Assembly (NCBI RefSeq): GCF_030296015.1
Contig: NZ_AP027368.1
Location: 3,520,839-3,584,838, forward strand
DNA length: 64,000 bases
Origin: Ferrimonas sp. YFM
GTDB lineage: Bacteria > Pseudomonadota > Gammaproteobacteria > Enterobacterales > Shewanellaceae
Direction of reading: 5' to 3'
The position numbers were made by a program, and so were the translations under genes. Below the pieces are notes generated by a model that saw only the letters and a program-made list of their open reading frames with translations, was not told where the DNA came from and ran no database searches. This document shows, piece by piece, positions 1 to 64,000 of the stretch (the stretch's first letter is position 1; each line of letters starts with the position of its first letter).

Positions 1-2
1 GC

Positions 3-893
3 AGCCCAAACCCAACATTGAAGTTGGCTTATGACTTTGCCCACACCCTCTATCACCAGGTTCAGGAGCTGCCCAACCTGGCCAAGCTCACCGGCAAACT
101 GTTCTCCAGAGCCTTCTACCCCAGCATCAGCCGGCTGCCTATCCCCTTTACCGCGGAACGGACCCTGTTTAATCAGGGGCCTGACAGTGAACGGGTCATC
201 GCCTGGGGAGGACTGCCCCTGAGCTCAATCCGCCGCATCAGCCAGTTTACCGGCGCCTCCATCAACGAGGTGGTACTTGCGGTCTGTGACGCCGCCCTGC
301 ACCAGTACCTGATCGAACACCAGCACCCCAGTGACAAGCCCCTGGTCGCCATCATGCCGGTGAACATGAAAGGAGAGGGCGACACCCGCGACAACCACTT
401 CTCCCCCGCCCTGATAGAGCTGGGCAGGAGGCAGAACCAGCCCACGGAGCGCCTCAAGGAGATCATGATCTCCAGCCGGCAGATCAAACACGAAGCCAAG
501 AGCTTCTCCCCCACCGCCTTCATGAACCTGTCGGTGGTCACCAATGCCCTGATGCTGTTGATTGGCCGCCTGGGCCTGGACACCAAGCTGCCCGCCATCA
601 GCAACCTGATCATCTCCAATGTGCCCGGGCCCAAAGAACAGCGTTATCTGTATGGGGCGGCCATACGCGCCATTACTCCTTTCTCACTGCTGCTGCCGGG
701 GCAAAGCCTGAACATCACCATGTTCAGCTATGACGGCCAGCTCAATATCGGCATCGCCGCCTGTCACAGTGCCCTGGCGGATGCCGATAAGCTGATCCCC
801 TACATCAACAAGGCCCTGACGGCCCTGGAACTGGATCTGCTGAACGTGACCCTGGAGCTGGCCAACAGGGAGAAAGACTTGAGACTTCAGTAA
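3..893 (+). CDS. Wax ester synthase / diacylglycerol acyltransferase-like protein, C-terminal part (5' end outside window)
   Basis: The frame is open to the left edge (a TTG at 18 is internal rather than a start), so this is a partial gene ending at TAA 891-893. The visible roughly 297 residues look like the C-terminal half of the WS/DGAT family, which esterifies fatty alcohols or diacylglycerol with acyl-CoA. Support: the family-like block LSSIRRISQFTGASINEVVL followed by a helix, and the conserved ISNVPGP motif about two thirds along. The catalytic HHxxxDG motif belongs to the missing N-terminal half and cannot be checked. It stands about 100 bp upstream of the next gene on the same strand. 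Confidence 0.75.
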   Translation, partial: SPNPTLKLAYDFAHTLYHQVQELPNLAKLTGKLFSRAFYPSISRLPIPFTAERTLFNQGPDSERVIAWGGLPLSSIRRISQFTGASINEVVLAVCDAALHQYLIEHQHPSDKPLVAIMPVNMKGEGDTRDNHFSPALIELGRRQNQPTERLKEIMISSRQIKHEAKSFSPTAFMNLSVVTNALMLLIGRLGLDTKLPAISNLIISNVPGPKEQRYLYGAAIRAITPFSLLLPGQSLNITMFSYDGQLNIGIAACHSALADADKLIPYINKALTALELDLLNVTLELANREKDLRLQ

Positions 894-996
894 TCTGGCT
901 TTGCAAGCCGGAGGCCAAGCGAGATAGATTAGACAGAGTTGATCCGCAAGGGCATCCTTTCGAGCCCCTGCCCCTCTTATACACAGGAAGTGTCCC

Positions 997-3813
997 ATGA
1001 GATCCGCTCTGTTTGCCGCCCTGCTGTGGCTGCTGCTCACCCAGCCAGGATTGGCCGCCCCCGAACGCCACTGGCAAACTCTGGAAACCGACTTATACCG
1101 CATCCACTTTACCCCGGAACATGAGCACTGGGCCCGCCAGCTCGCCGCCGATGCCGACAGATTGCAACAGGCGGTTGGGGAGTCCATCGGCCACCAACTG
1201 CCCGGCAAGGTCGACCTGGTCATCCGCGATCCCCTCAACCTGGCCAATGGCTTTGCCCTGCCGGTGATCGGCCAGAGTCGCACCGTGTTCTACACCACGC
1301 CACCGCTCTCCAACTCGGTGCTGTCCCACATGCCCCAATGGTCAACCCTGTTGCTGGTGCACGAGCAGGCGCACCTGAATCATCTGTCCAGGGAATCCCG
1401 CTCCCCCATGACCCAGCTGTGGCAGTCTCTCTATGTGGACTTTCTGCAGGTGCCCCGCTGGGTGTCGGAGGGGTACGCCACGGTGATCGAGCATCAGTAC
1501 GACGGCAAGGGGCGCCCCGCCAACGCCCTGGTGCAGAGCATCCTGATGCAGTGGGCCCGCGAGGGCTATCTCCCCAGCTATCAGCAACTGTCCGGGGATG
1601 AGGAGAGCTACCTGGGCATGAGCATGGCCTACCTGATGGGCTCCAGCTACCTGTTGTGGTTGCAGCATGAGCACGGGGAGGAGAGCCTGAAGCAGGTATG
1701 GACCCGGATGGTGGCCAGGGAGCCACGCAGCTTCGAGCAGGCCTTCAAAGGCGTATTCGGTCAGGGACCGGAGCGGTTGTATCGCCGCTTCGTCGCCGAA
1801 ACCTCCTACAAGGCGATGACCCAGGAGTTCGCAGCCCAGGAAGAAACCGCCAATCTTTGGCTGAAACACCACTGGCAGCTGTCTGCCCCCAGCCTGTCGC
1901 CCTCCGGTGACAAACTGGCCCTGGTTGAGGGGGACCGCAAGGGCTACAACCAGACGCTGGTGATCTACAGCAACCAGACCAACGACGCCGCCCGGGCCAA
2001 GTGGCTGGAACGGCGACAGGCGCGCCTCGACGCCGATCCTCAGGATATCCCCGACAGGGAACCCGAGCAGTTCAATCCCGAGGTGCTCCACTCCCTGCCC
2101 CGCAGCGACGGCATGATGACCGACCCTGTCTGGCTGGGTGACGAGGAGATACTCTTCAGCCAACTGACCCCGGGGGCGCAGGGGGAGTGGCACTTTGATC
2201 TCTATCGGTGGAACCTGGACACTCAGGAGGTCACCCGGCTGACCCAACAGCAGAACCTGGTGCGACCCTTCCCCCACCCGCAAGGAGGCAAACTGCTGGC
2301 CCTGCAGCTCAAGGGAGGGCGAAGCAGCGTGGTGGAACTGGATCTGGCTTCTGGCAACCTCACCACCCGGGTCGTCGCGGCGGACAACGAGATCCTCGAC
2401 TTTCCCGGTTATCGCCCAGGGAGCGGACAGCTGAGCTACCTGAAACACAGCCGGGGTCAGTGGGACCTGTACCTGTCCGATGACCAACAGCAGGCCCCTT
2501 TAGGCCTGGCCCAGGCCAACGGCGGCAACTTCCTCAGCTACCCGAGCTGGCTGAGCCAGGACACCCTGCTGCTTAGCCTGGGCGATAACAAGGGCGTTGC
2601 CAACTACCGCTTTGCGGTCAGCAACCGCTCACTGACCCGGCTCACCAGCTATCGCCAGGTGGCGACCGCGCCCCGCAGCGACGGCGAGTCTCTCTACTTC
2701 ATTGCCACCACCAGTCAGGGCCAGAGCCTCTATCGCCAGCCACTGAGCATCGACGCCCTGGCCCAAACCACCCTGGCGCCCGTCGAGGCTATGCCGGCGC
2801 AGCCAGCGCCCATCCAGGATCCGCGCCCGGCCACAGACTATGGCATTGGCCCACAGTATGCCTCTCTGGCACTGGGCACCCAGCTGACCCCCTGGCAACA
2901 GGCGCTGGAATTCGGCATTAAGGGGGGCGATCCGGTCAACAGGCTGCGTTGGCAGTTTCTGGCCCAGGGCGACCTCTCCGGCGTCCAGCAGGGCATCCTG
3001 GGTTCGCTGAGGTGGCAGGGCTGGCCCATCAGCCTCAATGCCGACCTGCTGGCTCTGGAGCAGGATTTCGATGAGTTGTCAGAGAGTCAGACCCCGCAAC
3101 TGGATGAGCGGCGACTGGTGGCCCACCTGGGTGGACAGTGGCAAAGACGTTTCGACACGGCACTGAGTCTGCAGCTGGGGGGCGGGGCAACCCTGGGACA
3201 GGTGGAAGCACGCAGCAGTGGTGTGGACACCGACCTCAGCACCGCCTATCTGGGCGCCAGTCTGGCCGGTCATTGGCGCAGGGGGCCCCTGTCCCTCGGC
3301 AGTCAGCTTCAGGGCAGGCACACCTGGGGGCAAAGCCTGGATCACTGGCAGCGCAGCGACAGTCAGCTCACCCTGTCCCTTGGGTGGCAGGATTGGACCC
3401 TGTCCGGTCAGGGCGCGCTGTGGGATCTGGGCGGAACGCCCTCCCCCTTCGACCAGCTGAGACTGGGGGGCATACCCAGCAGCCTCACCCCTCACTGGCT
3501 CCCCTGGGGACAGGTGATGGAGCCGACCCTGCCCCTTTCCGCCCTGACCGGTGAGCGGCTGGAGCGCCTGGGTATCAGCCTGGGCAATGCCCCACTGCAA
3601 CTCTTCTATCGAAGCTATCAGATGGACGCAGGAGAGCGACTGCCGGTGGCCGGGGTCAATCTGGAACTGGAGGGACTCTCTCCCTACATCTTCGACGCCC
3701 TGCCCGAGTTCGATGGCCTGCAACTGCAGATGGGCGCCGGCTGGGCAGGAGACAACGGCGTGGAAGACCCCATAGGCTGGAGCGCCTGGTTGAGCCTCTA
3801 CTACCAGCTTTAA
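997..3813 (+). CDS. Exported zinc-peptidase-like / TolB-type propeller / C-terminal beta-barrel-like protein (938 aa)
   Basis: A large secreted protein. Residues 1-20 form a Sec signal peptide (MRS, then a Leu-rich core, cleavage near GLA-APE). An HEQAH motif near residue 122 fits the HExxH zinc-binding signature, with WVSEGYA downstream as in gluzincin-like peptidases. Residues ~290-590 contain repeated SPSGD/LAL- and DLYxW-type blades typical of TolB/WD40-like propellers. The last ~300 residues are amphipathic strands rich in Gly, Gln, Leu and aromatics, ending in WLSLYYQL, which resembles an outer-membrane barrel terminus. The layout suggests an outer-membrane or periplasmic peptidase; the substrate is unknown. 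ATG at 997 follows AGGAAG. Domain assignment is by motif only. Confidence 0.7.
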   Translation: MRSALFAALLWLLLTQPGLAAPERHWQTLETDLYRIHFTPEHEHWARQLAADADRLQQAVGESIGHQLPGKVDLVIRDPLNLANGFALPVIGQSRTVFYTTPPLSNSVLSHMPQWSTLLLVHEQAHLNHLSRESRSPMTQLWQSLYVDFLQVPRWVSEGYATVIEHQYDGKGRPANALVQSILMQWAREGYLPSYQQLSGDEESYLGMSMAYLMGSSYLLWLQHEHGEESLKQVWTRMVAREPRSFEQAFKGVFGQGPERLYRRFVAETSYKAMTQEFAAQEETANLWLKHHWQLSAPSLSPSGDKLALVEGDRKGYNQTLVIYSNQTNDAARAKWLERRQARLDADPQDIPDREPEQFNPEVLHSLPRSDGMMTDPVWLGDEEILFSQLTPGAQGEWHFDLYRWNLDTQEVTRLTQQQNLVRPFPHPQGGKLLALQLKGGRSSVVELDLASGNLTTRVVAADNEILDFPGYRPGSGQLSYLKHSRGQWDLYLSDDQQQAPLGLAQANGGNFLSYPSWLSQDTLLLSLGDNKGVANYRFAVSNRSLTRLTSYRQVATAPRSDGESLYFIATTSQGQSLYRQPLSIDALAQTTLAPVEAMPAQPAPIQDPRPATDYGIGPQYASLALGTQLTPWQQALEFGIKGGDPVNRLRWQFLAQGDLSGVQQGILGSLRWQGWPISLNADLLALEQDFDELSESQTPQLDERRLVAHLGGQWQRRFDTALSLQLGGGATLGQVEARSSGVDTDLSTAYLGASLAGHWRRGPLSLGSQLQGRHTWGQSLDHWQRSDSQLTLSLGWQDWTLSGQGALWDLGGTPSPFDQLRLGGIPSSLTPHWLPWGQVMEPTLPLSALTGERLERLGISLGNAPLQLFYRSYQMDAGERLPVAGVNLELEGLSPYIFDALPEFDGLQLQMGAGWAGDNGVEDPIGWSAWLSLYYQL

Positions 3814-3825
3814 CTGAGTTGGCAG

Positions 3826-3856
3826 CAGGCCCCCACTTGGGTATGGTGGGGGCCTG
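3826..3856 (+). terminator. Strong hairpin after the peptidase-propeller gene
   Basis: CAGGCCCCCAC (3826-3836) pairs perfectly with GTGGGGGCCTG (3846-3856) around a 9-nt loop. There is no clear T-tract, so it could stop transcription only weakly or stabilise the 3' end of the upstream mRNA. Confidence 0.5.
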
Positions 3857-3878
3857 ATTCCCCATCCACAGCTTCCCC

Positions 3879-4235
3879 ATGAGCCCTGAACAACTGCTAG
3901 AGCAACTCTTCATCCTGCCCACCCGGGAACTGAACGCCCTTGGGGTGTCCACCGTGGTGCTCAGCCTGCTGCATCATGAAGGGGAGCAGGCGCAACTGAT
4001 GGAAGGAACCCTGGATGGCAGCCCCCATCACTGGGTCATCTGGCAGGACCGCCTGGTGGACTTTCGTTACCCTGGCATCCAAACCCCGGAAGCCGGCATC
4101 CGTCCCGTCAGTGAGTGCTCACACTACCGCGGGAACCGGGCAGGTGTCGCCCCCATTCCCAAAGTGATGCTGCCCGCGTTCTGTGGTGGCGACCACGCCC
4201 ACTTCGATCATCTGGCCGGTAAGAGTGAGGCATAA
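3879..4235 (+). CDS. Small protein of unknown function (118 aa)
   Basis: An ATG-initiated frame of 118 residues lying between a hairpin and a rho-independent terminator, on the same strand as the gene before it. No signal peptide or membrane segment is visible. The C-terminal half contains two Cys and several His (CSHYRGN, CGGDHAHFDH), which could bind a metal, but no known motif is recognised. The Shine-Dalgarno is weak. Evidence for coding is the clean frame and its exact fit between the two hairpins; function is unknown. Confidence 0.55.
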   Translation: MSPEQLLEQLFILPTRELNALGVSTVVLSLLHHEGEQAQLMEGTLDGSPHHWVIWQDRLVDFRYPGIQTPEAGIRPVSECSHYRGNRAGVAPIPKVMLPAFCGGDHAHFDHLAGKSEA

Positions 4236-4262
4236 AAAAACCGCCGTGGAGGCGGTTTTTTC
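4234..4262. terminator. Bidirectional rho-independent terminator
   Basis: CCGCC-GTGGA-GGCGG stem (4241-4255) flanked by an A-run on the left and a T-run on the right, so it can serve both the small plus-strand gene and the convergent fabV. Confidence 0.9.
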
Positions 4263-4277
4263 GTTCGGCATCTGAGC

Positions 4278-5480
4278 TTAGATGTCGATAACGTCAAACT
4301 CAACCAGAGGGTTGACGTCGGCATCGTAGTCAATGCCCTCGACACCAAAGCCGAACAGCTTGAGGAACTCTTCCTTGTACTCGACGTAGTCGGTCAGCTC
4401 TTTGAGGTTGTCGTCGGTCAGCTGGGCCCACAGATCGCGGCAGTGCTTCTGAATGTCGTCACGCAGCTCCCAGTCGTCCAGGCGCAGGCGGTTCTCTTCA
4501 TCCACCTCGGCAGCAGAGCCGTCCGCCTTGTAGAGGCGCTCACTGAACATGCGGTAGATCTGCTCCATGCAGCCCTCATGCACACCCTCTTCCCGCATCT
4601 TCTTGAACACCATGGCGATGTACAGAGGCATAACCGGAATGGCGGAGGAGGCCTGGGTCACCACGGACTTGAGCACCGCCACATTGGCGCTGCCGCCATT
4701 GGCCTTGAGCTTGGCATCCAGGGCGTGGGCCGCACGGTCCAGATCCTTCTTGGCGTCGCCCAGGGCACCGTGCCAGTAGATGGGCCAGGTGATCTCGGTG
4801 CCGATGTAGCTGTAGGCCACGGTCTTACAACCATCGGCCAGCACACCGGCGTCGTTCAGGGCGTTGATCCACAGCTCCCAGTCCTCACCACCCATTACGG
4901 TCTTGGTGGCGGCGATCTCCTCCTCGGTGGCAGGCTCGATGGAGGCTTCGAACAGGGCGTCCTTGTTGGTGTCTACGGCGGTGGCGGTGTAGGTTTCGCC
5001 CTTGGGCTTGAGTACGGAGCGCACCACTTCACCGGTATCGGGCATCTTGCGAACCGGAGAGGCCAGAGAGTAGACCACCATATCCACCTGACCCAGGTCG
5101 GCTTTGATGAGGTCGATGGTTTTCTGCTTGGCCTCGTGGCTGAAGGCGTCACCGTTGAGGCTCTTGGCGTACAGGCCGGCTTCGTGGGCCAGCTTGTCGA
5201 AAGCCGCGGCGTTGTGCCAGCCGGCGGTACCAGGCTTCTTCTCGGTAGCGGGCTTCTCAAAGAACACACCGATGGTGGCCGCACCACAGCCAAAGGCGGA
5301 GGCGATGCGGGAGGAGAGGCCATAGCCACTGGAGGAACCGATCACCAGTACCCGCTTAGGGCCTTCGGCGATGGCGCCCTTGGCCTGGGTGTAGGCGATC
5401 TGCTCACGTACATTCTGCTCACAGCCAACCGGGTGAGTGGTGGTACAGATGAAACCGCGAATCTTTGGCTTGATGATCAT
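4278..5480 (-). CDS. fabV: Trans-2-enoyl-ACP/CoA reductase (NADH), FabV
   Basis: Reduces the trans-2-enoyl-ACP intermediate in the last step of each fatty acid elongation cycle; FabV replaces or supplements FabI and is usually poorly sensitive to triclosan. About 400 residues, the normal length. The N-terminus [16 protein letters not shown] and the nucleotide-binding [11 protein letters not shown] are diagnostic, and the catalytic Y-x8-K signature is present in [11 protein letters not shown] place the start at ATG 5480 (preceded by AAGGGA); a TTG one codon upstream is possible. It is transcribed alone, with terminators on both sides. No other enoyl reductase lies in the window. Confidence 0.96.
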
Positions 5481-5625
5481 CAATAATTCCCTTGTCTGGT
5501 GCCTGCATTTTGGCAGGAGTTCGGCCCCAAGTTTAGGCCCGTTCTAAAAATTTTCCGGAAAGCTTATCCAAAAGCGTCGACTACGGAAAGGAAAAAACCG
5601 CAGATCCGACCATCGGCACAGATAG

Positions 5626-5653
5626 CAAAAAGGCGCGGACAAGCCGCGCCTTT
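5626..5653 (-). terminator. Rho-independent terminator of ppiD
   Basis: AAGGCGCGG/CCGCGCCTT stem with a T-run on the minus strand, directly downstream of the ppiD stop. Confidence 0.88.
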
Positions 5654-5671
5654 CACACAATCAGCCGAGGC

Positions 5672-7516
5672 TTATTGAGCAGCGTAATAGCTGATCTCCG
5701 CACTGGCGCGCAGGGCAGCAATCAGAGACTGATAGTTCTCCTGCCCCATGACACCGGCCAGACGCAGCTTCAGCGCATCGGCGGCGGCGCGCTCGGCGTC
5801 ACCGTCGCTGACCTTGTCCAGGGCCACGATGGCGTAGTCACCACTGCTCAGCTTGATGCTGCCCAGGGTCGGCTTGCCGGCGGGGCGAGCCAGGGTAAAC
5901 ACCTGAGACACCAGCTGAGGGTCAACGCCAGGCTTGCCCATGCGGCCCAGGCCAGTCTCGGTCACCATCCCTTCCAGGGCGGCACCGGACTCCAGCTCCG
6001 CCAGCTTGGCGGCGGCGGCAGCCTCGGCCAGCTTGGAGGCCTCTTCTGCCTTCAGCTGAGCCAGGATCTGGTCGCGCACCTCATCCAGGGGCTGAGTGCC
6101 GGCGGCGTGATAATCCTTGGCACGCACCACGATGACGTGGCCACTGCCCAGCTCAATCACGTCGCTGTTCATCTGGTCCAGAACCACGGCGTCAGAGAAG
6201 GCCGCATTCAGGACTTTCGGGTTGCTGAAGGGCTCTTGGGCATTAAAGCGGTTAAACAGTTCGGTGCTCTGAACCGCCTTGCCCACTTCGGCAGAAGCAT
6301 CGCTCAGGCTCTCAGGGAACTGGAAGGCCGCATCCACCAGACGCTGCTGCATGTCGTAGAAAGCTTCCTGCGCCTTCTCCAGCTTCACGGTCTCGGCAAT
6401 CTCAGCCTTCACGTCCTCAAAAGGTGCGGCGACATCGGTCTCAATGTCTTTGGCCTGGATGATCTGGAAGCCGAAATCGGATTCCACAATCTCAGACACC
6501 GCGCCCTTTTCCAGGGCAAACAGGGCATCATCGAACGCCTGGTCCATCATGCCGCGCTGGAACCAGTCCAGCTCACCGCCGTTCTCGGCGGAGAAGTCTT
6601 CCGACACCTCTTTGGCCACATCGGCAAAGGCTTCGCCGGCCTGGATGCGGGCCAGAGCCTGTTCCGCCTTGGCACGGTCTTCCACCAGAATCATCGCCGC
6701 CAGACGACGCTCAGGCTTCTGGTACAGGTTCAGATGGCTGTCGTAGTAGGCCAGCAGCTCGTCGTCGCTGACGTCCACGTCTTTGGCCAGATCTGCAGCG
6801 CTCAGTTCGATGTACTCCAGGCTTACCTGCTCTGGGGTGGCAAAGCGATCCAGGTTGGTGTCATAGAAGATCTGCACCTGCTCGTCGCTCACGCTCACCT
6901 GCTCCAGGTAGCCGGACTTGGCGATGGTCAGGTAACGGATATCCCGCAGCTGTTGCTGCAGAGCCAGCAGATCCTGAGCCTGCTCAGAAGTGACAATCTC
7001 GCTGCCGAACAGGGTGCTCAGCAGTTGCTGACGCACCAGATCCTGGCCGATGGTGGCCGCCAGACGATCCGGGGTCATGTTGATCTGGCGAAGTACCGCC
7101 TGGTAACGGTCATTGTCGAAGGCACCGTCTACCTGAAACTCTGGGGTCTCTACAATGGCTTGCTTGATCTGCTCATCGGATACGCGCAGACCCAGCGCAC
7201 GGGCCTTCTGGTCGATGAGGCGCTCGGAGACCATACGCTCCAGCACGGAGCGCTCTACATTGGCCATCCAGGCAGGGTCGGCAGCCAGGGTGTCAAACAT
7301 CTCGCCCATCTGGTTACGCAAGCGGTTCTGCTCATTCTGCAGCGCAACGCTCAGGTCGTAGCGGGTGATGTCTTCACCATTGACGTTGGCGGCGTTGGCC
7401 TGGCCGTTGGAGCCCAGGTAGCTGTAGATTCCGGACAGTGCAAATGAAAGAATCACGGCACCCAGGATGATCTTGGCGGCGCCTCCCTGCGATCCTTCAC
7501 GAATTTTTTCTAACAT
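5672..7516 (-). CDS. ppiD: Periplasmic chaperone / peptidyl-prolyl isomerase PpiD
   Basis: An inner-membrane-anchored periplasmic chaperone that contacts nascent exported proteins leaving the Sec translocon. Length 614 aa, as in the family. The N-terminus MLEKIREGSQGGAAKIILG leads into one membrane segment (about 16-36), followed by a SurA_N-like helical region, a parvulin (PpiC) domain around 260-370 with GELDWFQRGMMDQAF, and a long C-terminal helical region. It lies downstream of hupB and tRNA-Asp on the same strand, the same neighbourhood as in E. coli (lon-hupB-ppiD). It has its own terminator. Confidence 0.96.
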   Translation of the reverse strand: MLEKIREGSQGGAAKIILGAVILSFALSGIYSYLGSNGQANAANVNGEDITRYDLSVALQNEQNRLRNQMGEMFDTLAADPAWMANVERSVLERMVSERLIDQKARALGLRVSDEQIKQAIVETPEFQVDGAFDNDRYQAVLRQINMTPDRLAATIGQDLVRQQLLSTLFGSEIVTSEQAQDLLALQQQLRDIRYLTIAKSGYLEQVSVSDEQVQIFYDTNLDRFATPEQVSLEYIELSAADLAKDVDVSDDELLAYYDSHLNLYQKPERRLAAMILVEDRAKAEQALARIQAGEAFADVAKEVSEDFSAENGGELDWFQRGMMDQAFDDALFALEKGAVSEIVESDFGFQIIQAKDIETDVAAPFEDVKAEIAETVKLEKAQEAFYDMQQRLVDAAFQFPESLSDASAEVGKAVQSTELFNRFNAQEPFSNPKVLNAAFSDAVVLDQMNSDVIELGSGHVIVVRAKDYHAAGTQPLDEVRDQILAQLKAEEASKLAEAAAAAKLAELESGAALEGMVTETGLGRMGKPGVDPQLVSQVFTLARPAGKPTLGSIKLSSGDYAIVALDKVSDGDAERAAADALKLRLAGVMGQENYQSLIAALRASAEISYYAAQ

Positions 7517-7575
7517 CAGACGTCTCTTTTCGAACGAGCTGGAAGGGGTTGTATCCCAGTATAAGGGTACAAAAC

Positions 7576-7603
7576 AAAAAAAAGCGCATCGGGGATGCGC
7601 CTT
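7576..7603 (-). terminator. Rho-independent terminator of tRNA-Asp
   Basis: GCGCATC-GGG-GATGCGC stem followed on the minus strand by a T-run, 9 nt beyond the tRNA 3' end. Confidence 0.9.
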
Positions 7604-7611
7604 TGTATAGC

Positions 7612-7688
7612 TGGCGGAGTGGACGGGACTCGAACCCGCGACCCCCGGCGTGACAGGCCGGTATTCTAACCAACTGAACTACCACTCC
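7612..7688 (-). tRNA. tRNA-Asp (GTC)
   Basis: A 77-nt cloverleaf including an encoded CCA. The acceptor GGAGTGG pairs with CCACTCC, the anticodon loop contains GTC, and the T-loop is GGTTCGAGTCC. It sits between hupB and ppiD on the same strand. Confidence 0.97.
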
Positions 7689-7694
7689 GAAACT

Positions 7695-7721
7695 AAAAAA
7701 CGCTCAGAAAGTTCGGAGCGT
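7695..7721 (-). terminator. Weak terminator between hupB and tRNA-Asp
   Basis: A 6-bp ACGCTC/GAGCGT stem with a 10-nt loop and a six-T run on the minus strand, ending only 7 nt before the tRNA. The short stem suggests partial read-through into tRNA-Asp. Confidence 0.6.
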
Positions 7722-7732
7722 CTTCAGGTAAC

Positions 7733-8005
7733 TTAGTTTACCGCGTCTTTCAGCGCTTTACCGGCCTTGAATGCAGGGATCTTCGCAGCTGCGATCTTGA
7801 TCTCTTGGCCAGTTTGAGGGTTGCGACCGGTGCGCTCGGCACGCTCGCGAACTTCGAAAGTACCGAAACCGACCAGGGAGATCTTGTCGCCCTCTTTCAG
7901 AGTGTCGGTGATTGCTTCAATGAAGGAATCCAGAGCGCGGCTAGCCGCTGCTTTGGAAATATCAGCACCAGAAGCGATTTGATCGATCAGTTGAGATTTG
8001 TTCAT
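7733..8005 (-). CDS. hupB: DNA-binding protein HU-beta
   Basis: A 90-residue nucleoid protein that bends and compacts DNA as a dimer. [11 protein letters not shown] at the start, the [21 protein letters not shown] beta-arm region and the [16 protein letters not shown] end are all canonical HU. The start is ATG 8005, preceded by AAGGGGATGA; upstream in-frame codons belong to the leader. It is downstream of lon on the same strand, as in most gammaproteobacteria, and has its own strong promoter. Confidence 0.98.
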
Positions 8006-8071
8006 TTCATCCCCTTCAATTCTAATTTTGCGCCGCTGCCATTCCATACGCTAGCGCGGTCTGCGGAGAGT

Positions 8072-8100
8072 TTTATATCAAGCCTAATTTCAAAGTTCAA
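8072..8100 (-). promoter_or_regulatory. Sigma-70 promoter of hupB
   Basis: Reading the minus strand: TTGAAC (8100-8095), a 17-bp spacer, and TATAAA (8077-8072), about 65 bp upstream of the hupB start. Confidence 0.75.
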
Positions 8101-8251
8101 GCGTTCAAAGTGCCGCATGACATGGAAACCAGGATACCGCTCAAAGCCAGTCATGCCGCGCCCTATAGCGCACTGAGCCTTGGTTCAAACCATACACTAC
8201 ACAGCGAAAACGAGATTGCAAAGCCCTTTTTGCGGTTTTTGCCCCAAAATC

Positions 8252-8281
8252 AAAAATGCGCCTTAAAAAAGGCGCATTTTG
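8252..8281 (-). terminator. Rho-independent terminator of lon
   Basis: AAAATGCGCC/GGCGCATTTT perfect 10-bp stem with an 8-nt loop, just past the lon stop. Confidence 0.88.
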
Positions 8282-8299
8282 GGGGGTGTTTAGCCACTT

Positions 8300-10648
8300 T
8301 TAGGCCACAGATTCAAACCCTTCCGGTGGATTTTCCAGGGCCAAGCTCAAAACTTCATCAATCCATTGGACCGGATGGATGGCCAAATCCTTCTTCACGT
8401 TATCCGGAATCTCCTCCAGATCCCGTGCATTCTCTTTTGGAATAAGCACAGTTTTGATGCCACCACGGTGTGCGGCCAGCAGTTTTTCCTTCAGGCCACC
8501 GATGGGCAGAACTTCACCCCTCAGGGTGATCTCACCTGTCATGGCCACGTCGGCGCGCACCGGATTGCCGGTCAAACTGGAGACCAGAGAGGTGCACATG
8601 GCGATACCCGCAGAGGGACCGTCTTTCGGGGTTGCCCCCTCAGGCACGTGCACATGGATGTCCCGCTTCTCATAGAAGTCCGGATTGATGCGCAGCTTCT
8701 CGGCACGGGAGCGCACCACGGTCATCGCCGCCTGGATAGACTCCTGCATCACATCCCCAAGGGAGCCGGTGTAGGTGAGCTTGCCCTTACCGGCCACTGA
8801 GGTGGCTTCGATGGTCAGCAGATCGCCGCCCACCTCGGTCCAGGCCAGGCCAACCACCTGTCCCACCTGATTGTTCTCTTCCGCCTTGCCATAATCAAAG
8901 CGCTGAACACCCAGGAAGTCTTTGAGGTTGTCGCCATTGACGGTTACCGACTTCTGCGACTTGTCCAACAGCAGCTGCTTCACCGCCTTGCGACAGATCT
9001 TGGAGATCTCCCGCTCCAGGCTACGCACGCCGGCCTCCCGGGTGTAGTAGCGGATGATGCCGATGATGGCGTCATCTTCTACGGTCACCTCACCAGGCTT
9101 GAGGCCATTGCGCTTGATCTGCTTGGAAAGCAGGTGCTGCTTGGCAATGTTGAGCTTCTCATCCTCGGTGTAACCGGACAGACGAATCACCTCCATCCTG
9201 TCCAGCAGAGGACCGGGGATGTTCATGGAGTTGGAGGTGGCCACAAACATCACGTCGGACAGGTCGTAATCCACTTCCAGGTAGTGATCGTTGAAGGCGT
9301 TGTTCTGCTCAGGATCCAGCACCTCCAGCAGCGCCGACGCCGGGTCACCGCGCATGTCGGAGCTCATCTTGTCGATCTCGTCCAGCAGGAACAGCGGGTT
9401 GCGCACTTCGACCTTGGCCATCTTCTGGATCAGCTTGCCGGGCAGCGAGCCGATGTAGGTACGACGGTGACCGCGGATCTCCGCTTCATCACGCACCCCA
9501 CCCAGGGCCATACGCACGTACTTACGGCCGGTGGCCCGGGCGATGGATTGACCCAGAGAGGTCTTACCCACCCCTGGAGGCCCCACCAGGCAAAGGATAG
9601 GCCCTTTCAGCTGTCTGACCCTGGATTGCACCGCCAGGTACTCCAGGATCCGCTCTTTCACCTTCTCCAGACCATAGTGGTCCGCATCCAGCACGTCCTG
9701 GGCCCGGGCGATGTCCTTCTTCACCTTGCTGCGCTTGGTCCAGGGCACGCTCACCATCCAGTCGATGTAGCTGCGCACCACGGTGGCCTCGGCAGACATG
9801 GGGGACATCATCTTCAGCTTGTTCAGTTCGGCTTCCGCCTTCTCCTGAGCTTCCTGAGGCATACCCGCCTCGGCAATCTTCTTGGAGAGGGCTTCGAACT
9901 CATCGGGCACGTCATCCAGCTCACCGAGTTCTTTCTGAATCGCCTTCATCTGCTCATTCAGATAGTACTCGCGCTGGCTCTTCTCCATCTGTTTCTTGAC
10001 GCGGGAGCGGATCTTCTTCTCCACCTGGAGAATGTCGATCTCCGACTCCATCATCGCCATCAGGTACTCGAGGCGCTCGGCGACGTTGTCCATCTCCAGG
10101 ACCGCCTGCTTCTCCTCCAGCTTCAGCGGCATGTGGGCAGCCATGGTGTCTGCCAGACGCGCCGCTTCATCGATGCCGTTGAGGGAGGTGAGCACCTCGG
10201 GGGGAATCTTCTTGTTGAGTTTGATGTAGCCTTCAAACTGACCGATGGCGGTGCGCACCAGCACCTCCTCCTCGCGCTCCTCCATCCGCTCTGTTTCCAC
10301 AAAGCGAGCGTCGGCCACCAGGAAGGGTTCCTCATCGGTAAACTGCTCGATTCGAGCACGTTGACTGCCCTCGACCAGCACCTTGACGGTACCGTCGGGC
10401 AGTTTCAGCAGCTGCAGAATCGACGCCACAGTACCAAGCTGGTAGACATCATCAACTGAGGGGTCGTCCTGCTCAGCCTCCTTCTGGGCGACCAGCAGGA
10501 CCTGCTTGTCCTGCTCCATGGCCGCTTCGAGGCAGTTGATCGACTTCTGCCGGCCAACAAACAGGGGGATCACCATATGGGGGTAGACCACCACATCCCG
10601 TAATGGCAAAACCGGGATCTGGACGAGGTCGGAGCGCTCTATTGTCAT
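8300..10648 (-). CDS. lon: ATP-dependent protease Lon
   Basis: A homohexameric AAA+ serine protease of the cytoplasm that degrades misfolded and short-lived regulatory proteins. Length 782 aa, full length. An N-terminal substrate-binding LON domain ([15 protein letters not shown]), a coiled-coil middle region, Walker A GPPGVGKT (around 355), Walker [10 protein letters not shown], and the C-terminal protease domain with the Ser-Lys dyad (Ser in DGPSAGIAM near 678, Lys in [14 protein letters not shown] near 721). It follows clpX on the same strand but has a heat-shock type promoter and separate terminators. Confidence 0.98.
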
Positions 10649-10706
10649 GGCTCTATTCCATTTCAGCTACCGGCCTGCTCCAAACGCAGGCCATCCGTAA
10701 TTCAGT

Positions 10707-10733
10707 ATATGGGGGCATTTCTGACAGTTTCAA
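10707..10733 (-). promoter_or_regulatory. RpoH (sigma-32) heat-shock promoter of lon
   Basis: Minus strand: TTGAAA (10733-10728), a 13-bp spacer, and CCCCATAT (10714-10707), close to the sigma-32 consensus CTTGAAA-N13-CCCCATNT. It lies about 60 bp upstream of lon and downstream of the clpX terminator. Confidence 0.8.
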
Positions 10734-10756
10734 TTGTTTATTTGAATTCGAACCAA

Positions 10757-10788
10757 TAAAAAAGGAGCCAAATAGGCTCCTTTTTTCA
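10757..10788 (-). terminator. Rho-independent terminator of clpX
   Basis: AAGGAGCC-AAATA-GGCTCCTT stem with A/T runs on both sides, between clpX and lon. Confidence 0.9.
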
Positions 10789-10802
10789 ACACACTAGCGA
10801 AA

Positions 10803-12083
10803 TCACTCTGATGAAGCCGCCTGGGCATCCGAGCCATCGTAGATAAGGATGGGATCGGACTCCCCCTTAATCACAGACTCGTCGATCACCACCTTGCTGA
10901 CGTTCTCCGCAGAGGGGAGATCGTACATGGTATCCAGCAGCACCCCTTCCACGATGGAGCGCAGACCGCGAGCACCGGTCTTGCGGGCCATCGCTTTCTT
11001 GGCAATGGCACGCAGGGCGTCGTCACGGAACTCCAGACCCACGTCTTCCAGGGCAAACAGGGCGCCATACTGCTTGGTCAGCGAGTTCTTCGGCTCCTGA
11101 AGAATCTCAATCAGAGCGGCCTCGTCCAGTTCACCGAGAGTCGCCACCACGGGCAGACGACCGATGAACTCAGGGATCAGGCCGTATTTCACCAGATCCT
11201 CAGGCTCCACCTGCTGGAAGGTTTCGGTCAGAGACTGGTTGTCGTTCTTTCCGCGAACCTCGGCACCAAAACCGATGCCGGTGCCGGTCAGAGCACGCTG
11301 CTCAATCACCTTGTCCAGGCCGGCGAAGGCGCCGCCACAGATAAACAGGATCTTGGAGGTGTCCACCTGCAGGAACTCCTGCTGGGGATGCTTGCGGCCA
11401 CCCTGAGGCGGCACCGCGGCAACGGTGCCTTCAATCAGCTTCAGCAGCGCCTGCTGCACACCCTCACCGGACACATCTCGGGTGATGGAGGGGTTGTCAG
11501 ACTTACGGGAGATCTTGTCAATCTCATCGATGTAGACAATGCCGCGCTGCGCCTTCTCTACATCATAATCGCACTTCTGCAGCAGCTTCTGGATGATGTT
11601 CTCCACATCCTCACCCACATAACCGGCTTCGGTCAGGGTGGTGGCGTCTGCCATGGTGAAGGGCACGTCCAGGAAGCGGGCCAGGGTTTCGGCCAGCAAG
11701 GTCTTACCTGAGCCGGTAGGACCGATCAGCAGGATGTTGCTCTTGCCCAGTTCCACTTCGGCGTTATCGCCGCCGTGGCGCAGGCGCTTGTAGTGGTTGT
11801 ATACCGCCACCGCCAGCACCTTCTTCGCCTGGCCCTGACCAATCACATAGTCGTCCAGGTGAGAGCGGATCTCGTGAGGAGTGGGCAGGCGATCACTGTC
11901 CCGCTTGGGCACCAGCTCCTTGACCTCTTCACGAATGATGTCGTTACAGAGATCCACACACTCATCACAGATATAAACAGAAGGACCGGCAATCAGCTTG
12001 CGTACTTCGTGCTGGCTCTTTCCGCAGAAGGAGCAGTACAGCAGCTTGCTGTTTTCGCCATCGCCCTTGGAGATATCACTCAT
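10803..12083 (-). CDS. clpX: ClpXP ATPase subunit ClpX
   Basis: A hexameric AAA+ unfoldase that recognises tagged substrates and feeds them into ClpP. Length 426 aa. An N-terminal zinc-binding domain with CSFC and CDECVDLC, Walker A GPTGSGKT (around 120), Walker [10 protein letters not shown], and the ClpP-docking loop IGF in [10 protein letters not shown]. It lies 72 nt downstream of clpP on the same strand, in the standard clpP-clpX order, and ends at its own terminator. Confidence 0.98.
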
Positions 12084-12155
12084 TCAGCTACCTCATCGCT
12101 GTGCCCGCCGAAGGGAAAGTCCACCTTAGTGTACGTCACCTCCGGCTGCTTTGCT

Positions 12156-12773
12156 TTACTCTGCGCCGCGCTTGGTCAGTACGGAATCGACCAGTCCGTA
12201 CTCGACGGCTTCGTTGGCACTCATGAAGTTATCCCGGTCGGTATCACGCTCGATGACCTCAAGAGGCTGACCGGTGTGCTCAGCCAACAGGCTGTTCAGT
12301 TTTTGTTTGATGCCGATGATCTCCTGGGCATGGATGGCTATGTCGGACGCTTGGCCCTGGAAGCCGCCCAGAGGCTGGTGGATCATCACCCGGGAGTTGG
12401 GCAGTACATGTCGCTTGCCCTTGGCCCCGCCGGCCAGCAGGAAGGCACCCATGGACGCGGCCTGCCCCATGCACACTGTGCTGACGTCAGGCTTGATGAA
12501 CTGCATGGTGTCATAGATGGACATACCTGCAGTCACCGACCCACCGGGAGAGTTGATGTACAGATAGATGTCCTTGTCCGGGTTTTCGGACTCCAGGAAC
12601 AGCAGTTGCGCCACCACCAGGTTGGCCATGTGATCTTCTACCGGACCGGTAAGAAAGATCACACGCTCCTTCAGCAGGCGCGAATAGATGTCGTATGAAC
12701 GTTCACCCTTGGCGGTCTGCTCAACCACCATAGGGACCAAAGCGTTGAGAGGAGATTCGAGCAAATGCTGCAT
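12156..12773 (-). CDS. clpP: ATP-dependent Clp protease proteolytic subunit
   Basis: A tetradecameric serine peptidase working with ClpX. The catalytic triad is visible: Ser in [11 protein letters not shown], His in [11 protein letters not shown], and Asp in [12 protein letters not shown] place the start at ATG 12773 ([15 protein letters not shown], 205 aa), matching the family's short variable N-terminus and preceded by AGGA/GGA; an ATG 11 codons upstream (12806) is possible but extends past known homologues. Downstream of tig, upstream of clpX. Confidence 0.96.
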
Positions 12774-12829
12774 ATTCAATCCGTTTCCTAACAAAATGGC
12801 TCGCATGAGAACAACCCCATACGAGCCAT

Positions 12830-12858
12830 AATATGATCGGCCACAGGGGCCAAGTCAA
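12830..12858 (-). promoter_or_regulatory. Candidate sigma-70 promoter of clpPX
   Basis: Minus strand: TTGACT (12858-12853), a 17-bp spacer, and CATATT (12835-12830), between the tig stop and the clpP start. The -10 is only a partial match. Confidence 0.45.
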
Positions 12859-12864
12859 ATCAAC

Positions 12865-14175
12865 TTAGGCAGCAGGCTGCTGTTGATTCATGAACTCTTG
12901 GAAGTTCACTTCCTTCTCAGAAACTTTAGCATCAGCCATCAGAGCTTCTACAGCCTGCTCTTCCAGGGCAACGTTGCGCATGTTCTGCATCATTTCCTGG
13001 TTGTTGTTGTAGTACTCAACAACTTCCTTAGGATCTTCGTAAGCGGAGGCCATGGACTCGATCAGAGCGGTCACGCGCTCCTCTTCCACTTTCAGCTCTT
13101 TCTGCTTGATCACTTCACCCAGCAGCAGACCGATGCGAACGCGGCGCTCGGCTTGCTCGGTGAACAGCTCAGCAGGCAGCTCAGGCATGTTGTTGCCCTG
13201 CATGCCGCCGAAGCGCTGCATGGCTTGCTGACGCAGAACGTTGATCTCACCTTCAACCAGAGGCTTAGGCACGTCGATCTCGTTGGCCTTCAGCAGACCG
13301 TCCAGAGCTTGCTCCTTCACCTTGGCTTTCAGGGCCTGGCTCAGCTCGCGCTCCATGTTCTTGCGGATCTCTGCTTTCAGAGCGTCCATACCACCTTCGG
13401 TGATGCCGAACTTGGTTACGAACTCATCGTTCAGCTCAGGCAGAACCTGGGCTTCAACGGAGTGCAGCTTGATGGCGAACTGAGCGGCTTTGCCCTTCAG
13501 GTTCTCGGCGTGGTACTCCTCAGGGAAGGTCACGTCGATGGTGAACTCGTCACCGGCTTTCTTGCCCATCAGGCCGTCTTCGAAGCCAGGGATCATGCGG
13601 CCGGAGCCCAGAACCAGCTCGAAACCTTCGGACTTGCCGCCGTCGAAGGCTTCGCCGTCGATGGAACCTTCAAAGTCCAGCTTGACCTTGTCGTCGTTGG
13701 CCGCTTCGCGCTCAACGGCGTCGAAAGTAGCGTGCTGCTTACGCAGGGTCTCGATCATGTTGTCTACGTCGGCATCAGTCACGTCGCAAACAGGCTTCTC
13801 GATTTCGATGTCGTTCAGGCCAGCCAGCTCAACCTCTGGGTAGACTTCGAACAGGGCGTTGAACTGCAGGTCTTCACCTTCGTTGTCAGCAACAACCTCG
13901 AAACGAGGGGCGCCGGCAGGGTTCAGCTTCTGCTCAACGATGGCTTCGAAGAACTTCTGCTGCATCAGCTCACCCAGGGTCTCCTGACGGATGGCAGCGC
14001 CGTAGCGCTTCTTGAATACAGACACAGGCACTTTACCGGGACGGAAACCGTCCAGACGTACGCGCTTGGCTTCGGCCTTCATCTTCTCAGTTACTTTAGG
14101 CTCGAATTCGGCGCTCTCAACGGTAATGGTCAGGCGGCGCTCCAGGCCTTCCAGGGTTTCAAAAGAAACTTGCAT
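12865..14175 (-). CDS. tig: Trigger factor (ribosome-associated chaperone)
   Basis: Binds the ribosome exit tunnel through L23 and shelters nascent chains; it also has peptidyl-prolyl isomerase activity. Length 436 aa, full length. The ribosome-docking GFRPGKVP motif is near residue 45, a FKBP-type domain is around 150-245 ([18 protein letters not shown]), and a helical C-terminal chaperone domain ends in a Gln/Pro/Ala tail. First gene of the tig-clpP-clpX stretch. Confidence 0.98.
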
Positions 14176-14583
14176 TAGGTTACCTCAAGTACTCGTGTTC
14201 TTTGTGGCCGGTCGTTTATCCCGACCGGCGAAAAATCGTGGCGCGGCCCTATTTCCAAACCGCGCAATTCAGGTGTGAATCAACGACTTTAGACCTCGAA
14301 GCCCGATGCGTGTCATGGCTCCAAAATCGGCCGAGGTTTCCCGTCGGCGCCTGTCACATCCTGCCTAAGCCAATAGTAGGACGCGCCATTATAGCCATAG
14401 GTCTATGCGGAGTCGAGACAGCATTGTCAATGGCTGGAGAAGATTTTCGTCAGCTCACTGTTTAACGCGCTTTTCCGGGCAAATTCTGAGGCAGATCAAT
14501 AGCAGGGCCGGGCTCGGTGGCACTCCCAGGCCCCAGCAACCACACTTAGGGTAAGACACTGTCCATGCCGGGGGAGGAGGTCC
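14176..14583. other. Intergenic region between divergent tig and a small plus-strand gene
   Basis: 408 bp without a supported gene. It holds the likely tig promoter at 14388-14416. On the plus side only the Shine-Dalgarno of the following gene is clear; no plus-strand promoter of good quality was found. Confidence 0.6.
14388..14416 (-). promoter_or_regulatory. Candidate sigma-70 promoter of tig
   Basis: Minus strand: TCGACT (14416-14411), a 17-bp spacer, and a perfect TATAAT (14393-14388). A TTGACA lies further upstream (14430-14425), but its 31-bp distance is too long for the same -10. It would give a leader of about 200 nt. Confidence 0.5.
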
Positions 14584-14877
14584 ATGCGAGCCCAATACTG
14601 CCACATCGGCAATCAGATGATTGAAGTCGCGGTCATCGACGACGTAATGACCATAAAAGGCCACGGCAGTCTGTCCGACGTCACGGTGGACATTCCCTAT
14701 GCCGAAGCGCTCGAGGCAGCCAAAGCCTATGTGGAGCAACATGGAGGTGACCTGCCCCAACTGTATCGGGCCGGCTGGATGGCGGAGGAAAACCGCTACG
14801 AAGAGAAAGGGATCTACTCCAGCAACCCTGACCTTCAGGTCTGGCAGGACCGCAAAGCCACAGAGCAAACGAAATAG
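14584..14877 (+). CDS. Small protein of unknown function (97 aa)
   Basis: A 97-residue frame starting at ATG 14584 with a very strong GGAGGAGG immediately upstream and a rho-independent terminator 30 nt after the stop. The sequence is acidic and soluble-looking, with alternating strand/helix character (MIEVAVIDDVMTIKGHG, then PYAEALEAAKAYVEQHGGD). No known motif was recognised. The ribosome binding site and terminator make it a credible gene; no function is proposed. Confidence 0.65.
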   Translation: MRAQYCHIGNQMIEVAVIDDVMTIKGHGSLSDVTVDIPYAEALEAAKAYVEQHGGDLPQLYRAGWMAEENRYEEKGIYSSNPDLQVWQDRKATEQTK

Positions 14878-14906
14878 CCCGCAGGAACAAGCACCGTTCT
14901 TAAACG

Positions 14907-14937
14907 AAAAAAGCCCCTGAAAATCAGGGGCTTTTTT
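14907..14937. terminator. Bidirectional rho-independent terminator
   Basis: AAGCCCCTGA-AAA-TCAGGGGCTT stem flanked by A- and T-runs. It can end both the 97-aa gene and the convergent tRNA array. Confidence 0.9.
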
Positions 14938-14945
14938 CTGAATGA

Positions 14946-15022
14946 TGGGGTGGCTGATGGGATTTGAACCCACGACAACCGGAATCACAATCCGGGACTC
15001 TACCAACTGAGCTACAGCCACC
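14946..15022 (-). tRNA. tRNA-His (GTG)
   Basis: 77 nt with encoded CCA. Anticodon GTG, and the extra 5' G that pairs with C73, a hallmark of tRNA-His, is encoded. Last in the Pro-Arg-His array. Confidence 0.97.
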
Positions 15023-15029
15023 ACTGTTA

Positions 15030-15106
15030 TGGCGCACCCGGCAGGATTCGAACCTGCGACCAGCTGCTTAGAAGGCAGCTGCTCTATCCAACTGAGCTAC
15101 GGGCGC
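15030..15106 (-). tRNA. tRNA-Arg (TCT)
   Basis: 77 nt with CCA; acceptor GCGCCCG, anticodon loop CTTCTAA giving TCT, T-loop GGTTCGAATCC. Only 7 nt separate it from tRNA-His. Confidence 0.97.
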
Positions 15107-15170
15107 AAGAAAATGACCTATCCGGTGCATTTTTTGAGAAATCGGCAAACCAGCCAACAACTCCAAAAAG

Positions 15171-15247
<77 letters not shown>

Positions 15248-15288
15248 ACTGTTTGTTGTGTCGGGTTACCCCTCGACAACGGGGGCGA

Positions 15289-15317
15289 ATATTAGCGGCG
15301 GTGGCTTCCAAGGTCAA
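15289..15317 (-). promoter_or_regulatory. Sigma-70 promoter of the tRNA-Pro/Arg/His array
   Basis: Minus strand: TTGACC (15317-15312), a 17-bp spacer, TAATAT (15294-15289), then a GC-rich discriminator (TCGCCCCCG), as is typical of stringently controlled stable-RNA promoters. Confidence 0.8.
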
Positions 15318-15452
15318 ACACTTTTTTATGCATCCATTTCCAATTGGACAATCCCTGTACTCCAACCACACTAATTTCATGACACAGCGCACTTTAGCTG
15401 GCAAAATGCGCAGCGGCGTCAACCTATTCAGCTACATAGGAAGTCTGTAGAG

Positions 15453-16307
15453 ATGACAGCAACACTAATAGACGGCAAAGCCATTGCCGCGTCCGTTCGT
15501 CAGAACATCGCCTCACAAGTTCAATCCCGTACCCAACAGGGCCTGCGCGCCCCCGGACTGGCCGTTATCCTGGTCGGCAGCGACCCCGCTTCCCAGGTCT
15601 ATGTCGGCAACAAGCGCAAAGCCTGCGAGCAGGTGGGCTTCGTCTCCCGAAGCTTCGACCTGCCCGCCGATACCACGCAAGCCGACCTGCTGGCTCAAAT
15701 TGACCTCCTCAATAACGACCCCAGCATCGACGGCATTCTGGTGCAGCTTCCCCTGCCCGAACACATCGACAGTGCCACCGTCATCGAGCGCATTCGCCCC
15801 GATAAGGATGTGGACGGCTTTCACCCCTATAACGTTGGCCGCCTGGCCCAGCGCATCCCGGTGCTGCGCCCCTGTACCCCTCTGGGGATCACCCACCTCA
15901 TCGAGTCCACCGGCGTGAAAACCCACGGCCTGCATGCGGTGATCGTTGGCGCCTCCAACATCGTCGGCCGCCCCATGACCCTGGAACTGCTGCTCGGTGG
16001 TTGCACCACCACCACCTGTCACAGATTCACCAAGGACCTGCGCCACCATGTGGAGCAGGCGGATCTGCTGGTGGTGGCCGTGGGCAAGCCCAACTTCATT
16101 CCCGGCGAGTGGATCAAGCCCGGTGCCATCGTCATCGATGTCGGCATCAACCGCCTGGAGGATGGTCGTCTGGTCGGAGACGTGGAGTTCGATGCGGCCA
16201 AAGAGCGCGCCGGACACATCACCCCGGTGCCTGGTGGCGTGGGCCCCATGACCATCGCCTGCCTGCTGCAAAACACCCTGTTTGCCTGCGAGCAGTACCA
16301 CAGCTAG
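15453..16307 (+). CDS. folD: Bifunctional methylenetetrahydrofolate dehydrogenase / cyclohydrolase
   Basis: Interconverts 5,10-methylene-THF and 10-formyl-THF using NADP, supplying one-carbon units for purines and formyl-Met-tRNA. 284 aa, full length. Visible family motifs: [14 protein letters not shown] (with the catalytic Lys region), [14 protein letters not shown], the nucleotide-binding [10 protein letters not shown], and [18 protein letters not shown] 15453 is preceded by a purine-rich stretch. Monocistronic with a terminator; convergent with cysS. Confidence 0.98.
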
Positions 16308-16332
16308 GCCGCTCTGGTTTAGACCACCCAAC

Positions 16333-16362
16333 AAAAAAGCCCGCAAATGCGGGCTTTTCTTT
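16333..16362. terminator. Bidirectional terminator between folD and cysS
   Basis: AAGCCCGCA-AAT-GCGGGCTT type stem flanked by an A-run and a T-rich run between two convergent stops. Confidence 0.9.
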
Positions 16363-16374
16363 TCCAGGCAGGCG

Positions 16375-17748
16375 TTACTTGCGGCGCCAGGTGGTGCCGC
16401 CGGCACCATCTTCCAGCACAATGCCCATGGCGGTCAGGGCATCCCGGGCTTCGTCGGCCTTACCCCAGTCCTTAGCGGCACGGGCATCGTTGCGCTGCTT
16501 GATCAGAGCTTCGATGGTCGCCACCTCATCCTCATCACCGCCCCCTTGCAGGAACTGCTCCGGTTGCTGCTGCAAAATGCCCAGCACCTCGCCAATCCCC
16601 TTCAGGGTCGCCGCCAGATCTGCGGCCAGCTCAGGGTTGTTCTCTTTGGCGATGTTGAGCTCACGGGCCAAGTCAAACAGCACGGATACCGCTTCAGGCG
16701 TATTGAGGTCGTCGTTCATCGCCTCGCGGAAGGTGGTCAGATAGCTCTCCAACACCTGCCCGTCCTCCGGGGCGCCACGCAGGGCTGTATAGAGTCGCTC
16801 CATGGCGGCGTGCGCCTGGTCCAGATTCTCTTCGGAATAGTTCAGCTGGCTGCGGTAGTGACTGGAGAGCAGGAAGTAGCGCACCGACTCACCCTGATAC
16901 ACCTTCAGCACATCCCGGATGGTGAAGAAGTTACCCAGAGATTTGGACATCTTCTCCTTGTTCACCTGAACCATGCCGGAGTGCATCCAGTAGTTCACAT
17001 AGTTGTTGTCGTTGGCGCAGCAGCTCTGAGCCACCTCATTCTCATGGTGAGGGAACATCAGGTCCGAACCACCGCCATGGATGTCAAACACCTTGCCCAG
17101 GTGCTTCTCGTTCATGGCAGAACACTCAATGTGCCAGCCAGGGCGGCCTTTGCCCCATGGGGAATCCCAGGAGGGCTCACCGGGTTTGGCGCTCTTCCAC
17201 AGGGCAAAGTCCATGGGGTTGCGCTTGGCCTCCTCCACGTCCACCCGGGCACCAGCCTGCAGCTGCTCCAGATCCTGCTTGGAGAGTTTGCCGTACTCGC
17301 CGAAGGTGTTCACCTCAAACCAGACATCACCATTGTCAGAGACATAGGCATGCTCCTTGTCCACCAGTCGCTGAATGATGTCGATGATCTCAGCCATGTG
17401 GCCGGTCACCGTTGGGGTGATGTCCGGACGCAGCAGGCCCAGGGCATCGAAGTCTTGGTACATCGCCTGGGTGAAACGCTCCACCAGGGCGTCGCAGCTC
17501 TCACCGTTTTCTGCGGCACGACGGATGATCTTGTCGTCGACGTCGGTGATGTTGCGGACGTAGTTTACCTCCATGCCCAGGGAGCGCAGGTAACGAACGG
17601 CGATATCGAACGCGACGTAGGTGCGACCGTGACCGATGTGACAGTAGTCATAGATGGTGACCCCACACACATACATGCCCACCTTGTTGGGGACGATAGG
17701 GGTAAAGGTCTCTTTCTGTCTGGTCAGCGTATTAAAAATCTTTAGCAT
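16375..17748 (-). CDS. cysS: Cysteinyl-tRNA synthetase
   Basis: Charges tRNA-Cys; a monomeric class I synthetase with a catalytic zinc. 457 aa, close to the usual ~460. The HIGH signature is in [17 protein letters not shown] in [12 protein letters not shown]. Zinc ligands are recognisable as Cys in YVCGVT, Cys in HIECSAM, and HHENE. Divergent from ppiB, as in many gammaproteobacteria. Confidence 0.98.
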
Positions 17749-17914
17749 TGCACCGCTCGTTATACTGTTTGACGTTAAGCGAAAATCAAAGGCGATAGTT
17801 TATCACGACTTCACCTGCTGAAAACGGGCTTTTTGAGCCTGGGGGAACTACCCCTTTTCTCACACCTTTTGCTTAAGGTAAAATTTGTAAACCATTCATA
17901 ATGAGGTCCCTATT

Positions 17915-18409
17915 ATGGTGACACTGACCACCAACTTCGGCGATATCAAGCTGGAACTTTTTACCGACAAGGCCCCTAAAACCGTTGAGAACTTCCTGAA
18001 CTACGTGAAGCAGGGTTTCTACGACAACACCATCTTCCACCGCGTCATCGACGGCTTCATGGTTCAAGGTGGTGGTTTCACCGCAGACATGCAGCAAAAA
18101 CCAACCGGTGCCGGCGTTGAGAATGAAGCCAACAACGGCATCTCCAACAAGGTGGGCACCATCGCCATGGCCCGCACCCCAGATCCACACTCCGCCACTG
18201 CCCAGTTCTTCATCAACGTGAACGACAACACCTTCCTGGACTTCAAAAACGAGTCCATGCAGGGTTGGGGCTACTGCGTATTCGGCCAGGTGGTTGAAGG
18301 CATGGATGTGGTTGAGAAGATCAAGGCGGTAAAAACCGGCAACCACGGCATGCACCAGGACGTTCCCCTGGAATCTGTGGTTATCGAGAGCGCCAAGCTT
18401 GAAGACTGA
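17915..18409 (+). CDS. ppiB: Cytoplasmic peptidyl-prolyl cis-trans isomerase B (cyclophilin)
   Basis: A 164-aa single-domain cyclophilin without signal peptide. The active-site segment [13 protein letters not shown] with the catalytic Arg, GTIAMAR, and [10 protein letters not shown] are all present. ATG 17915 follows AATGAGG. Its last 11 nt overlap the proposed start of lpxH, suggesting translational coupling. Confidence 0.97.
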
Positions 18410-19157
18410 TAACCTTCAGAGGGTCGCCGTCGGCGGCCCTCGCACCCTGTTTATCGGCGACCTGCACCTGAGTGCCGAGCGTCCCGACATCACCCGGGCC
18501 TTCGCCCGCTTCCTCGACACCGAACTGCCCGGCGCCGACGCCCTCTATATCCTGGGTGATCTGTTCGAGGCCTGGATCGGGGATGACGACCTGACCCCCT
18601 TCAATCGCGACATCGCCGCCCTACTCCACCAGGCCAGCGCCCACGCGCCCATCTTCTACCTCCACGGCAATCGCGACTTCCTGGTGGGACCGGACTTTGC
18701 CAAGCGCGCCGGCATCACCCTGCTGCCTGAGGTGGAAACCCTAACCCTCTACGGCACCCCCACGGTGATCCTCCATGGTGACAGCCTGTGTACCGCCGAT
18801 CTGGAGTATCAGAAATTTCGCCGCCTCAGAAACCGCCCCTGGTTCCGGCTGCTGATGCTTTCCCTGCCCCTGCGCATGCGCCGTGCCCTGGCCCGTCGAG
18901 CCCGAGCACGCAGCAAGGCGGCCAATGCAGACAAGGACATGACCATCATGGACGTCACGCCTTCTGCCGTCGGCCACCTGCTCGATGCGACCCAGGCCCA
19001 GCGGATGATCCACGGTCACACCCACAGGCCCGCCATCCATCCCCTGTCCGGCAACCGCCAGCGAGTGGTGGTAGGAGACTGGTATCAGCAAGACAGCGTG
19101 CTGCTGGTGACTCCCGAGGAGTGCAAACTCTCCAGCCAGGCCCTGCCTAAATCTTAA
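18399..19157 (+). CDS. lpxH: UDP-2,3-diacylglucosamine hydrolase LpxH
   Basis: A metallophosphoesterase of lipid A synthesis that cleaves UDP-2,3-diacylglucosamine to lipid X and UMP at the inner membrane. Metal-binding motifs are in order: [22 protein letters not shown], and GHTHRP near the end. About 252 aa, slightly longer than the ~240 of E. coli. No ATG or GTG lies near the conserved [10 protein letters not shown] start; the only standard candidate is TTG 18399, inside the ppiB 3' end, so the start is uncertain. Confidence 0.93.
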
Positions 19158-19247
19158 CCACCTGTAATCGCGAAGATTATTCTCAAGCTTTCCCCGTCCG
19201 GCTCGGCCTTGAGCCGGATAAAAGCGTGATCTTATTCAAACTTCTCC

Positions 19248-19275
19248 TTGACTCGCGCCCGGCAATCCCTAATAA
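19248..19275 (+). promoter_or_regulatory. Sigma-70 promoter of the Yip1-family gene
   Basis: TTGACT (19248-19253), a 16-bp spacer, and TAATAA (19270-19275), about 75 bp upstream of the ATG. A CCGGCTC/GAGCCGG hairpin (19198-19217) just upstream may mark the lpxH 3' end. Confidence 0.65.
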
Positions 19276-19351
19276 CTAGTCAGGAAGTAGTTGTATCGTC
19301 TGATGTTTCGACGACCATCATTGTTTGAGGTTCAAGCAGGGGATAATAACT

Positions 19352-19951
19352 ATGATACTCAATCATTTATGGGGACTTTATGCCCATCCACGCCAGGAAT
19401 GGCAGAGCATCGAGCAAACCCACGAGGGGATGGGCGCCAGCCTGACCCACATCTTTGTCATCGCACTGATCCCAGCCATTTGCGGCTTTTTTGCCAGCAG
19501 TTACATCGGCTGGAGCATCGGCGCCGGTGATCCCATCAAGCTGACCCAGGCCAGCGCCGCCAAGATGGCCGTCGCCATGTACGGTGCACTGATCGCCGGC
19601 GTGTTCCTGCTGGCCTACCTGGCTCACTGGATGGCCAAAACCTTCGGCGCCAAACCCAGCTTCACCCAGGCGGTCGAGCTCTCGGCCTACACCGCCACAC
19701 CGCTGTTTATGGTCGGCTTTGCCACCCTCTATCCCGAGCTGTGGTTTGTGATGGTTGTGGGCCTGGCGGGCATCGCCTACTCGGTCTATCTGCTCTATTC
19801 CGGGGTCCCCATCATCATGAACATTCCCGAAGAGCGCGGATTCATCTACGCCAGCTCTCTGGTGACCTGCGGCCTGGTGCTGCTGGTGGCCATCCTCGCC
19901 TCCTCGGTGATCCTGTGGAATGTGGGGTTCGGCCCCTCCTACATCAGTTAA
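19352..19951 (+). CDS. Yip1/YohC-family inner-membrane protein
   Basis: 199 residues with an N-terminal HLWGLYAHPRQEWQSI motif typical of the Yip1 (DUF1282, YohC-like) family, followed by about five hydrophobic segments. Bacterial members are poorly characterised. The ATG at 19352 is preceded by AGGGGATAA and aligns with the family start; an upstream ATG nine codons earlier is less likely. Own promoter and a terminator shared with the convergent purF. Confidence 0.82.
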   Translation: MILNHLWGLYAHPRQEWQSIEQTHEGMGASLTHIFVIALIPAICGFFASSYIGWSIGAGDPIKLTQASAAKMAVAMYGALIAGVFLLAYLAHWMAKTFGAKPSFTQAVELSAYTATPLFMVGFATLYPELWFVMVVGLAGIAYSVYLLYSGVPIIMNIPEERGFIYASSLVTCGLVLLVAILASSVILWNVGFGPSYIS

Positions 19952-19970
19952 CCGGTCAGTCGCAGAGAAT

Positions 19971-19999
19971 AAAAAAACGCGCCATCAGGCGCGTTTTTT
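19971..19999. terminator. Bidirectional terminator between the Yip1-family gene and purF
   Basis: ACGCGCC-ATCA-GGCGCGT stem with an A-run on one side and a T-run on the other. Confidence 0.9.
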
Positions 20000-20017
20000 A
20001 TCTCACAACTCTCCGCC

Positions 20018-21532
20018 CTAGGGGTGGCAGACGTTGTGGATCTCCAGGTTGCTGCTCTGCTCGGAGTCGCGCTTAGCCTTGGCGTCATCGCTGCGATCCT
20101 GATTGAGCTGATCCAGATAGGCCTGGTCCACATCCTGAGTCACGTACTGACCATTGAATACTGAAGTATCGAAGCGGCTCACCGTTGGATTCTCTTCACT
20201 CACGGCCGCCACCAGATCCGGCAGGTCCTGATAGATCAGGCCATCGGCACCAATGATCTTGCACACCTCCTCCACATCCCGGCCATGGGCGATCAGCTCC
20301 TGGGAGCTGGGCATGTCGATGCCGTACACGTTGGGGAAACGGATCTCAGGGGCCGCCGACGCAAAGTACACCTTGCGGGCGCCGGACTCGCGAGCCATCT
20401 CGATGATCTGCTCGGAGGTGGTTCCCCTGACTACGGAGTCATCCACCAGCAGGACATTCTTGCCTTTGAACTCCTGAGCGATGGCGTTGAGTTTGCGGCG
20501 CACCGACTTCTTGCGCTCCTCCTGGCCCGGCATGATAAAGGTCCGGCCCACGTAACGGTTCTTCACGAAACCCTGACGATAGGGAAGGTCCAGCTCGTTG
20601 GCAATCTGCAAGGCGATGTCGCAGGAGGTCTCCGGAATGGGGATCACCACGTCGATGTCATGATCTTCCCACTCCCGGGCGATCTTGGCCCCCAGCTTGC
20701 GGCCCATGTTCACCCGGCTGGCGTAGACAGAGATGCCGTCGATGGTGGAGTCGGGGCGAGCGAAGTAGACAAACTCGAAGATACAGGGGTTCAGCTGCGG
20801 GGCTTCGGCGCACTGCTTGGTAAACAGCTGACCTTGGCAATCCACATACACCGCCTCTCCGGGAGCCACATCACGGATGTACTCAAAGCCCACCGCATCC
20901 AGAGCCACACTCTCCGAAGCCACCATATACTCATGGCCCTTGCCGGAGCTGCGCTTACCCAGCACCAGGGGGCGAATACCATTGGGATCCCGGAACGCCA
21001 CCAGCCCCTGGCCAACAATCAGGGCCACACAGGCGTAGGCGCCGCGAACCGTGGCGTGCAGCTTGGTCACCGCCTCAAACACCTGCTCAGGGGTCAGCTC
21101 ATAACCAGGTTGTTGCTGAATCTCATGGGCCAGCACGTTCAGCAACAACTCGGAGTCTGAGTTGGTGTTGATGTGGCGGCGCATCTGAGCCATCTGTTCG
21201 CTGAGTTGGTGGGCGTTGGTGAGGTTGCCGTTGTGGGCGAGGGTGATTCCGAAGGGGGAGTTGACGTAGAAGGGTTGGGCTTCCGAGGAGCTGGAAGAGC
21301 CGGCGGTGGGATAGCGTACGTGGCCTATTCCCACATTCCCTTGTAACCGCAACATGTGCTTGCTCTGGAACACATCCTTCACCAAGCCATTTGCTTTGCG
21401 CAGGCGGAAGGCTTCGCCATCCACTGTCACGATACCGGCGGCGTCCTGCCCCCGGTGCTGCAACACAGTCAACGCATCATAAATGGTTTGGTTAACGGAG
21501 GAATGAGCAACGATTCCGACGATACCACACAT
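20018..21532 (-). CDS. purF: Amidophosphoribosyltransferase
   Basis: The first committed step of purine synthesis: PRPP plus glutamine to phosphoribosylamine. 504 aa. The N-terminus MCGIVGIV exposes the Cys nucleophile of the class II glutaminase domain; the PRPP-binding loop [14 protein letters not shown] lies around 360-375 in the phosphoribosyltransferase domain. Last gene of the fimV-to-purF minus-strand run, 54 nt after cvpA as in E. coli. Confidence 0.98.
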
Positions 21533-21586
21533 TATGTTTGGTCCTTAGTTGGTAAGAAGTTCATAGTTTGTAGGGTCATTCTGTTT

Positions 21587-22075
21587 TTATATTTTTGGTA
21601 AAAAACTGGAGCTTTGCTCCAAATATTGGAAGAACCATTGGATGACGACCTTGAACTCGGGGATCAGCAGGGAGTCCCGCCACCAGTCCGAGGAGGCCGC
21701 CGGAGTAAAACTGTCAAGGAAAAACAGGGCCGCAGCCACCACCAGGGCACCACGGGCGGCACCGAATACCACCCCAAGCAGGCGATCGGTGCCTGTAAGG
21801 CCGGTGCGATCCACCATCTGGCCCACCAGGTAGTTCAACAGTCCGCCGAGAATCAGGGTGGCCACAAAGAGCACGGCAATGGAGGCGCCATTGCGCAGCA
21901 TGGGATCATCTATCTGGGTCAGGTAGACCGCCAGATCTTCATAGAAGCGGCTTGAAATCAGGAAAGCAAGCAACCACACCACCAGTGACATCGCCTCTCT
22001 GGCGAAACCACGAACCAGACTAATCAGGACCGACAGGCCCACTACGCCCAAAATGGCGTAGTCTATCCATACCAT
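21587..22075 (-). CDS. cvpA: CvpA family inner-membrane protein
   Basis: About 162 aa with four hydrophobic segments; the start MVWIDYAILGVVGLSVLISL matches the CvpA family, first described for colicin V production. Start: ATG 22075 fits the family N-terminus, while an ATG four codons upstream (22087) sits only 2 nt after a strong AGGAGG. Located between dedD and purF, the conserved position. Confidence 0.92.
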   Translation of the reverse strand: MVWIDYAILGVVGLSVLISLVRGFAREAMSLVVWLLAFLISSRFYEDLAVYLTQIDDPMLRNGASIAVLFVATLILGGLLNYLVGQMVDRTGLTGTDRLLGVVFGAARGALVVAAALFFLDSFTPAASSDWWRDSLLIPEFKVVIQWFFQYLEQSSSFLPKI

Positions 22076-22171
22076 CACAGCGAGCATCGCCTCCTAGTGT
22101 TTCTTGCGCGGCAATTCTAACAGAGGGGCCAGGGTTTCTCACCTAAAATCGCCCTTGTGGGGAATCCACTA

Positions 22172-22196
22172 AAAAGCCCGCATGATGCGGGCTTTT
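22172..22196. terminator. Terminator-like hairpin between dedD and cvpA
   Basis: AAAAGCCCGCAT/ATGCGGGCTTTT near-perfect palindrome with an A-run (T-run on the minus strand). It may separate folC-dedD from cvpA-purF or give partial termination. Confidence 0.75.
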
Positions 22197-22209
22197 ACTT
22201 CGATTATGA

Positions 22210-22785
22210 CTATATATCTGTGGCCTTATAGGGCACCAGAGCCCCCTTGAGATCCGTGGCCTTGGCCAGACGAAGCTGCTCCTTCTCCAGCTTGGACTTG
22301 GAGACATCCGGACCCACAAACACCCGATTTATCTTGCCTTCAACCGGCCGCGACGGAACGCTGTAGGCCCGAAACCCCTTCTCCCGGAGTTCGTTCACCA
22401 ACTTGGTGACATTCTTGGCATTTCGAAAACTGCCCACCTGCAAGGTCCAGCCGGTTTTCACCCCGCTGCTCTTGGCCGCAGGCTTGGGCTCGCTTTTCAC
22501 CGAGGCAGTCTGAACCGGCTCAGCTTTCTTGGTGGTGTCGGCCGGGGAGGCGGACGCCACAGGCTCAGCAACCGACTCAGCCTGGCCACCTTCTGGCTCC
22601 AGGGTGATCTCTTCGAACGCCCGCTCGGGTACCCCTTGAGGCAACGCCACCGGTCCCAGAGGGATGGTGGCGAAGTTTTCCTCCAGGCGGCGCTTTTCAC
22701 CATCCAGCAGATTAGGCAGGAAAATCACCGCCAGCGCGGTCAATACCAGGGTGCCTACAATGCGGTTTTTCAGCTGATCCGACAA
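22210..22785 (-). CDS. dedD: Cell division protein DedD (SPOR domain)
   Basis: 191 aa: a short cytoplasmic start, one membrane segment (about 9-25, IVGTLVLTALAVIFLPNLL), a Pro/Ala/Lys-rich linker, and a C-terminal SPOR domain (WTLQVGSFRNAKNVTKLVNE, ending in LVPY) that binds denuded septal peptidoglycan. Begins 3 nt after the folC stop, so probably co-translated. Confidence 0.94.
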   Translation of the reverse strand: MSDQLKNRIVGTLVLTALAVIFLPNLLDGEKRRLEENFATIPLGPVALPQGVPERAFEEITLEPEGGQAESVAEPVASASPADTTKKAEPVQTASVKSEPKPAAKSSGVKTGWTLQVGSFRNAKNVTKLVNELREKGFRAYSVPSRPVEGKINRVFVGPDVSKSKLEKEQLRLAKATDLKGALVPYKATDI

Positions 22786-22788
22786 CAG

Positions 22789-24042
22789 TTACTCTCCCTC
22801 AAACAGACTCTGGGCCTGGGCCACAGTGTAAAAGGAGCCAAACACAATGACCAGATCCAAATCCGAGGCCTGTTCACAGGCGCGCTTCAGCGCCTGCTCG
22901 ACCGAGGCGTCCACCCCGCCGATACCCACGACCTTGGCGATGCGACCACCATCGGCGCCCCTGGGCACCTCCAGAGGCGCGGCAAACCAGCGGTCGACCA
23001 CAGGCAGCAGCGGCGCAAGAGACGCCTCAATCTCCTTGTCGTCCAACATGGCACACACCGCCAGCACCCTGCCCTCCCCCTTGAGCTGGAGCAAACGCTG
23101 GGCCAGGTGGCGGGCGGCATGGGGGTTGTGCGCCACATCGGCGTAGACTCTCGGAGCCTGACTGAGCAGCTGCAGTCGACCAGGCAGAGACGCCTTGGCC
23201 AGCCCATCCCGCAGATTGGCATCGGAAAGTTCGGGTTTAAGCTGCTCCAGAGCCGCCAATGCGGTCACCGCGTTGATGGCAGGGAGAGAGGGAATGGGCA
23301 GGTTGTCCACCTGACGCACCGCCCCTTTGAACTGCCAGCGGTCACCTTTGAAGTCACCGTAAAAATCGGTGTCGGTGCACAGCAGTGGGGTGCCCAGCTC
23401 ATCGGCCACCTCGGTGACGGAGCGCGGCAGATCCGGCTCGCCGATGATGGCCGGGACTCCAGGGCGGAAGATGCCAGCTTTCTCCCGGCCCACCGATTCC
23501 CGGGTATCCCCCAGGTACTCCTGGTGGTCCAGGTCGATGGAGGTGATCACCGCCAGATCCGCATCGATGAGGTTGGTGGCATCCAGGCGCCCCCCCAGGC
23601 CGACTTCCAGCAGCACCACGTCCGGACGATACCGGTCAAACAGATAGAGGGCCCCCAGGGCAGAGAACTCGAAGAAGGTCAGCTGAACATCGCCCCGAGC
23701 CAGCTCTATGGCGGCAAAGGCGTCCAGATGAGCCTGATCGTCCAGCTCCTGGCCATTGATGCGGACACGCTCGTTGTATCTGTGCAGATGAGGCGAGCTG
23801 AACACCCCGGTGGTGGCCCCACCCTCAAGCAGGATCGATTCCATCATGGCGCAGGTGGAGCCCTTGCCATTGGTGCCGGCAACGGTGACGACGGTGGAGT
23901 GTGGCAGAGCGTCCAACCCCATCAGGGCGGCGACCTTAGCCAGGCGGCTGAGGCCCATGTCGATGTCGGCGGGATGCACCAACAAGATATGATTAAGCCA
24001 GTCCACAAGGGACTGGCTTTCAAATCGGGTAGCGCCGGGCAT
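22789..24042 (-). CDS. folC: Bifunctional folylpolyglutamate / dihydrofolate synthase
   Basis: Adds glutamate to dihydropteroate and to folates. 417 aa; a Mur-ligase-like fold with P-loop VAGTNGKGST (around 50) and the ASIDLDHQEYLGDT segment. Its ATG overlaps the accD stop by one base (TAATG) and dedD follows after 3 nt, showing an accD-folC-dedD transcriptional unit. Confidence 0.97.
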   Translation of the reverse strand: MPGATRFESQSLVDWLNHILLVHPADIDMGLSRLAKVAALMGLDALPHSTVVTVAGTNGKGSTCAMMESILLEGGATTGVFSSPHLHRYNERVRINGQELDDQAHLDAFAAIELARGDVQLTFFEFSALGALYLFDRYRPDVVLLEVGLGGRLDATNLIDADLAVITSIDLDHQEYLGDTRESVGREKAGIFRPGVPAIIGEPDLPRSVTEVADELGTPLLCTDTDFYGDFKGDRWQFKGAVRQVDNLPIPSLPAINAVTALAALEQLKPELSDANLRDGLAKASLPGRLQLLSQAPRVYADVAHNPHAARHLAQRLLQLKGEGRVLAVCAMLDDKEIEASLAPLLPVVDRWFAAPLEVPRGADGGRIAKVVGIGGVDASVEQALKRACEQASDLDLVIVFGSFYTVAQAQSLFEGE

Positions 24043-24908
24043 TACTCAGTCTCTTGGGGGGGAGCCTGGGTAAACTTCCCAATCACTCGGGCCAGGGTGT
24101 CACGCATCTCGCGACGATCGACGATCATGTCGATGGCCCCCTTCTCAAGCAAAAACTCACTGCGCTGGAACCCTTCAGGCAGCTGCTCGCGAACGGTCTG
24201 CTCGATCACCCGCGGACCGGCAAAACCGATCAGAGCCTTGGGTTCGCCGACATTGATGTCACCCAACATCGCCAGGGAAGCGGATACGCCTCCCATGGTG
24301 GGATCGGTCAGAACCGAGATGTAGGGCAGGCCGCGCTCACTCATCTTGGCCAGGGCCGCAGAGGTCTTGGCCATCTGCATCAGGGAGAACAGCGCCTCCT
24401 GCATACGGGCACCGCCACTGGCGGAGAAGCACACCAGGGGCAGGTTCTTGTCCAGGCACACCTCAACGGCACGCACGAAGCGAGCCCCGACCACGGAGGC
24501 CATGGAGCCGCCCATAAAGGAAAACTCGAAGGAGCAGGCAACAACATGCATCCCCTTCAGCTTGCCCTCAGCCGCCACCAGGGCATCTTTCTCGCCACTG
24601 GCGCGCTCGCCCTGGGCGATACGGTCTTTGTACTTCTTGGAGTCGCGGAACTTGAGGATGTCCTGCGGCTCAAGATCGGCACCGATCTCTCTCAGGGTGC
24701 CCTCGTCGAAAAACTTTTCCAGCCGAGCACGGGCTCCGATACGCATGTGGTGATCGCACTTGGGACACACCTCCAGGTTGCGCTCCAGTTCGGCGCGGTA
24801 GAGGATCTGGTCACACTGCTCACATTTGCTCCATACCCCTTCTGGTACGGAGTGGCGACGGGCCGCGACTGTTTTACTTTTAGGCAGGATTTTCTCTAAC
24901 CAACTCAT
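24042..24908 (-). CDS. accD: Acetyl-CoA carboxylase carboxyltransferase subunit beta
   Basis: Transfers the carboxyl group from biotin to acetyl-CoA to form malonyl-CoA, as an alpha2beta2 complex with AccA. 288 aa. The N-terminal zinc ribbon has CEQCD and CPKCD; the carboxyltransferase core contains [12 protein letters not shown] and [10 protein letters not shown]. Translationally linked to folC by a 1-nt overlap. Confidence 0.98.
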
Positions 24909-24961
24909 CGTCGCTAGTCCTGTTTTCTGAATGGCCTGATTAGGCTGTTATCTGCTTCAAT

Positions 24962-24990
24962 CAGGCTATTAAGTCGATAATAATAGCCTG
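24962..24990. repeat. Perfect inverted repeat in the truA-accD gap
   Basis: CAGGCTATTA (24962-24971) and TAATAGCCTG (24981-24990) are perfect 10-bp arms with a 9-nt loop, inside the 224-bp gap upstream of accD. It could be an operator or an mRNA leader hairpin. The gap otherwise holds only AT-rich sequence. Confidence 0.6.
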
Positions 24991-25132
24991 TTTTCGAATT
25001 CTGTTTCTGGCACTTGGGTGCAAACTGGCTAAATTAAACCACAAAGGTCACACTGGCGATACCGAAAACTGGTCTAACCCGATAATTCTCGGGGAAATTG
25101 CGGCAATCTTCAGGGTTTTTTAGCCGATCTCC

Positions 25133-25924
25133 CTACAACGGGTCGGGAAGGAACAGAGGGCCGGGTTCAGTCTTTGGCAGACCAAACTCTTGCGGGTAGT
25201 CCACCTCGACCAGATACAGGCCTTCCGCCTTGGCGGTGGCCGCGGCCAGATTACGATCCTTGCCCGCCAGCAGCTCGGCGATCCACTCCACCGGCTGCTC
25301 CCCTTTGCCCACTTCCATCAGCGAACCGATGATGTTGCGCACCATATGGTGAACAAAGGCATTGGCTTTGATATCCATGATGACGAATTGGTTCCGTCGG
25401 CTGACGCTCAGGTGGTGAACATTGCGCCAGGGCGACTTGGACTGACACTGTACCGCCCTGAAGGCACTGAAGTCGTTCTCCCCCAGCAGCAACTGACCCG
25501 CCTGGTGCATCAGCACCTCATCCAGGTCGTGATAATAGTGGCTCACTCCCCGCCCCAGGATCGCCGGACGATACCTGTGGTTATAGATGATGTAGCGGTA
25601 GCGGCGGGCGGTGGCGGAGAACCGCGCATGAAACTCGTCACTCACCGGTTTGGCCCAGCGCACGGCAATGTCGCCTGGCAGGTTGGCGTTCAGCCCCAGG
25701 GTCCAGGCCCGCTCGGGACGAACCGCATCGGTATCAAAGTGCACCACCTGACCGGTACCATGAACACCTGCGTCGGTACGACCGGCACAGCTGACCTCCA
25801 CAGGGTGATTGGCAACAACGGAGATCGCTTCTTCCAGCCGCTGCTGAACGCCAACCACTTCTCGCTGGCGCTGCCAGCCATAGTAGTGACTGCCGTCATA
25901 CTCAATACCCAGTGCCACTCTCAT
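25133..25924 (-). CDS. truA: tRNA pseudouridine(38-40) synthase TruA
   Basis: Isomerises U38-U40 in the anticodon arm of many tRNAs. 263 aa. The catalytic Asp is in [15 protein letters not shown]; the start [19 protein letters not shown] is canonical. Lies between fimV and accD on the same strand. Confidence 0.97.
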
Positions 25925-26150
25925 AAACGGTTCAACCTGCTTTACTCAAAAGGGGGCGCATTATACCAGACTCCGGCCCGTTTGGATCCCGCTGTTGGAC
26001 CCGGCCAGGGCGGGACATTGTACGTGATTCACAGCGACGCAACAGCCGCAATTCTAAAATCTGACGATGCCACAACCGGCGACTCTGTAGAGCAAATGCT
26101 CACACCTCGCTCCAAGCGGTTTTTGTGACACAAAGCCATTGAGCAAGCAC

Positions 26151-26180
26151 AAAAAACGGCGGCTCAAGGCCGCCGTTTTA
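26151..26180 (-). terminator. Rho-independent terminator of fimV
   Basis: ACGGCGGC/GCCGCCGT stem with a T-run on the minus strand directly after the fimV stop. The 269-bp gap between fimV and truA therefore probably carries a truA promoter. Confidence 0.88.
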
Positions 26181-26193
26181 ACCGGGTGCAGGC

Positions 26194-28041
26194 TTACATC
26201 TTATCCAGCAGACTCTGGGCTTCCAGCTTCTGCGACTCTGCGCCCTTCTCCACCACCTCTTTCAGCAGGGCTTTGGCGCTGTCCTTGTCGTCGATCTCGA
26301 TATAGGCCCTGGCCAGATCCAGCTTGGCGCTGAAACCGCCGTCCTCATCATCCACATCCACGCCACCGGCGTCGCCCACCAGATCGGACAGGTCGGAATC
26401 CCCGATGTCCAGATCCAGGCCATTATAGGGTTCAAAGTTAGGCTCACTGCTGCCGGACTCATCCAGCAGCTTGTCGATGTCAATGAACCCCTCCTCCTGG
26501 GCGGGTTCACTGGAGACAGGCTCAGGCTGGGAGTCGACCATGGAGAGAGACGGCTCATCCGCGGTCAGATCCAGGCCGCCGAGAGACGCCTCCGGTTCCG
26601 GCATCAGGGGCTCAGGCTCAGGCTCAGAGGGGGGAAGTTCGGGCTGAGCTTCAGGCTGAACCTTGGCAGCAGGCTCCTCCGATGCCCCTTTGAGCAGGGC
26701 GTCGATCTCATCCTCGCCCAGGCTGGCTTCCACCTCCGGGGCCTCGTGACTGAGTTCCACCATGTCATTGGTGTCATCCAGGGCAACCCCAAGCTCCTCC
26801 ATCACGGTATCGATGTCCGGCTCCAGCTCACTCATCGCCATGTTGGCCAGCAGTTCATCATCACCCTGGGCCTCGGATGCCTTGGGTTCAGCTTCGGTCA
26901 GGCTGGCTGCCGGCTCTTCCAGGCTCTGGTGTTCCTGGAGCAGCTCCTCGAGGGACTGGACAGGCTCATCCTCATCCTGAACCTGAGGATCCAGCTGAAT
27001 GGCACTCTCCAGGTCCATCCCTTCGTTACCGTCGGCCACGTGGGGCTCCGCCGCGGTAGCGACCGGTTCGGGAACAGGAGCCAGGTTTGGATCGGAGATC
27101 TGAGCAATGCTGGCGTCAGGTTCAGGGGAGCGTCGACGCAGGAACAGCCAGATCAGCGCCAGCACAAAGATGGTCGGGACCACACCGGCAATACCCACCA
27201 ACCAGGGCTTGCTCCACAGCTGCTGCCAGATGCCGCTCTCCTCCATCTCCTCCACCGGCTCGAACACTTCGCCTGTGGGCTCGGGAATTATCGGGCTGCG
27301 CAGTTGCTGTTCCAACTCACGGTTCACCGCCTGCTGATCGTCCAGTGCGTCCTGCAGCACCTGAATCTGGCCATTGACCTCTTCCAGGCGAGCCTTGAGC
27401 AACTCATTCTGTTCCAGCATGGCGCCCATCTCATCGATGGACATACCCAGGTCTCGGCGCAGCTGCGCTATCTGTTCGGCGGATCGACGCCTCTGCTCAT
27501 CCAGCTGGCCACTGAGTTCAGCCAGCTTGGCGCTGACCTCATCCTGCCCCTTACTGACCGCTGGAGCAGGCTGGCTGGTCGTCGGAGCGGCAGCTTGAGG
27601 CTCGGGCTGAGTGCGAGGCTTGGGTTCGGCCTTGGGGGCTGGCTTGGCGGGCTTGCCACTCCACTGACGGTCATCCTGGGTGGCTTTGCGCTTGGCCTCC
27701 ACCGGGTCGATGGCCAGGATGGTCTGGCTGTCGGGCAGCGTCAGCATCATCCCCTTTTCGAGGGAGTTGAGGTTGTTGGCATTGAACGCCTGAGGGTTGG
27801 CCTCATAGAGCGCCACCATGGTCTGGTAGACCGTGGCACCCTCAGGCTTGTGGGCATTCGCCAAACGCCACAGGGTGTCCCTGGGGCTGGTTGGACCGAT
27901 GGTGACCTGCTTCACCTCGCCCTTGGGGCCGGCGAGCGATATCCCTTCGGCAACAGCACCCAGTGAAAGGGAGCAGCTCAGAGCGCCCCCCAGAAGAGCA
28001 GCCAATACCCTTTGCTTTCCAGTCATTTTGCAGGCCCGCAT
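26194..28041 (-). CDS. fimV: FimV/HubP-like polar landmark protein
   Basis: 615 aa inner-membrane protein. An N-terminal signal-like segment and LysM-like FimV region (VTIGPTSPRDTLWRLANAHKP), a coiled coil around 170-250, one membrane segment (PWLVGIAGVVPTIFVLALIWLF, about 280), a very acidic Glu/Pro-rich cytoplasmic region, and the C-terminal FimV domain (AKLDLARAYIEIDDKDSAKA). Homologues (FimV in Pseudomonas, HubP in Vibrio/Shewanella) organise the cell pole, flagella and type IV pili. The start could also be the ATG five codons downstream (28026). It is short for the family, mostly in the acidic region. Confidence 0.92.
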   Translation of the reverse strand: MRACKMTGKQRVLAALLGGALSCSLSLGAVAEGISLAGPKGEVKQVTIGPTSPRDTLWRLANAHKPEGATVYQTMVALYEANPQAFNANNLNSLEKGMMLTLPDSQTILAIDPVEAKRKATQDDRQWSGKPAKPAPKAEPKPRTQPEPQAAAPTTSQPAPAVSKGQDEVSAKLAELSGQLDEQRRRSAEQIAQLRRDLGMSIDEMGAMLEQNELLKARLEEVNGQIQVLQDALDDQQAVNRELEQQLRSPIIPEPTGEVFEPVEEMEESGIWQQLWSKPWLVGIAGVVPTIFVLALIWLFLRRRSPEPDASIAQISDPNLAPVPEPVATAAEPHVADGNEGMDLESAIQLDPQVQDEDEPVQSLEELLQEHQSLEEPAASLTEAEPKASEAQGDDELLANMAMSELEPDIDTVMEELGVALDDTNDMVELSHEAPEVEASLGEDEIDALLKGASEEPAAKVQPEAQPELPPSEPEPEPLMPEPEASLGGLDLTADEPSLSMVDSQPEPVSSEPAQEEGFIDIDKLLDESGSSEPNFEPYNGLDLDIGDSDLSDLVGDAGGVDVDDEDGGFSAKLDLARAYIEIDDKDSAKALLKEVVEKGAESQKLEAQSLLDKM

Positions 28042-28115
28042 ATCTCGAATTTTATCTGAATCTAATTACAGCGATTTCAACACTATATCTTATCTGATTC
28101 CAGGACGACAGTTGT

Positions 28116-28145
28116 TGTGAAGCCGCGCCGGGCGCGGGCTTCACA
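28116..28145 (-). terminator. Hairpin after asd
   Basis: TGTGAAGCCGCGCC pairs with GGCGCGGGCTTCACA with one bulged G. No T-run follows on the minus strand, so this is either a weak terminator or a 3'-end stabiliser between asd and fimV. Confidence 0.5.
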
Positions 28146-28154
28146 CTTTGCTCA

Positions 28155-29171
28155 TCAGAGGTAGTCGCGGACCAGAACTTCGGCAATCTGCACCGCATTC
28201 AGGGCAGCCCCTTTGCGGATGTTGTCCGCCACCACCCACAGGTTCAGGCCACAGGGGTGGCTCAGATCCTGACGCACCCGGCCGACAAACACCTCATCCT
28301 GGCCGGTGGCATTGCCCACCTGGGTGGGGTAGTCGATATCCTCTTCCATCAGAGTCACACCCGGAGCCTGATTCAGCAGCGCTTTCACCTCCTCCACCGA
28401 GGTGGGCTGACGGGTCTCCAGGTGAATCGCTTCACCATGACCGTGGAAGACCGGGACCCGAACGGCGGTGGCATTAACCATCACCGAGGCATCGCCGAGG
28501 ATCTTCTGGGTTTCCCACAGCATCTTCATCTCCTCCTTGGTGTAGCCATTGTCCATGAAGGCGTCGATCTTGGGCAGGCAGTTAAAGGCGATCTGGTTGT
28601 CAAACACCTCACTGTTCGCCGGCAGACCGTTAAGCAGTTGGGCACACTGCTTGGCCAGCTCCTCAATGGCACGGCGCCCGGCACCGGACACCGACTGGTA
28701 GGTGGTCACATTGATGCGCTCAATGCCGTACTGCTGATGGATGGGGTTCAGCGCCACCAGCATCTGGATGGTGGAACAGTTGGGGTTGGCAATGATATTG
28801 CGGTTACGGAACTCCTCCAGGGCATGAGGGTTGATCTCCGGCACCACCAGAGGCACGTCCGGGTCGTTGCGGAAGTGGGAGGTGTTATCGATCACCACAC
28901 AGCCCTCATCGGCCGCCACGTCAGCCCAGCGCGCGGACACTTCGCCGCCGGCGGAGAAAAACGCCAGCTCAACCTGGCTCCAGTCAAACTTCTCCACGTC
29001 CTCGACGGTCAGCTCTTCGCCCTTGAAACTGACGCTCTTGCCGGCACTGTTGGTGCTGGCCAGAGGAAACAGCTGTCCTACAGGAAAGTTCCGCTCCTCC
29101 AGGATCTGAATCAGGGTTTCACCAACGGCGCCGGTGGCGCCCAGAATCGCAACATTAAAGGCCTGTGCCAT
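28155..29171 (-). CDS. asd: Aspartate-semialdehyde dehydrogenase
   Basis: Converts aspartyl phosphate to aspartate semialdehyde for Lys, Met, Thr and diaminopimelate synthesis. 338 aa. NADP-binding GATGAVGETL near the start, the catalytic Cys in NPNCSTIQM, and the active-site His in FHGHGEAIHLE are all present, so this is likely an active enzyme although it occupies the position of the Asd-like usg gene of E. coli. Its start overlaps the pdxB end by 17 nt. Confidence 0.94.
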   Translation of the reverse strand: MAQAFNVAILGATGAVGETLIQILEERNFPVGQLFPLASTNSAGKSVSFKGEELTVEDVEKFDWSQVELAFFSAGGEVSARWADVAADEGCVVIDNTSHFRNDPDVPLVVPEINPHALEEFRNRNIIANPNCSTIQMLVALNPIHQQYGIERINVTTYQSVSGAGRRAIEELAKQCAQLLNGLPANSEVFDNQIAFNCLPKIDAFMDNGYTKEEMKMLWETQKILGDASVMVNATAVRVPVFHGHGEAIHLETRQPTSVEEVKALLNQAPGVTLMEEDIDYPTQVGNATGQDEVFVGRVRQDLSHPCGLNLWVVADNIRKGAALNAVQIAEVLVRDYL

Positions 29172-30300
29172 GAGGGTTCTCTCTTGTGTTAAATCCGAGT
29201 TGTGACCAGAGGCCGGCCTGCTGTGCAGGTCCCTCTATGGTCAGTGACATAAATTCACGGCGCTCAAGGTGCGCCTTACGCTGGCGGTCAAAACCACCCG
29301 GCTGACTGAACCAGTCCCGAAACCGCCTGTCTTGGGCATCGATGTCGTACACCAGCCGAGCCAGCCTGGCCATGTCGCCCTGGCTGCCCAGTTCAGCCAA
29401 ACCTACCGAGCTGATGCTGGATGGCGGCACATAAGTGCTTAGCGGCGGAACCTGGTGGATTCCCAGGGTCTGCGCCAGCGTGTTCAGCAGTATCCAGTTC
29501 CCCCGAAGTTTTGCCTCGACACTGTATCCGGCGATGTGGGGGGTGGCGATGTCCGCCAACGCCACCAGCTCTGCCATGGGGTTGGGCTCGCCCTCCCACA
29601 CATCCAGAATCAGCCGGCAATCGGGACAGGCACGCTTGTGGTCGACCAATGCCTTATTGTCCACCACCTCGCCACGGCAGGCGTTCACCAGCCAGGCATC
29701 TGGCTTGAGCATCGCCAGCCGGCCCTCATCAATCAGATGATAGGTGCAATCGTCTCCGTCCCGGTTCAGCGGCACATGGCAGCAGACGACGTCCGACCGG
29801 GTCAGCAGGGTGTCCAGGTCAACGAAGCTTCGGGCATCCCCCTGGCGCTGCAGAGGGGGATCATTAAGCAGCACCGTCATCCCCAGTGCCTGGGCCCGCT
29901 CTGCGGTGGCGCTGCCGGTATTGCCGGCGCCAATGACCCCCAGGGTGCGACCGGCCAGGCTGACGCCCAACCGTTCGGCCAGGGTGAGCAGCGCAGTGAG
30001 TACATACTCACCGACCGCCTGAGCGTTACAGCCCGGCGCATTACTCCAGGGGATCCCCCGTGCCTCCAGGGCCTGGGTATCGATATGGTCATAGCCTATG
30101 GTGGCGGTACCAACAAATTGTAACCTCGGCGCGGCAGAGATAAGGCTCTCATCCACCTGGGTCACACTTCGCACCAGCAGGATATCGGCATCGCGCACCT
30201 GCTCAGTACCAATATCACGCCCGGGGTACACACGGATCTCGGCATGGCCGCCAAACATGGCATCCAGTGCCGGCATATTCTCATCTGCAACGATAATCAT
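29155..30300 (-). CDS. pdxB: Erythronate-4-phosphate dehydrogenase
   Basis: Second step of the DXP-dependent pyridoxal phosphate pathway. 381 aa; a D-2-hydroxyacid dehydrogenase fold with the NAD motif GVIGAGNTGS, the substrate segment LVNACRGEVVDNKAL, and the catalytic His in ATPHIAGYS. The PdxB-specific C-terminal dimerisation domain is present. Overlaps asd by 17 nt. Confidence 0.96.
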   Translation of the reverse strand: MIIVADENMPALDAMFGGHAEIRVYPGRDIGTEQVRDADILLVRSVTQVDESLISAAPRLQFVGTATIGYDHIDTQALEARGIPWSNAPGCNAQAVGEYVLTALLTLAERLGVSLAGRTLGVIGAGNTGSATAERAQALGMTVLLNDPPLQRQGDARSFVDLDTLLTRSDVVCCHVPLNRDGDDCTYHLIDEGRLAMLKPDAWLVNACRGEVVDNKALVDHKRACPDCRLILDVWEGEPNPMAELVALADIATPHIAGYSVEAKLRGNWILLNTLAQTLGIHQVPPLSTYVPPSSISSVGLAELGSQGDMARLARLVYDIDAQDRRFRDWFSQPGGFDRQRKAHLERREFMSLTIEGPAQQAGLWSQLGFNTRENPHGTGL

Positions 30301-30348
30301 CGGTCAGGGAGGGGAGTGGGGAATACAGGAGGGGGAGTGTATCAAAAG

Positions 30349-30377
30349 CGAAGCCGGGATTCAGTATCCCGGCTTCG
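30349..30377 (-). terminator. Rho-independent terminator of fabB
   Basis: CGAAGCCGGGAT-TCAGT-ATCCCGGCTTCG perfect 12-bp stem followed by a short T-run on the minus strand. Confidence 0.85.
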
Positions 30378-30403
30378 TTGAGGCTTTTGGCAGCTAACGG
30401 GGA

Positions 30404-31624
30404 TTAACCCTTGTACTTGCGCACAATCAGGGTGGCGTTGGTACCACCGAAGCCGAAGCTGTTGCTCATGAAGGTGTTCACAGGTTGCTCGCGGGTCTCG
30501 GCCACGATGTCCAGACCCTCGGCTTCGGGATCCAGGTTATCGATGTTGATGGAAGGCGCAATGAAGTCATTGTCCATCATCAGCAGGCTGTAGATCGCCT
30601 CGTGAACCCCTGCGGCGCCCAGGGCGTGACCGGTCATCGCCTTGGTGGCACTGATGGCCGGGCTGTTACTGCCAAACACTTCCTGGATGGCGCCCAGCTC
30701 CTTGGTGTCACCCACTGGCGTGGAAGTACCATGGGTGTTGATGTAATCGATGGACACATCGTCACCGGCCTGCTCCAGCGCCATCTTCATGCAGCGCACG
30801 GCGCCTTCGCCACTGGGGGCAACCATGTCGTAGCCGTCAGAGTTGGCACCATAGCCGACGATTTCGCCGTAGATCTTGGCACCACGGGCCAGAGCGTGCT
30901 CCAGCTCCTCAACCACAACCATGCCGCCACCGCCGGAGATAACAAAACCATCACGGTCAGCGTCGTAGGTACGGGACGCCTTGGTGGGGTCTTCATTGTA
31001 CTTGGTGGACAGGGCGCCCATGCCGTCGAAGCCCATGGCCAGGGTCCAGTGCAGCTCTTCGGAGCCACCGGCAAACACGATGTCCTGCTTGCCCAGCTGA
31101 ATCTGCTCAACCGCGTTACCGATGCAGTGCGCACTGGTGGCACAGGCGGAGCTGATGGAGTAGTTCACACCCTTAATCTTGAAGGGAGTGGCCAGGCAGG
31201 CGGAAGCGGTGGAAGACATGATGCGCGGCACCAGATAAGGACCCACACGGCGAACGCCCTTGCTGCGCAGCGTATCGGCAGCCTGCACCTGGTTCAGGGA
31301 GGAGGCACCGCCACAGCCGGCGATGATGCCGGTGCGCAGGTTGCTCACCTGATCCTCTTCGAGGCCAGCGTCGTCGATGGCTTCCTTCATGGCGATGTAG
31401 GCGTAGGCAGCAGCGTCACCCATAAAGCGCAGGGTCTTGCGGTCAACGTGCTCGGAGGTGTCGATCTTCAGATCGCCCCAAACGCGGCTACGCAGGCCCA
31501 GTTCCTCAAATTGTTCTGAGTAGCTCAGGCCACTCTTACCAGCCTTAAGGGAAGCTTTCACTTCCTCGGCGTTGTTGCCAATACTGGAAACGATGCCCAG
31601 TCCGGTAATTACAACTCGCTTCAT
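30404..31624 (-). CDS. fabB: Beta-ketoacyl-ACP synthase I
   Basis: Condensing enzyme of fatty acid elongation, needed for unsaturated fatty acids. 406 aa. The Cys-His-His triad is visible: Cys in [12 protein letters not shown], His in [12 protein letters not shown], His in [14 protein letters not shown]. Transcribed divergently from mnmC, with a 92-bp shared upstream region and its own terminator. Confidence 0.98.
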
Positions 31625-31716
31625 CGTTGTATCCTGTGTATGAAGATCTTTAAACCGCCGTCATCTTAGCCTGTTTTACAAGCTGAACTGGTCGGCTTTC
31701 CCCCCTGGGGGTTAGA

Positions 31717-33705
31717 ATGGCGTCTCAAACTGCAACAGTGAGTACCCCAGTGAATTCCATCAGCCACGCCAAACTGGATTGGCGCGACTCCGACACCCCG
31801 GTCTCCATCGAATTTGATGATGTTTACTTCTCCACCGTCGACGGCATCGACGAGACCCGATATGTATTTATGCAACATAACGGGTTTCCGGAGCGATTTA
31901 CAGAGCACCCCCATGACACCTTGGTCGTGGCTGAAACCGGTTTCGGCACCGGCCTGAATCTGATGGTGCTGTGGCACAGCTTTCGTCAGTTTCGCCAGAA
32001 CCACCCGGACGCCCCCTGCAAGCGGCTGCACTTTGTCACCATGGAGAAGTACCCGGTCACCGGGGCGGATCTGGCCAAAGCGCACCGTTACTGGCCGGAG
32101 TTTGCCGAGCAGAGCCGCCAGCTGAAAGCCGCCTACCCCATGCCGCTGCCGGGTTGCCACCGCATGGAGTTTGACCAGGGCCAGGTGGTGGTGGATCTGT
32201 GGCTGGGCGACGTCAACGAGTGCCTGGAGCAGATGCACGCACCGGCCGAGGGCGTAATGGACGTCTGGTTCCTCGATGGTTTTACCCCCAGCCGCAACCC
32301 CAAAATGTGGCAGGAACAGCTCTACCAGCAGATGGCCAGGCTCAGCCGCAAGGGGGCGAGCTACGCCACCTTTACCGCCGCCGGCCACGTGCGCAGGGGC
32401 CTGGAGAAGCATGGCTTCAGCGTAGTCAAGGATCAGGGGTATGGCATCAAACGTGAGATGATCTTTGGCCACTTCAATATAGAGAAACCGGAGGCAAGCA
32501 CGCCACAGGAGGTGGCGGTTATCGGCGCCGGTGTGGCCGCTGCCCAAACCGCACTCAGCCTGGTGCAGCGGGGCATCAAGGTGACCCTCTACAGCCAGGG
32601 AGCCCAACCCGCCGATGGCGCCTCAGGCAACCGCCAGGGCGCCCTCTATCCCCTGATGAACCTGGCCGAGGATGGCCTCAGCGCCATCTACCAACAAGGG
32701 TTCCTGCTCGCCCGCCAGCGCCTGAACCGACTGGTGGAGGCTGGCCACAGCATCGACCATGACTGGTGCGGCGTGCTGCAGCTGAGCCAGAATGACAAGG
32801 ATGCCGACAAGCTCAACCGCATCGGCAAAGCCACCTTCCCCTCCGAGCTGGTGCACCTGGTGGACCAACAGCAGGCCAGCCACATCGCCGATCTGCCCCT
32901 GGACCGGGGTGGGCTGTACTTCCCCTATGGTGGGTGGCTGGCGCCGGAGCAGCTGATCCCCGCCCTGTTTGAGCAGGCCCGGGAAACCGGGCTGCTGACC
33001 TGCCACTGGGATCGCCAGTTGCTCAGCCTAAACCGTGAAGCCGGGGAGTGGCAGCTTGATTTTGGCGAACCCCTCGCCCGCCACCCGCACCTGGTGATCT
33101 GCATGGGCCACGCCAGTGCCGATCTGCCCCAAACGGCCCCTTTACCCCTGCAGCCGGTCCGCGGCCAGATCAGTGCCCCTGTGGCCACTGATACCCTGTC
33201 CAAGCTGAAGACGGTGCTCTGTGCCGATGGCTATCTGGTGCCCGCCCTGGACGGCCGACTGACCAGCGGGGCCAGCTTCGTCAAGAACAGCCGGGATACT
33301 CAGTGGCACCATGACGACGTCGAGGAGATTGCCGCTCGCATGAGCAACAGCTTCGGCGGCAGCGACTGGCTGTCTCAGCTGCAGCTGGATGACAGCGGTC
33401 GCGCCGCCATTCGTGGCTCAGTACGGGACCACTTCCCCCTGATGGGGCCCCTGCCCGACTGGGACCGAGTCGCGTCAGAACCCCAGGCTTGGCGTCACCG
33501 GCCTCTGCCTGAACAGCCCGGCGTGCACCTGGTGTCCGGACTGGGATCCCGGGGATTGTGCAGCGGTGCCCTGATGGCCGAATCCGTGGTGTCACTGATC
33601 TGCGGAGAACCCCTGCCTCTGTCCAAGCAGCAGTTGCAGCGTCTGCGGCCGGGCCGCTTCTGGCAAAGGCGCATCAATAAGGGGCACCCGCCAGTCGCAC
33701 AATAG
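31717..33705 (+). CDS. mnmC: Bifunctional tRNA mnm5s2U biosynthesis protein MnmC
   Basis: Completes the mnm5(s2)U34 wobble modification. 662 aa. The N-terminal ~240 residues are an SAM methyltransferase domain (ETGFGTGLNLM, WFLDGFTPSRNPKMW); the rest is an FAD-dependent oxidase (VAVIGAGVAAAQTALSLVQ, DGASGNRQGALYPL). Domain order is that of E. coli MnmC. ATG 31717 follows GGGGG. Confidence 0.97.
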   Translation: MASQTATVSTPVNSISHAKLDWRDSDTPVSIEFDDVYFSTVDGIDETRYVFMQHNGFPERFTEHPHDTLVVAETGFGTGLNLMVLWHSFRQFRQNHPDAPCKRLHFVTMEKYPVTGADLAKAHRYWPEFAEQSRQLKAAYPMPLPGCHRMEFDQGQVVVDLWLGDVNECLEQMHAPAEGVMDVWFLDGFTPSRNPKMWQEQLYQQMARLSRKGASYATFTAAGHVRRGLEKHGFSVVKDQGYGIKREMIFGHFNIEKPEASTPQEVAVIGAGVAAAQTALSLVQRGIKVTLYSQGAQPADGASGNRQGALYPLMNLAEDGLSAIYQQGFLLARQRLNRLVEAGHSIDHDWCGVLQLSQNDKDADKLNRIGKATFPSELVHLVDQQQASHIADLPLDRGGLYFPYGGWLAPEQLIPALFEQARETGLLTCHWDRQLLSLNREAGEWQLDFGEPLARHPHLVICMGHASADLPQTAPLPLQPVRGQISAPVATDTLSKLKTVLCADGYLVPALDGRLTSGASFVKNSRDTQWHHDDVEEIAARMSNSFGGSDWLSQLQLDDSGRAAIRGSVRDHFPLMGPLPDWDRVASEPQAWRHRPLPEQPGVHLVSGLGSRGLCSGALMAESVVSLICGEPLPLSKQQLQRLRPGRFWQRRINKGHPPVAQ

Positions 33706-33730
33706 CCCACAGCCAATCGGCTTTCAGACA

Positions 33731-33768
33731 GAAACAGAAGAGGCTCCCTGGGGAGCCTCTTCTGTTTC
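33731..33768. terminator. Very long perfect bidirectional terminator
   Basis: GAAACAGAAGAGGCTCCC (33731-33748) pairs perfectly over 18 bp with 33751-33768, with only TG between the arms (in practice a larger loop). It lies between convergent mnmC and yfcL. Confidence 0.9.
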
Positions 33769-33783
33769 GGCGCACGACAGTGC

Positions 33784-34056
33784 CTAGTTCTCGGCCAGTC
33801 GCTCCAGCAATTGCAGCCAGGCGTTGCGCACCAGAGCCAAGTCTTCCGGGGCCAGTTCGCTGCTGGCGTCATCAAGGCGACTGCCCATATCCTGAGCCAG
33901 AGCCTCAAGCAGCCCCTGCTGACTCTCTTCCAGAGTGCTCAGGCTCAGAGCCAGGTGTCCCTGAAGGTAGCCACTGGCAAACACCTGATCGTCACTGCCC
34001 TGCTCCACCATCTCGGTCATCCACTGGTTCGCCAGCAGTTCAATTTGGTCTAACAT
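33784..34056 (-). CDS. yfcL: YfcL family protein
   Basis: 90-aa helical protein of unknown function. The segment SDDQVFASGYLQGHLALSLS is characteristic of the YfcL family, and the position beside epmC and mnmC is conserved with E. coli. It starts 9 nt after the stop of the NAD-kinase-like gene. Confidence 0.87.
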   Translation of the reverse strand: MLDQIELLANQWMTEMVEQGSDDQVFASGYLQGHLALSLSTLEESQQGLLEALAQDMGSRLDDASSELAPEDLALVRNAWLQLLERLAEN

Positions 34057-34065
34057 CCACCCTTC

Positions 34066-35178
34066 CTACGCTAATGGGTACAACACTTCATCGTGATAAC
34101 CGGTGATAACGGGGTACCAACCGGCCAGCTGGGCATCCAGCTCCGGGTCGCCAGTATCGGCGATCATCGGCCTTCCCTCAAGCGCTTCGAGCTTGGCTTT
34201 GGTGGCCAGCACCAGGATATTCTCCCGGCCTACGGCGCGAATCAGCTGAGGGCTCAGCTGCTGGTTACCCCGGCCAAACAGATGACCCTGGCCGCCGATC
34301 AGGGTCACCACCAGCTTGGTCGGCCGCCCTTGAACCTGTCGAAGAAGCTGATCTGCAGTCATATCCTGCCCCAACACCTGATCTTCATTAATCAGGTCGA
34401 CCCCAAGCAGGGTGTTCTTCAGCCCCAGCTGTTCCATCACCGCGGCCACGGTAGAGCCTGAGCCCATGATGTACTGCCACTGATCATCCAGCCGCTCCTG
34501 AAACTCGGCACTGATGTCATCCAGCACCAGGGCTTCCACCTCGACGCCCCCCATCTTAACCGCCTGCACATAGTGCAGCGCCTGGGGAATGCGCATCTCG
34601 CCATAGTGGCGGGCCCGGACCTTGCCCAGGCGGAACGCCGCCTCGTCGATGTCCCTCACCTCCGCAAGCACCGTGGAGAGCAGCTCGCCGCGGATCATCT
34701 TGGCCACCACCTCACCACTGGCCTTGGGGGTAATGCCATAGACTCCGGAGTGGATTTTCACTCCTGCCGGTACGCCCAGCACAGGCTGACGGTCGTGCAC
34801 CTGAGCACAGATGTCCCTGGCGGTGCCATCGCCTCCGGCAAACAGGATCAGGTCGACCCCTCTGTCCATCAGCGCCTGAGCCGTGAGTTTGGTGTCGGCA
34901 TCCTTCGATGTCTCGCTGCATCTGTGCACCACGTCAGGGTGATAGCCCAGGCTCTCCAGCAGCGCCTGCCCCATGGCTCCTGAGGCGGTCAGGATCTCCA
35001 CCTTGTCCCTGAGTGACTCAATCTGCTCCAGGGCGGTGGCCATTCTCAGGTGCGCCTTGGGCTCGGCGCCCAGGGCCAGTGCCTGTTCCGCCATTCCGTC
35101 GCTGCCCTTGAGGGCAACACTGCCCCCCAGACCCGCCAGCGGGTTGATGATCACCCCCAGTCTGAATTTTCTGTTCAT
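34066..35178 (-). CDS. ATP-NAD/AcoX kinase family protein
   Basis: 370 aa. The N-terminus FRLGVIINPLAGLGGSVALKGSDG and the kinase motif LFAGGDGTARD place it in the ATP-NAD/AcoX kinase superfamily (COG3199-like), separate from the main NAD kinase NadK. The true substrate is unknown. The start is ATG 35178 (AAAGGCAAGG upstream); the open frame continues upstream but without family similarity. The 238-bp gap upstream, before epmC, shows no gene. Confidence 0.85.
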   Translation of the reverse strand: MNRKFRLGVIINPLAGLGGSVALKGSDGMAEQALALGAEPKAHLRMATALEQIESLRDKVEILTASGAMGQALLESLGYHPDVVHRCSETSKDADTKLTAQALMDRGVDLILFAGGDGTARDICAQVHDRQPVLGVPAGVKIHSGVYGITPKASGEVVAKMIRGELLSTVLAEVRDIDEAAFRLGKVRARHYGEMRIPQALHYVQAVKMGGVEVEALVLDDISAEFQERLDDQWQYIMGSGSTVAAVMEQLGLKNTLLGVDLINEDQVLGQDMTADQLLRQVQGRPTKLVVTLIGGQGHLFGRGNQQLSPQLIRAVGRENILVLATKAKLEALEGRPMIADTGDPELDAQLAGWYPVITGYHDEVLYPLA

Positions 35179-35416
35179 CCTTGCCTTTAGGTTTGTTGAT
35201 CTTTTCCGATGTTTTTTGGCCAACACTGGTTCTGGGTTCTCAGTGCCTGATGTTGACGCAAGATAGCTATGAACTCTGATGACTCGCCGCGCCCTGTGTG
35301 GCCCTCCCGGCCAGCACGACTCTGCGATTGTTCGATTTTGACGCAGAACCATTGGACCTGCAATCCAACGCCTCGATTGCTGGCGTTCATGCTCAACCAA
35401 TGTTGAACCGGCAGCC

Positions 35417-35944
35417 TTAGAGGCTGAACTGCTCCGCCGCCAGGGGGGCGGTGCCGTACTCTCTGCCAAGGTCATAAATCAGAGCCTGGGCCCGCGGGGG
35501 AAAGCTCTGCTGCAGGTAGACAAGGGCTTGCTCTCTCACTCTGGCCTGAAATCCACAACGGTCCACTTCCGCGCCCCCGAGATTGTCCACGCTGACATTG
35601 AAGCGGCGGCCCGCAGCCAGATGAAATGCCCATTCGATGGCCTGAGGTTTGATTTCCACCGTCTCAAACGCCAGCTGCTGCGCTTCGCTGCGTCCATCCG
35701 GGTGATACCAGTAGCCGTAATCCAGCAGCTGGCGGCGAGCCTCTCCGGCCAGAGTCCAGTGCGCCAATTCATGAAGGGCACTGGCATAAAAACCGTGGGC
35801 AAAATAGATGCGGTGACAAGGGCAGTGTTGATCCGCAGGCAGATAGAGAGGCTCATTGCCCTGATCGATAATCCGGGTGTTATACCTTTTGCCCAGTCCC
35901 TGATTAAACAACTGAATCAGACGGTTGTTCTCTTTCCCTGTCAC
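35417..35944 (-). CDS. epmC: Elongation factor P hydroxylase
   Basis: Hydroxylates the beta-lysylated Lys of EF-P, the last modification step. 175 aa. Metal-binding HELAHW near residue 57 and GYWYHPDGRSEAQQLAFE are diagnostic of EpmC/YfcM. GTG start at 35944, one base after the TGA of the upstream permease, so likely coupled. Confidence 0.93.
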   Translation of the reverse strand: MTGKENNRLIQLFNQGLGKRYNTRIIDQGNEPLYLPADQHCPCHRIYFAHGFYASALHELAHWTLAGEARRQLLDYGYWYHPDGRSEAQQLAFETVEIKPQAIEWAFHLAAGRRFNVSVDNLGGAEVDRCGFQARVREQALVYLQQSFPPRAQALIYDLGREYGTAPLAAEQFSL

Positions 35945-35945
35945 C

Positions 35946-37112
35946 TCAATGCATCATCCTGTTGTTGTAGTGCAGCGCCTTGGAGATCAAGGCAGCCAGC
36001 AACGCGGTCAACGCCAGTCCCATGGCCAGCCACCAGATCTGCTCAGGGTGACTCTGCCACAGATGGCCACTGATGTAGATGCCCAATGCCCCGCCGCCGC
36101 TGAAGGACAAACTGCGGTACAGCGCCTGAACCCGGCCCTGAACGCCCGCGCTGAACTCATGATGGATAAACTGCATGGCGCAGACATGGGCCAGGGAGAA
36201 ACTGGCAGCATGCAGCAGGTTGGCTGGCAGTTGTCCCCAGGGGGAGTCCATCTCTGCGGTAAGCAGCCAACGCAGCAGCGCCAGCATACCACAGGCGATC
36301 ATCAGCCAGTCGAGCGGCACCCGACGCAGCAACCTGGGAGTCAGGGCAAACAACCCGACCTCAGCCACCACTCCAGAGGCCACCAATACCCCGGCCAGGG
36401 TTTCATTGATTCCCAAGGATTGCAGGTAGAGCACATAGAAGCCGTAGAAGGGACCGTGACTGGCATTAAGGCAGAAAGCAAACAGCATGAACAGGGCGAC
36501 TCTGGGCCAGTGGACTGCACCCCAGCTTCCTGGCACAGAGGACTGATGGGGGTCGTCTGGGCTTTTCAGTGGCAAGGCGACAAGCAGCATCAGCATCAAC
36601 ACGCCACACCCCATCCAGGGCATCAGGGCGACACTCCAATGCTCAAACAACCAGCCTGCCAGGGCAACCATCACCAAAAAGCCAAGGCTGCCCCAGGTAC
36701 GAATCCTACTGTATAGCTCGACTCTGGGGTTGAGCGCCGTCAGCGTCAGCACCTCAAGCTGAGACAAGATGCTGCTCCAGCTGAAGCCAAACAGCAGCAG
36801 GGCGGCCGCGGTCCACCAGAACCCTTGGGCCAGCAACAAACCGGCAAACCCCAGCATCGACAACACCACACCCAGCTTGGTCATCAATGCCCGCTGACCG
36901 GGGCGATCCGCCAGTGTCGCCCAAAGATAGGGGGAAACCATGGCCATGGCCATCTGCGCCGCCATCAGGGTACCAATCTCTGGGGCGGAGAATCCCCGCA
37001 GCTGCAGAAACACCGCCATAAAAGGCACGGTCAGTGCCTGCATGGCAAAATAGAACAGGTAGTTTGCCGCCAGCAACTGCCGTTGTGGCTGCCAGAAACG
37101 GCTTTGATTCAT
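35946..37112 (-). CDS. MFS permease of the 3-phenylpropionate (HcaT)-like group, copy 1
   Basis: About 388 aa with 12 predicted hydrophobic segments; MFS_1-like. Its N-terminus shares [18 protein letters not shown] with the permease just upstream, and similarity continues along the protein, so the two are tandem paralogues. The start is ATG 37112, 7 nt after the stop of copy 2; substrate unknown. Confidence 0.85.
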   Translation of the reverse strand: MNQSRFWQPQRQLLAANYLFYFAMQALTVPFMAVFLQLRGFSAPEIGTLMAAQMAMAMVSPYLWATLADRPGQRALMTKLGVVLSMLGFAGLLLAQGFWWTAAALLLFGFSWSSILSQLEVLTLTALNPRVELYSRIRTWGSLGFLVMVALAGWLFEHWSVALMPWMGCGVLMLMLLVALPLKSPDDPHQSSVPGSWGAVHWPRVALFMLFAFCLNASHGPFYGFYVLYLQSLGINETLAGVLVASGVVAEVGLFALTPRLLRRVPLDWLMIACGMLALLRWLLTAEMDSPWGQLPANLLHAASFSLAHVCAMQFIHHEFSAGVQGRVQALYRSLSFSGGGALGIYISGHLWQSHPEQIWWLAMGLALTALLAALISKALHYNNRMMH

Positions 37113-37119
37113 GCTGACC

Positions 37120-38325
37120 CTAACTGGCTGCAGATTCGGTATCGGCGCTCTCCAGGGGCGCGGACTCAGCAACCCTTAGGTTATACCTGTACACCCGAGA
37201 CAGGCCGGCCGCCAACAAAGAGACCAGGGCCAGAGCCATGGCCAGTTGCCAGACTCGCTCCGGTTGCTGCGCCCAAAGGTGGCCACTGAGGTAGATGCCC
37301 AGGGCACCACCACCGCTGAAGGCCAGGCTGCCATAGAGCGCCTGAACCCGCCCCTGAATCCCCGGGTGAAACTCATGATGGATAAACTGCATGGCGCAGG
37401 CGTGAGCCAGGGCAAAACTGGCAGCATGAAGAAGCTGGGCCGGCAACTGCCCCAGAGGCGTTGTCATCTGAGAGGTCATGAACCACCTCAGCAGGGCCAG
37501 CAGGGCGCAGGCAATCATCAATCTGTCCAGGGAGACCCGTCTGAGCAACCGGGGCATCAGGGCAAACAGGGCTACTTCGGCCAGAACGCCAGAGGCAACC
37601 AACAGACCGGCCACAGACTCGCCGATTCCCAGGGTCTGCAGATACAGCACGTAAAAACCATAATAGGCGCCATGGCTGGCGTTGAGGCTGAACGCGAACA
37701 GCAAGTAAAGCAGGACCTTGGGCCAGTGAACCCCATGCCAGTTACCTTTGGATACCTCTGCGGTTTCAGGGGTGCCATTGTTCAGTGCCAAAGTGAACCA
37801 GAACATGGTGGCCAGAACGGCCAACCCAATCCAGGGCAACAGCCCGGCATCCCACTGGTCAAATGCCCAGCCGGCGGCGATCACCATTGCCAGGTAGCCC
37901 ACACTGCCCCAGCTGCGCACCTTGCTGTACAGCTCGGTGCGGGGTTTCAAGGAGGAGAGGGTCAGTACCTCCAGCTGAGCCAGTATGCCGCTCCAGCTGA
38001 AGCTGAAGGCCACCAGGGCCGCAGCGGTGGACCAGAAATCCTGGGCCAGAAACAGCCCGGAAAACCCCATCAGGGCCAGCGCCAGGCCGCACTTGGCAAC
38101 CAAAGCCCGGCGACCGGTGGCGTCCGCCAGGGAGGCCCACAGATAAGGAGAGATCATGGCGGTGGCCATCTGCACCGCCATCAGGGTGCCAATCTCAGGA
38201 GCGTGGAATCCGCGAAGGTCGAGGTAGATCCCCATAAAGGGGACAGTCAGTCCCTGAATGGCGAAATAAAACAGGTAGTTGGCAGCCAACAGCTGACGCT
38301 GTGGCTGCCAGAATCCAGTGGTCAT
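37120..38325 (-). CDS. MFS permease of the 3-phenylpropionate (HcaT)-like group, copy 2
   Basis: About 401 aa, 12 hydrophobic segments, paralogous to the next gene downstream. Starts at ATG 38325, overlapping the aroC stop as ATGA. Segments such as [20 protein letters not shown] and [20 protein letters not shown] are shared nearly word for word with copy 1. The operon context (aroC, prmB, epmC) gives no direct hint at the substrate. Confidence 0.87.
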
Positions 38326-39422
38326 TTGGTTGTCATGGTCAGGGTGGGGGTGGAAACGGACACATCGGCATTCTGGGCACGATGACGCAGCAGATGATCC
38401 ATCAGGGTGATCGCCATCATCGCTTCGGCGATGGGCACGGCACGAATCCCCACGCAAGGGTCATGACGGCCACGGGTCACCATCTCAGTGGGGTTGCCGT
38501 CGAGATCGATGCTCTTGCCCGGCACCATGATGGATGAGGTGGGTTTCAGCGCAAGGTGAGCCACCACTGGCTGACCGCTGCTGATGCCGCCCAATACACC
38601 ACCGGCGTGGTTAGAGGTAAAGCCTTGTGGAGTCAGCTCATCCCTGTGCTCGCTGCCCCGCTGCTCAACCACATCGAAGCCGTCACCCATGGCCACCGCC
38701 TTCACCGCATTGATGCTCATCAGGCTGTGGGCCAGATCCGCATCCAGGCGATCGAAGATGGGCTCACCCAGTCCAACGGGCACACCGTTGGCCACAACAG
38801 TCACCTTGGCGCCGATGGAATCACCGCTCTTCTTCAGATCCCGCATAAACTGATCCAGGGCATCCAGCTTGGACTCATCGGGGAAGAAGAAGGGGTTTTG
38901 CTCCACCTGGGACAGGTCCACCCGCTCCGCCTTGACCGGGCCCAGTTGGGACAGGTAACCACGAATCTCAATGCCGTGGACCTGAGCCAGATATTTCTTG
39001 GCAATGGCACCGGCCGCCACCCGCATGGCGGTCTCCCGGGCGGAGCTGCGGCCTCCGCCGCGGTAATCGCGAATGCCATACTTGTGGTGATAGGTGTAAT
39101 CCGCATGGCCGGGGCGGAATGTCTTGGCTATATCCGAGTAGTCTTTGGAGCGCTGATCCGTGTTCTGAATCAGCAATCCGATGGGGGTGCCCGTGGTCTT
39201 GCCCTCAAACACTCCGGACTGGATGGAGACCTCATCGGCCTCCCGTCGCGCCGTGGTGTATCGGGAACTTCCGGGTCGACGGCGGTCCAGATCATGTTGC
39301 AGATCCGCCTCGCTCAACTCAATGCCGGGGGGACAGCCATCCACAATGGCGCCCAGAGAAAGACCGTGACTCTCACCCCAGGTGGTCACAGTGAAAAGTT
39401 TACCTATCGTATTACCAGCCAT
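38322..39422 (-). CDS. aroC: Chorismate synthase
   Basis: Last step of the shikimate pathway: EPSP to chorismate, with reduced FMN. 366 aa. Signature motifs: [31 protein letters not shown] and [19 protein letters not shown]. 31 nt downstream of prmB on the same strand and 4-nt overlap with the following permease. Confidence 0.98.
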
Positions 39423-39453
39423 TCCCCAGCGGCACTCCCTTATCTATTGATGA

Positions 39454-40377
39454 CTACTTGAAGCTGTCTTGATGCTCCACCAACTGCTCTCGAGTGAGCA
39501 CAAACACCCCGTCGCCGCCGTTTTCAAACTCAAGCCAGGTAAAGGGCACCTCTGACAGCTGCTCTGCCAGGGCGACCCAGGAGTTACCCACTTCCACCAC
39601 CAGGACACCGTTGTCGTTCAGGTGATCCGCGGCTTCCCGCAGGATACGGCGAGTCAGATCCAGTCCATCGTTGCCCGATGCCAGACCCAGCTCGGGTTCG
39701 TGATGAAACTCCTCAGGCAAGTCAGCCATATCATCGGCGTCGACATAAGGGGGATTGGACACAATAAGATCATACTTCTGACCTGGCAAGGCATCGAAGC
39801 AATCCGACTGGATTGGGAATACGCTGTGCAGCATCCCATGACGCTCAATGTTGATTTGAGCCACGTCCAATGCGTCGGTGCTGATGTCTACCGCATCCAC
39901 CTCGGCCTCAGGGAAGGCGTAGGCACATGCAATGGCAATGCAGCCGGAACCGGTGCACATATCCAGGACACGGTGCACAGGCTTGTTGTACATCCAGGGA
40001 GTGAAACCCTTGTCAATCAGCTCGGCGATGGGCGAACGTGGTACCAGCACCCGTTCGTCACAGAAGAACTCCAGGCCGGCAAACCAGGCGCTGTTGGTCA
40101 GGTAGGGCACCGGGGTGCGGTCCCGGACGCGACGGATCACCATCTCGGCGATCTTGTGCTTTTCACTGCTTGTGAGCCGGGCACGGCGCACCTCATTGCC
40201 CAGCTCCAGGGGCAGATGCAGGCAGTGCAGCACCAGGGCCACCGCCTCATCCCAGGGGTTGTCGGTGCCATGGCCATAATAGATGCCAGCGTCGTTGAAG
40301 CGGCTGACGGACCAGCGCAGCATATCTTCAATGGTCTGCAGTTCAGTCACTGCTTCGTCGATAAAAATCTTATCCAC
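39454..40377 (-). CDS. prmB: Ribosomal protein L3 N5-glutamine methyltransferase
   Basis: SAM-dependent methyltransferase acting on a Gln of L3. 307 aa. SAM-binding [12 protein letters not shown] and the catalytic NPPY in [11 protein letters not shown]. The distinctive N-terminal helical domain ([20 protein letters not shown]) separates it from PrmC. Divergent from smrB and upstream of aroC, as in E. coli. Confidence 0.96.
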
Positions 40378-40478
40378 CAGGAAAACCCTAAACTTGAGGA
40401 AACCGGCACATTGTAACCCGCCCCATGACGGATTACGATTGCATCCTTTGTTCCTAGGGCGTGTTGAGCGGAGACATT

Positions 40479-41009
40479 ATGAGCCAGGAGAAAGACGACC
40501 AGCTGTTTTCCGAATTGATGCAGGGAATCAAACCCCTCAGCCAGGATAAGCATCACCACAGGAAAACCGCCAAGTCCAGGGTGGTGGTTGAGGAGAAACA
40601 GCAGCGTCAGATGGCAGACACCTTCTTCTCTGACGAGTACCAACCTGCCATGCCGGACAGCGGACCAACCCGGTTCGTCCGCCAGGGGGCCGATCCCTTC
40701 GAATTAAAAAAGCTGCGCCGAGGCGATTACCCGCCGGAATTGATGCTGGACCTCCACGGGTATCGCGCCCAGGAGGCCAGATTTGAGCTCATCGCCCTTA
40801 TCGAGGAGTGTAAGAAGCAGCACATCGACTGCGCCTGCATCATGCATGGCATAGGTGGTGGGGTGCTCAAACAGCAGGTGCCCGCCTGGCTGGCGCAGCA
40901 TCCGGACGTCATCGCCTATCACCAGGCCCCTCTGGAATGGGGCGGAGACGGTTCGCTTTTAGTGCTGGTGGATATCGGCCAGTCAGAGGAGCACTGGCAT
41001 CGACGGTGA
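40479..41009 (+). CDS. smrB: Smr-domain endonuclease SmrB
   Basis: In E. coli SmrB is a ribosome-collision-triggered endonuclease. 176 aa. The Smr domain carries LDLHGYRAQEA and HGIGGGVLKQQVPAWL, ending with GDGSLLVLV. The start is ATG 40479 with GCGGAG upstream. Its last 27 nt overlap the end of sixA on the opposite strand. Confidence 0.94.
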   Translation: MSQEKDDQLFSELMQGIKPLSQDKHHHRKTAKSRVVVEEKQQRQMADTFFSDEYQPAMPDSGPTRFVRQGADPFELKKLRRGDYPPELMLDLHGYRAQEARFELIALIEECKKQHIDCACIMHGIGGGVLKQQVPAWLAQHPDVIAYHQAPLEWGGDGSLLVLVDIGQSEEHWHRR

Positions 41010-41456
41010 TTTGAGCCACTCCAGTTCGGCATCGGGCGCGCTTCGCACCGACGCCACCGCGGCGGTGGCAAACAAGGGGGGTTCAATGCCCGGAACAAAC
41101 TCCCGGACCAGGTAGGCCAGAAGCGGCATATGCGCCACCGCCAGCACCCTCTCAGCGCCATGGGCCTCGGCATAGGCCGCAATCACATCGTGACTGAGAG
41201 CGGGATCGGCATTGGGCACCAGTTCGTCTAGGGTTTGCACCTGCACACCATCGGGCAAGACCGACTGCAGACAAATCCAGCTCTGCTGGGCTCGTACATA
41301 AGGGCTCACCAGCACCAGATCGCACAGGGCCAGTTCTTGGGCCAGCTTGGCTCCCATATGCATGACCTCCCTCTGACCGAGGTCTGTCAGGGTTCTCTGA
41401 CTGTCTACCGAGGCATCAAACCCCGCTTCGCCGTGACGCATCAGATATAGCTGCAT
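40983..41456 (-). CDS. sixA: Phosphohistidine phosphatase SixA
   Basis: Removes phosphate from histidine on phosphotransfer proteins (ArcB and nitrogen-PTS in E. coli). 157 aa histidine-phosphatase fold: LYLMRHGEA at the start and the second catalytic His in VLAVAHMPLLAY. ATG 41456 preceded by GGGGTGAG. Convergent overlap with smrB. Confidence 0.93.
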   Translation of the reverse strand: MQLYLMRHGEAGFDASVDSQRTLTDLGQREVMHMGAKLAQELALCDLVLVSPYVRAQQSWICLQSVLPDGVQVQTLDELVPNADPALSHDVIAAYAEAHGAERVLAVAHMPLLAYLVREFVPGIEPPLFATAAVASVRSAPDAELEWLKSPSMPVLL

Positions 41457-41814
41457 ACTCACCCCAAAAATCACTCATCTTCCATGCGGAATCGTGGCTC
41501 CTGCCTACTGTGACCGGCGTTCTCAGTCCCGATTCTCATGACAGGTCAAGAGGGGCATTCTATAGAAAGCCCGCACCATTGTTAACTCTAACTCTCACCC
41601 TGGGCAAAAAGCGCCCACTCATCCAAAAAACCTACCCATAACAAAGTGATTCATTTTGGTTTTCCCTCAATAAAGGGTATAAGCTAACAAAAATGCCACG
41701 TTCGCAGTCAGCTTTAACTAGGCTTATCACTAATAGAACCAGCATGCGCATTGCCCTTGTTGTCTCCGGCGCAATACTTAAAGCACTGCGGTAGGCCCAT
41801 AGGACTCAACATCA
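41457..41814. other. Intergenic region upstream of the M16 protease
   Basis: 358 bp, AT-rich in the middle. It holds a plausible sigma-70 promoter at 41656-41683 (TTGGTT, 16-bp spacer, TATAAG). A 16-codon frame at 41744-41794 has no convincing ribosome binding site. Nothing else was seen. Confidence 0.55.
41656..41683 (+). promoter_or_regulatory. Candidate sigma-70 promoter of the M16 protease gene
   Basis: TTGGTT (41656-41661), a 16-bp spacer, and TATAAG (41678-41683), about 130 bp upstream of the start codon. Confidence 0.5.
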
Positions 41815-44598
41815 ATGCCAGAACTGATCGTCAGCCCTAACGATAACAAGAAATACGCTCAGCTTACCCTAGACAATGGCCTAAGAGTCCTCCTTATTCA
41901 GGACCCGGCTGCCAATAAGTCTGCCGCAGCCATGGCAGTCAACGTCGGCCACTTCGATGATCCGGACGATCGGGAGGGAATGGCGCATTTCCTCGAACAT
42001 ATGTTGTTCCTGGGCACAGAAAAGTACCCCACTCCGGGGGATTACCAACGCTTCATCAGCAGGCATGGCGGCAGCCACAACGCCTGGACTGGCCCGGAGT
42101 TCACCTGCTACTTCTTCGACATCAACCACGACAGCTATGAAGAGGGGCTGGACAGATTCAGCCAGTTTTTCACCGCACCCCTGTTTGACGCCCATCTGGC
42201 GGACAAAGAGCGTCAATCTGTGGACTCCGAATTCAAGATGAAGCTCAGGGATGATGTCAGGCGCCTCTATCAGGTTCACAAGCAGACCGTCAATCCTGCC
42301 CACCCTTTCGCCAAGTTCTCCGTAGGCAATCTGCAGACCCTGGAGGACAGAGATGGCCGACCGGTCCGGGAAGAGTTACTGGAGTTCTATCGGCACCATT
42401 ATTCCGCCAATCTCATGACCCTGGTGATGGTCAGCCTGGCCCCGCTGGAACTGCAGGAAGCCTGGGCCCGTGAGCGTTTTTCCCTGGTGGAAAACCGCAA
42501 CATCACCAAGCAATATCCGAACATTGAACTCTATACCGATGAACAGCTGAATATCGAGGTCAGGGCCACCCCCCTCAAGGCCCAAAGGCGCCTCACCGCC
42601 ACCTTCCCTCTGCCCGGTGTAGACCAGTGGTATCACCTCAAGCCCCTCACCTTCCTGGCCCATATGCTGGGCTATGAGGGGCGCGGAAGCCTGCTCTCCC
42701 TGCTGAAGCGCCGAGGACTGGCCACCAACCTGTCCGCCGGGGGAGGCATAAATGGCTATAACTTCAAAGATTTCAATATCAGCTTCCAGTTAACCGAAAA
42801 GGGAAGCAACGAACAGGACACCATACTGGGACTGATGTTTCAGTACATCGAGATGGTCAAGGAGCAGTGCCTTGAATCTTGGCGTTACGACGAACGCAAG
42901 ACCCTGCTGGATCTGGCCTTTCGCTATCAGGAAGCCAGCAAGCCCATAGATCTGGCCAGTCACCTCGCCATCAATATGCATCACTACCCAGAGCATGACA
43001 TCATCTATGGCGATTACCGCATGGACAGGCTGGACACCCAGCTGGCCAGGGATCTTTTGGGAGTGATGCATCCTGGCAGGCTGAGACTGCAACTGGTGCT
43101 CCCTGAGCTTGAAACCGATCGACTTGCCAAGTGGTACAGCACCCCTTACTCAGTCCACCCCATCACCAGTGAGCGGCGCGCCAGCTGGGCCGCAGTGCCT
43201 AAGTCCGAAGAACTCAGCCTTCCCGGGCCAAACCCCTACATCGTCAAAGAGATTCAGGCTCGACATGAAGAGCCCGACTCCTCCGTTCCTCAAGTTGTGT
43301 TTGAGAAAAAGGGGTTCCGGCTATGGCACTTCAAGGACAGCGAGTTCAACGTCCCCAAGGGGCACCTGTTCATCGCTCTGGACAGTGAGGAGGCCCACCG
43401 AACCACACGGGCTGCGGCGTTGACGCGCCTCTACATCGCCATGCTGCTCGATGACCTCAGCGAACGTACCTATGCCGCAGAGATTGCCGGACTCAGTTAC
43501 AACATCTATCCCCATCAAGGGGGGCTGACTCTGCACCTCACAGGGTTCACCGGCAAACAGCAGGAGCTGCTCGGCCTGCTGCTGACCCAGATCAGAAAAC
43601 CCAATTTCCTGCCGAGGCGATTTAACGACACCAAGGCACGGTTGATGCGCAACTGGCACGCGGTGAGGAACGCCCGCCCCATCTCCAAGTTGTTTAACAG
43701 CCTGACCGCCACCCTTCAGCACCGCAGTTTCGAGCCCCTGCGCCTGGCGGCCGGGCTGGAAACTGCCACTCTGGAGGAGCTCCATGAGCACATCAGCAAT
43801 ATCTATAGCCAGATCAGCATTGAGGCCTTTGTCTATGGGGACTGGCTGCGCGCCGAAGCGGACTCTCTGGCTGAAGATCTGCACAATCAGCTGATTAAAT
43901 TCAGTTCACCCGGTCCCGACGTGGTGCGCGAGTTGGTGAGCATCGAGTCGCGGGGCACCATCTTGCGGGAGTTACCCGCTGAGCATCAGGACAGTGCCAT
44001 CCTGGTTTACTACCAGTCCCGACAGCACACCCCCGAAAAAGCGGCCATGTTCAGCCTGCTGAACCATGCCATGAGTTCCAACTTCTTTCACGAGCTCAGA
44101 ACCAAGCAGCAGTTGGGTTATATGGTGGGTACCAGCTATGTGCCACTCAATCACTATCCAGGACTGATGTTCTACATCCAGAGTCCTGTGGCCAGCCCGT
44201 TGCAACTCATCGAAGCCATCGATCAGTTTATCGCCGACTTCAGCTACGCCCTGATGCAAATTACCCATGACCAATGGCAGGCAACCAAGCAAGGTTTGAT
44301 ACGTCAGATTTTGGAGCCAGACGCCAATATCAACGCCAGGGCACAGAGGCTGTGGACCAGCATCGGCAACCACGACAACGACTTTGGATTGCGTCAGAGG
44401 ATAGCTGAAGAAATAGATACCCTGGAGCGAGCCGACATGATCCGCTTCATCGTCAACCGTATGAAGGCCAAAGTGCCCGACCGGCTGATCCTTTTCAGTT
44501 GCGGAAACCAGCATCAGGGCCAGTCGGTGATAGAGGGATCCAGCAATATTGAAGATCTGAATCGATTTAAATCGGAAACCGGTCGCTTTTCTATTTAA
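41815..44598 (+). CDS. M16 family (pitrilysin/insulysin-like) zinc metalloprotease
   Basis: 927 aa, the length of the pitrilysin group. The inverted zinc motif HxxEH is HFLEH at residues 58-62, with the downstream Glu in SVDSEFKMK; the second, inactive half carries FHELRTKQQLGYMVGTSY, which helps form the chamber. In contrast to E. coli PtrA there is no signal peptide (MPELIVSPNDNKKYAQL), so it is predicted cytoplasmic, more like insulysin. Own promoter; the sensor gene follows 140 nt later. Confidence 0.93.
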   Translation: MPELIVSPNDNKKYAQLTLDNGLRVLLIQDPAANKSAAAMAVNVGHFDDPDDREGMAHFLEHMLFLGTEKYPTPGDYQRFISRHGGSHNAWTGPEFTCYFFDINHDSYEEGLDRFSQFFTAPLFDAHLADKERQSVDSEFKMKLRDDVRRLYQVHKQTVNPAHPFAKFSVGNLQTLEDRDGRPVREELLEFYRHHYSANLMTLVMVSLAPLELQEAWARERFSLVENRNITKQYPNIELYTDEQLNIEVRATPLKAQRRLTATFPLPGVDQWYHLKPLTFLAHMLGYEGRGSLLSLLKRRGLATNLSAGGGINGYNFKDFNISFQLTEKGSNEQDTILGLMFQYIEMVKEQCLESWRYDERKTLLDLAFRYQEASKPIDLASHLAINMHHYPEHDIIYGDYRMDRLDTQLARDLLGVMHPGRLRLQLVLPELETDRLAKWYSTPYSVHPITSERRASWAAVPKSEELSLPGPNPYIVKEIQARHEEPDSSVPQVVFEKKGFRLWHFKDSEFNVPKGHLFIALDSEEAHRTTRAAALTRLYIAMLLDDLSERTYAAEIAGLSYNIYPHQGGLTLHLTGFTGKQQELLGLLLTQIRKPNFLPRRFNDTKARLMRNWHAVRNARPISKLFNSLTATLQHRSFEPLRLAAGLETATLEELHEHISNIYSQISIEAFVYGDWLRAEADSLAEDLHNQLIKFSSPGPDVVRELVSIESRGTILRELPAEHQDSAILVYYQSRQHTPEKAAMFSLLNHAMSSNFFHELRTKQQLGYMVGTSYVPLNHYPGLMFYIQSPVASPLQLIEAIDQFIADFSYALMQITHDQWQATKQGLIRQILEPDANINARAQRLWTSIGNHDNDFGLRQRIAEEIDTLERADMIRFIVNRMKAKVPDRLILFSCGNQHQGQSVIEGSSNIEDLNRFKSETGRFSI

Positions 44599-44738
44599 CA
44601 ACAGATGCGCACGGAGGTCATGGCCATGGAGAAGGCCTTAAAACCCTTGCTTACAGATGCCCCCTGTTCATTCAGATTGGGTCATGCTAGGTTCGATACA
44701 CTGCTCTTAGATAAGATAAATACATAATAAATACAGAC

Positions 44739-47700
44739 ATGACTTTAAAATCAGTTATTGCTCTGGGCCTCTCTTTGTTACTTTTGTCGCTCCCAACGAG
44801 AGCCGACTCACTGCAGCCCGAAACTAATTTCCAGCACCTCTCTACTGCGCAGGGCTTGAGCCAGTCAATTATTACCTCTATGGCTCAGGATAAAGCCGGC
44901 ATGCTGTGGGTGGGAACCTTAGAAGGCCTCAATCGATTCGATGGTCATGAGTTCAAGACGATCCGTCACCAACCTGAGAACAGCAACAGCCTGAGTTCGA
45001 ACACCATCCTGGACCTGATCTATCTGGAAAGCTCGGATAGCCTGGTTATTTCAACTCAGTCAGCTCTGGACCTTTACCATATTCCGAGTCAAAAATTTCA
45101 AACTATGCAGACTCCTGAAGGCGTGAAAATAAATAGCCTTTATCAAGAGGGAGAGGCCGTTTGGATCGCGACCAACGTGGGAATATTCAAGTTAAATATT
45201 GCCAACATGACGTTGGATAAAATTGTAGATGGAATAAATGCCGTTAAATTTATCCCCTACCAGGAAGGTGGCATTGCCTTATTGTACAACGGCTCGCTAA
45301 TCAATGCGGAAACATCATTAACCCTTCCTTCTCAAGGGTCATATTCAGACATTGACAAATCCAACGAGAACTTATTTCTTCTTGGTAAAGACAGTATACA
45401 GGTACTCAGCCAGAACAACTCAATAGAAGTTCCAGTACCGGAAAACCAACCGTTTCAAAAACTGAAATACAATAGGCATGACAATAGTGTATATGCAGCC
45501 TCTCAAAGTGGCATCTTCTCCTTCGACCTGAATAAAACAGACTCAAAAGGCAGGTACTACTCCAATAGTAGCAACACAAAACCAATCACTTCAATTTATT
45601 TTGACAGTGACAATAACTTGCTCTTTGGAACCAATGGCAATGGAATATTCAGAAAAAGCAGCAAAGAAAAAGTTGTTGAAAAACTCTCCAGTTTAGATCT
45701 AACCGATATTTGGGGCGCTCAACAATTTGGCAACTTCTTAGTGCTTGTGGAAGATGACCCCATTCTCAATCTATATGACCATTCTTTTTCTTTAGCAAAG
45801 AGTATAGATACAGGATTATCCGGTCCGAAAGGAATCAGCACATATGGCGATAAGTTACTGATCAGTGGTAAAAACAAAGTATTGGTCATCAGCGAAGATC
45901 TTAGCCAAACAGCTCTGCATCATCCAGCCACCTTCAGTGCTATTATCCCTGACCCATACTCAGGAACAGTATACTTGGGGACCGTAGAACACGGACTAAT
46001 GGTTTTAAAAGATATCAATGGTGAACCTCAGATTAATAAGGCCCCTGTTGACAGAAGAATCAATATGCCCATACTAAATGGCCTGGCGACAAAGCAAGCG
46101 CTATTTATTGGCACCCAAAGCGGTGCAATACAACTGACAAAACTTGATGAGACTCTTATAAGAAATGGTGAGTTCCTTAAAGGAAAAATTGTATCTGGCG
46201 TAAAACACTCGGAAGGCAAGATTCTCGCACAAGCTCTAGATAGTGGCATTTTTCAGATATTTAGTAACGGAGACATCAAACAGATCAGCAATCTCAACAA
46301 CCACATTGCTTATTCATTTGAAGTTACTGAAGACAGGATTATCAGTGCAACCTCTGGCGGCTTGGTTGTGCTAGAAAAGAACAGTGGCGAAATTCTAAAA
46401 GTTTTTGGGACCAAACAGGGATCCCTAAATGACTTCAATGGAATGGCGTCAGGAAAATATGAAGACAACATAATTTTTGGCGGAAGCGAAGGCATCAACC
46501 TTGTTTCTGACTTCAATAAATACCGAGAGTCAAGAATTTCTCCAGTATTGACATCTTTTAGGATTTTTAATAAAGACGTCCATATTGGACCTAATTTAGA
46601 GCAGGCAATTCCTTACGCAACTTCTGTAAATCTAAAATACAGTGACTACCCCTTCTCCTTTGCGTTCTCGTCTCCCAGAGAAGCGTTGGACCACGACCTC
46701 CAGTACTTCTATCGGCTTCAGGGGTTGGATGATCACTGGCTGGAAGCCAACGGCAACGCCAGGGTGGCCACCTACACCAATGTGCCCTATGGCAAGTATA
46801 CCTTTGAGGTAAAGAGCTCAGATGAGCTGGGTCATGAGAGCCCGGTGCGCAGCCTGGAGGTAGTAATTCTGCCACCATGGTGGCTGTCCAACGTTGCCAA
46901 GGGTCTGTACGCCCTACTCATTCTGGCCATGATCTATCTGGCATTGCGCTCCATCCAGCAGCGACGCATGGTGCAGCTGCGCATTGCTCAGAGTGAAGAG
47001 CGCCTCAAGCTCTCTTTGTGGGGCAGCGGTGACGAGATGTGGGACTGGGACATCCGCTCTGGACGAATCTATCGCTCCAACATCTGGGGTACCCTGGATT
47101 TCCCGCAGGATGGCCAACGCAGCACCCCAACAGACAATGGCAACATCCACCCCAATGACAGAGACAGGGTCAAGAAGGCTCTGGATGCGCACTTTAACGG
47201 CAAGCTTGATCACTTCGAAGCCACCTACAGGGTCAGAGACAAGCAGCACAACTGGGTGTGGATCCTTGACCGGGCCAAAATCGTTGAGCGGGACGGAGAG
47301 GATAAACCCACCCGTATGACGGGAACCATTAAAGACATCAGCAAGCTCAAGGAAGCCGAGGAGAGGCTGACCATCTTTGCCCGGGCACTGACCAACATCT
47401 CAGAGGGGATGTTCATCCTCGATGCCAACTTCCGCTATCTGGAGCTAAACGACAGCGCCTGCAAGATTCTGGGTCACGAGCGCCGTGACCTGACAGGCAG
47501 TCCTCTGGAACTGGGAGAGCTGGATGCGAGCTACTTCCAGGAGATCTCCAACATCGTGAAAATTCAGGGCAACTGGGCCTCAGAGCTGGAACACCTTAGG
47601 CCCGACGGTCGCCACATCCACCTCGATGTGGTCATTGACCTGATCAAAGCAGAAGACAATCAGCCCAGTTACTTTGTTGGCATTCTGACGGACATCACTC

Positions 47701-49022
47701 ACAGGAAGCAAAACGAAACAGAGCTCAGGCGCCTGACCAACAACGATGTTCTGACCGGCCTGCCCAATCGCACCTACTTGCAGATTAGCCTGGATGCCAG
47801 GATCAAGCGGGAAAATGCCCACTGCCTCTTTGTGTTTGATCTGGATAACTTTAAACGTATCAATGAGACTCTTGGGCACGATGTTGGTGACAGCCTTCTT
47901 TGCCACGTAGCCAATCGACTCAACTCTCAGCTGACCAACGAGTGCGAGCTCTATCGGTTGGGCGGGGATGAGTTCGCGGTCATCGCTGACAATGACTCCT
48001 CCATTAAAAATGCCACTAAGATTGCGACCCGCATCCTGGAAACCTTCGAACAACCCTTCCTGATTGAGGAGGAGGAGATCGTCGTCAAGGCCAGTATCGG
48101 CATTGTCAGCTACCCGGAAGATGACTCAGATCCCCACGCTTTGCTGAGAAAAGCCGACCTGGCCATGTACCATGCCAAAAGCCAGGGGGGACAGTGCTTC
48201 CAGTTCTTCAACGACTTTATGAATCAGGATGCAGTGCGGCGCTTTGAAGTTGAAGCAATGATTCGCCAGGCACTGAAGGAGAACTGGTTTGAGTTGCACT
48301 ACCAACCCAAGATGGCCCTGGCCAATGAGTCCATCTTTGGTATGGAAGCGCTGGTTCGGCTTAACCACCCTACCCAGGGACTGCTCTATCCCGATAAGTT
48401 CATCTCCCTGGCGGAAGAGACCGGCCTGATTGCCGAAATTGACACCTGGGTTCTGAAAAAGGCCTGTGAAACCGCACAGCAATGGCGCCAACAGGGACTG
48501 CTTAAGGGCCGCATGGCGGTCAATATCTCCAGCCAGCAGTTCGCCTCCAAAGAACTGTGCCAGCGCCTGGAAAACATCCTGGAAGAGACGGGACTGCCAC
48601 CAGAATGCCTGGAGCTGGAGATCACCGAGGGAACCGTCATTGAGAGACCGGACGAAGCGATCTCTATTATGCGCGAGCTGAACCAGATGCGTATTCACCT
48701 GGCCCTGGATGATTTCGGAACCGGATATTCTTCATTATCTTATCTGAAGAAGTTCCCCATCCACACGCTCAAGATAGATAAGTCCTTCATCGATGATATT
48801 GCCGTCTCAGATAAGGATATGAAGATGGTGGACTCCATTGTCACCATCGCTCACAACATGAATCTGCAAGTGGTCGCCGAAGGGATAGAAAATCTATCGC
48901 AACTTACTGTTTTGAAAGCTCTTAAATGCGAATTGATTCAAGGCTATCATTTCAGCAAGCCCCTCAAAAAAATGGATATAGAACAAAGACTTAAAAATGA
49001 GAAAGAAAAGTTAATGGCGTGA
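44739..49022 (+). CDS. Membrane sensor: propeller - Y_Y_Y - PAS - PAS - GGDEF - EAL (1427 aa)
   Basis: A predicted c-di-GMP turnover enzyme. Signal peptide 1-23; periplasmic two-component-regulator propeller about 25-630 (GLSQSIITSMAQDKAGMLWV, NRFDGHEF); Y_Y_Y domain about 634-710; one membrane segment about 721-738; two PAS domains about 755-990; GGDEF domain with intact GGDEF near 1075 but no RxxD inhibitory site in front of it; EAL domain with EAL near 1203 and the metal/catalytic motifs EITEG, DDFGTGYS, KIDKSF and QGYHFSKP. Both catalytic domains look competent by motif. The propeller part is visibly AT-rich (22/60 GC in 45601-45660) compared with the enzymatic part (35/60 in 46921-46980). 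It lies 88 nt upstream of the repeat-protein gene. Confidence 0.93.
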   Translation: MTLKSVIALGLSLLLLSLPTRADSLQPETNFQHLSTAQGLSQSIITSMAQDKAGMLWVGTLEGLNRFDGHEFKTIRHQPENSNSLSSNTILDLIYLESSDSLVISTQSALDLYHIPSQKFQTMQTPEGVKINSLYQEGEAVWIATNVGIFKLNIANMTLDKIVDGINAVKFIPYQEGGIALLYNGSLINAETSLTLPSQGSYSDIDKSNENLFLLGKDSIQVLSQNNSIEVPVPENQPFQKLKYNRHDNSVYAASQSGIFSFDLNKTDSKGRYYSNSSNTKPITSIYFDSDNNLLFGTNGNGIFRKSSKEKVVEKLSSLDLTDIWGAQQFGNFLVLVEDDPILNLYDHSFSLAKSIDTGLSGPKGISTYGDKLLISGKNKVLVISEDLSQTALHHPATFSAIIPDPYSGTVYLGTVEHGLMVLKDINGEPQINKAPVDRRINMPILNGLATKQALFIGTQSGAIQLTKLDETLIRNGEFLKGKIVSGVKHSEGKILAQALDSGIFQIFSNGDIKQISNLNNHIAYSFEVTEDRIISATSGGLVVLEKNSGEILKVFGTKQGSLNDFNGMASGKYEDNIIFGGSEGINLVSDFNKYRESRISPVLTSFRIFNKDVHIGPNLEQAIPYATSVNLKYSDYPFSFAFSSPREALDHDLQYFYRLQGLDDHWLEANGNARVATYTNVPYGKYTFEVKSSDELGHESPVRSLEVVILPPWWLSNVAKGLYALLILAMIYLALRSIQQRRMVQLRIAQSEERLKLSLWGSGDEMWDWDIRSGRIYRSNIWGTLDFPQDGQRSTPTDNGNIHPNDRDRVKKALDAHFNGKLDHFEATYRVRDKQHNWVWILDRAKIVERDGEDKPTRMTGTIKDISKLKEAEERLTIFARALTNISEGMFILDANFRYLELNDSACKILGHERRDLTGSPLELGELDASYFQEISNIVKIQGNWASELEHLRPDGRHIHLDVVIDLIKAEDNQPSYFVGILTDITHRKQNETELRRLTNNDVLTGLPNRTYLQISLDARIKRENAHCLFVFDLDNFKRINETLGHDVGDSLLCHVANRLNSQLTNECELYRLGGDEFAVIADNDSSIKNATKIATRILETFEQPFLIEEEEIVVKASIGIVSYPEDDSDPHALLRKADLAMYHAKSQGGQCFQFFNDFMNQDAVRRFEVEAMIRQALKENWFELHYQPKMALANESIFGMEALVRLNHPTQGLLYPDKFISLAEETGLIAEIDTWVLKKACETAQQWRQQGLLKGRMAVNISSQQFASKELCQRLENILEETGLPPECLELEITEGTVIERPDEAISIMRELNQMRIHLALDDFGTGYSSLSYLKKFPIHTLKIDKSFIDDIAVSDKDMKMVDSIVTIAHNMNLQVVAEGIENLSQLTVLKALKCELIQGYHFSKPLKKMDIEQRLKNEKEKLMA

Positions 49023-49049
49023 TCTAGAAAAGTTACCACCATTTCAACT

Positions 49050-49066
49050 TTGGCACGCCCATTGCT
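49050..49066 (+). promoter_or_regulatory. Sigma-54 (RpoN) -24/-12 promoter
   Basis: TTGGCACG (49050-49057), four bases, then TTGCT (49062-49066): an exact match to the consensus YTGGCACG-N4-TTGCW with the invariant GG and GC exactly 10 bp apart. Located 45 bp upstream of the repeat-protein start; expected transcription start near 49077. An enhancer-binding protein site is required upstream, presumably inside the 3' end of the sensor gene; none was identified. Confidence 0.85.
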
Positions 49067-49070
49067 GAGT

Positions 49071-49101
49071 CCTTGCCGACTAATTTTTATTTTCGGCAAG
49101 G
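49071..49101 (+). promoter_or_regulatory. Hairpin sequestering the ribosome binding site of the repeat-protein gene
   Basis: CCTTGCCGA (49071-49079) pairs perfectly with TCGGCAAGG (49093-49101) around a U-rich 13-nt loop. The 3' arm contains most of the Shine-Dalgarno AAGGA (49098-49102), 8 nt before the ATG. No T-run follows, so it is not a terminator. The sigma-54 start is expected inside the 5' arm. Confidence 0.7.
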
Positions 49102-49110
49102 ACAAACGCC

Positions 49111-50319
49111 ATGAAAACAGCAATGAAAACTCTGGTAATCGCCATCGCTTCCGCCACCGCTTTCTCTTCTTCTGCCTTCGTAAGCCATGCCGAAAATGGT
49201 GCCCAGGCCAGTCCTCAAATTGCTGGCTCTATTCCATGGATTAAGCTTGCTGAAAAACAAACCGCTGGCTCCATCCCATGGATCAAACTGTCCGAGCAGC
49301 AGACCGCCGGCTCCATCCCTTGGATCAAACTGTCCGAGCAGCAAACTGCCGGCTCTATCCCTTGGATCAAGCTCTCCGAGCAGCAGACCGCCGGCTCCAT
49401 CCCTTGGATCAAACTGTCCGAGCAGCAAACTGCCGGCTCTATCCCATGGATTAAGCTCTCCGAGCAGCAGACCGCCGGCTCCATCCCTTGGATCAAACTC
49501 TCCGAACAGCAGACCGCCGGTTCTATCCCATGGATTAAGCTTTTCGAGCAGCAGACCGCCGGTTCTATCCCATGGATCAAGCGCTCCGAGCAGCAGACCG
49601 CCGGCTCCATCCCATGGATTAAGCTCTCCGAGCAGCAGACCGCCGGCTCCATCCCATGGATTAAGCTCTCCGAGCAGCAGACCGCCGGTTCTATTCCTTG
49701 GATCAAACTGTCCGAGCAGCAGGTAGCAGGCTCCATCCCATGGATCAAGCTGTCCGAACAGCAGACCGCCGGTTCCATCCCATGGATTAAGCTCTCCGAG
49801 CAGCAGGTGGCTGGCTCCATCCCATGGATCAAGCTCTCCGAACAGCAGACCGCCGGTTCTATTCCATGGATCAAGCTGTCCGAGCAGCAGGTAGCAGGCT
49901 CCATCCCATGGATCAAACTGTCCGAGCAGCAGACCGCCGGTTCTATTCCATGGATCAAACTGTCCGAGCAGCAGGTAGCAGGCTCCATCCCATGGATCAA
50001 ACTGTCCGAGCAGCAAGTAGCAGGTTCCATCCCATGGATCAAACTGTCCGAGCAGCAGGTAGCCGGCTCCATCCCATGGATCAAGCTCTCCGAGCAGCAG
50101 ACCGCCGGTTCTATCCCATGGATCAAACTGTCTGAGCAGCAGGTGGCAGGCTCCATCCCATGGATCAAACTGTCCGAGCAGCAGGTGGCCGGTTCTATCC
50201 CATGGATCAAGCTGTCCGAGCAGCAGGTGGCAGGCTCCATCCCATGGATCAAACTGTCCGAGCAGCAAACCGCCGGTTCTATCCCATGGATCAAACTGTC
50301 CGAGCAGCAGACCGCCTAA
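49111..50319 (+). CDS. Exported tandem-repeat protein: 26 copies of a 14-residue unit (402 aa), family not recognised
   Basis: Residues 1-27 are a Sec signal peptide (MKTAMKTLVIAIASATAFSS, cleavage likely after SHA). After a 10-residue linker (ENGAQASPQI) the whole protein is 26 uninterrupted copies of AGSIPWIKLSEQQT or the Val-ending form, plus one final Ala. Each copy has one Trp, one Pro, one Lys, one Glu and no Cys. Only four non-T/V deviations exist: Ala and Lys in copy 1, Phe in copy 8, Arg in copy 9. There is no C-terminal anchor, sortase, autotransporter or type I secretion signal. Alternating hydrophobic residues in SIPWIKL suggest a short strand and a polar turn, so a solenoid or fibre is possible; a precursor of many identical peptides is an alternative. 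Control appears to be by sigma-54 and a leader hairpin. Function unknown. Confidence 0.85.
   Translation: MKTAMKTLVIAIASATAFSSSAFVSHAENGAQASPQIAGSIPWIKLAEKQTAGSIPWIKLSEQQTAGSIPWIKLSEQQTAGSIPWIKLSEQQTAGSIPWIKLSEQQTAGSIPWIKLSEQQTAGSIPWIKLSEQQTAGSIPWIKLFEQQTAGSIPWIKRSEQQTAGSIPWIKLSEQQTAGSIPWIKLSEQQTAGSIPWIKLSEQQVAGSIPWIKLSEQQTAGSIPWIKLSEQQVAGSIPWIKLSEQQTAGSIPWIKLSEQQVAGSIPWIKLSEQQTAGSIPWIKLSEQQVAGSIPWIKLSEQQVAGSIPWIKLSEQQVAGSIPWIKLSEQQTAGSIPWIKLSEQQVAGSIPWIKLSEQQVAGSIPWIKLSEQQVAGSIPWIKLSEQQTAGSIPWIKLSEQQTA
49222..50313 (+). repeat. 26 x 42-bp in-frame tandem repeat
   Basis: 26 consecutive 42-bp units encode the 14-residue repeat. Units differ mostly at synonymous positions (GGC/GGT, TCC/TCT, ATC/ATT, CCA/CCT, AAA/AAG, CTG/CTC, GAG/GAA, CAG/CAA). 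The last codon is Thr in copies 1-11, 13, 15, 17, 21, 25 and 26 and Val in 12, 14, 16, 18-20 and 22-24. Most units contain CCATGG. Confidence 0.97.
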
Positions 50320-50358
50320 CTCAACCAATCAGAATATTCACCCTGACAGAGGAGCAGT

Positions 50359-50475
50359 ATGATGATCAAAATGGTAATCACACTTCTGAGGGACTCACTG
50401 GTTCGCAAACCTCGTAAGCGAATCAAAGCTGAATTGGATATCAGAGAAGTACCGGCAGGAAGCTGGTGGTCCTAA
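50359..50475 (+). CDS. Small basic peptide, 38 aa, co-directional with the repeat protein
   Basis: ATG 50359 lies 5 nt after GAGGAG, a strong ribosome binding site, 39 nt after the repeat-protein stop. The product starts hydrophobic (MMIKMVITLLRDSL), has a very basic middle (VRKPRKRIKAE) and ends DIREVPAGSWWS. The tail AGSWW resembles AGSIPW of the repeat. It shares the transcript with the repeat gene, and a terminator follows 21 nt after the stop. It could be a partner, a chaperone-like peptide or a regulator; no homologue is recognised. Confidence 0.6.
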   Translation: MMIKMVITLLRDSLVRKPRKRIKAELDIREVPAGSWWS

Positions 50476-50496
50476 AGACCGACGCACAGAATAAGT

Positions 50497-50521
50497 AAAG
50501 GAGCCAATGGCTCCTTTACTT
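50497..50521. terminator. Bidirectional terminator after the repeat-protein operon
   Basis: AAAGGAGCC-AAT-GGCTCCTTT, a perfect 9-bp stem with a 3-nt loop; T-rich sequence on both sides. The stop codon of the convergent 65-aa gene lies in its right arm. Confidence 0.75.
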
Positions 50522-50713
50522 TATGTTCCACAGCACATCACCCTGCTGAAGCGAACGGCGAAATGCCAGGTTGGCGTGAACCCTAAACAGGGGCCACAAC
50601 ATGGGACCGACGAAGAAGCCGGCAATTCCCCACCTTTTAGGGGACAGGCCACTTTTCAAGGCTTCCGCATAGAAGAAGGCCGAGCTGGCACACATCAGCA
50701 GTAACCACAACAT
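50516..50713 (-). CDS. Small membrane protein of unknown function (65 aa)
   Basis: MLWLLLMCASSAFFYAEALK forms one hydrophobic helix and GIAGFFVGPMLWPLFRV a second, followed by a polar tail. ATG 50713 is the most natural start; two GTG codons 3-4 codons upstream are alternatives. The Shine-Dalgarno is weak. Composition and the two clean helices suggest a real gene. Confidence 0.55.
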   Translation of the reverse strand: MLWLLLMCASSAFFYAEALKSGLSPKRWGIAGFFVGPMLWPLFRVHANLAFRRSLQQGDVLWNIK

Positions 50714-50773
50714 ACTACGCACCACGAAATTACAGGGCTGGCCATTATATAGTCAGCCAGATGAGCAGCCAAT

Positions 50774-50800
50774 AAAAAAGGCAGCCAGGGCTGCCTTTTT
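50774..50800 (-). terminator. Rho-independent terminator of fadJ
   Basis: AAAAAGGCAGC-CAGG-GCTGCCTTTTT stem just past the fadJ stop. Confidence 0.88.
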
Positions 50801-50816
50801 CAATCTATACCCTTTA

Positions 50817-52940
50817 TCAGGAATAGAAGCGCTCATCAGCAGCGGCCATGGACAGCAGGCGCTCACAGGGCGCAAAGCGGTCACCGAAGCGCGCCTCATA
50901 GCCTTTAAGAAGGTCCACCAAGCGTGCAGGCCCAAGGCTGTCGATGTAACGGAACGGGCCTCCCAGGAAGGGGGGGAAGCCAATGCCAAAGATGGCACCA
51001 ATGTCGCCGTCTCGGGCACTGGCGATGATCCCTTCATCCAGGCAGCGGACCGCTTCATTCAGCATCTGTACGACGCAACGTTCCGCCAGCTCTGAGTCCG
51101 ACAATCTTCCGTCAGGGGTAACACCAAGAACCTTGTAAACGCTTTCATCGACTGGTTTTTTGCCCTTTTTCTTGGCATCAAACTTATAAAAACCCTTAGC
51201 GTTCTTCCGGCCTTTGCGGCCATCCGCCAAAAGTTTGGCGAAAGCTGGGGGGGAAGCGAACCGCGATCCCAGTTCCGCCTCCAGAATCGGCGAAATTTTG
51301 GCGCCCACATCAATGCCGACTTCATCCAAAAGTGTAACTGGACCCACAGGAAAACCGAATTTAACCAGTGCTTTATCAAGTTTATCTATGGGTTCACCTT
51401 CTAAAACAAGGTTTGCGGCCTCATTCATATAGGGGGCTAAAATGCGATTTACATAGAACCCAGCGCAATCTTGAACCACAATGGGTGTTTTCCCCTGTTT
51501 CTTCGCAAAGGCCACCGTAGTGGCAATGGTTTCAGAGGAGGTGCCTTTGTGAGCAATCACCTCCACCAGAGGCATCTTCTCAACCGGTGAGAAGTAGTGC
51601 AGACCGATCACCTTATCGGGTCGGCTGGCAGCTTCGGCGATCTGGCCGATGGGCAAGGAGGAGGTGTTTGACGCAAAGATGGTCTCGTCACCGCAGTGCT
51701 GTTCAACATCCTTAACCATCTGATGTTTAAGATTAAGGTCTTCAAACACCGCTTCGACAACCATGTCCACATCCTTCACGCCGGAGTAATCAACGGTCCC
51801 GGTCATCATGTTCATGGTCTTGTCACGATCTGCGGCAGTGAGATGACGTCGCTTCACCTTTTTGTCCAGCTGTTTCCAGGTGGAAGCCAGGGCAGCGCTG
51901 ATCCCCTGGTGACCAATATCCTTGATGCGCACAGGAACCTTGGCCTTGACCGCGGTTACATTGGCGATACCACCGCCCATCAAGCCGCCACCAAGGACCA
52001 TGGCTTTGTGAACCTTGGACGGTTTGACCTCACCTGCGCCGGTCTCCTTCTTCATCTCTGTGGTGGCAAAGAAGATGGAGCGCAGTGCGGCAGACTCCGG
52101 AGACATCACCAGATCGGCAAAGTGACTCGCCTCCATCTTGAGCCCCTCTTCCAGGTTGCCGGTGGAGGCTTTAACACACTCGATGATCTTGGCCGGGGCC
52201 GGGTAATTGCCCTGGGTCTTCTTCATTACCGTCTTCAGGGCCTGGTCGTAGATGACGTTACGCCCCATCGGGGTCATCTCCAGGACCTTCTCGATGCCTT
52301 TGAGTCTGGGCTTGGTGGACTTACGCTTGCCCTTACTCACCCACTTCTTGGCCGCTTCCAGCAGTACTGTATTGGGCACCATCTCATCTGCGACACCGAG
52401 TTTGACCGCCTGCTTAGGGCGCAGCTGCTTTCCGGTGAGCATCATATCCAGAGACTTGGCGATGCCCACCAGCTTGGGCAGGCGCTGAGTCCCGCCACCG
52501 CCTGGCAGGATGCCCAGCTGTACTTCCGGTAGACCCAATACCGTTTTTGGACTGTTGCTGATCACCCGATAATCGCAGGCCAGGGCCAGCTCCAGGCCTC
52601 CGCCCAGGCAGGGCCCATTGATGGCCGCCACCACAGGCACGCTCAGTGCCGCCAACTCATTAAGGAGCTTGTGACCATCACGCGAAAGCTTATAGACATC
52701 TTCCCTGGTTTCACAGGCGGCCAGCATATTGATGTCAGCACCGGCGATAAAGGAGTCGGGTTTGCCTGAAGTGAAGACCACACCGGACAAGTCGCTTTGA
52801 CTGCCCAGGAAATCCAGAATATGACGAACCTCTTCACCAAACTCGCTGCGCAGCGTGTTCATGGTTTCACCAGGAACATCCATGGTGATCACGGCGATCT
52901 TGTCGTCGCCCACCACTACCTGAAAGCTGTTAGTCTTCAT
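50817..52940 (-). CDS. fadJ: Fatty acid oxidation complex subunit alpha FadJ
   Basis: Multifunctional enoyl-CoA hydratase / 3-hydroxyacyl-CoA dehydrogenase of beta-oxidation. 707 aa. The crotonase half contains FIAGADINM and NGPCLGGGLELALACDYR; the dehydrogenase half has NAD-binding VLGGGLMGGGIA and the HYFSPVEKMPLVEVI segment. The length and the partner FadI point to FadJ rather than FadB. Shares one base with the fadI stop (TAATG). Confidence 0.95.
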   Translation of the reverse strand: MKTNSFQVVVGDDKIAVITMDVPGETMNTLRSEFGEEVRHILDFLGSQSDLSGVVFTSGKPDSFIAGADINMLAACETREDVYKLSRDGHKLLNELAALSVPVVAAINGPCLGGGLELALACDYRVISNSPKTVLGLPEVQLGILPGGGGTQRLPKLVGIAKSLDMMLTGKQLRPKQAVKLGVADEMVPNTVLLEAAKKWVSKGKRKSTKPRLKGIEKVLEMTPMGRNVIYDQALKTVMKKTQGNYPAPAKIIECVKASTGNLEEGLKMEASHFADLVMSPESAALRSIFFATTEMKKETGAGEVKPSKVHKAMVLGGGLMGGGIANVTAVKAKVPVRIKDIGHQGISAALASTWKQLDKKVKRRHLTAADRDKTMNMMTGTVDYSGVKDVDMVVEAVFEDLNLKHQMVKDVEQHCGDETIFASNTSSLPIGQIAEAASRPDKVIGLHYFSPVEKMPLVEVIAHKGTSSETIATTVAFAKKQGKTPIVVQDCAGFYVNRILAPYMNEAANLVLEGEPIDKLDKALVKFGFPVGPVTLLDEVGIDVGAKISPILEAELGSRFASPPAFAKLLADGRKGRKNAKGFYKFDAKKKGKKPVDESVYKVLGVTPDGRLSDSELAERCVVQMLNEAVRCLDEGIIASARDGDIGAIFGIGFPPFLGGPFRYIDSLGPARLVDLLKGYEARFGDRFAPCERLLSMAAADERFYS

Positions 52941-54250
52941 TATTCCACCTCCAGAATCATGGCAGCACCCAGGCCACCGGCGGCGCAGGCCGTAGTCAGT
53001 CCAATGCCGCCTCCGCGGCGCTTAAGCTCGTTACACATCTGAGTGATCAACCGGCCTCCGGTGGCGGCAAAGGGGTGGCCATAGGCCAGCGAGCCTCCCA
53101 TCACATTGAACTTGGCCATATCGATTTCACCTATGGCATCGCTGCGACCCAGCTTCTCCGCGGCAAATTTCTTGGACTCGAACATCTTCATATTGGCCAG
53201 AGCCTGGGCAGCAAAGGCCTCATGCATCTCAATCAGGTCCAGATCCGCCAGGGTCATGCCCGCTCTGTCCAGGGCAAGGGGGGTGGCATAGGAGGGCCCC
53301 ATCAGCATGTCATCCCAGACATCGATAGCCGCAAAGCCCCAGCTGCGGATGTATCCGATGGGGTTGTAGCCCAGGGCCTTGGCTTTGGACTCGGGCATCA
53401 GGATCAGCGCGGAGGCGCCGTCGGTCAGAGGCGTGGAATTCGCAGCTGTTACCGAACCATGCTTCTTGTCGAACACAGGCTTCAGTTTGGCCAGTTTTTC
53501 AGCCTGAATATCGGCGCGAATGTTGTTGTCCTCACTGATGAAGCTCTTGTAGGGCGGTACGTGACAGGTCATCACCTCATTGGCCAGGTTGCCCGCTTTC
53601 CAATTCTCAGACGCCAACTGGTGAGAGCGCACAGCCATGGCATCCTGATCGGCGCGGCTGATGCTGTGGGTCTTCGCCATCTGCTCTGCGGTCTGCCCCA
53701 TGGAAATGCCTGTAGAATACTCAGCAACGGCAGGCGGCACAGGAGCCAGGTCTTTGATACTCAGACGCTTGAAAATCTTCAGGCGATCGCCCAGGCTGCG
53801 AGCCTTAGTCAGATCCACCAGGGCCCGAGCCAGTTTGGTGGACACGGTAATGGGCAGCACTGAGCTGGAGTCTGAACCTCCTGCAATGCCCACCTCCGCG
53901 GTGCCGGCCAGAATCGACTCAGCCACGTTCACTGTGGACTGGAATGATGTCGCGCAGGCCCGGGTGACACTGTAGGCATCGGTATGGACGTTCATGCCCG
54001 TGCCCAACACGATTTCGCGGGCAATATTGGGTGCCTTGGGCATCTGAATTACCTGCCCATACACCACCTGATCCACCAGCTTGGGATCCAGGTCATTGCG
54101 GGAAAGCAGTTCAGCCACCACCATCTTGCCCATATCCAGGGCTGAAACCCCGTGAAAAGCCGTGGCTTGACGAGCAAAGGGCGTCCTCAATCCCGCCACA
54201 ATCGCAATCCGGTCACCGTTACGGGTTTTGACCTCTTGTCTTGTTGTCAT
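52940..54250 (-). CDS. fadI: 3-ketoacyl-CoA thiolase FadI
   Basis: Thiolytic last step of beta-oxidation, partner of FadJ. 436 aa. Catalytic Cys in [10 protein letters not shown], His in [11 protein letters not shown], and the second Cys in [17 protein letters not shown] 54250 preceded by GGATAAAGG. First gene of the fadIJ operon, with a FadR-like operator 53 bp upstream. Confidence 0.96.
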
Positions 54251-54302
54251 CCTTTATCCTCTCGATCTACCCAAAGTGCTCCGCCCATCAGCCTCTCCGA
54301 GG

Positions 54303-54319
54303 CAAGGTCGGACCAGTAA
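54303..54319. promoter_or_regulatory. FadR-like operator upstream of fadIJ
   Basis: On the minus strand TTACTGGTCCGACCTTG, very close to the E. coli-type FadR site with core TGGTCCGACC. It lies about 53-69 bp upstream of the fadI start, as expected for fatty-acid-responsive repression. Confidence 0.65.
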
Positions 54320-54588
54320 AGTGTGATCTGATTCTAACTTTTCGTGGCGAAGTTTCAAACAAACATATTGAATAAAAGCTCTAACCAGATGAATGCACTG
54401 ATAAAAAGGTACTTATGTCCACCATTGGAGAGGCTATGTGGACAAAGATCAATGAAATTGTGTTTGATTTTCAGTTGCTCAGAAAACACTGTCGTCTCTT
54501 TATCAACCGAAGGCCGCTGTCCTTCGTATAGATAGAACCCTTAATGTTGCGAAAATAGGCACACGGTTCAGAAAATTCGAAATAGTAC

Positions 54589-54616
54589 TTGAGCTCTTCG
54601 CTCAGTTCGCTATAGT
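54589..54616 (+). promoter_or_regulatory. Promoter of the tRNA-fMet/Asn cluster
   Basis: TTGAGC (54589-54594), a 16-bp spacer, and TATAGT (54611-54616), followed by a GC-rich stretch just before tRNA-fMet. Confidence 0.7.
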
Positions 54617-54629
54617 GCATGGCCTCGGA

Positions 54630-54706
<77 letters not shown>

Positions 54707-54760
54707 ACTCCTCTTAGAGGAGTAACCTCAGAGGTGAGGCAAAACACCTAACAATGCGAT

Positions 54761-54810
54761 TCCCCCTTAGTTCAGTCGGCTTGAAACCATGTGGACTGTT
54801 CCTAACAGGG
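54761..54810 (+). pseudogene. Truncated tRNA-Asn remnant 1
   Basis: The first 19 nt (TCCCCCTTAGTTCAGTCGG) are identical to the intact tRNA-Asn downstream; then the D-arm is disrupted, GTGGACTGTT of the anticodon arm is kept, and the sequence is lost at the anticodon loop. No T-arm or CCA. Confidence 0.8.
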
Positions 54811-54852
54811 ATGACAACCTCAGCGGTGAGGCGAAACACCGAAAAACTCGAT

Positions 54853-54928
54853 TCCCCCTTAGTTCAGTCGGTAGAACGGTGGACTGTTAATCCATATGTC
54901 GCTGGTTCAAGTCCAGCAGGGGGAGCCA
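54853..54928 (+). tRNA. tRNA-Asn (GTT), copy 1
   Basis: 76 nt with CCA; acceptor TCCCCCT pairs with AGGGGGA, anticodon loop CTGTTAA gives GTT. Confidence 0.97.
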
Positions 54929-54976
54929 CTTTATAGCCTTAACGAAACGACGAGTCGTTAACGCTGACAATTCGGA

Positions 54977-55053
<77 letters not shown>

Positions 55054-55091
55054 ATTTCTCTGGAGAGAGGGTAAACACTCAACAATACGAT

Positions 55092-55140
55092 TCCCCCTTA
55101 GTTCAGTCGGCTTGTAACCATGTGGACTGTTCTAACAGGG
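55092..55140 (+). pseudogene. Truncated tRNA-Asn remnant 2
   Basis: Same structure as remnant 1 with two small differences (TTGTAACC for TTGAAACC, and one C fewer before TAACAGGG), so it was duplicated together with the surrounding block. Confidence 0.8.
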
Positions 55141-55182
55141 ATGACAACCTCAGCGGTGAGGCAAAACACCTAACAATGCGAT

Positions 55183-55258
55183 TCCCCCTTAGTTCAGTCG
55201 GTAGAACGGTGGACTGTTAATCCATATGTCGCTGGTTCAAGTCCAGCAGGGGGAGCCA
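55183..55258 (+). tRNA. tRNA-Asn (GTT), copy 2
   Basis: Identical to copy 1; last gene of the cluster, followed by a terminator. Confidence 0.97.
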
Positions 55259-55265
55259 CACACAG

Positions 55266-55300
55266 AAGCCCTGCTCATTTGAGCGGGGCTTTTTTGTTTT
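55266..55300 (+). terminator. Terminator of the tRNA cluster
   Basis: AGCCCTGCTC-ATTT-GAGCGGGGCT stem (one G-T pair) and a T-run. Confidence 0.9.
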
Positions 55301-55527
55301 CGCAACCGCTGCAACTGGATATTCTTCCCCTTCCGATGTCAGGCACTTCGCCTATGGCCGGCCTAAAAGAAACTTTTTCCTTTCTGTACACTCATAATCC
55401 CCAACGATAATACGGAGATTAGTTCAGAGCGAGCCGACCAACCTCTCTCTCCTTCCTACCTTCTGCGCAATGCTCTCTGGAATGGACATACTGATTTTTA
55501 TACGATAGTTAACCTACATTTTTGTCG

Positions 55528-56496
55528 ATGGACCCTTCAATGCTGCTGGAAAGATTTGAACAGGCGAAGATCTACCTGAACCAGATGGTGATCGGACAAC
55601 AGGAACTGGTGGATGGACTGCTTATCGCACTGATTGCAGATGGCCACCTGTTGGTGGAGGGGCCTCCGGGATTGGCGAAGACCCGGGCGGTCAAAGCCCT
55701 GGCGGACAGCATTGAGGGTGACTTCCACCGGGTGCAGTTCACCCCGGATTTGCTGCCGGCGGATCTCACCGGCACCGACATCTTCAGACAAGAGACAGGC
55801 CAGTTCGAGTTTCAGGCCGGCCCTCTGTTCCACAACCTGCTGCTGGCCGATGAGATCAACCGCGCTCCAGCCAAGGTGCAATCGGCTCTGCTGGAGGCCA
55901 TGGCCGAAAATCAGATCACCGTAGGGAAAACCAGCTACCCCCTGCCAAAACTGTTTCTGGTACTGGCCACCCAGAACCCCATTGAGAACGAGGGCACCTA
56001 CCCATTGCCTGAGGCCCAACTGGACCGATTCCTGCTGCACCTCTCCCTGGATTACCCCGGCCCCGAAGTGGAGCGTCAGATTCTGGCGCTGAGTCGCCAG
56101 GAGGCGCTCTCCGAGCCGCCTAAGCCGCCCCAGCCCCTGACCCAGCAGGAGATTTTCAATGCACGCACTCAGGCGTTGGAACTCTATCTGGCACCCCAGC
56201 TAGAGGGCTATATGGTTCAGCTCATCGACGCCACCCGTTCGCCACAGAAATACGACGATGAACTGGCCCGCTACCTAGAGTGGGGCGTCAGCCCCCGAGC
56301 CACCATCGCCCTGGAGCGCTGCTCACGGGCCCGAGCCTGGCTCTCCGGCAGGGATTACGTCTCACCGGAAGATATCCAGGCTGTACTGCCCAATGTGCTG
56401 CGCCACAGGCTGCTTCTCAGCTATCAGGCAGAAGCGGAAGGGATCACGCCGGACGCCATCATCTCCCGCATCATTAAACAGGTGGCACTGGCCTGA
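55528..56496 (+). CDS. MoxR family AAA+ ATPase
   Basis: 322 aa chaperone-like ATPase. Walker A GPPGLAKTRA near residue 47, Walker B LLLADEINRAPAKVQ, sensor-1 region LATQNPIENEGTYPLPEAQLDRF. First gene of an operon with DUF58 and VWA-domain proteins, the usual MoxR partners for activating or assembling envelope or metal-dependent complexes. The start is ATG 55528; a further ATG four codons on is possible. The 227 bp between the tRNA terminator and this gene show no gene. Confidence 0.93.
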   Translation: MDPSMLLERFEQAKIYLNQMVIGQQELVDGLLIALIADGHLLVEGPPGLAKTRAVKALADSIEGDFHRVQFTPDLLPADLTGTDIFRQETGQFEFQAGPLFHNLLLADEINRAPAKVQSALLEAMAENQITVGKTSYPLPKLFLVLATQNPIENEGTYPLPEAQLDRFLLHLSLDYPGPEVERQILALSRQEALSEPPKPPQPLTQQEIFNARTQALELYLAPQLEGYMVQLIDATRSPQKYDDELARYLEWGVSPRATIALERCSRARAWLSGRDYVSPEDIQAVLPNVLRHRLLLSYQAEAEGITPDAIISRIIKQVALA

Positions 56497-57416
56497 TGCA
56501 CGCTTTGCCAACCCACGCCAATGGCGTCGACCTGACCCTGGAAGAGCTGCTGGTGTACCGAGGTCCGGCCTCTCGCCACAACCCCTTCCTGGGTCTGCCC
56601 AGGACGGGGCAGCGTGCCGGACAGAACCTCAGTGCCATCAAGGGCCGGGGGATGGAGTTTGATGAGGTGCGCCGTTATCAGAGCGGCGATGATGTGCGAA
56701 CCATCGACTGGCGGGTAACCGCCCGCACCGGTCACGCCCATACCAAGCTGTTTCGTGAGGAGCGAGAGCGTCCTGTCATGCTGTTTGTCGACCTGGGCCA
56801 GCGGCTGCATCTTGGCTCAGCCCTGTTGCTGCAATCTGTCCAGGCCGCACACCTCGCCGCCCTGGTTGGCTGGCAAAGCATCGCCGCCGGAGAGCGACTG
56901 GGAGGCATCATCTGTTGTGAGACCGCCCATCGCGAGCATAAACCCAGGGCAAGGCGCCAGGGGATAGCCCCTCTGCTCGACTCACTGGTCTCCATCCATA
57001 AGGAATCCGGCGCCGGCGACGACGGCTATCTGGATCAGGGAATACAGCGTCTGCGCCACCTGGCTCACCCCGGCGGCGTCATTCTGGTGATCTCCGACGG
57101 CCTCGGACTGACCTCGGCACACCTGGATATACTTGCGGACCTGGGTCGACACAGTGACATCAGGCTGTTTCAGGTCACGGACCCACTGGCCAATCGGCTT
57201 TGCGAACTGCCCAAGCAGCTCTCCGTCCCGGTTTGGCACCAGGGACGGCTGGCTCGCATGGACCATCAAGAGCGCCAGCGTTGGCAACAGCAGATGGAAC
57301 AACAACAGACCCATTTTATCCAGGGATGTCGACGTCGTGGCCTGACGCTCTCTCGGGTCGACTCCGCAAAACCCCTGACAGAACAACTGGACAGCATATG
57401 GAAGCCAATCCATTAG
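56496..57416 (+). CDS. DUF58 domain protein
   Basis: 306 aa. The DUF58 signature GDDVRTIDWRVTARTGHAHTK is around residues 65-85, after GRGMEFDEVRRYQSG. The fold resembles a VWA domain; the role is unknown but always linked to MoxR. Start overlaps the moxR stop (TGATG). Confidence 0.92.
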   Translation: MHALPTHANGVDLTLEELLVYRGPASRHNPFLGLPRTGQRAGQNLSAIKGRGMEFDEVRRYQSGDDVRTIDWRVTARTGHAHTKLFREERERPVMLFVDLGQRLHLGSALLLQSVQAAHLAALVGWQSIAAGERLGGIICCETAHREHKPRARRQGIAPLLDSLVSIHKESGAGDDGYLDQGIQRLRHLAHPGGVILVISDGLGLTSAHLDILADLGRHSDIRLFQVTDPLANRLCELPKQLSVPVWHQGRLARMDHQERQRWQQQMEQQQTHFIQGCRRRGLTLSRVDSAKPLTEQLDSIWKPIH

Positions 57417-57856
57417 CCAAACTCAATGACATCATCGCCACCCCTCTGTCGGGCCACTGGCCGCTGTCCGCAGCGGCGACCCTGATGATCGCAGCACTCA
57501 TAGTGAGTCTCTGTGCGCTTCTGTTTATCTGCATCAGACGCTGGCAACGCCAGGCCCCGGTGCGTGCCGCCCAGGCGGAGCTGAAGGCTCTGCCGGGTCA
57601 GGTTGAGATCAGCCAGTTGAACACCCTGATCAAACGCTGTGCACTGGCCTACTACCCCAGAAGCGATGTCGCCTCCCTCTCGGGCAAAGAGTGGGATCTT
57701 TGGCTGGCCCCCTACCAAAACCGCGAGCAGCAACTGGCCTGGCAGGCGCTCTCTGCTCGTCAGTTCACTCCAAGCAGCACAGTAAACAAAGAGGAGCACC
57801 TCTCCCTGATTCACCACACCCTCTCCAGTCTCGGCAAGGGGAAGACACCATGCTGA
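57398..57856 (+). CDS. DUF4381 domain membrane protein
   Basis: 152 aa. ATG 57398 gives MEANPLAKLNDIIATP followed by one membrane helix (about 27-47) and a soluble helical region with YYPRSDVASLSGKEWDLWL. Overlaps DUF58 by 19 nt and the next gene by 7 nt. Function unknown; a constant member of this operon type. Confidence 0.87.
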   Translation: MEANPLAKLNDIIATPLSGHWPLSAAATLMIAALIVSLCALLFICIRRWQRQAPVRAAQAELKALPGQVEISQLNTLIKRCALAYYPRSDVASLSGKEWDLWLAPYQNREQQLAWQALSARQFTPSSTVNKEEHLSLIHHTLSSLGKGKTPC

Positions 57857-58830
57857 CCCTGGCCTGGCCGATGATGCTGATCGCACTGCTGTTGCCCCTG
57901 CTTATGCCAGCCATGGGCAAAAAGGCCCAGCCCACCACGGCTCTGCGCCTACCTGGTACCCTTGCCATCGGCGGTTCAACCTCAACACAATCCCCCCGCA
58001 CCATCGGAAAGTGGCTGACTCTTCTGGCCTGGGTGCTGCTGGTGATTGCCTGTGCCCGCCCTCAGTGGTTAGGCGATCCTGTGCCGCTTCAGAAGGAGGG
58101 GCGGGATCTGATGATCGCCGCAGATCTGTCCGGCAGCATGCAGATTGAAGATATGGAGTACCAAGGCAAACTGGTGGACAGATTTACCATGATGCAGCAC
58201 CTGCTGGGTGACTTCATTCGTCGCCGGGACGGAGACCGCCTGGGACTGATCCTCTTTGCCGACGGCGCCTACCTGCAGGCTCCATTGACCTTCGACCGGT
58301 ACACGGTAAAACGCTACCTGGATGAGTCCGTCCTAGGTCTGGTGGGACAACAGACCGCCATTGGCGACGCCATCGCTCTGTCAGTCAAACGCTTTGCCGG
58401 ACTGGAACAGAGTAACCGGGTTCTGCTGCTGCTCACCGATGGCAGCAACAACGCGGGGCAGTTCGATGTGGCTCAGGCCAGAGAACTCGCTCGCCAGGCC
58501 GGTGTGCGTATCTACACCATAGGCATAGGCGCCGAGTCCATGACCCGATCTGGCTGGCTGGGTGTGCAGAGCCGCCAGGTCAACCCCAGCCGGGATCTCA
58601 ACGAAGAGGTGCTGCGCGATTTAGCCCAAGCCACCGGCGGCCGTTACTTCCGCGCCCGCAGTGGGGACGAGATGGCGCAAATCTACCAAAGCCTGGACCA
58701 GCTGGAACCGGTCAGCCGGGGAGAAGCCCTCTGGCGCCCAAGGACCGAGCTCTATCACTGGCCATTGGCCACGGCTCTGGGATTGCTGACACTGAGCCTG
58801 CTGATAAACAGGAGGCAGCGTCATGTCTGA
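57850..58830 (+). CDS. VWA-domain membrane protein (BatA/BatB-like)
   Basis: 326 aa with two N-terminal and one C-terminal membrane segments enclosing a von Willebrand A domain. The MIDAS motif DxSxS is DLSGSM around residue 92, with the conserved Asp in LLLTDGSNNAG. Start at ATG 57850, 7-nt overlap with the gene before and 8-nt with the one after. Confidence 0.93.
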   Translation: MLTLAWPMMLIALLLPLLMPAMGKKAQPTTALRLPGTLAIGGSTSTQSPRTIGKWLTLLAWVLLVIACARPQWLGDPVPLQKEGRDLMIAADLSGSMQIEDMEYQGKLVDRFTMMQHLLGDFIRRRDGDRLGLILFADGAYLQAPLTFDRYTVKRYLDESVLGLVGQQTAIGDAIALSVKRFAGLEQSNRVLLLLTDGSNNAGQFDVAQARELARQAGVRIYTIGIGAESMTRSGWLGVQSRQVNPSRDLNEEVLRDLAQATGGRYFRARSGDEMAQIYQSLDQLEPVSRGEALWRPRTELYHWPLATALGLLTLSLLINRRQRHV

Positions 58831-60685
58831 ACTGCACTTCCTTCGCCCCCTATGGCTACTGGCGCTGCTGGCCCTTCCCGGACTGTGGCTGCTTCTAAAA
58901 CAACTTCGTCAGCAGAGGGAAAACTGGCATCAGCTGATGCCCGCCCATCTGCATAAGGCGATGCTGATCTCCCCACAGGCCCAAAGCTACACCGCCCCCA
59001 AGTGGCCATGGGTGGCTGCCGTGCTGGCGCTGATCACCCTGGCTGGTCCAAGCTGGCAGAAGCAGGAGGTGCCGGTGTTTCAGCTCAACCACGGCCGGGT
59101 GCTGGTGATGGACATGAGCTACTCCATGTACGCCACCGACCTGCCCCCCAACAGGCTGACTCAGTCCAGATACAAGGCCATCGACCTGATGCGCCGCTTT
59201 GATGAAGGCGAAACCGCTTTGATCGCTTACGCCGGGGACGCCTTTGCCCTGGCCCCCCTTACCGACGACAAGGAAACCCTGCTCAACCTGGTGCCCAACC
59301 TGTCACCGGAGATCATGCCCGTCCCCGGTTCGGACCTGCCAAGTGCCCTGGAGCTGGCCAACCAGCTGCTCAGAGATGCCGGCTACCACCAAGGGGAGAT
59401 CATTCTGTTCATCGACGGCATCAACCCGGAGCATGCCGATGAATCACTGAAACTGGCCGCATCCTACCCCTGGACTCTCAAGGTCTATGCCCTTGGCAGC
59501 GAAGCTGGCGCCCCCATGCGGGCACCCAGTGGCGAGTTGGTTAAGAGCCGCAGCGGTGAAGTGGTGATCGCCCAAACAAATCTGCCATTGCTGGGTAAGT
59601 TGGCCGACACCGGCAGCGGCGAACTCATCTCCTACAGAGGCGACGACCAAGATGTCGAGCAACTGGCCAGAACCCGCAGCAATGACGAAAAGGGAAGTGA
59701 AGAGGCCCAGAGGCAAACCAGCCAATGGCAGGACATGGGCGTCTACCTGCTGCCCCTGCTTCTGCTGCCCGCAGCCATCTCATTGAGGCGCCAATGGGCC
59801 ATGGCGCTGTTGCCGCTGCTACTGCTGTCCCCCACTCACAGTGATGCCGCCTGGTGGCAATCCAACAACGCGCAGGTGCAGCAACTGCTGAACGACCAGC
59901 AATATGCCGAAGCCGCCGAACGCCTGCCAGCAGGCGCGCCGAAAGCCGATGCCCTCTACCGGGCCGGCGACTACCAAGGGGCACTGGAGGCCTATCAGCA
60001 ACTGCCCGAATCCGCAGAAACACTCTATAACCAGGGCAATGCACTGGCGCAGATGCAGCAGTTTGAACAGGCCAAAGAGGCCTACAGCCAAGCCCTGGAA
60101 AGAAAGCCAGAACTGACTCAAGCACAAGAGAACCTGGAGCTGATTGAGCAGTTACAGCAGCAGCAGCCGCAGCAGCCGCAGCAGCCGCAGCAGCCGCAGC
60201 AGGGCGAGAATGAGCAGAAGAACGACGATCAGCAACAGGGCAACCAGCCAGGTTCGAATCAGGATTCCGCATCGGAACAGGAGAATGCAGAGCAGGAGCA
60301 GCAGGGCGACGATAGCCAACAGTCAGGCTCCGACCAGCAGGACTCGCCACAGCAATCCGAAGCGCCATCGCCAGATCCACAACAGGCGCCCCAACCCTCC
60401 GACTCAAACCCGCAGCCCGAGAGCGAACAGGGTGAGCAGACCCATTCCGACACCCCGGCTGACGCCGCCCAAAGGGAAGAAACGAAAGACAACGACGAGG
60501 CTCAGCCACTGGCGGCAGCAGCCGAATCCTCCACCTCGACCCATGACGAGGCGCAGCAGGTGGATCCCCAGGTCCTGGAGCGAATACCTGATGACCCGAG
60601 TATCCTTTTAAGAAACAAGATGAAATTAGAATACGAACGGCGCCGTCGAGCCGGCAAGATTAACGAGGAGCGCACCCAGTGGTAA
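58823..60685 (+). CDS. VWA and TPR domain membrane protein with Gln-rich tail (BatB/BatC-like)
   Basis: 620 aa. N-terminal membrane segments, a VWA domain with MIDAS MDMSYSM near residue 95, another membrane region about 305-335, TPR-like repeats about 350-435 (LYNQGNALAQMQQFEQAKEA), then a long Gln/Pro/Ser/Glu-rich disordered region with a CAGCAGCCG tandem repeat, and a conserved basic end (LRNKMKLEYERRRRAGK). Appears to be a fusion of BatB- and BatC-like functions. Confidence 0.92.
   Translation: MSELHFLRPLWLLALLALPGLWLLLKQLRQQRENWHQLMPAHLHKAMLISPQAQSYTAPKWPWVAAVLALITLAGPSWQKQEVPVFQLNHGRVLVMDMSYSMYATDLPPNRLTQSRYKAIDLMRRFDEGETALIAYAGDAFALAPLTDDKETLLNLVPNLSPEIMPVPGSDLPSALELANQLLRDAGYHQGEIILFIDGINPEHADESLKLAASYPWTLKVYALGSEAGAPMRAPSGELVKSRSGEVVIAQTNLPLLGKLADTGSGELISYRGDDQDVEQLARTRSNDEKGSEEAQRQTSQWQDMGVYLLPLLLLPAAISLRRQWAMALLPLLLLSPTHSDAAWWQSNNAQVQQLLNDQQYAEAAERLPAGAPKADALYRAGDYQGALEAYQQLPESAETLYNQGNALAQMQQFEQAKEAYSQALERKPELTQAQENLELIEQLQQQQPQQPQQPQQPQQGENEQKNDDQQQGNQPGSNQDSASEQENAEQEQQGDDSQQSGSDQQDSPQQSEAPSPDPQQAPQPSDSNPQPESEQGEQTHSDTPADAAQREETKDNDEAQPLAAAAESSTSTHDEAQQVDPQVLERIPDDPSILLRNKMKLEYERRRRAGKINEERTQW
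60156..60202 (+). repeat. CAGCAGCCG tandem repeat in the VWA/TPR gene
   Basis: About four in-frame 9-nt units coding for Gln-Gln-Pro inside the disordered linker; prone to length change without frameshift. Confidence 0.85.
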
Positions 60686-62298
60686 TCCGATTCACCCTGT
60701 TGCTGGCCCTGCTGATGTCCCCCATGACCTGGGCTTACACCAGCCTGACGGCCAGCGTCGACAACAACACAGTACGCCTGGGACACTCCTTTGTTCTGAA
60801 TGTGGTCGCCGATGACGAGCTGTCCTCTAACGCCCTGGACACCTCTCCCCTGCTTGAGGCGTTCAATGTGGTCCGTAATAACGTCAGCCGCTCCACCCAG
60901 ATCATCAATTTCAACGCCCGTAAAGAGACCCGTTGGCAGTTGCTGCTGATCCCCAAGCATACCGGCACCCTGCTGATCCCATCATTGGAAGCCGAAGGTC
61001 TCGCGACCCAGGCCATCACCCTGACCGTGGTAGAGGAGAGCGCAGAGGTTGCCCCAAACTCACCGGTATTCCTTCGCGCCAGCCTCGCCGAGGAGGAGGT
61101 ATGGCTGGGCCAGCCGGTCGACTATCGGGTCAAGCTCTACCTGGCGGCTGAGCTGCAGCGCGGCAGCCTCACCGAGCCGAAACTGGACGGAGCCTCCGTT
61201 GTCCAGTTAGGCCAGGACAGCAACACCACTGAGATGGTCGACGGGCGCCGATACCGGGTGATCGAACGCCACTACCTGATCACCCCTCAGCAGAGTGGCG
61301 AGTTTATGATTCGTGGCTCAGACTTCAGCGGCGACATTCTTCGTGCCGGGCGCAGCAACGACCTGTTCAGCCGGTCCCTGTCCACACCGGTTCAACTGGT
61401 CGGTCAGTCGCAACCCATCAAGGTTAAGGCGCCACCCGCCTCCTTCAACGGGCCCTGGCTGGTGGCCAATGCCGTCGCCCTCACCGAGCAGTGGAGCCCA
61501 CAGCAATCTCAGGTGAGGGTGGGGGAACCCCTGACCCGCATCATCACCCTTACCGCCGTGGGCGCGACCGAAGCGGCCCTGCCGGCCCTCAAGCCTGACT
61601 ACCCTCAGGGCCTGAAAAGCTACCCCGACAAGGATGACCGCAGCGATCAGGTGCGCAATAAGGAGGTGGTGGCAAAACTGGAACAGAGTACCGCCCTGGT
61701 GGCTTCTCGCCCCGGCACCTATACCCTGCCGGAGCTGAAAATTGCCTGGTGGAACGCCAAGTTAAACCGCCAGCAATGGGCCACACTCCCAGCCCGAACC
61801 CTTACCGTCCTGCCCGCAGAGAATCAGGCTCCCTTGCCTCCTGCCGCACAGGGTGACGCAGTTTCCTCCCAACCTGAGACGCAAAGCAATCCTTGGTTCT
61901 ACAGCACCTGGGCGCTGCTGATGGCGCTTTTTGCCTCACTGTACTGGGGGTATCGCCGCACTGGCGTGACTACCGAGCCGCAACCGCTACAGAGCGAAGC
62001 CAAACGGCCCCGCCAACCCGCTTGCGCCTTTGAACTTGCCATCAAGGCCGGGGACCTCAACGCTGCCCTGCAGACCTTACCCGACAGGCTGAACGGCCTC
62101 AGAGGCCCCACCGCGGATTTGGCCCAGGTACGTCAGAGATTCCCCGAACTGGTCCCCGAACTGGACAAACTGATGTGCCAGGGTTTCGGACCTGAAGCCT
62201 CGGTTTCAGACTTGGGAGAACTCGCCAGGCAAGTGGCACTAATAAAACAAAAAAAGGAGAAAAACCAAGGAGAACTCCCAGATCTTAATCCCATGTGA
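60679..62298 (+). CDS. BatD-like protein (oxygen tolerance family)
   Basis: 539 aa. Signal peptide (about 1-18, LLLALLMSPMTWAYT), repeated immunoglobulin-like beta domains in the periplasm (SLTASVDNNTVRLGHSFVL), one membrane segment near 413-430 (WALLMALFASLYWGYRR), and a C-terminal cytoplasmic helical part. Matches the BatD family found at the end of moxR/bat operons. Overlaps the previous gene by 7 nt. Confidence 0.9.
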   Translation: MVIRFTLLLALLMSPMTWAYTSLTASVDNNTVRLGHSFVLNVVADDELSSNALDTSPLLEAFNVVRNNVSRSTQIINFNARKETRWQLLLIPKHTGTLLIPSLEAEGLATQAITLTVVEESAEVAPNSPVFLRASLAEEEVWLGQPVDYRVKLYLAAELQRGSLTEPKLDGASVVQLGQDSNTTEMVDGRRYRVIERHYLITPQQSGEFMIRGSDFSGDILRAGRSNDLFSRSLSTPVQLVGQSQPIKVKAPPASFNGPWLVANAVALTEQWSPQQSQVRVGEPLTRIITLTAVGATEAALPALKPDYPQGLKSYPDKDDRSDQVRNKEVVAKLEQSTALVASRPGTYTLPELKIAWWNAKLNRQQWATLPARTLTVLPAENQAPLPPAAQGDAVSSQPETQSNPWFYSTWALLMALFASLYWGYRRTGVTTEPQPLQSEAKRPRQPACAFELAIKAGDLNAALQTLPDRLNGLRGPTADLAQVRQRFPELVPELDKLMCQGFGPEASVSDLGELARQVALIKQKKEKNQGELPDLNPM

Positions 62299-62338
62299 CT
62301 GAAAAACCGATACACTCAGTAGGTGCCTCAAGTATCAC

Positions 62339-62938
62339 ATGGCGATACCGCCCGGGACTGGCAACAAAAAAATGTTGAAACTATTACGAAAGAAAAAGCA
62401 GCCTTCACCGGTCTTAGATGACATGGTGAGTAAACAACGACGTTACGAAAGCCTGGTTAGGGCTTTGAACACAGAGATATACCGCTACGCCTACTGGCTT
62501 TGTGGCAACCCCACTGTGGCGGAAGATCTGGTTCAGGAGACCTTTCTCAGGGCCTGGAAAGCCTTAGATTCCCTAAAGGATGACAAGGCGGCGAAGGCGT
62601 GGCTGATTACCATCCTGAGGCGCGAAAATGCCCGTCGGTTTGAACGCAAGCAGTTTGACCTGACAGACATCGATGACCATCAGGTGGCGGATAACCACTC
62701 CCTCTCCAATGAGCAGGCGGTTGACAACGCGCTGCTGCGCAAGCACATCGCGTCTCTGGCCGAGGAGTATCGTGAACCGCTGGTGCTGCAGGTATTGCAT
62801 GGATTCAATGGCGACGAGATTGCCGAAATCATGGGATTGAACAGAAACACAGTGATGACCCGTTTATTCAGAGCCCGTAATCAGCTTCGTGACAGACTCG
62901 AAGATAAGCCTCAATCTCGGGAGTTGAACAATGGATGA
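62339..62938 (+). CDS. ECF-like RNA polymerase sigma factor
   Basis: About 199 aa. Region 2 is clear (YRYAYWLCGNPTVAEDLVQE, TFLRAWKAL) and region 4 ends with HGFNGDEIAEIMGLNRNTVM. The start is uncertain: ATG 62339, 62372 or 62423, none with a good ribosome binding site. The following DUF3379 gene overlaps by 8 nt, which suggests a sigma/anti-sigma pair. It lies 40 nt after the bat operon, the same order I recall for Shewanella. Confidence 0.9.
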   Translation: MAIPPGTGNKKMLKLLRKKKQPSPVLDDMVSKQRRYESLVRALNTEIYRYAYWLCGNPTVAEDLVQETFLRAWKALDSLKDDKAAKAWLITILRRENARRFERKQFDLTDIDDHQVADNHSLSNEQAVDNALLRKHIASLAEEYREPLVLQVLHGFNGDEIAEIMGLNRNTVMTRLFRARNQLRDRLEDKPQSRELNNG

Positions 62939-63629
62939 ACTAGAGTTCCGCCGACGAGCCTATGCTGACCCTCAGGATCAGGACAAGGCCTTCCTTGATG
63001 CCCTGAATGAAGAGGAGGGGCGTCAGAGCTTCGTTGATGAGCTTCAGGGCCTCGACGAGCGGCTCAACAGTGCCATGAAGATCGCTCCTCCGGAGGACTT
63101 GGCCAATCGCATTCTGCTGCAACAGAATCTGAATCAGTTCCAGCAACAGCGCAAACGCCAAAGATTCCATCTGGCGGCTGCCGCTTCCGTTGCCTTTGTC
63201 ATCGGCCTGTCTCTGACCCTGATCCGTCAGCCGGCGACTCTTGGGGATCATGCCCTGGCACACGTTGCCCATGAGGCGGGCTTTGCCGACCGTGTAGACG
63301 AAAAGGTCAGCCTGGCGGCCTTGAACACCAAGCTGGCCAGCTTTGGCGGCAAAATGGATGATCCCCAGGGGCACATCTACTACGCCAACTACTGTGATTT
63401 CGACGGGGTACGCAGCCTGCACATGGTCATGGACACTCCCCAGGGCAAGATGACCGTATTCTTCGTTCCCAAGGAGCAGAATAAGGAGATGTCTCCCGCC
63501 TTCAGCAACGACAAGTATGAAGGTGCCGCCTTTGACATGGGTCCCTTCCAGGTCGCGGTCGTTGGAGGAAAAAATCAGCAACTGGCTCCGGCGGTGAAAC
63601 TGCTGAAGAATAAGGTACACAGTATCTGA
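62931..63629 (+). CDS. DUF3379-family protein, probable anti-sigma factor
   Basis: 232 aa. A cytoplasmic N-terminal ~80 residues (acidic, helical), one membrane segment around 83-100 (LAAAASVAFVIGLSLTLI) and a periplasmic C-terminal domain with HVAHEAGFADRVDEKVSL and YCDFDGVRSLHMVM. The topology and 8-nt overlap with the sigma gene match a membrane-bound anti-sigma factor. Anti-sigma activity is inferred. Confidence 0.82.
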   Translation: MDELEFRRRAYADPQDQDKAFLDALNEEEGRQSFVDELQGLDERLNSAMKIAPPEDLANRILLQQNLNQFQQQRKRQRFHLAAAASVAFVIGLSLTLIRQPATLGDHALAHVAHEAGFADRVDEKVSLAALNTKLASFGGKMDDPQGHIYYANYCDFDGVRSLHMVMDTPQGKMTVFFVPKEQNKEMSPAFSNDKYEGAAFDMGPFQVAVVGGKNQQLAPAVKLLKNKVHSI

Positions 63630-63641
63630 TTCAGGCATAAA

Positions 63642-63664
63642 CAGGCCGCCATTTTGGCGGCCTG
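63642..63664 (+). terminator. Hairpin terminator after the DUF3379 gene
   Basis: CAGGCCGCC-ATTTT-GGCGGCCTG perfect 9-bp stem; only a short T-run (GTCTTT) follows. Confidence 0.7.
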
Positions 63665-63803
63665 AGTCTTTCCCGGAGTGCATAAACAGTCACAACACCC
63701 CCTCAACAGCAGTAACATCCACCAGACAAACGCAACCGCCCGACAGCTTTCGCCAAATTTTTAACCCTATCGCCACACTTCATTCTGTATACAAAGCACC
63801 ATT

Positions 63804-63819
63804 CGTGACACTGGTCACA
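63804..63819. promoter_or_regulatory. CRP-like binding site
   Basis: CGTGA-CACTGG-TCACA, matching 9 of 10 half-site bases of TGTGA-N6-TCACA. It lies about 170 bp upstream of the possible next start codon. Confidence 0.6.
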
Positions 63820-63885
63820 CTACCCACTCTTTGTTAGCATGAAAATAGCTCTGGATATTTCATTCAGATCAGCCGCTTAATTATT

Positions 63886-63962
63886 GATCCTCCCATGGCG
63901 CTCAGCAAAGCCTGGGAACTCCCCTCCCCGCAACGGCCGGACCACGCCTGGCGGGACCCGTT
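63886..63962 (+). ncRNA. Candidate structured leader RNA (class unresolved)
   Basis: An abrupt GC-rich block in an AT-rich region. CCCA (63892-63895) and GGC (63897-63899) pair with GCC (63910-63912) and TGGG (63913-63916) with one bulge; further short self-complementary blocks are GGGAACTCCC, CCGCAACGG and CGCCTGGCG. It ends 28 nt before a possible ATG. A molybdenum-cofactor-type leader is one idea, from memory only. Confidence 0.3.
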
Positions 63963-64000
63963 AGACCCTTAACCCGAATGAACTAAAACGATGATCTCGA

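What the first reader, a model, noticed from the sequence alone, without database searches (positions are those of the whole stretch)
49111..50319. Exported protein made of 26 near-identical 14-residue repeats, family unknown
After a signal peptide and a short linker, the protein is nothing but AGSIPWIKLSEQQ(T/V) repeated 26 times without interruption. I know no described family with this unit. One Trp, one Pro, one Lys and one Glu per copy, no Cys, and no anchor or dedicated secretion signal. It could be a beta-solenoid or amyloid-like surface fibre, a ligand array, or a precursor cut into many identical 14-mers. These options are inference; the repeat itself is directly visible.
Basis: partly seen in the sequence, partly recalled or inferred. 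Interest (0 to 1): 0.92.

Follow-up and report, generated by a model that had tools for sequence, protein, structure and literature searches.

The report
Matched peptide repeats and sensor
Next to a membrane sensor, this marine bacterium and most of its relatives carry an exported protein made of many copies of one short peptide; the peptide's sequence changes from species to species in step with the sensor's outer part, which is what a lock-and-key peptide signal in Gram-negative bacteria would look like.

Summary
In detail: 26 tandem 14-mers after a signal peptide. It is the Ferrimonas member of a fast-evolving family found at one syntenic place in most genomes of the Shewanella/Ferrimonas family: sensor (two-propeller/Y_Y_Y ectodomain, PAS, GGDEF, EAL), sigma54-like promoter, repeat gene, conserved 38-aa peptide ending in WW, convergent fadJ. 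The unit's core is a heptamer, x-x-P-x-[IV]-[KR]-x, in 1 to 40 copies, with unit lengths 9 to 17. Core and sensor ectodomain are both hypervariable and change together, although 2 kb of conserved cytoplasmic coding lies between them. Sister species with about 1% divergence in the cytoplasmic half have similar ectodomains if the core is the same (median distance 0.09) and very different ones if it differs (0.56). Where ectodomain and background disagree, the core follows the ectodomain (44 v 7, 11 ties), the WW peptide the background (41 v 10), the spacer neither (19 v 17). Best reading: the repeats are a multi-copy precursor of a species-specific peptide sensed by the neighbouring c-di-GMP enzyme. 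Binding, cleavage and release are inferred, not shown.

The parts
44739..49022 (+). sensor gene, 1427 aa: signal peptide, two-propeller (Reg_prop) + Y_Y_Y ectodomain, one membrane segment, PAS-PAS-GGDEF-EAL
   Evidence: Pfam; ectodomain fold equals BT4663-type sensors; within 2 kb upstream of the WW peptide, same strand, in 112 of 113 testable loci
44808..46886 (+). hypervariable ectodomain of the sensor (proposed receptor part)
   Evidence: mean pairwise identity 0.19-0.33 over residues 101-600 against 0.56-0.87 over 751-1400; tracks the repeat core
46971..49019 (+). conserved cytoplasmic half (PAS-PAS-GGDEF-EAL)
   Evidence: GGDE[FY] and EAL[VIL]R present in 105 of 105 aligned sensors
49051..49065 (+). 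sigma54-type promoter site TGGCACGCCCATTGC
   Evidence: 0 mismatches to TGGCAC-N5-TTGC; at most 2 mismatches in 88 of 88 testable relatives against 13 of 440 shuffles
49111..50319 (+). repeat gene, 402 aa: signal peptide (about 27 aa, read by eye), 10-aa linker, 26 x 14-aa units, final Ala
49222..50313 (+). 26 tandem units; core heptamer SIPWIKL
   Evidence: core pN/pS 0.043 and spacer 0.190 over 102 genes
50350..50354 (+). AGGAG Shine-Dalgarno sequence of the WW peptide
   Evidence: read from the sequence
50359..50475 (+). 38-aa partner peptide ending in AGSWWS (WW peptide)
   Evidence: profile hits 137 of 152 genomes of the family; pN/pS 0.19 over the 1862 of 7626 pairs with at most 10 residue differences
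50500..50523 (+). possible terminator GGAGCC-AAT-GGCTCC-TTTACTTTA
   Evidence: read by eye only; the terminator scan listed no site

Best explanation
The gene is a multi-copy precursor of a short, species-specific peptide ligand. A sigma54-dependent promoter drives it together with the WW peptide (sites shown, activity inferred). The product is exported by the Sec route (signal peptide read from sequence). Each unit carries one core (here SIPWIKL), and the array is probably cut next to the conserved Ala at every unit boundary, giving many identical peptides (inferred). The peptide binds the two-propeller ectodomain of the sensor encoded just upstream (inferred from co-variation, not shown) and sets the activity of its GGDEF-EAL half, hence c-di-GMP (motifs shown, effect inferred). 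Core and ectodomain change together, so each species or lineage has its own matched pair, as in the pherotypes of Gram-positive peptide signalling. The WW peptide follows the background and is probably a constant partner, not part of the specificity.
For: Sensor within 2 kb upstream in 112 of 113 testable loci. Sensor match in 145 and WW peptide in 137 of 152 genomes, none with the WW peptide alone (searches compared). Non-overlapping sister pairs with cytoplasmic distance up to 0.03: 6 same-core pairs have median ectodomain distance 0.088, 14 differing-core pairs 0.555, P = 5e-5, with no difference in cytoplasmic distance. Discordance test: core follows ectodomain 44 v 7, 11 ties, and 41 v 8, 12 ties, with fadJ as independent background; WW goes the other way, 10 v 41 and 16 v 33; spacer neutral, 19 v 17. 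DNA profiles of six differing-core pairs show two divergent islands, ectodomain and repeat gene, split by a much better conserved cytoplasmic half; in the same-core pair L147/L159 the ectodomain is 90-99% identical while the cytoplasmic half and downstream flank are 75-89%. The one other Y_Y_Y sensor of the L157/L160 genomes is 92-100% identical end to end. Core pN/pS 0.043. Four genomes have, at the same place behind the same kind of promoter, an exported protein of about 59 aa ending in one core-like segment. C-terminal residue Ala in 106 of 107 proteins counted, the residue that precedes 1287 cores.
Against: No binding, cleavage, release or c-di-GMP change has been measured. No processing protease or exporter is seen between the M16 peptidase and fadI, and M16 shows no signal peptide by eye. 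The related fold is known from glycan sensors (BT4663). Over all 4656 pairs the partial correlation of ectodomain with core given the cytoplasmic half is only 0.077 (28 of 500 permutations reach it), while that of the cytoplasmic half with core given the ectodomain is larger, 0.26: the signal lies among close relatives. Loci share ancestry, so the sign tests overstate significance; per cluster the vote is 18 v 3 with 22 of 43 undecided. In 7 of 62 discordant loci the core is closer to the background neighbour. The two classes of sister pair touch: same-core L186/L188 is at 0.328, differing-core L166/L182 at 0.320. F. aestuarii has repeats but no WW peptide; G007 has a sensor but no repeat gene seen behind it. 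The single-copy segments lack the basic residue of the core, and outside the family the proteins end in the core, not in Ala.
Confidence: 0.66

Rival explanations
1. The array is the ligand but stays uncut: a polyvalent protein in the periplasm or on the surface that is bound by, and clusters, the propeller sensors, for instance so that the cell monitors export of a matrix or envelope protein.
For: Co-variation of core and ectodomain fits equally well; no protease seen in the immediate locus; up to 40 copies.
Against: One core in L191 and three in L193, and short proteins with one core-like segment in four genomes, are not polyvalent arrays; the Ala at nearly every boundary and at the C-terminus is not explained.
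Confidence: 0.2
2. Surface fibre, beta-solenoid or amyloid-like protein unrelated to the sensor.
For: AF2 gives a solenoid-like model; signal peptide and repeats.
Against: Unit length 9, 11, 13, 14, 15, 16 or 17 and copy number down to 1; model pLDDT 65, no fold match at E 0.001, known AF2 artefact; does not explain coupling to the ectodomain.
Confidence: 0.04
3. Two hypervariable segments without direct contact, for example both driven by phage or predator pressure, with apparent coupling from joint recombination.
For: Both segments are exported; allele replacement seems to occur; weak all-pairs signal.
Against: The 2 kb between them and the WW gene just behind the core follow the background, not the ectodomain; the spacer inside the same repeat gene is neutral.
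Confidence: 0.07
4. Secreted antagonistic peptide (bacteriocin-like), with the ectodomain as its target or guard.
For: Polymorphic, exported, many copies.
Against: The partner that varies with it carries GGDEF and EAL motifs, and no polymorphic immunity gene was seen: the WW peptide is conserved and does not follow the core.
Confidence: 0.03

Closest known systems
ComQXPA pherotype system of Bacillus (passages of PMC6334282 seen); agr of staphylococci (recalled)
   Same: Small exported peptide next to its membrane sensor; peptide and outer part of the sensor are polymorphic together, signalling half conserved; close relatives can carry different types.
   Different: Gram-negative; precursor with 1 to 40 tandem copies; no ComQ or AgrB-like gene seen in the immediate locus; receptor is a double propeller with GGDEF-EAL output instead of a histidine kinase; sigma54-type promoter; no sequence relation known to me.
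Hybrid two-component sensors of Bacteroides, BT4663 type (PDB 4a2l, 4a2m, 3v9f)
   Same: Ectodomain fold: Reg_prop propellers and Y_Y_Y.
   Different: BT4663 senses heparin and heparan sulphate (title of 4a2l) and signals by kinase; here the ectodomain is hypervariable and paired with a peptide gene, and the output domains are GGDEF-EAL.
Multi-copy peptide precursors (yeast alpha-factor; multi-core RiPP precursors) - recalled
   Same: Signal peptide followed by many near-identical peptides with a constant residue at each boundary.
   Different: No KEX2-like or modification enzyme seen in the immediate locus; sequence unrelated.

Membership tests
Peptide pherotype systems (ComQXPA/agr kind) | receptor ectodomain and peptide polymorphic together, cytoplasmic half conserved | tested here: met
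   weak over all pairs
Peptide pherotype systems (ComQXPA/agr kind) | dedicated processing/export gene (ComQ, AgrB) beside the peptide gene | tested here: not met
   the plausible genes from M16 (41815) to fadI (54250) are M16, sensor, repeat, WW peptide, fadJ, fadI; genes further out were not examined
Peptide pherotype systems (ComQXPA/agr kind) | peptide activates its own sensor and not that of another type | not testable with these tools
   needs binding or reporter assay
BT4663-type Reg_prop/Y_Y_Y sensors | double-propeller plus Y_Y_Y ectodomain | tested here: met
   Pfam Reg_prop and Y_Y_Y above cut-off; phmmer 1.8e-43 to 4a2l; Foldseek TM 0.78
BT4663-type Reg_prop/Y_Y_Y sensors | histidine-kinase output | tested here: not met
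   GGDEF and EAL instead
GST_N_4 (Pfam hit of the whole repeat protein) | match of the domain that does not depend on summing over copies | tested here: not met
   whole protein 70.7 bits against a cut-off of 30; two-unit sequences give no GST hit
Beta-solenoid / functional amyloid | constant unit length and many copies | tested here: not met
   periods 9-17, copies 1-40
Multi-core RiPP precursors | modification enzyme beside the precursor | tested here: inconclusive
   none from 41815 to 54250; an enzyme elsewhere in the genome was not searched for

The most novel reading that the evidence does not exclude
A Gram-negative peptide pherotype system, core to Shewanella and Ferrimonas: cells release many copies of a 9- to 17-residue peptide from a tandem precursor, sense only their own type through a hypervariable double-propeller receptor, and convert this self-recognition into c-di-GMP.
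Probability: 0.5. Interest if true: 0.97.

Novelty: categorically new. Interest (0 to 1): 0.93.

Why it matters
Gene-encoded peptide pheromones with matched polymorphic receptors are known chiefly from Gram-positive bacteria (recalled). It gives a predicted ligand for each of 97 loci (71 different cores) and the receptor beside it, so the idea can be tested with synthetic peptides in a model organism. It would also show that propeller sensors related to glycan sensors can read peptides, and would give the WW peptide a context.

Tried and rejected
Beta-solenoid/fibre, Pfam GST_N_4 membership and bacteriocin readings were considered and rejected or down-weighted for the reasons given. The WW peptide as specificity partner was tested and rejected: it follows the background. 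The spacer as part of the specificity was tested and found neutral. The all-pairs approach gave only a weak signal, I think because distant ectodomains are saturated; close relatives were used instead. Column-by-column association between ectodomain residues and core positions gave scattered weak hits, the script failed at its last table, and I draw nothing from it. The 50-residue windows drop from 0.21-0.43 in the ectodomain to between -0.15 and 0.07 beyond residue 775, but the cytoplasmic half also served as covariate there, which pushes its own windows to zero; I do not count this as evidence. One paper (PMC4168976, one passage) names SO3084 among genes whose transposon insertions were unexplained; I could not tell whether that is this sensor. 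Rfam found nothing in 48000-51000. Rows dropped: outgroup loci L117-L125 from all core statistics; L052, L053, L056, L197, L214 and rows with N near the end from the C-terminus count; genes with fewer than 4 regular units; loci without a recognised start, with N or with under 150 bases upstream. Loci with runs of N inside the repeat gene (L053, L056, L138, L192 among others) were left as they read.

Full report
1. What is there. The ORF at 49111-50319 (+) encodes a signal peptide (read by eye), a 10-residue linker, 26 tandem 14-residue units and a last Ala. 23 of 26 units are AGSIPWIKLSEQQ[TV]; three differ outside AGSIPWIK; 24 of 26 are distinct in DNA. It is unique in its genome. The nearest named record is Ferrimonas futtsuensis, 98% identical in the sensor's PAS region, so the window is from a Ferrimonas.

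2. The operon. A perfect match to a sigma54-type site lies at 49051-49065. A 38-aa ORF with AGGAG in front follows at 50359-50475. The 1427-aa gene just upstream (44739-49022) has Reg_prop and Y_Y_Y domains outside and PAS-PAS-GGDEF-EAL inside. Convergent fadJ lies downstream. I fetched 127 loci around WW-peptide or repeat hits; 123 show a WW peptide. Of these, 10 have under 3 kb upstream; in 112 of the other 113 the sensor lies within 2 kb upstream on the same strand (the exception, L070, has its sensor match about 15 kb away), and convergent fadJ is found in 112 of 123. TGGCAC-N5-TTGC occurs with at most 2 mismatches in 88 of 88 testable upstream regions (8 with none, 48 with one, 32 with two), against 13 of 440 shuffles.

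3. Distribution. A repeat-unit query finds 26 of 152 genomes of the family, because units diverge. The WW-peptide profile finds 137 of 152 (E 0.01) and the sensor PAS profile 145 of 152 (E 1e-30). Comparing the two lists: 137 have both, 8 the sensor only, 7 neither, none the WW peptide alone; in G118 and G143 the sensor match (3e-38, 1.5e-36) is weak enough to be a paralogue, and at the G143 locus only part of the sensor is read (L072). Of the 8 sensor-only genomes, G001 has the repeats, G135, G136, G139 and G141 have a short protein instead (paragraph 4), G007 shows neither, the G011 stretch did not reach a readable sensor end, and G118 was not looked at. In 394 genomes of the order 40 have the WW peptide, 9 of them outside the family (E 0.01); in 369 of the class only the window's own genome does (E 0.001). 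Of six named loci that I take to lie outside the family (titles Thalassotalea, Pseudocolwellia, Colwellia, Endozoicomonas), Pseudocolwellia agarivorans and a Colwellia MAG show sensor, repeats and WW peptide, two show the WW peptide without a clear repeat gene in my filter, two show neither.

4. Anatomy of the unit. Cores were located with the pattern P-x-[IVLFMA]-[KRE]-x, so part of their constancy is by construction. In 97 loci position 5 is I, V or L, position 6 is K or R in 96, the last is mostly F, V, L or Y, and positions 2 and 4 vary most. 71 different cores occur in these 97 loci. Modal spacing: 13 in 99 of 111 genes, otherwise 9, 11, 14, 15, 16 or 17; copies 1 to 40, median 11, in the 80 complete genes with a recognised signal peptide. 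Within genes the core is under strong purifying selection (pN/pS 0.043; spacer 0.190; 102 genes). Ala precedes the core in 1287 units (next Thr, 26) and ends the protein in 106 of 107 counted. Further out the motif drifts and the proteins end in the core itself: RIPVRFEPLEEK, RVIIRYAQQDEQ, RRGVRINLESEKVS. In a second outside group (five loci) short proteins of about 40-50 aa end in segments such as IEDQVGL, present twice in L123, with no P-x-[IV]-K core.

5. Hypervariable ectodomain. Mean pairwise identity of sensors (400 random pairs) is 0.19-0.33 over residues 101-600 but 0.56-0.87 over 751-1400. AF2 with 36 sequences gives pLDDT 90.8, and the model matches the BT4663 ectodomain (TM 0.78; sequence E 1.8e-43). 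GGDE[FY] and EAL[VIL]R are present in 105 of 105.

6. The two variable segments are coupled. (a) Among non-overlapping sister pairs with cytoplasmic distance up to 0.03, 6 same-core pairs have median ectodomain distance 0.088 (0.024-0.328) and 14 differing-core pairs 0.555 (Mann-Whitney P 5e-5; cytoplasmic distances do not differ, P 0.93); up to 0.06 it is 6 against 24, P 3e-6. In L157/L160 the cytoplasmic distance is 0.000, the ectodomains differ at 56% and the cores are GYPHVKF and GFPHVKV. (b) Eight pairs were profiled in DNA. In the six with differing cores the ectodomain bins lie mostly at 40-75%, the cytoplasmic half mostly at 84-100%, the repeat gene at 59-91%, fadJ mostly at 85% or more. 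The same-core pair L202/L204 is 87-98% in nearly all bins. (c) For the 62 of 97 loci whose nearest neighbour differs by ectodomain and by cytoplasmic half, the core is closer to the ectodomain neighbour in 44, to the other in 7, tied in 11. The WW peptide shows the reverse (10, 41, 11) and the spacer nothing (19, 17, 18; 54 loci with 13-mers). With fadJ as background, 89 loci: core 41, 8, 12; WW 16, 33, 12. One vote per cluster: 18 to 3, 22 undecided of 43. (d) The one other Y_Y_Y sensor in the genomes of L157/L160 is 92-100% identical throughout, so fast ectodomains are not a general trait there; this is a single control protein.

7. Against. The all-pairs partial correlation of ectodomain with core is small (0.077; 28 of 500 permutations reach it), and that of the cytoplasmic half with core given the ectodomain is larger, 0.26. 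Loci are related, so P-values are optimistic. Seven discordant loci go the other way. The two classes of sister pairs just touch (0.328 and 0.320). Nothing biochemical is shown. No protease is seen in the immediate locus.

8. Explanation. Core and ectodomain stay matched across an intervening conserved stretch that follows the background. Drift or recombination alone would hardly give this; selection for matching pairs would, and the simplest reason for that is binding. Low-copy versions, boundary Ala, homogenised cores and freer spacers point to a peptide precursor; the uncut polyvalent array remains possible (0.2). Sec export, sigma54 control and c-di-GMP output follow from recognised elements and are not measured.

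9. Known or not. Only the sensor's domains are found in family libraries; nothing credible names the repeat or the WW peptide. Nine paper searches on the locus and on the idea showed no report of this locus or of a tandem-repeat peptide signal in Shewanella; I saw listings and starts of abstracts only, 15 of 80 papers and 15 of 36, and most subscription papers are not in the library. So novelty is likely but not proven. [quoted passage not shown] It works like that, but it is not a member.

Noticed in passing
L136, L140, L141, L149, L165, L166, L171, L172, L182, L185, L192: Eleven loci carry two WW-peptide matches.
   Followed up: no
L147 versus L159: Two Shewanella share a nearly identical ectodomain inside more diverged flanks, as if an allele had moved between species.
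   Followed up: partly
L070 (G113): Repeat gene and WW peptide lie beside fadJ but the sensor match is about 15 kb away.
   Followed up: no
L245, L261: Records titled Marinobacter nauticus and Endozoicomonas sp. carry the sensor; L245 has the contig length of G012, a genome of the window's own genus, so its title is probably wrong.
   Followed up: no
L312 (G013): A genome of the window's genus has a much changed unit, AALPWWGDEKPNQI, in 13 copies, still followed by a WW peptide.
   Followed up: no
window 49087-50328, - strand: A 413-aa antisense ORF runs through the array, a mechanical result of the 42-base period.
   Followed up: partly
window 60155-60202: CAGCCGCAG short tandem repeat.
   Followed up: no
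unit cores, e.g. GIPNIKF: Loose likeness to the PapR7 heptapeptide ADLPFEF quoted in the start of the abstract of PMC6568020; no claim of relation.
   Followed up: no
L280 / L046 (F. aestuarii): Unit SHPWIKLSEQQT nearly equals the window's, with the ectodomain 39% identical to the window's against 23-27% for L241, L245, L257 and L273 at similar PAS identity (71-72%), but no WW peptide.
   Followed up: partly
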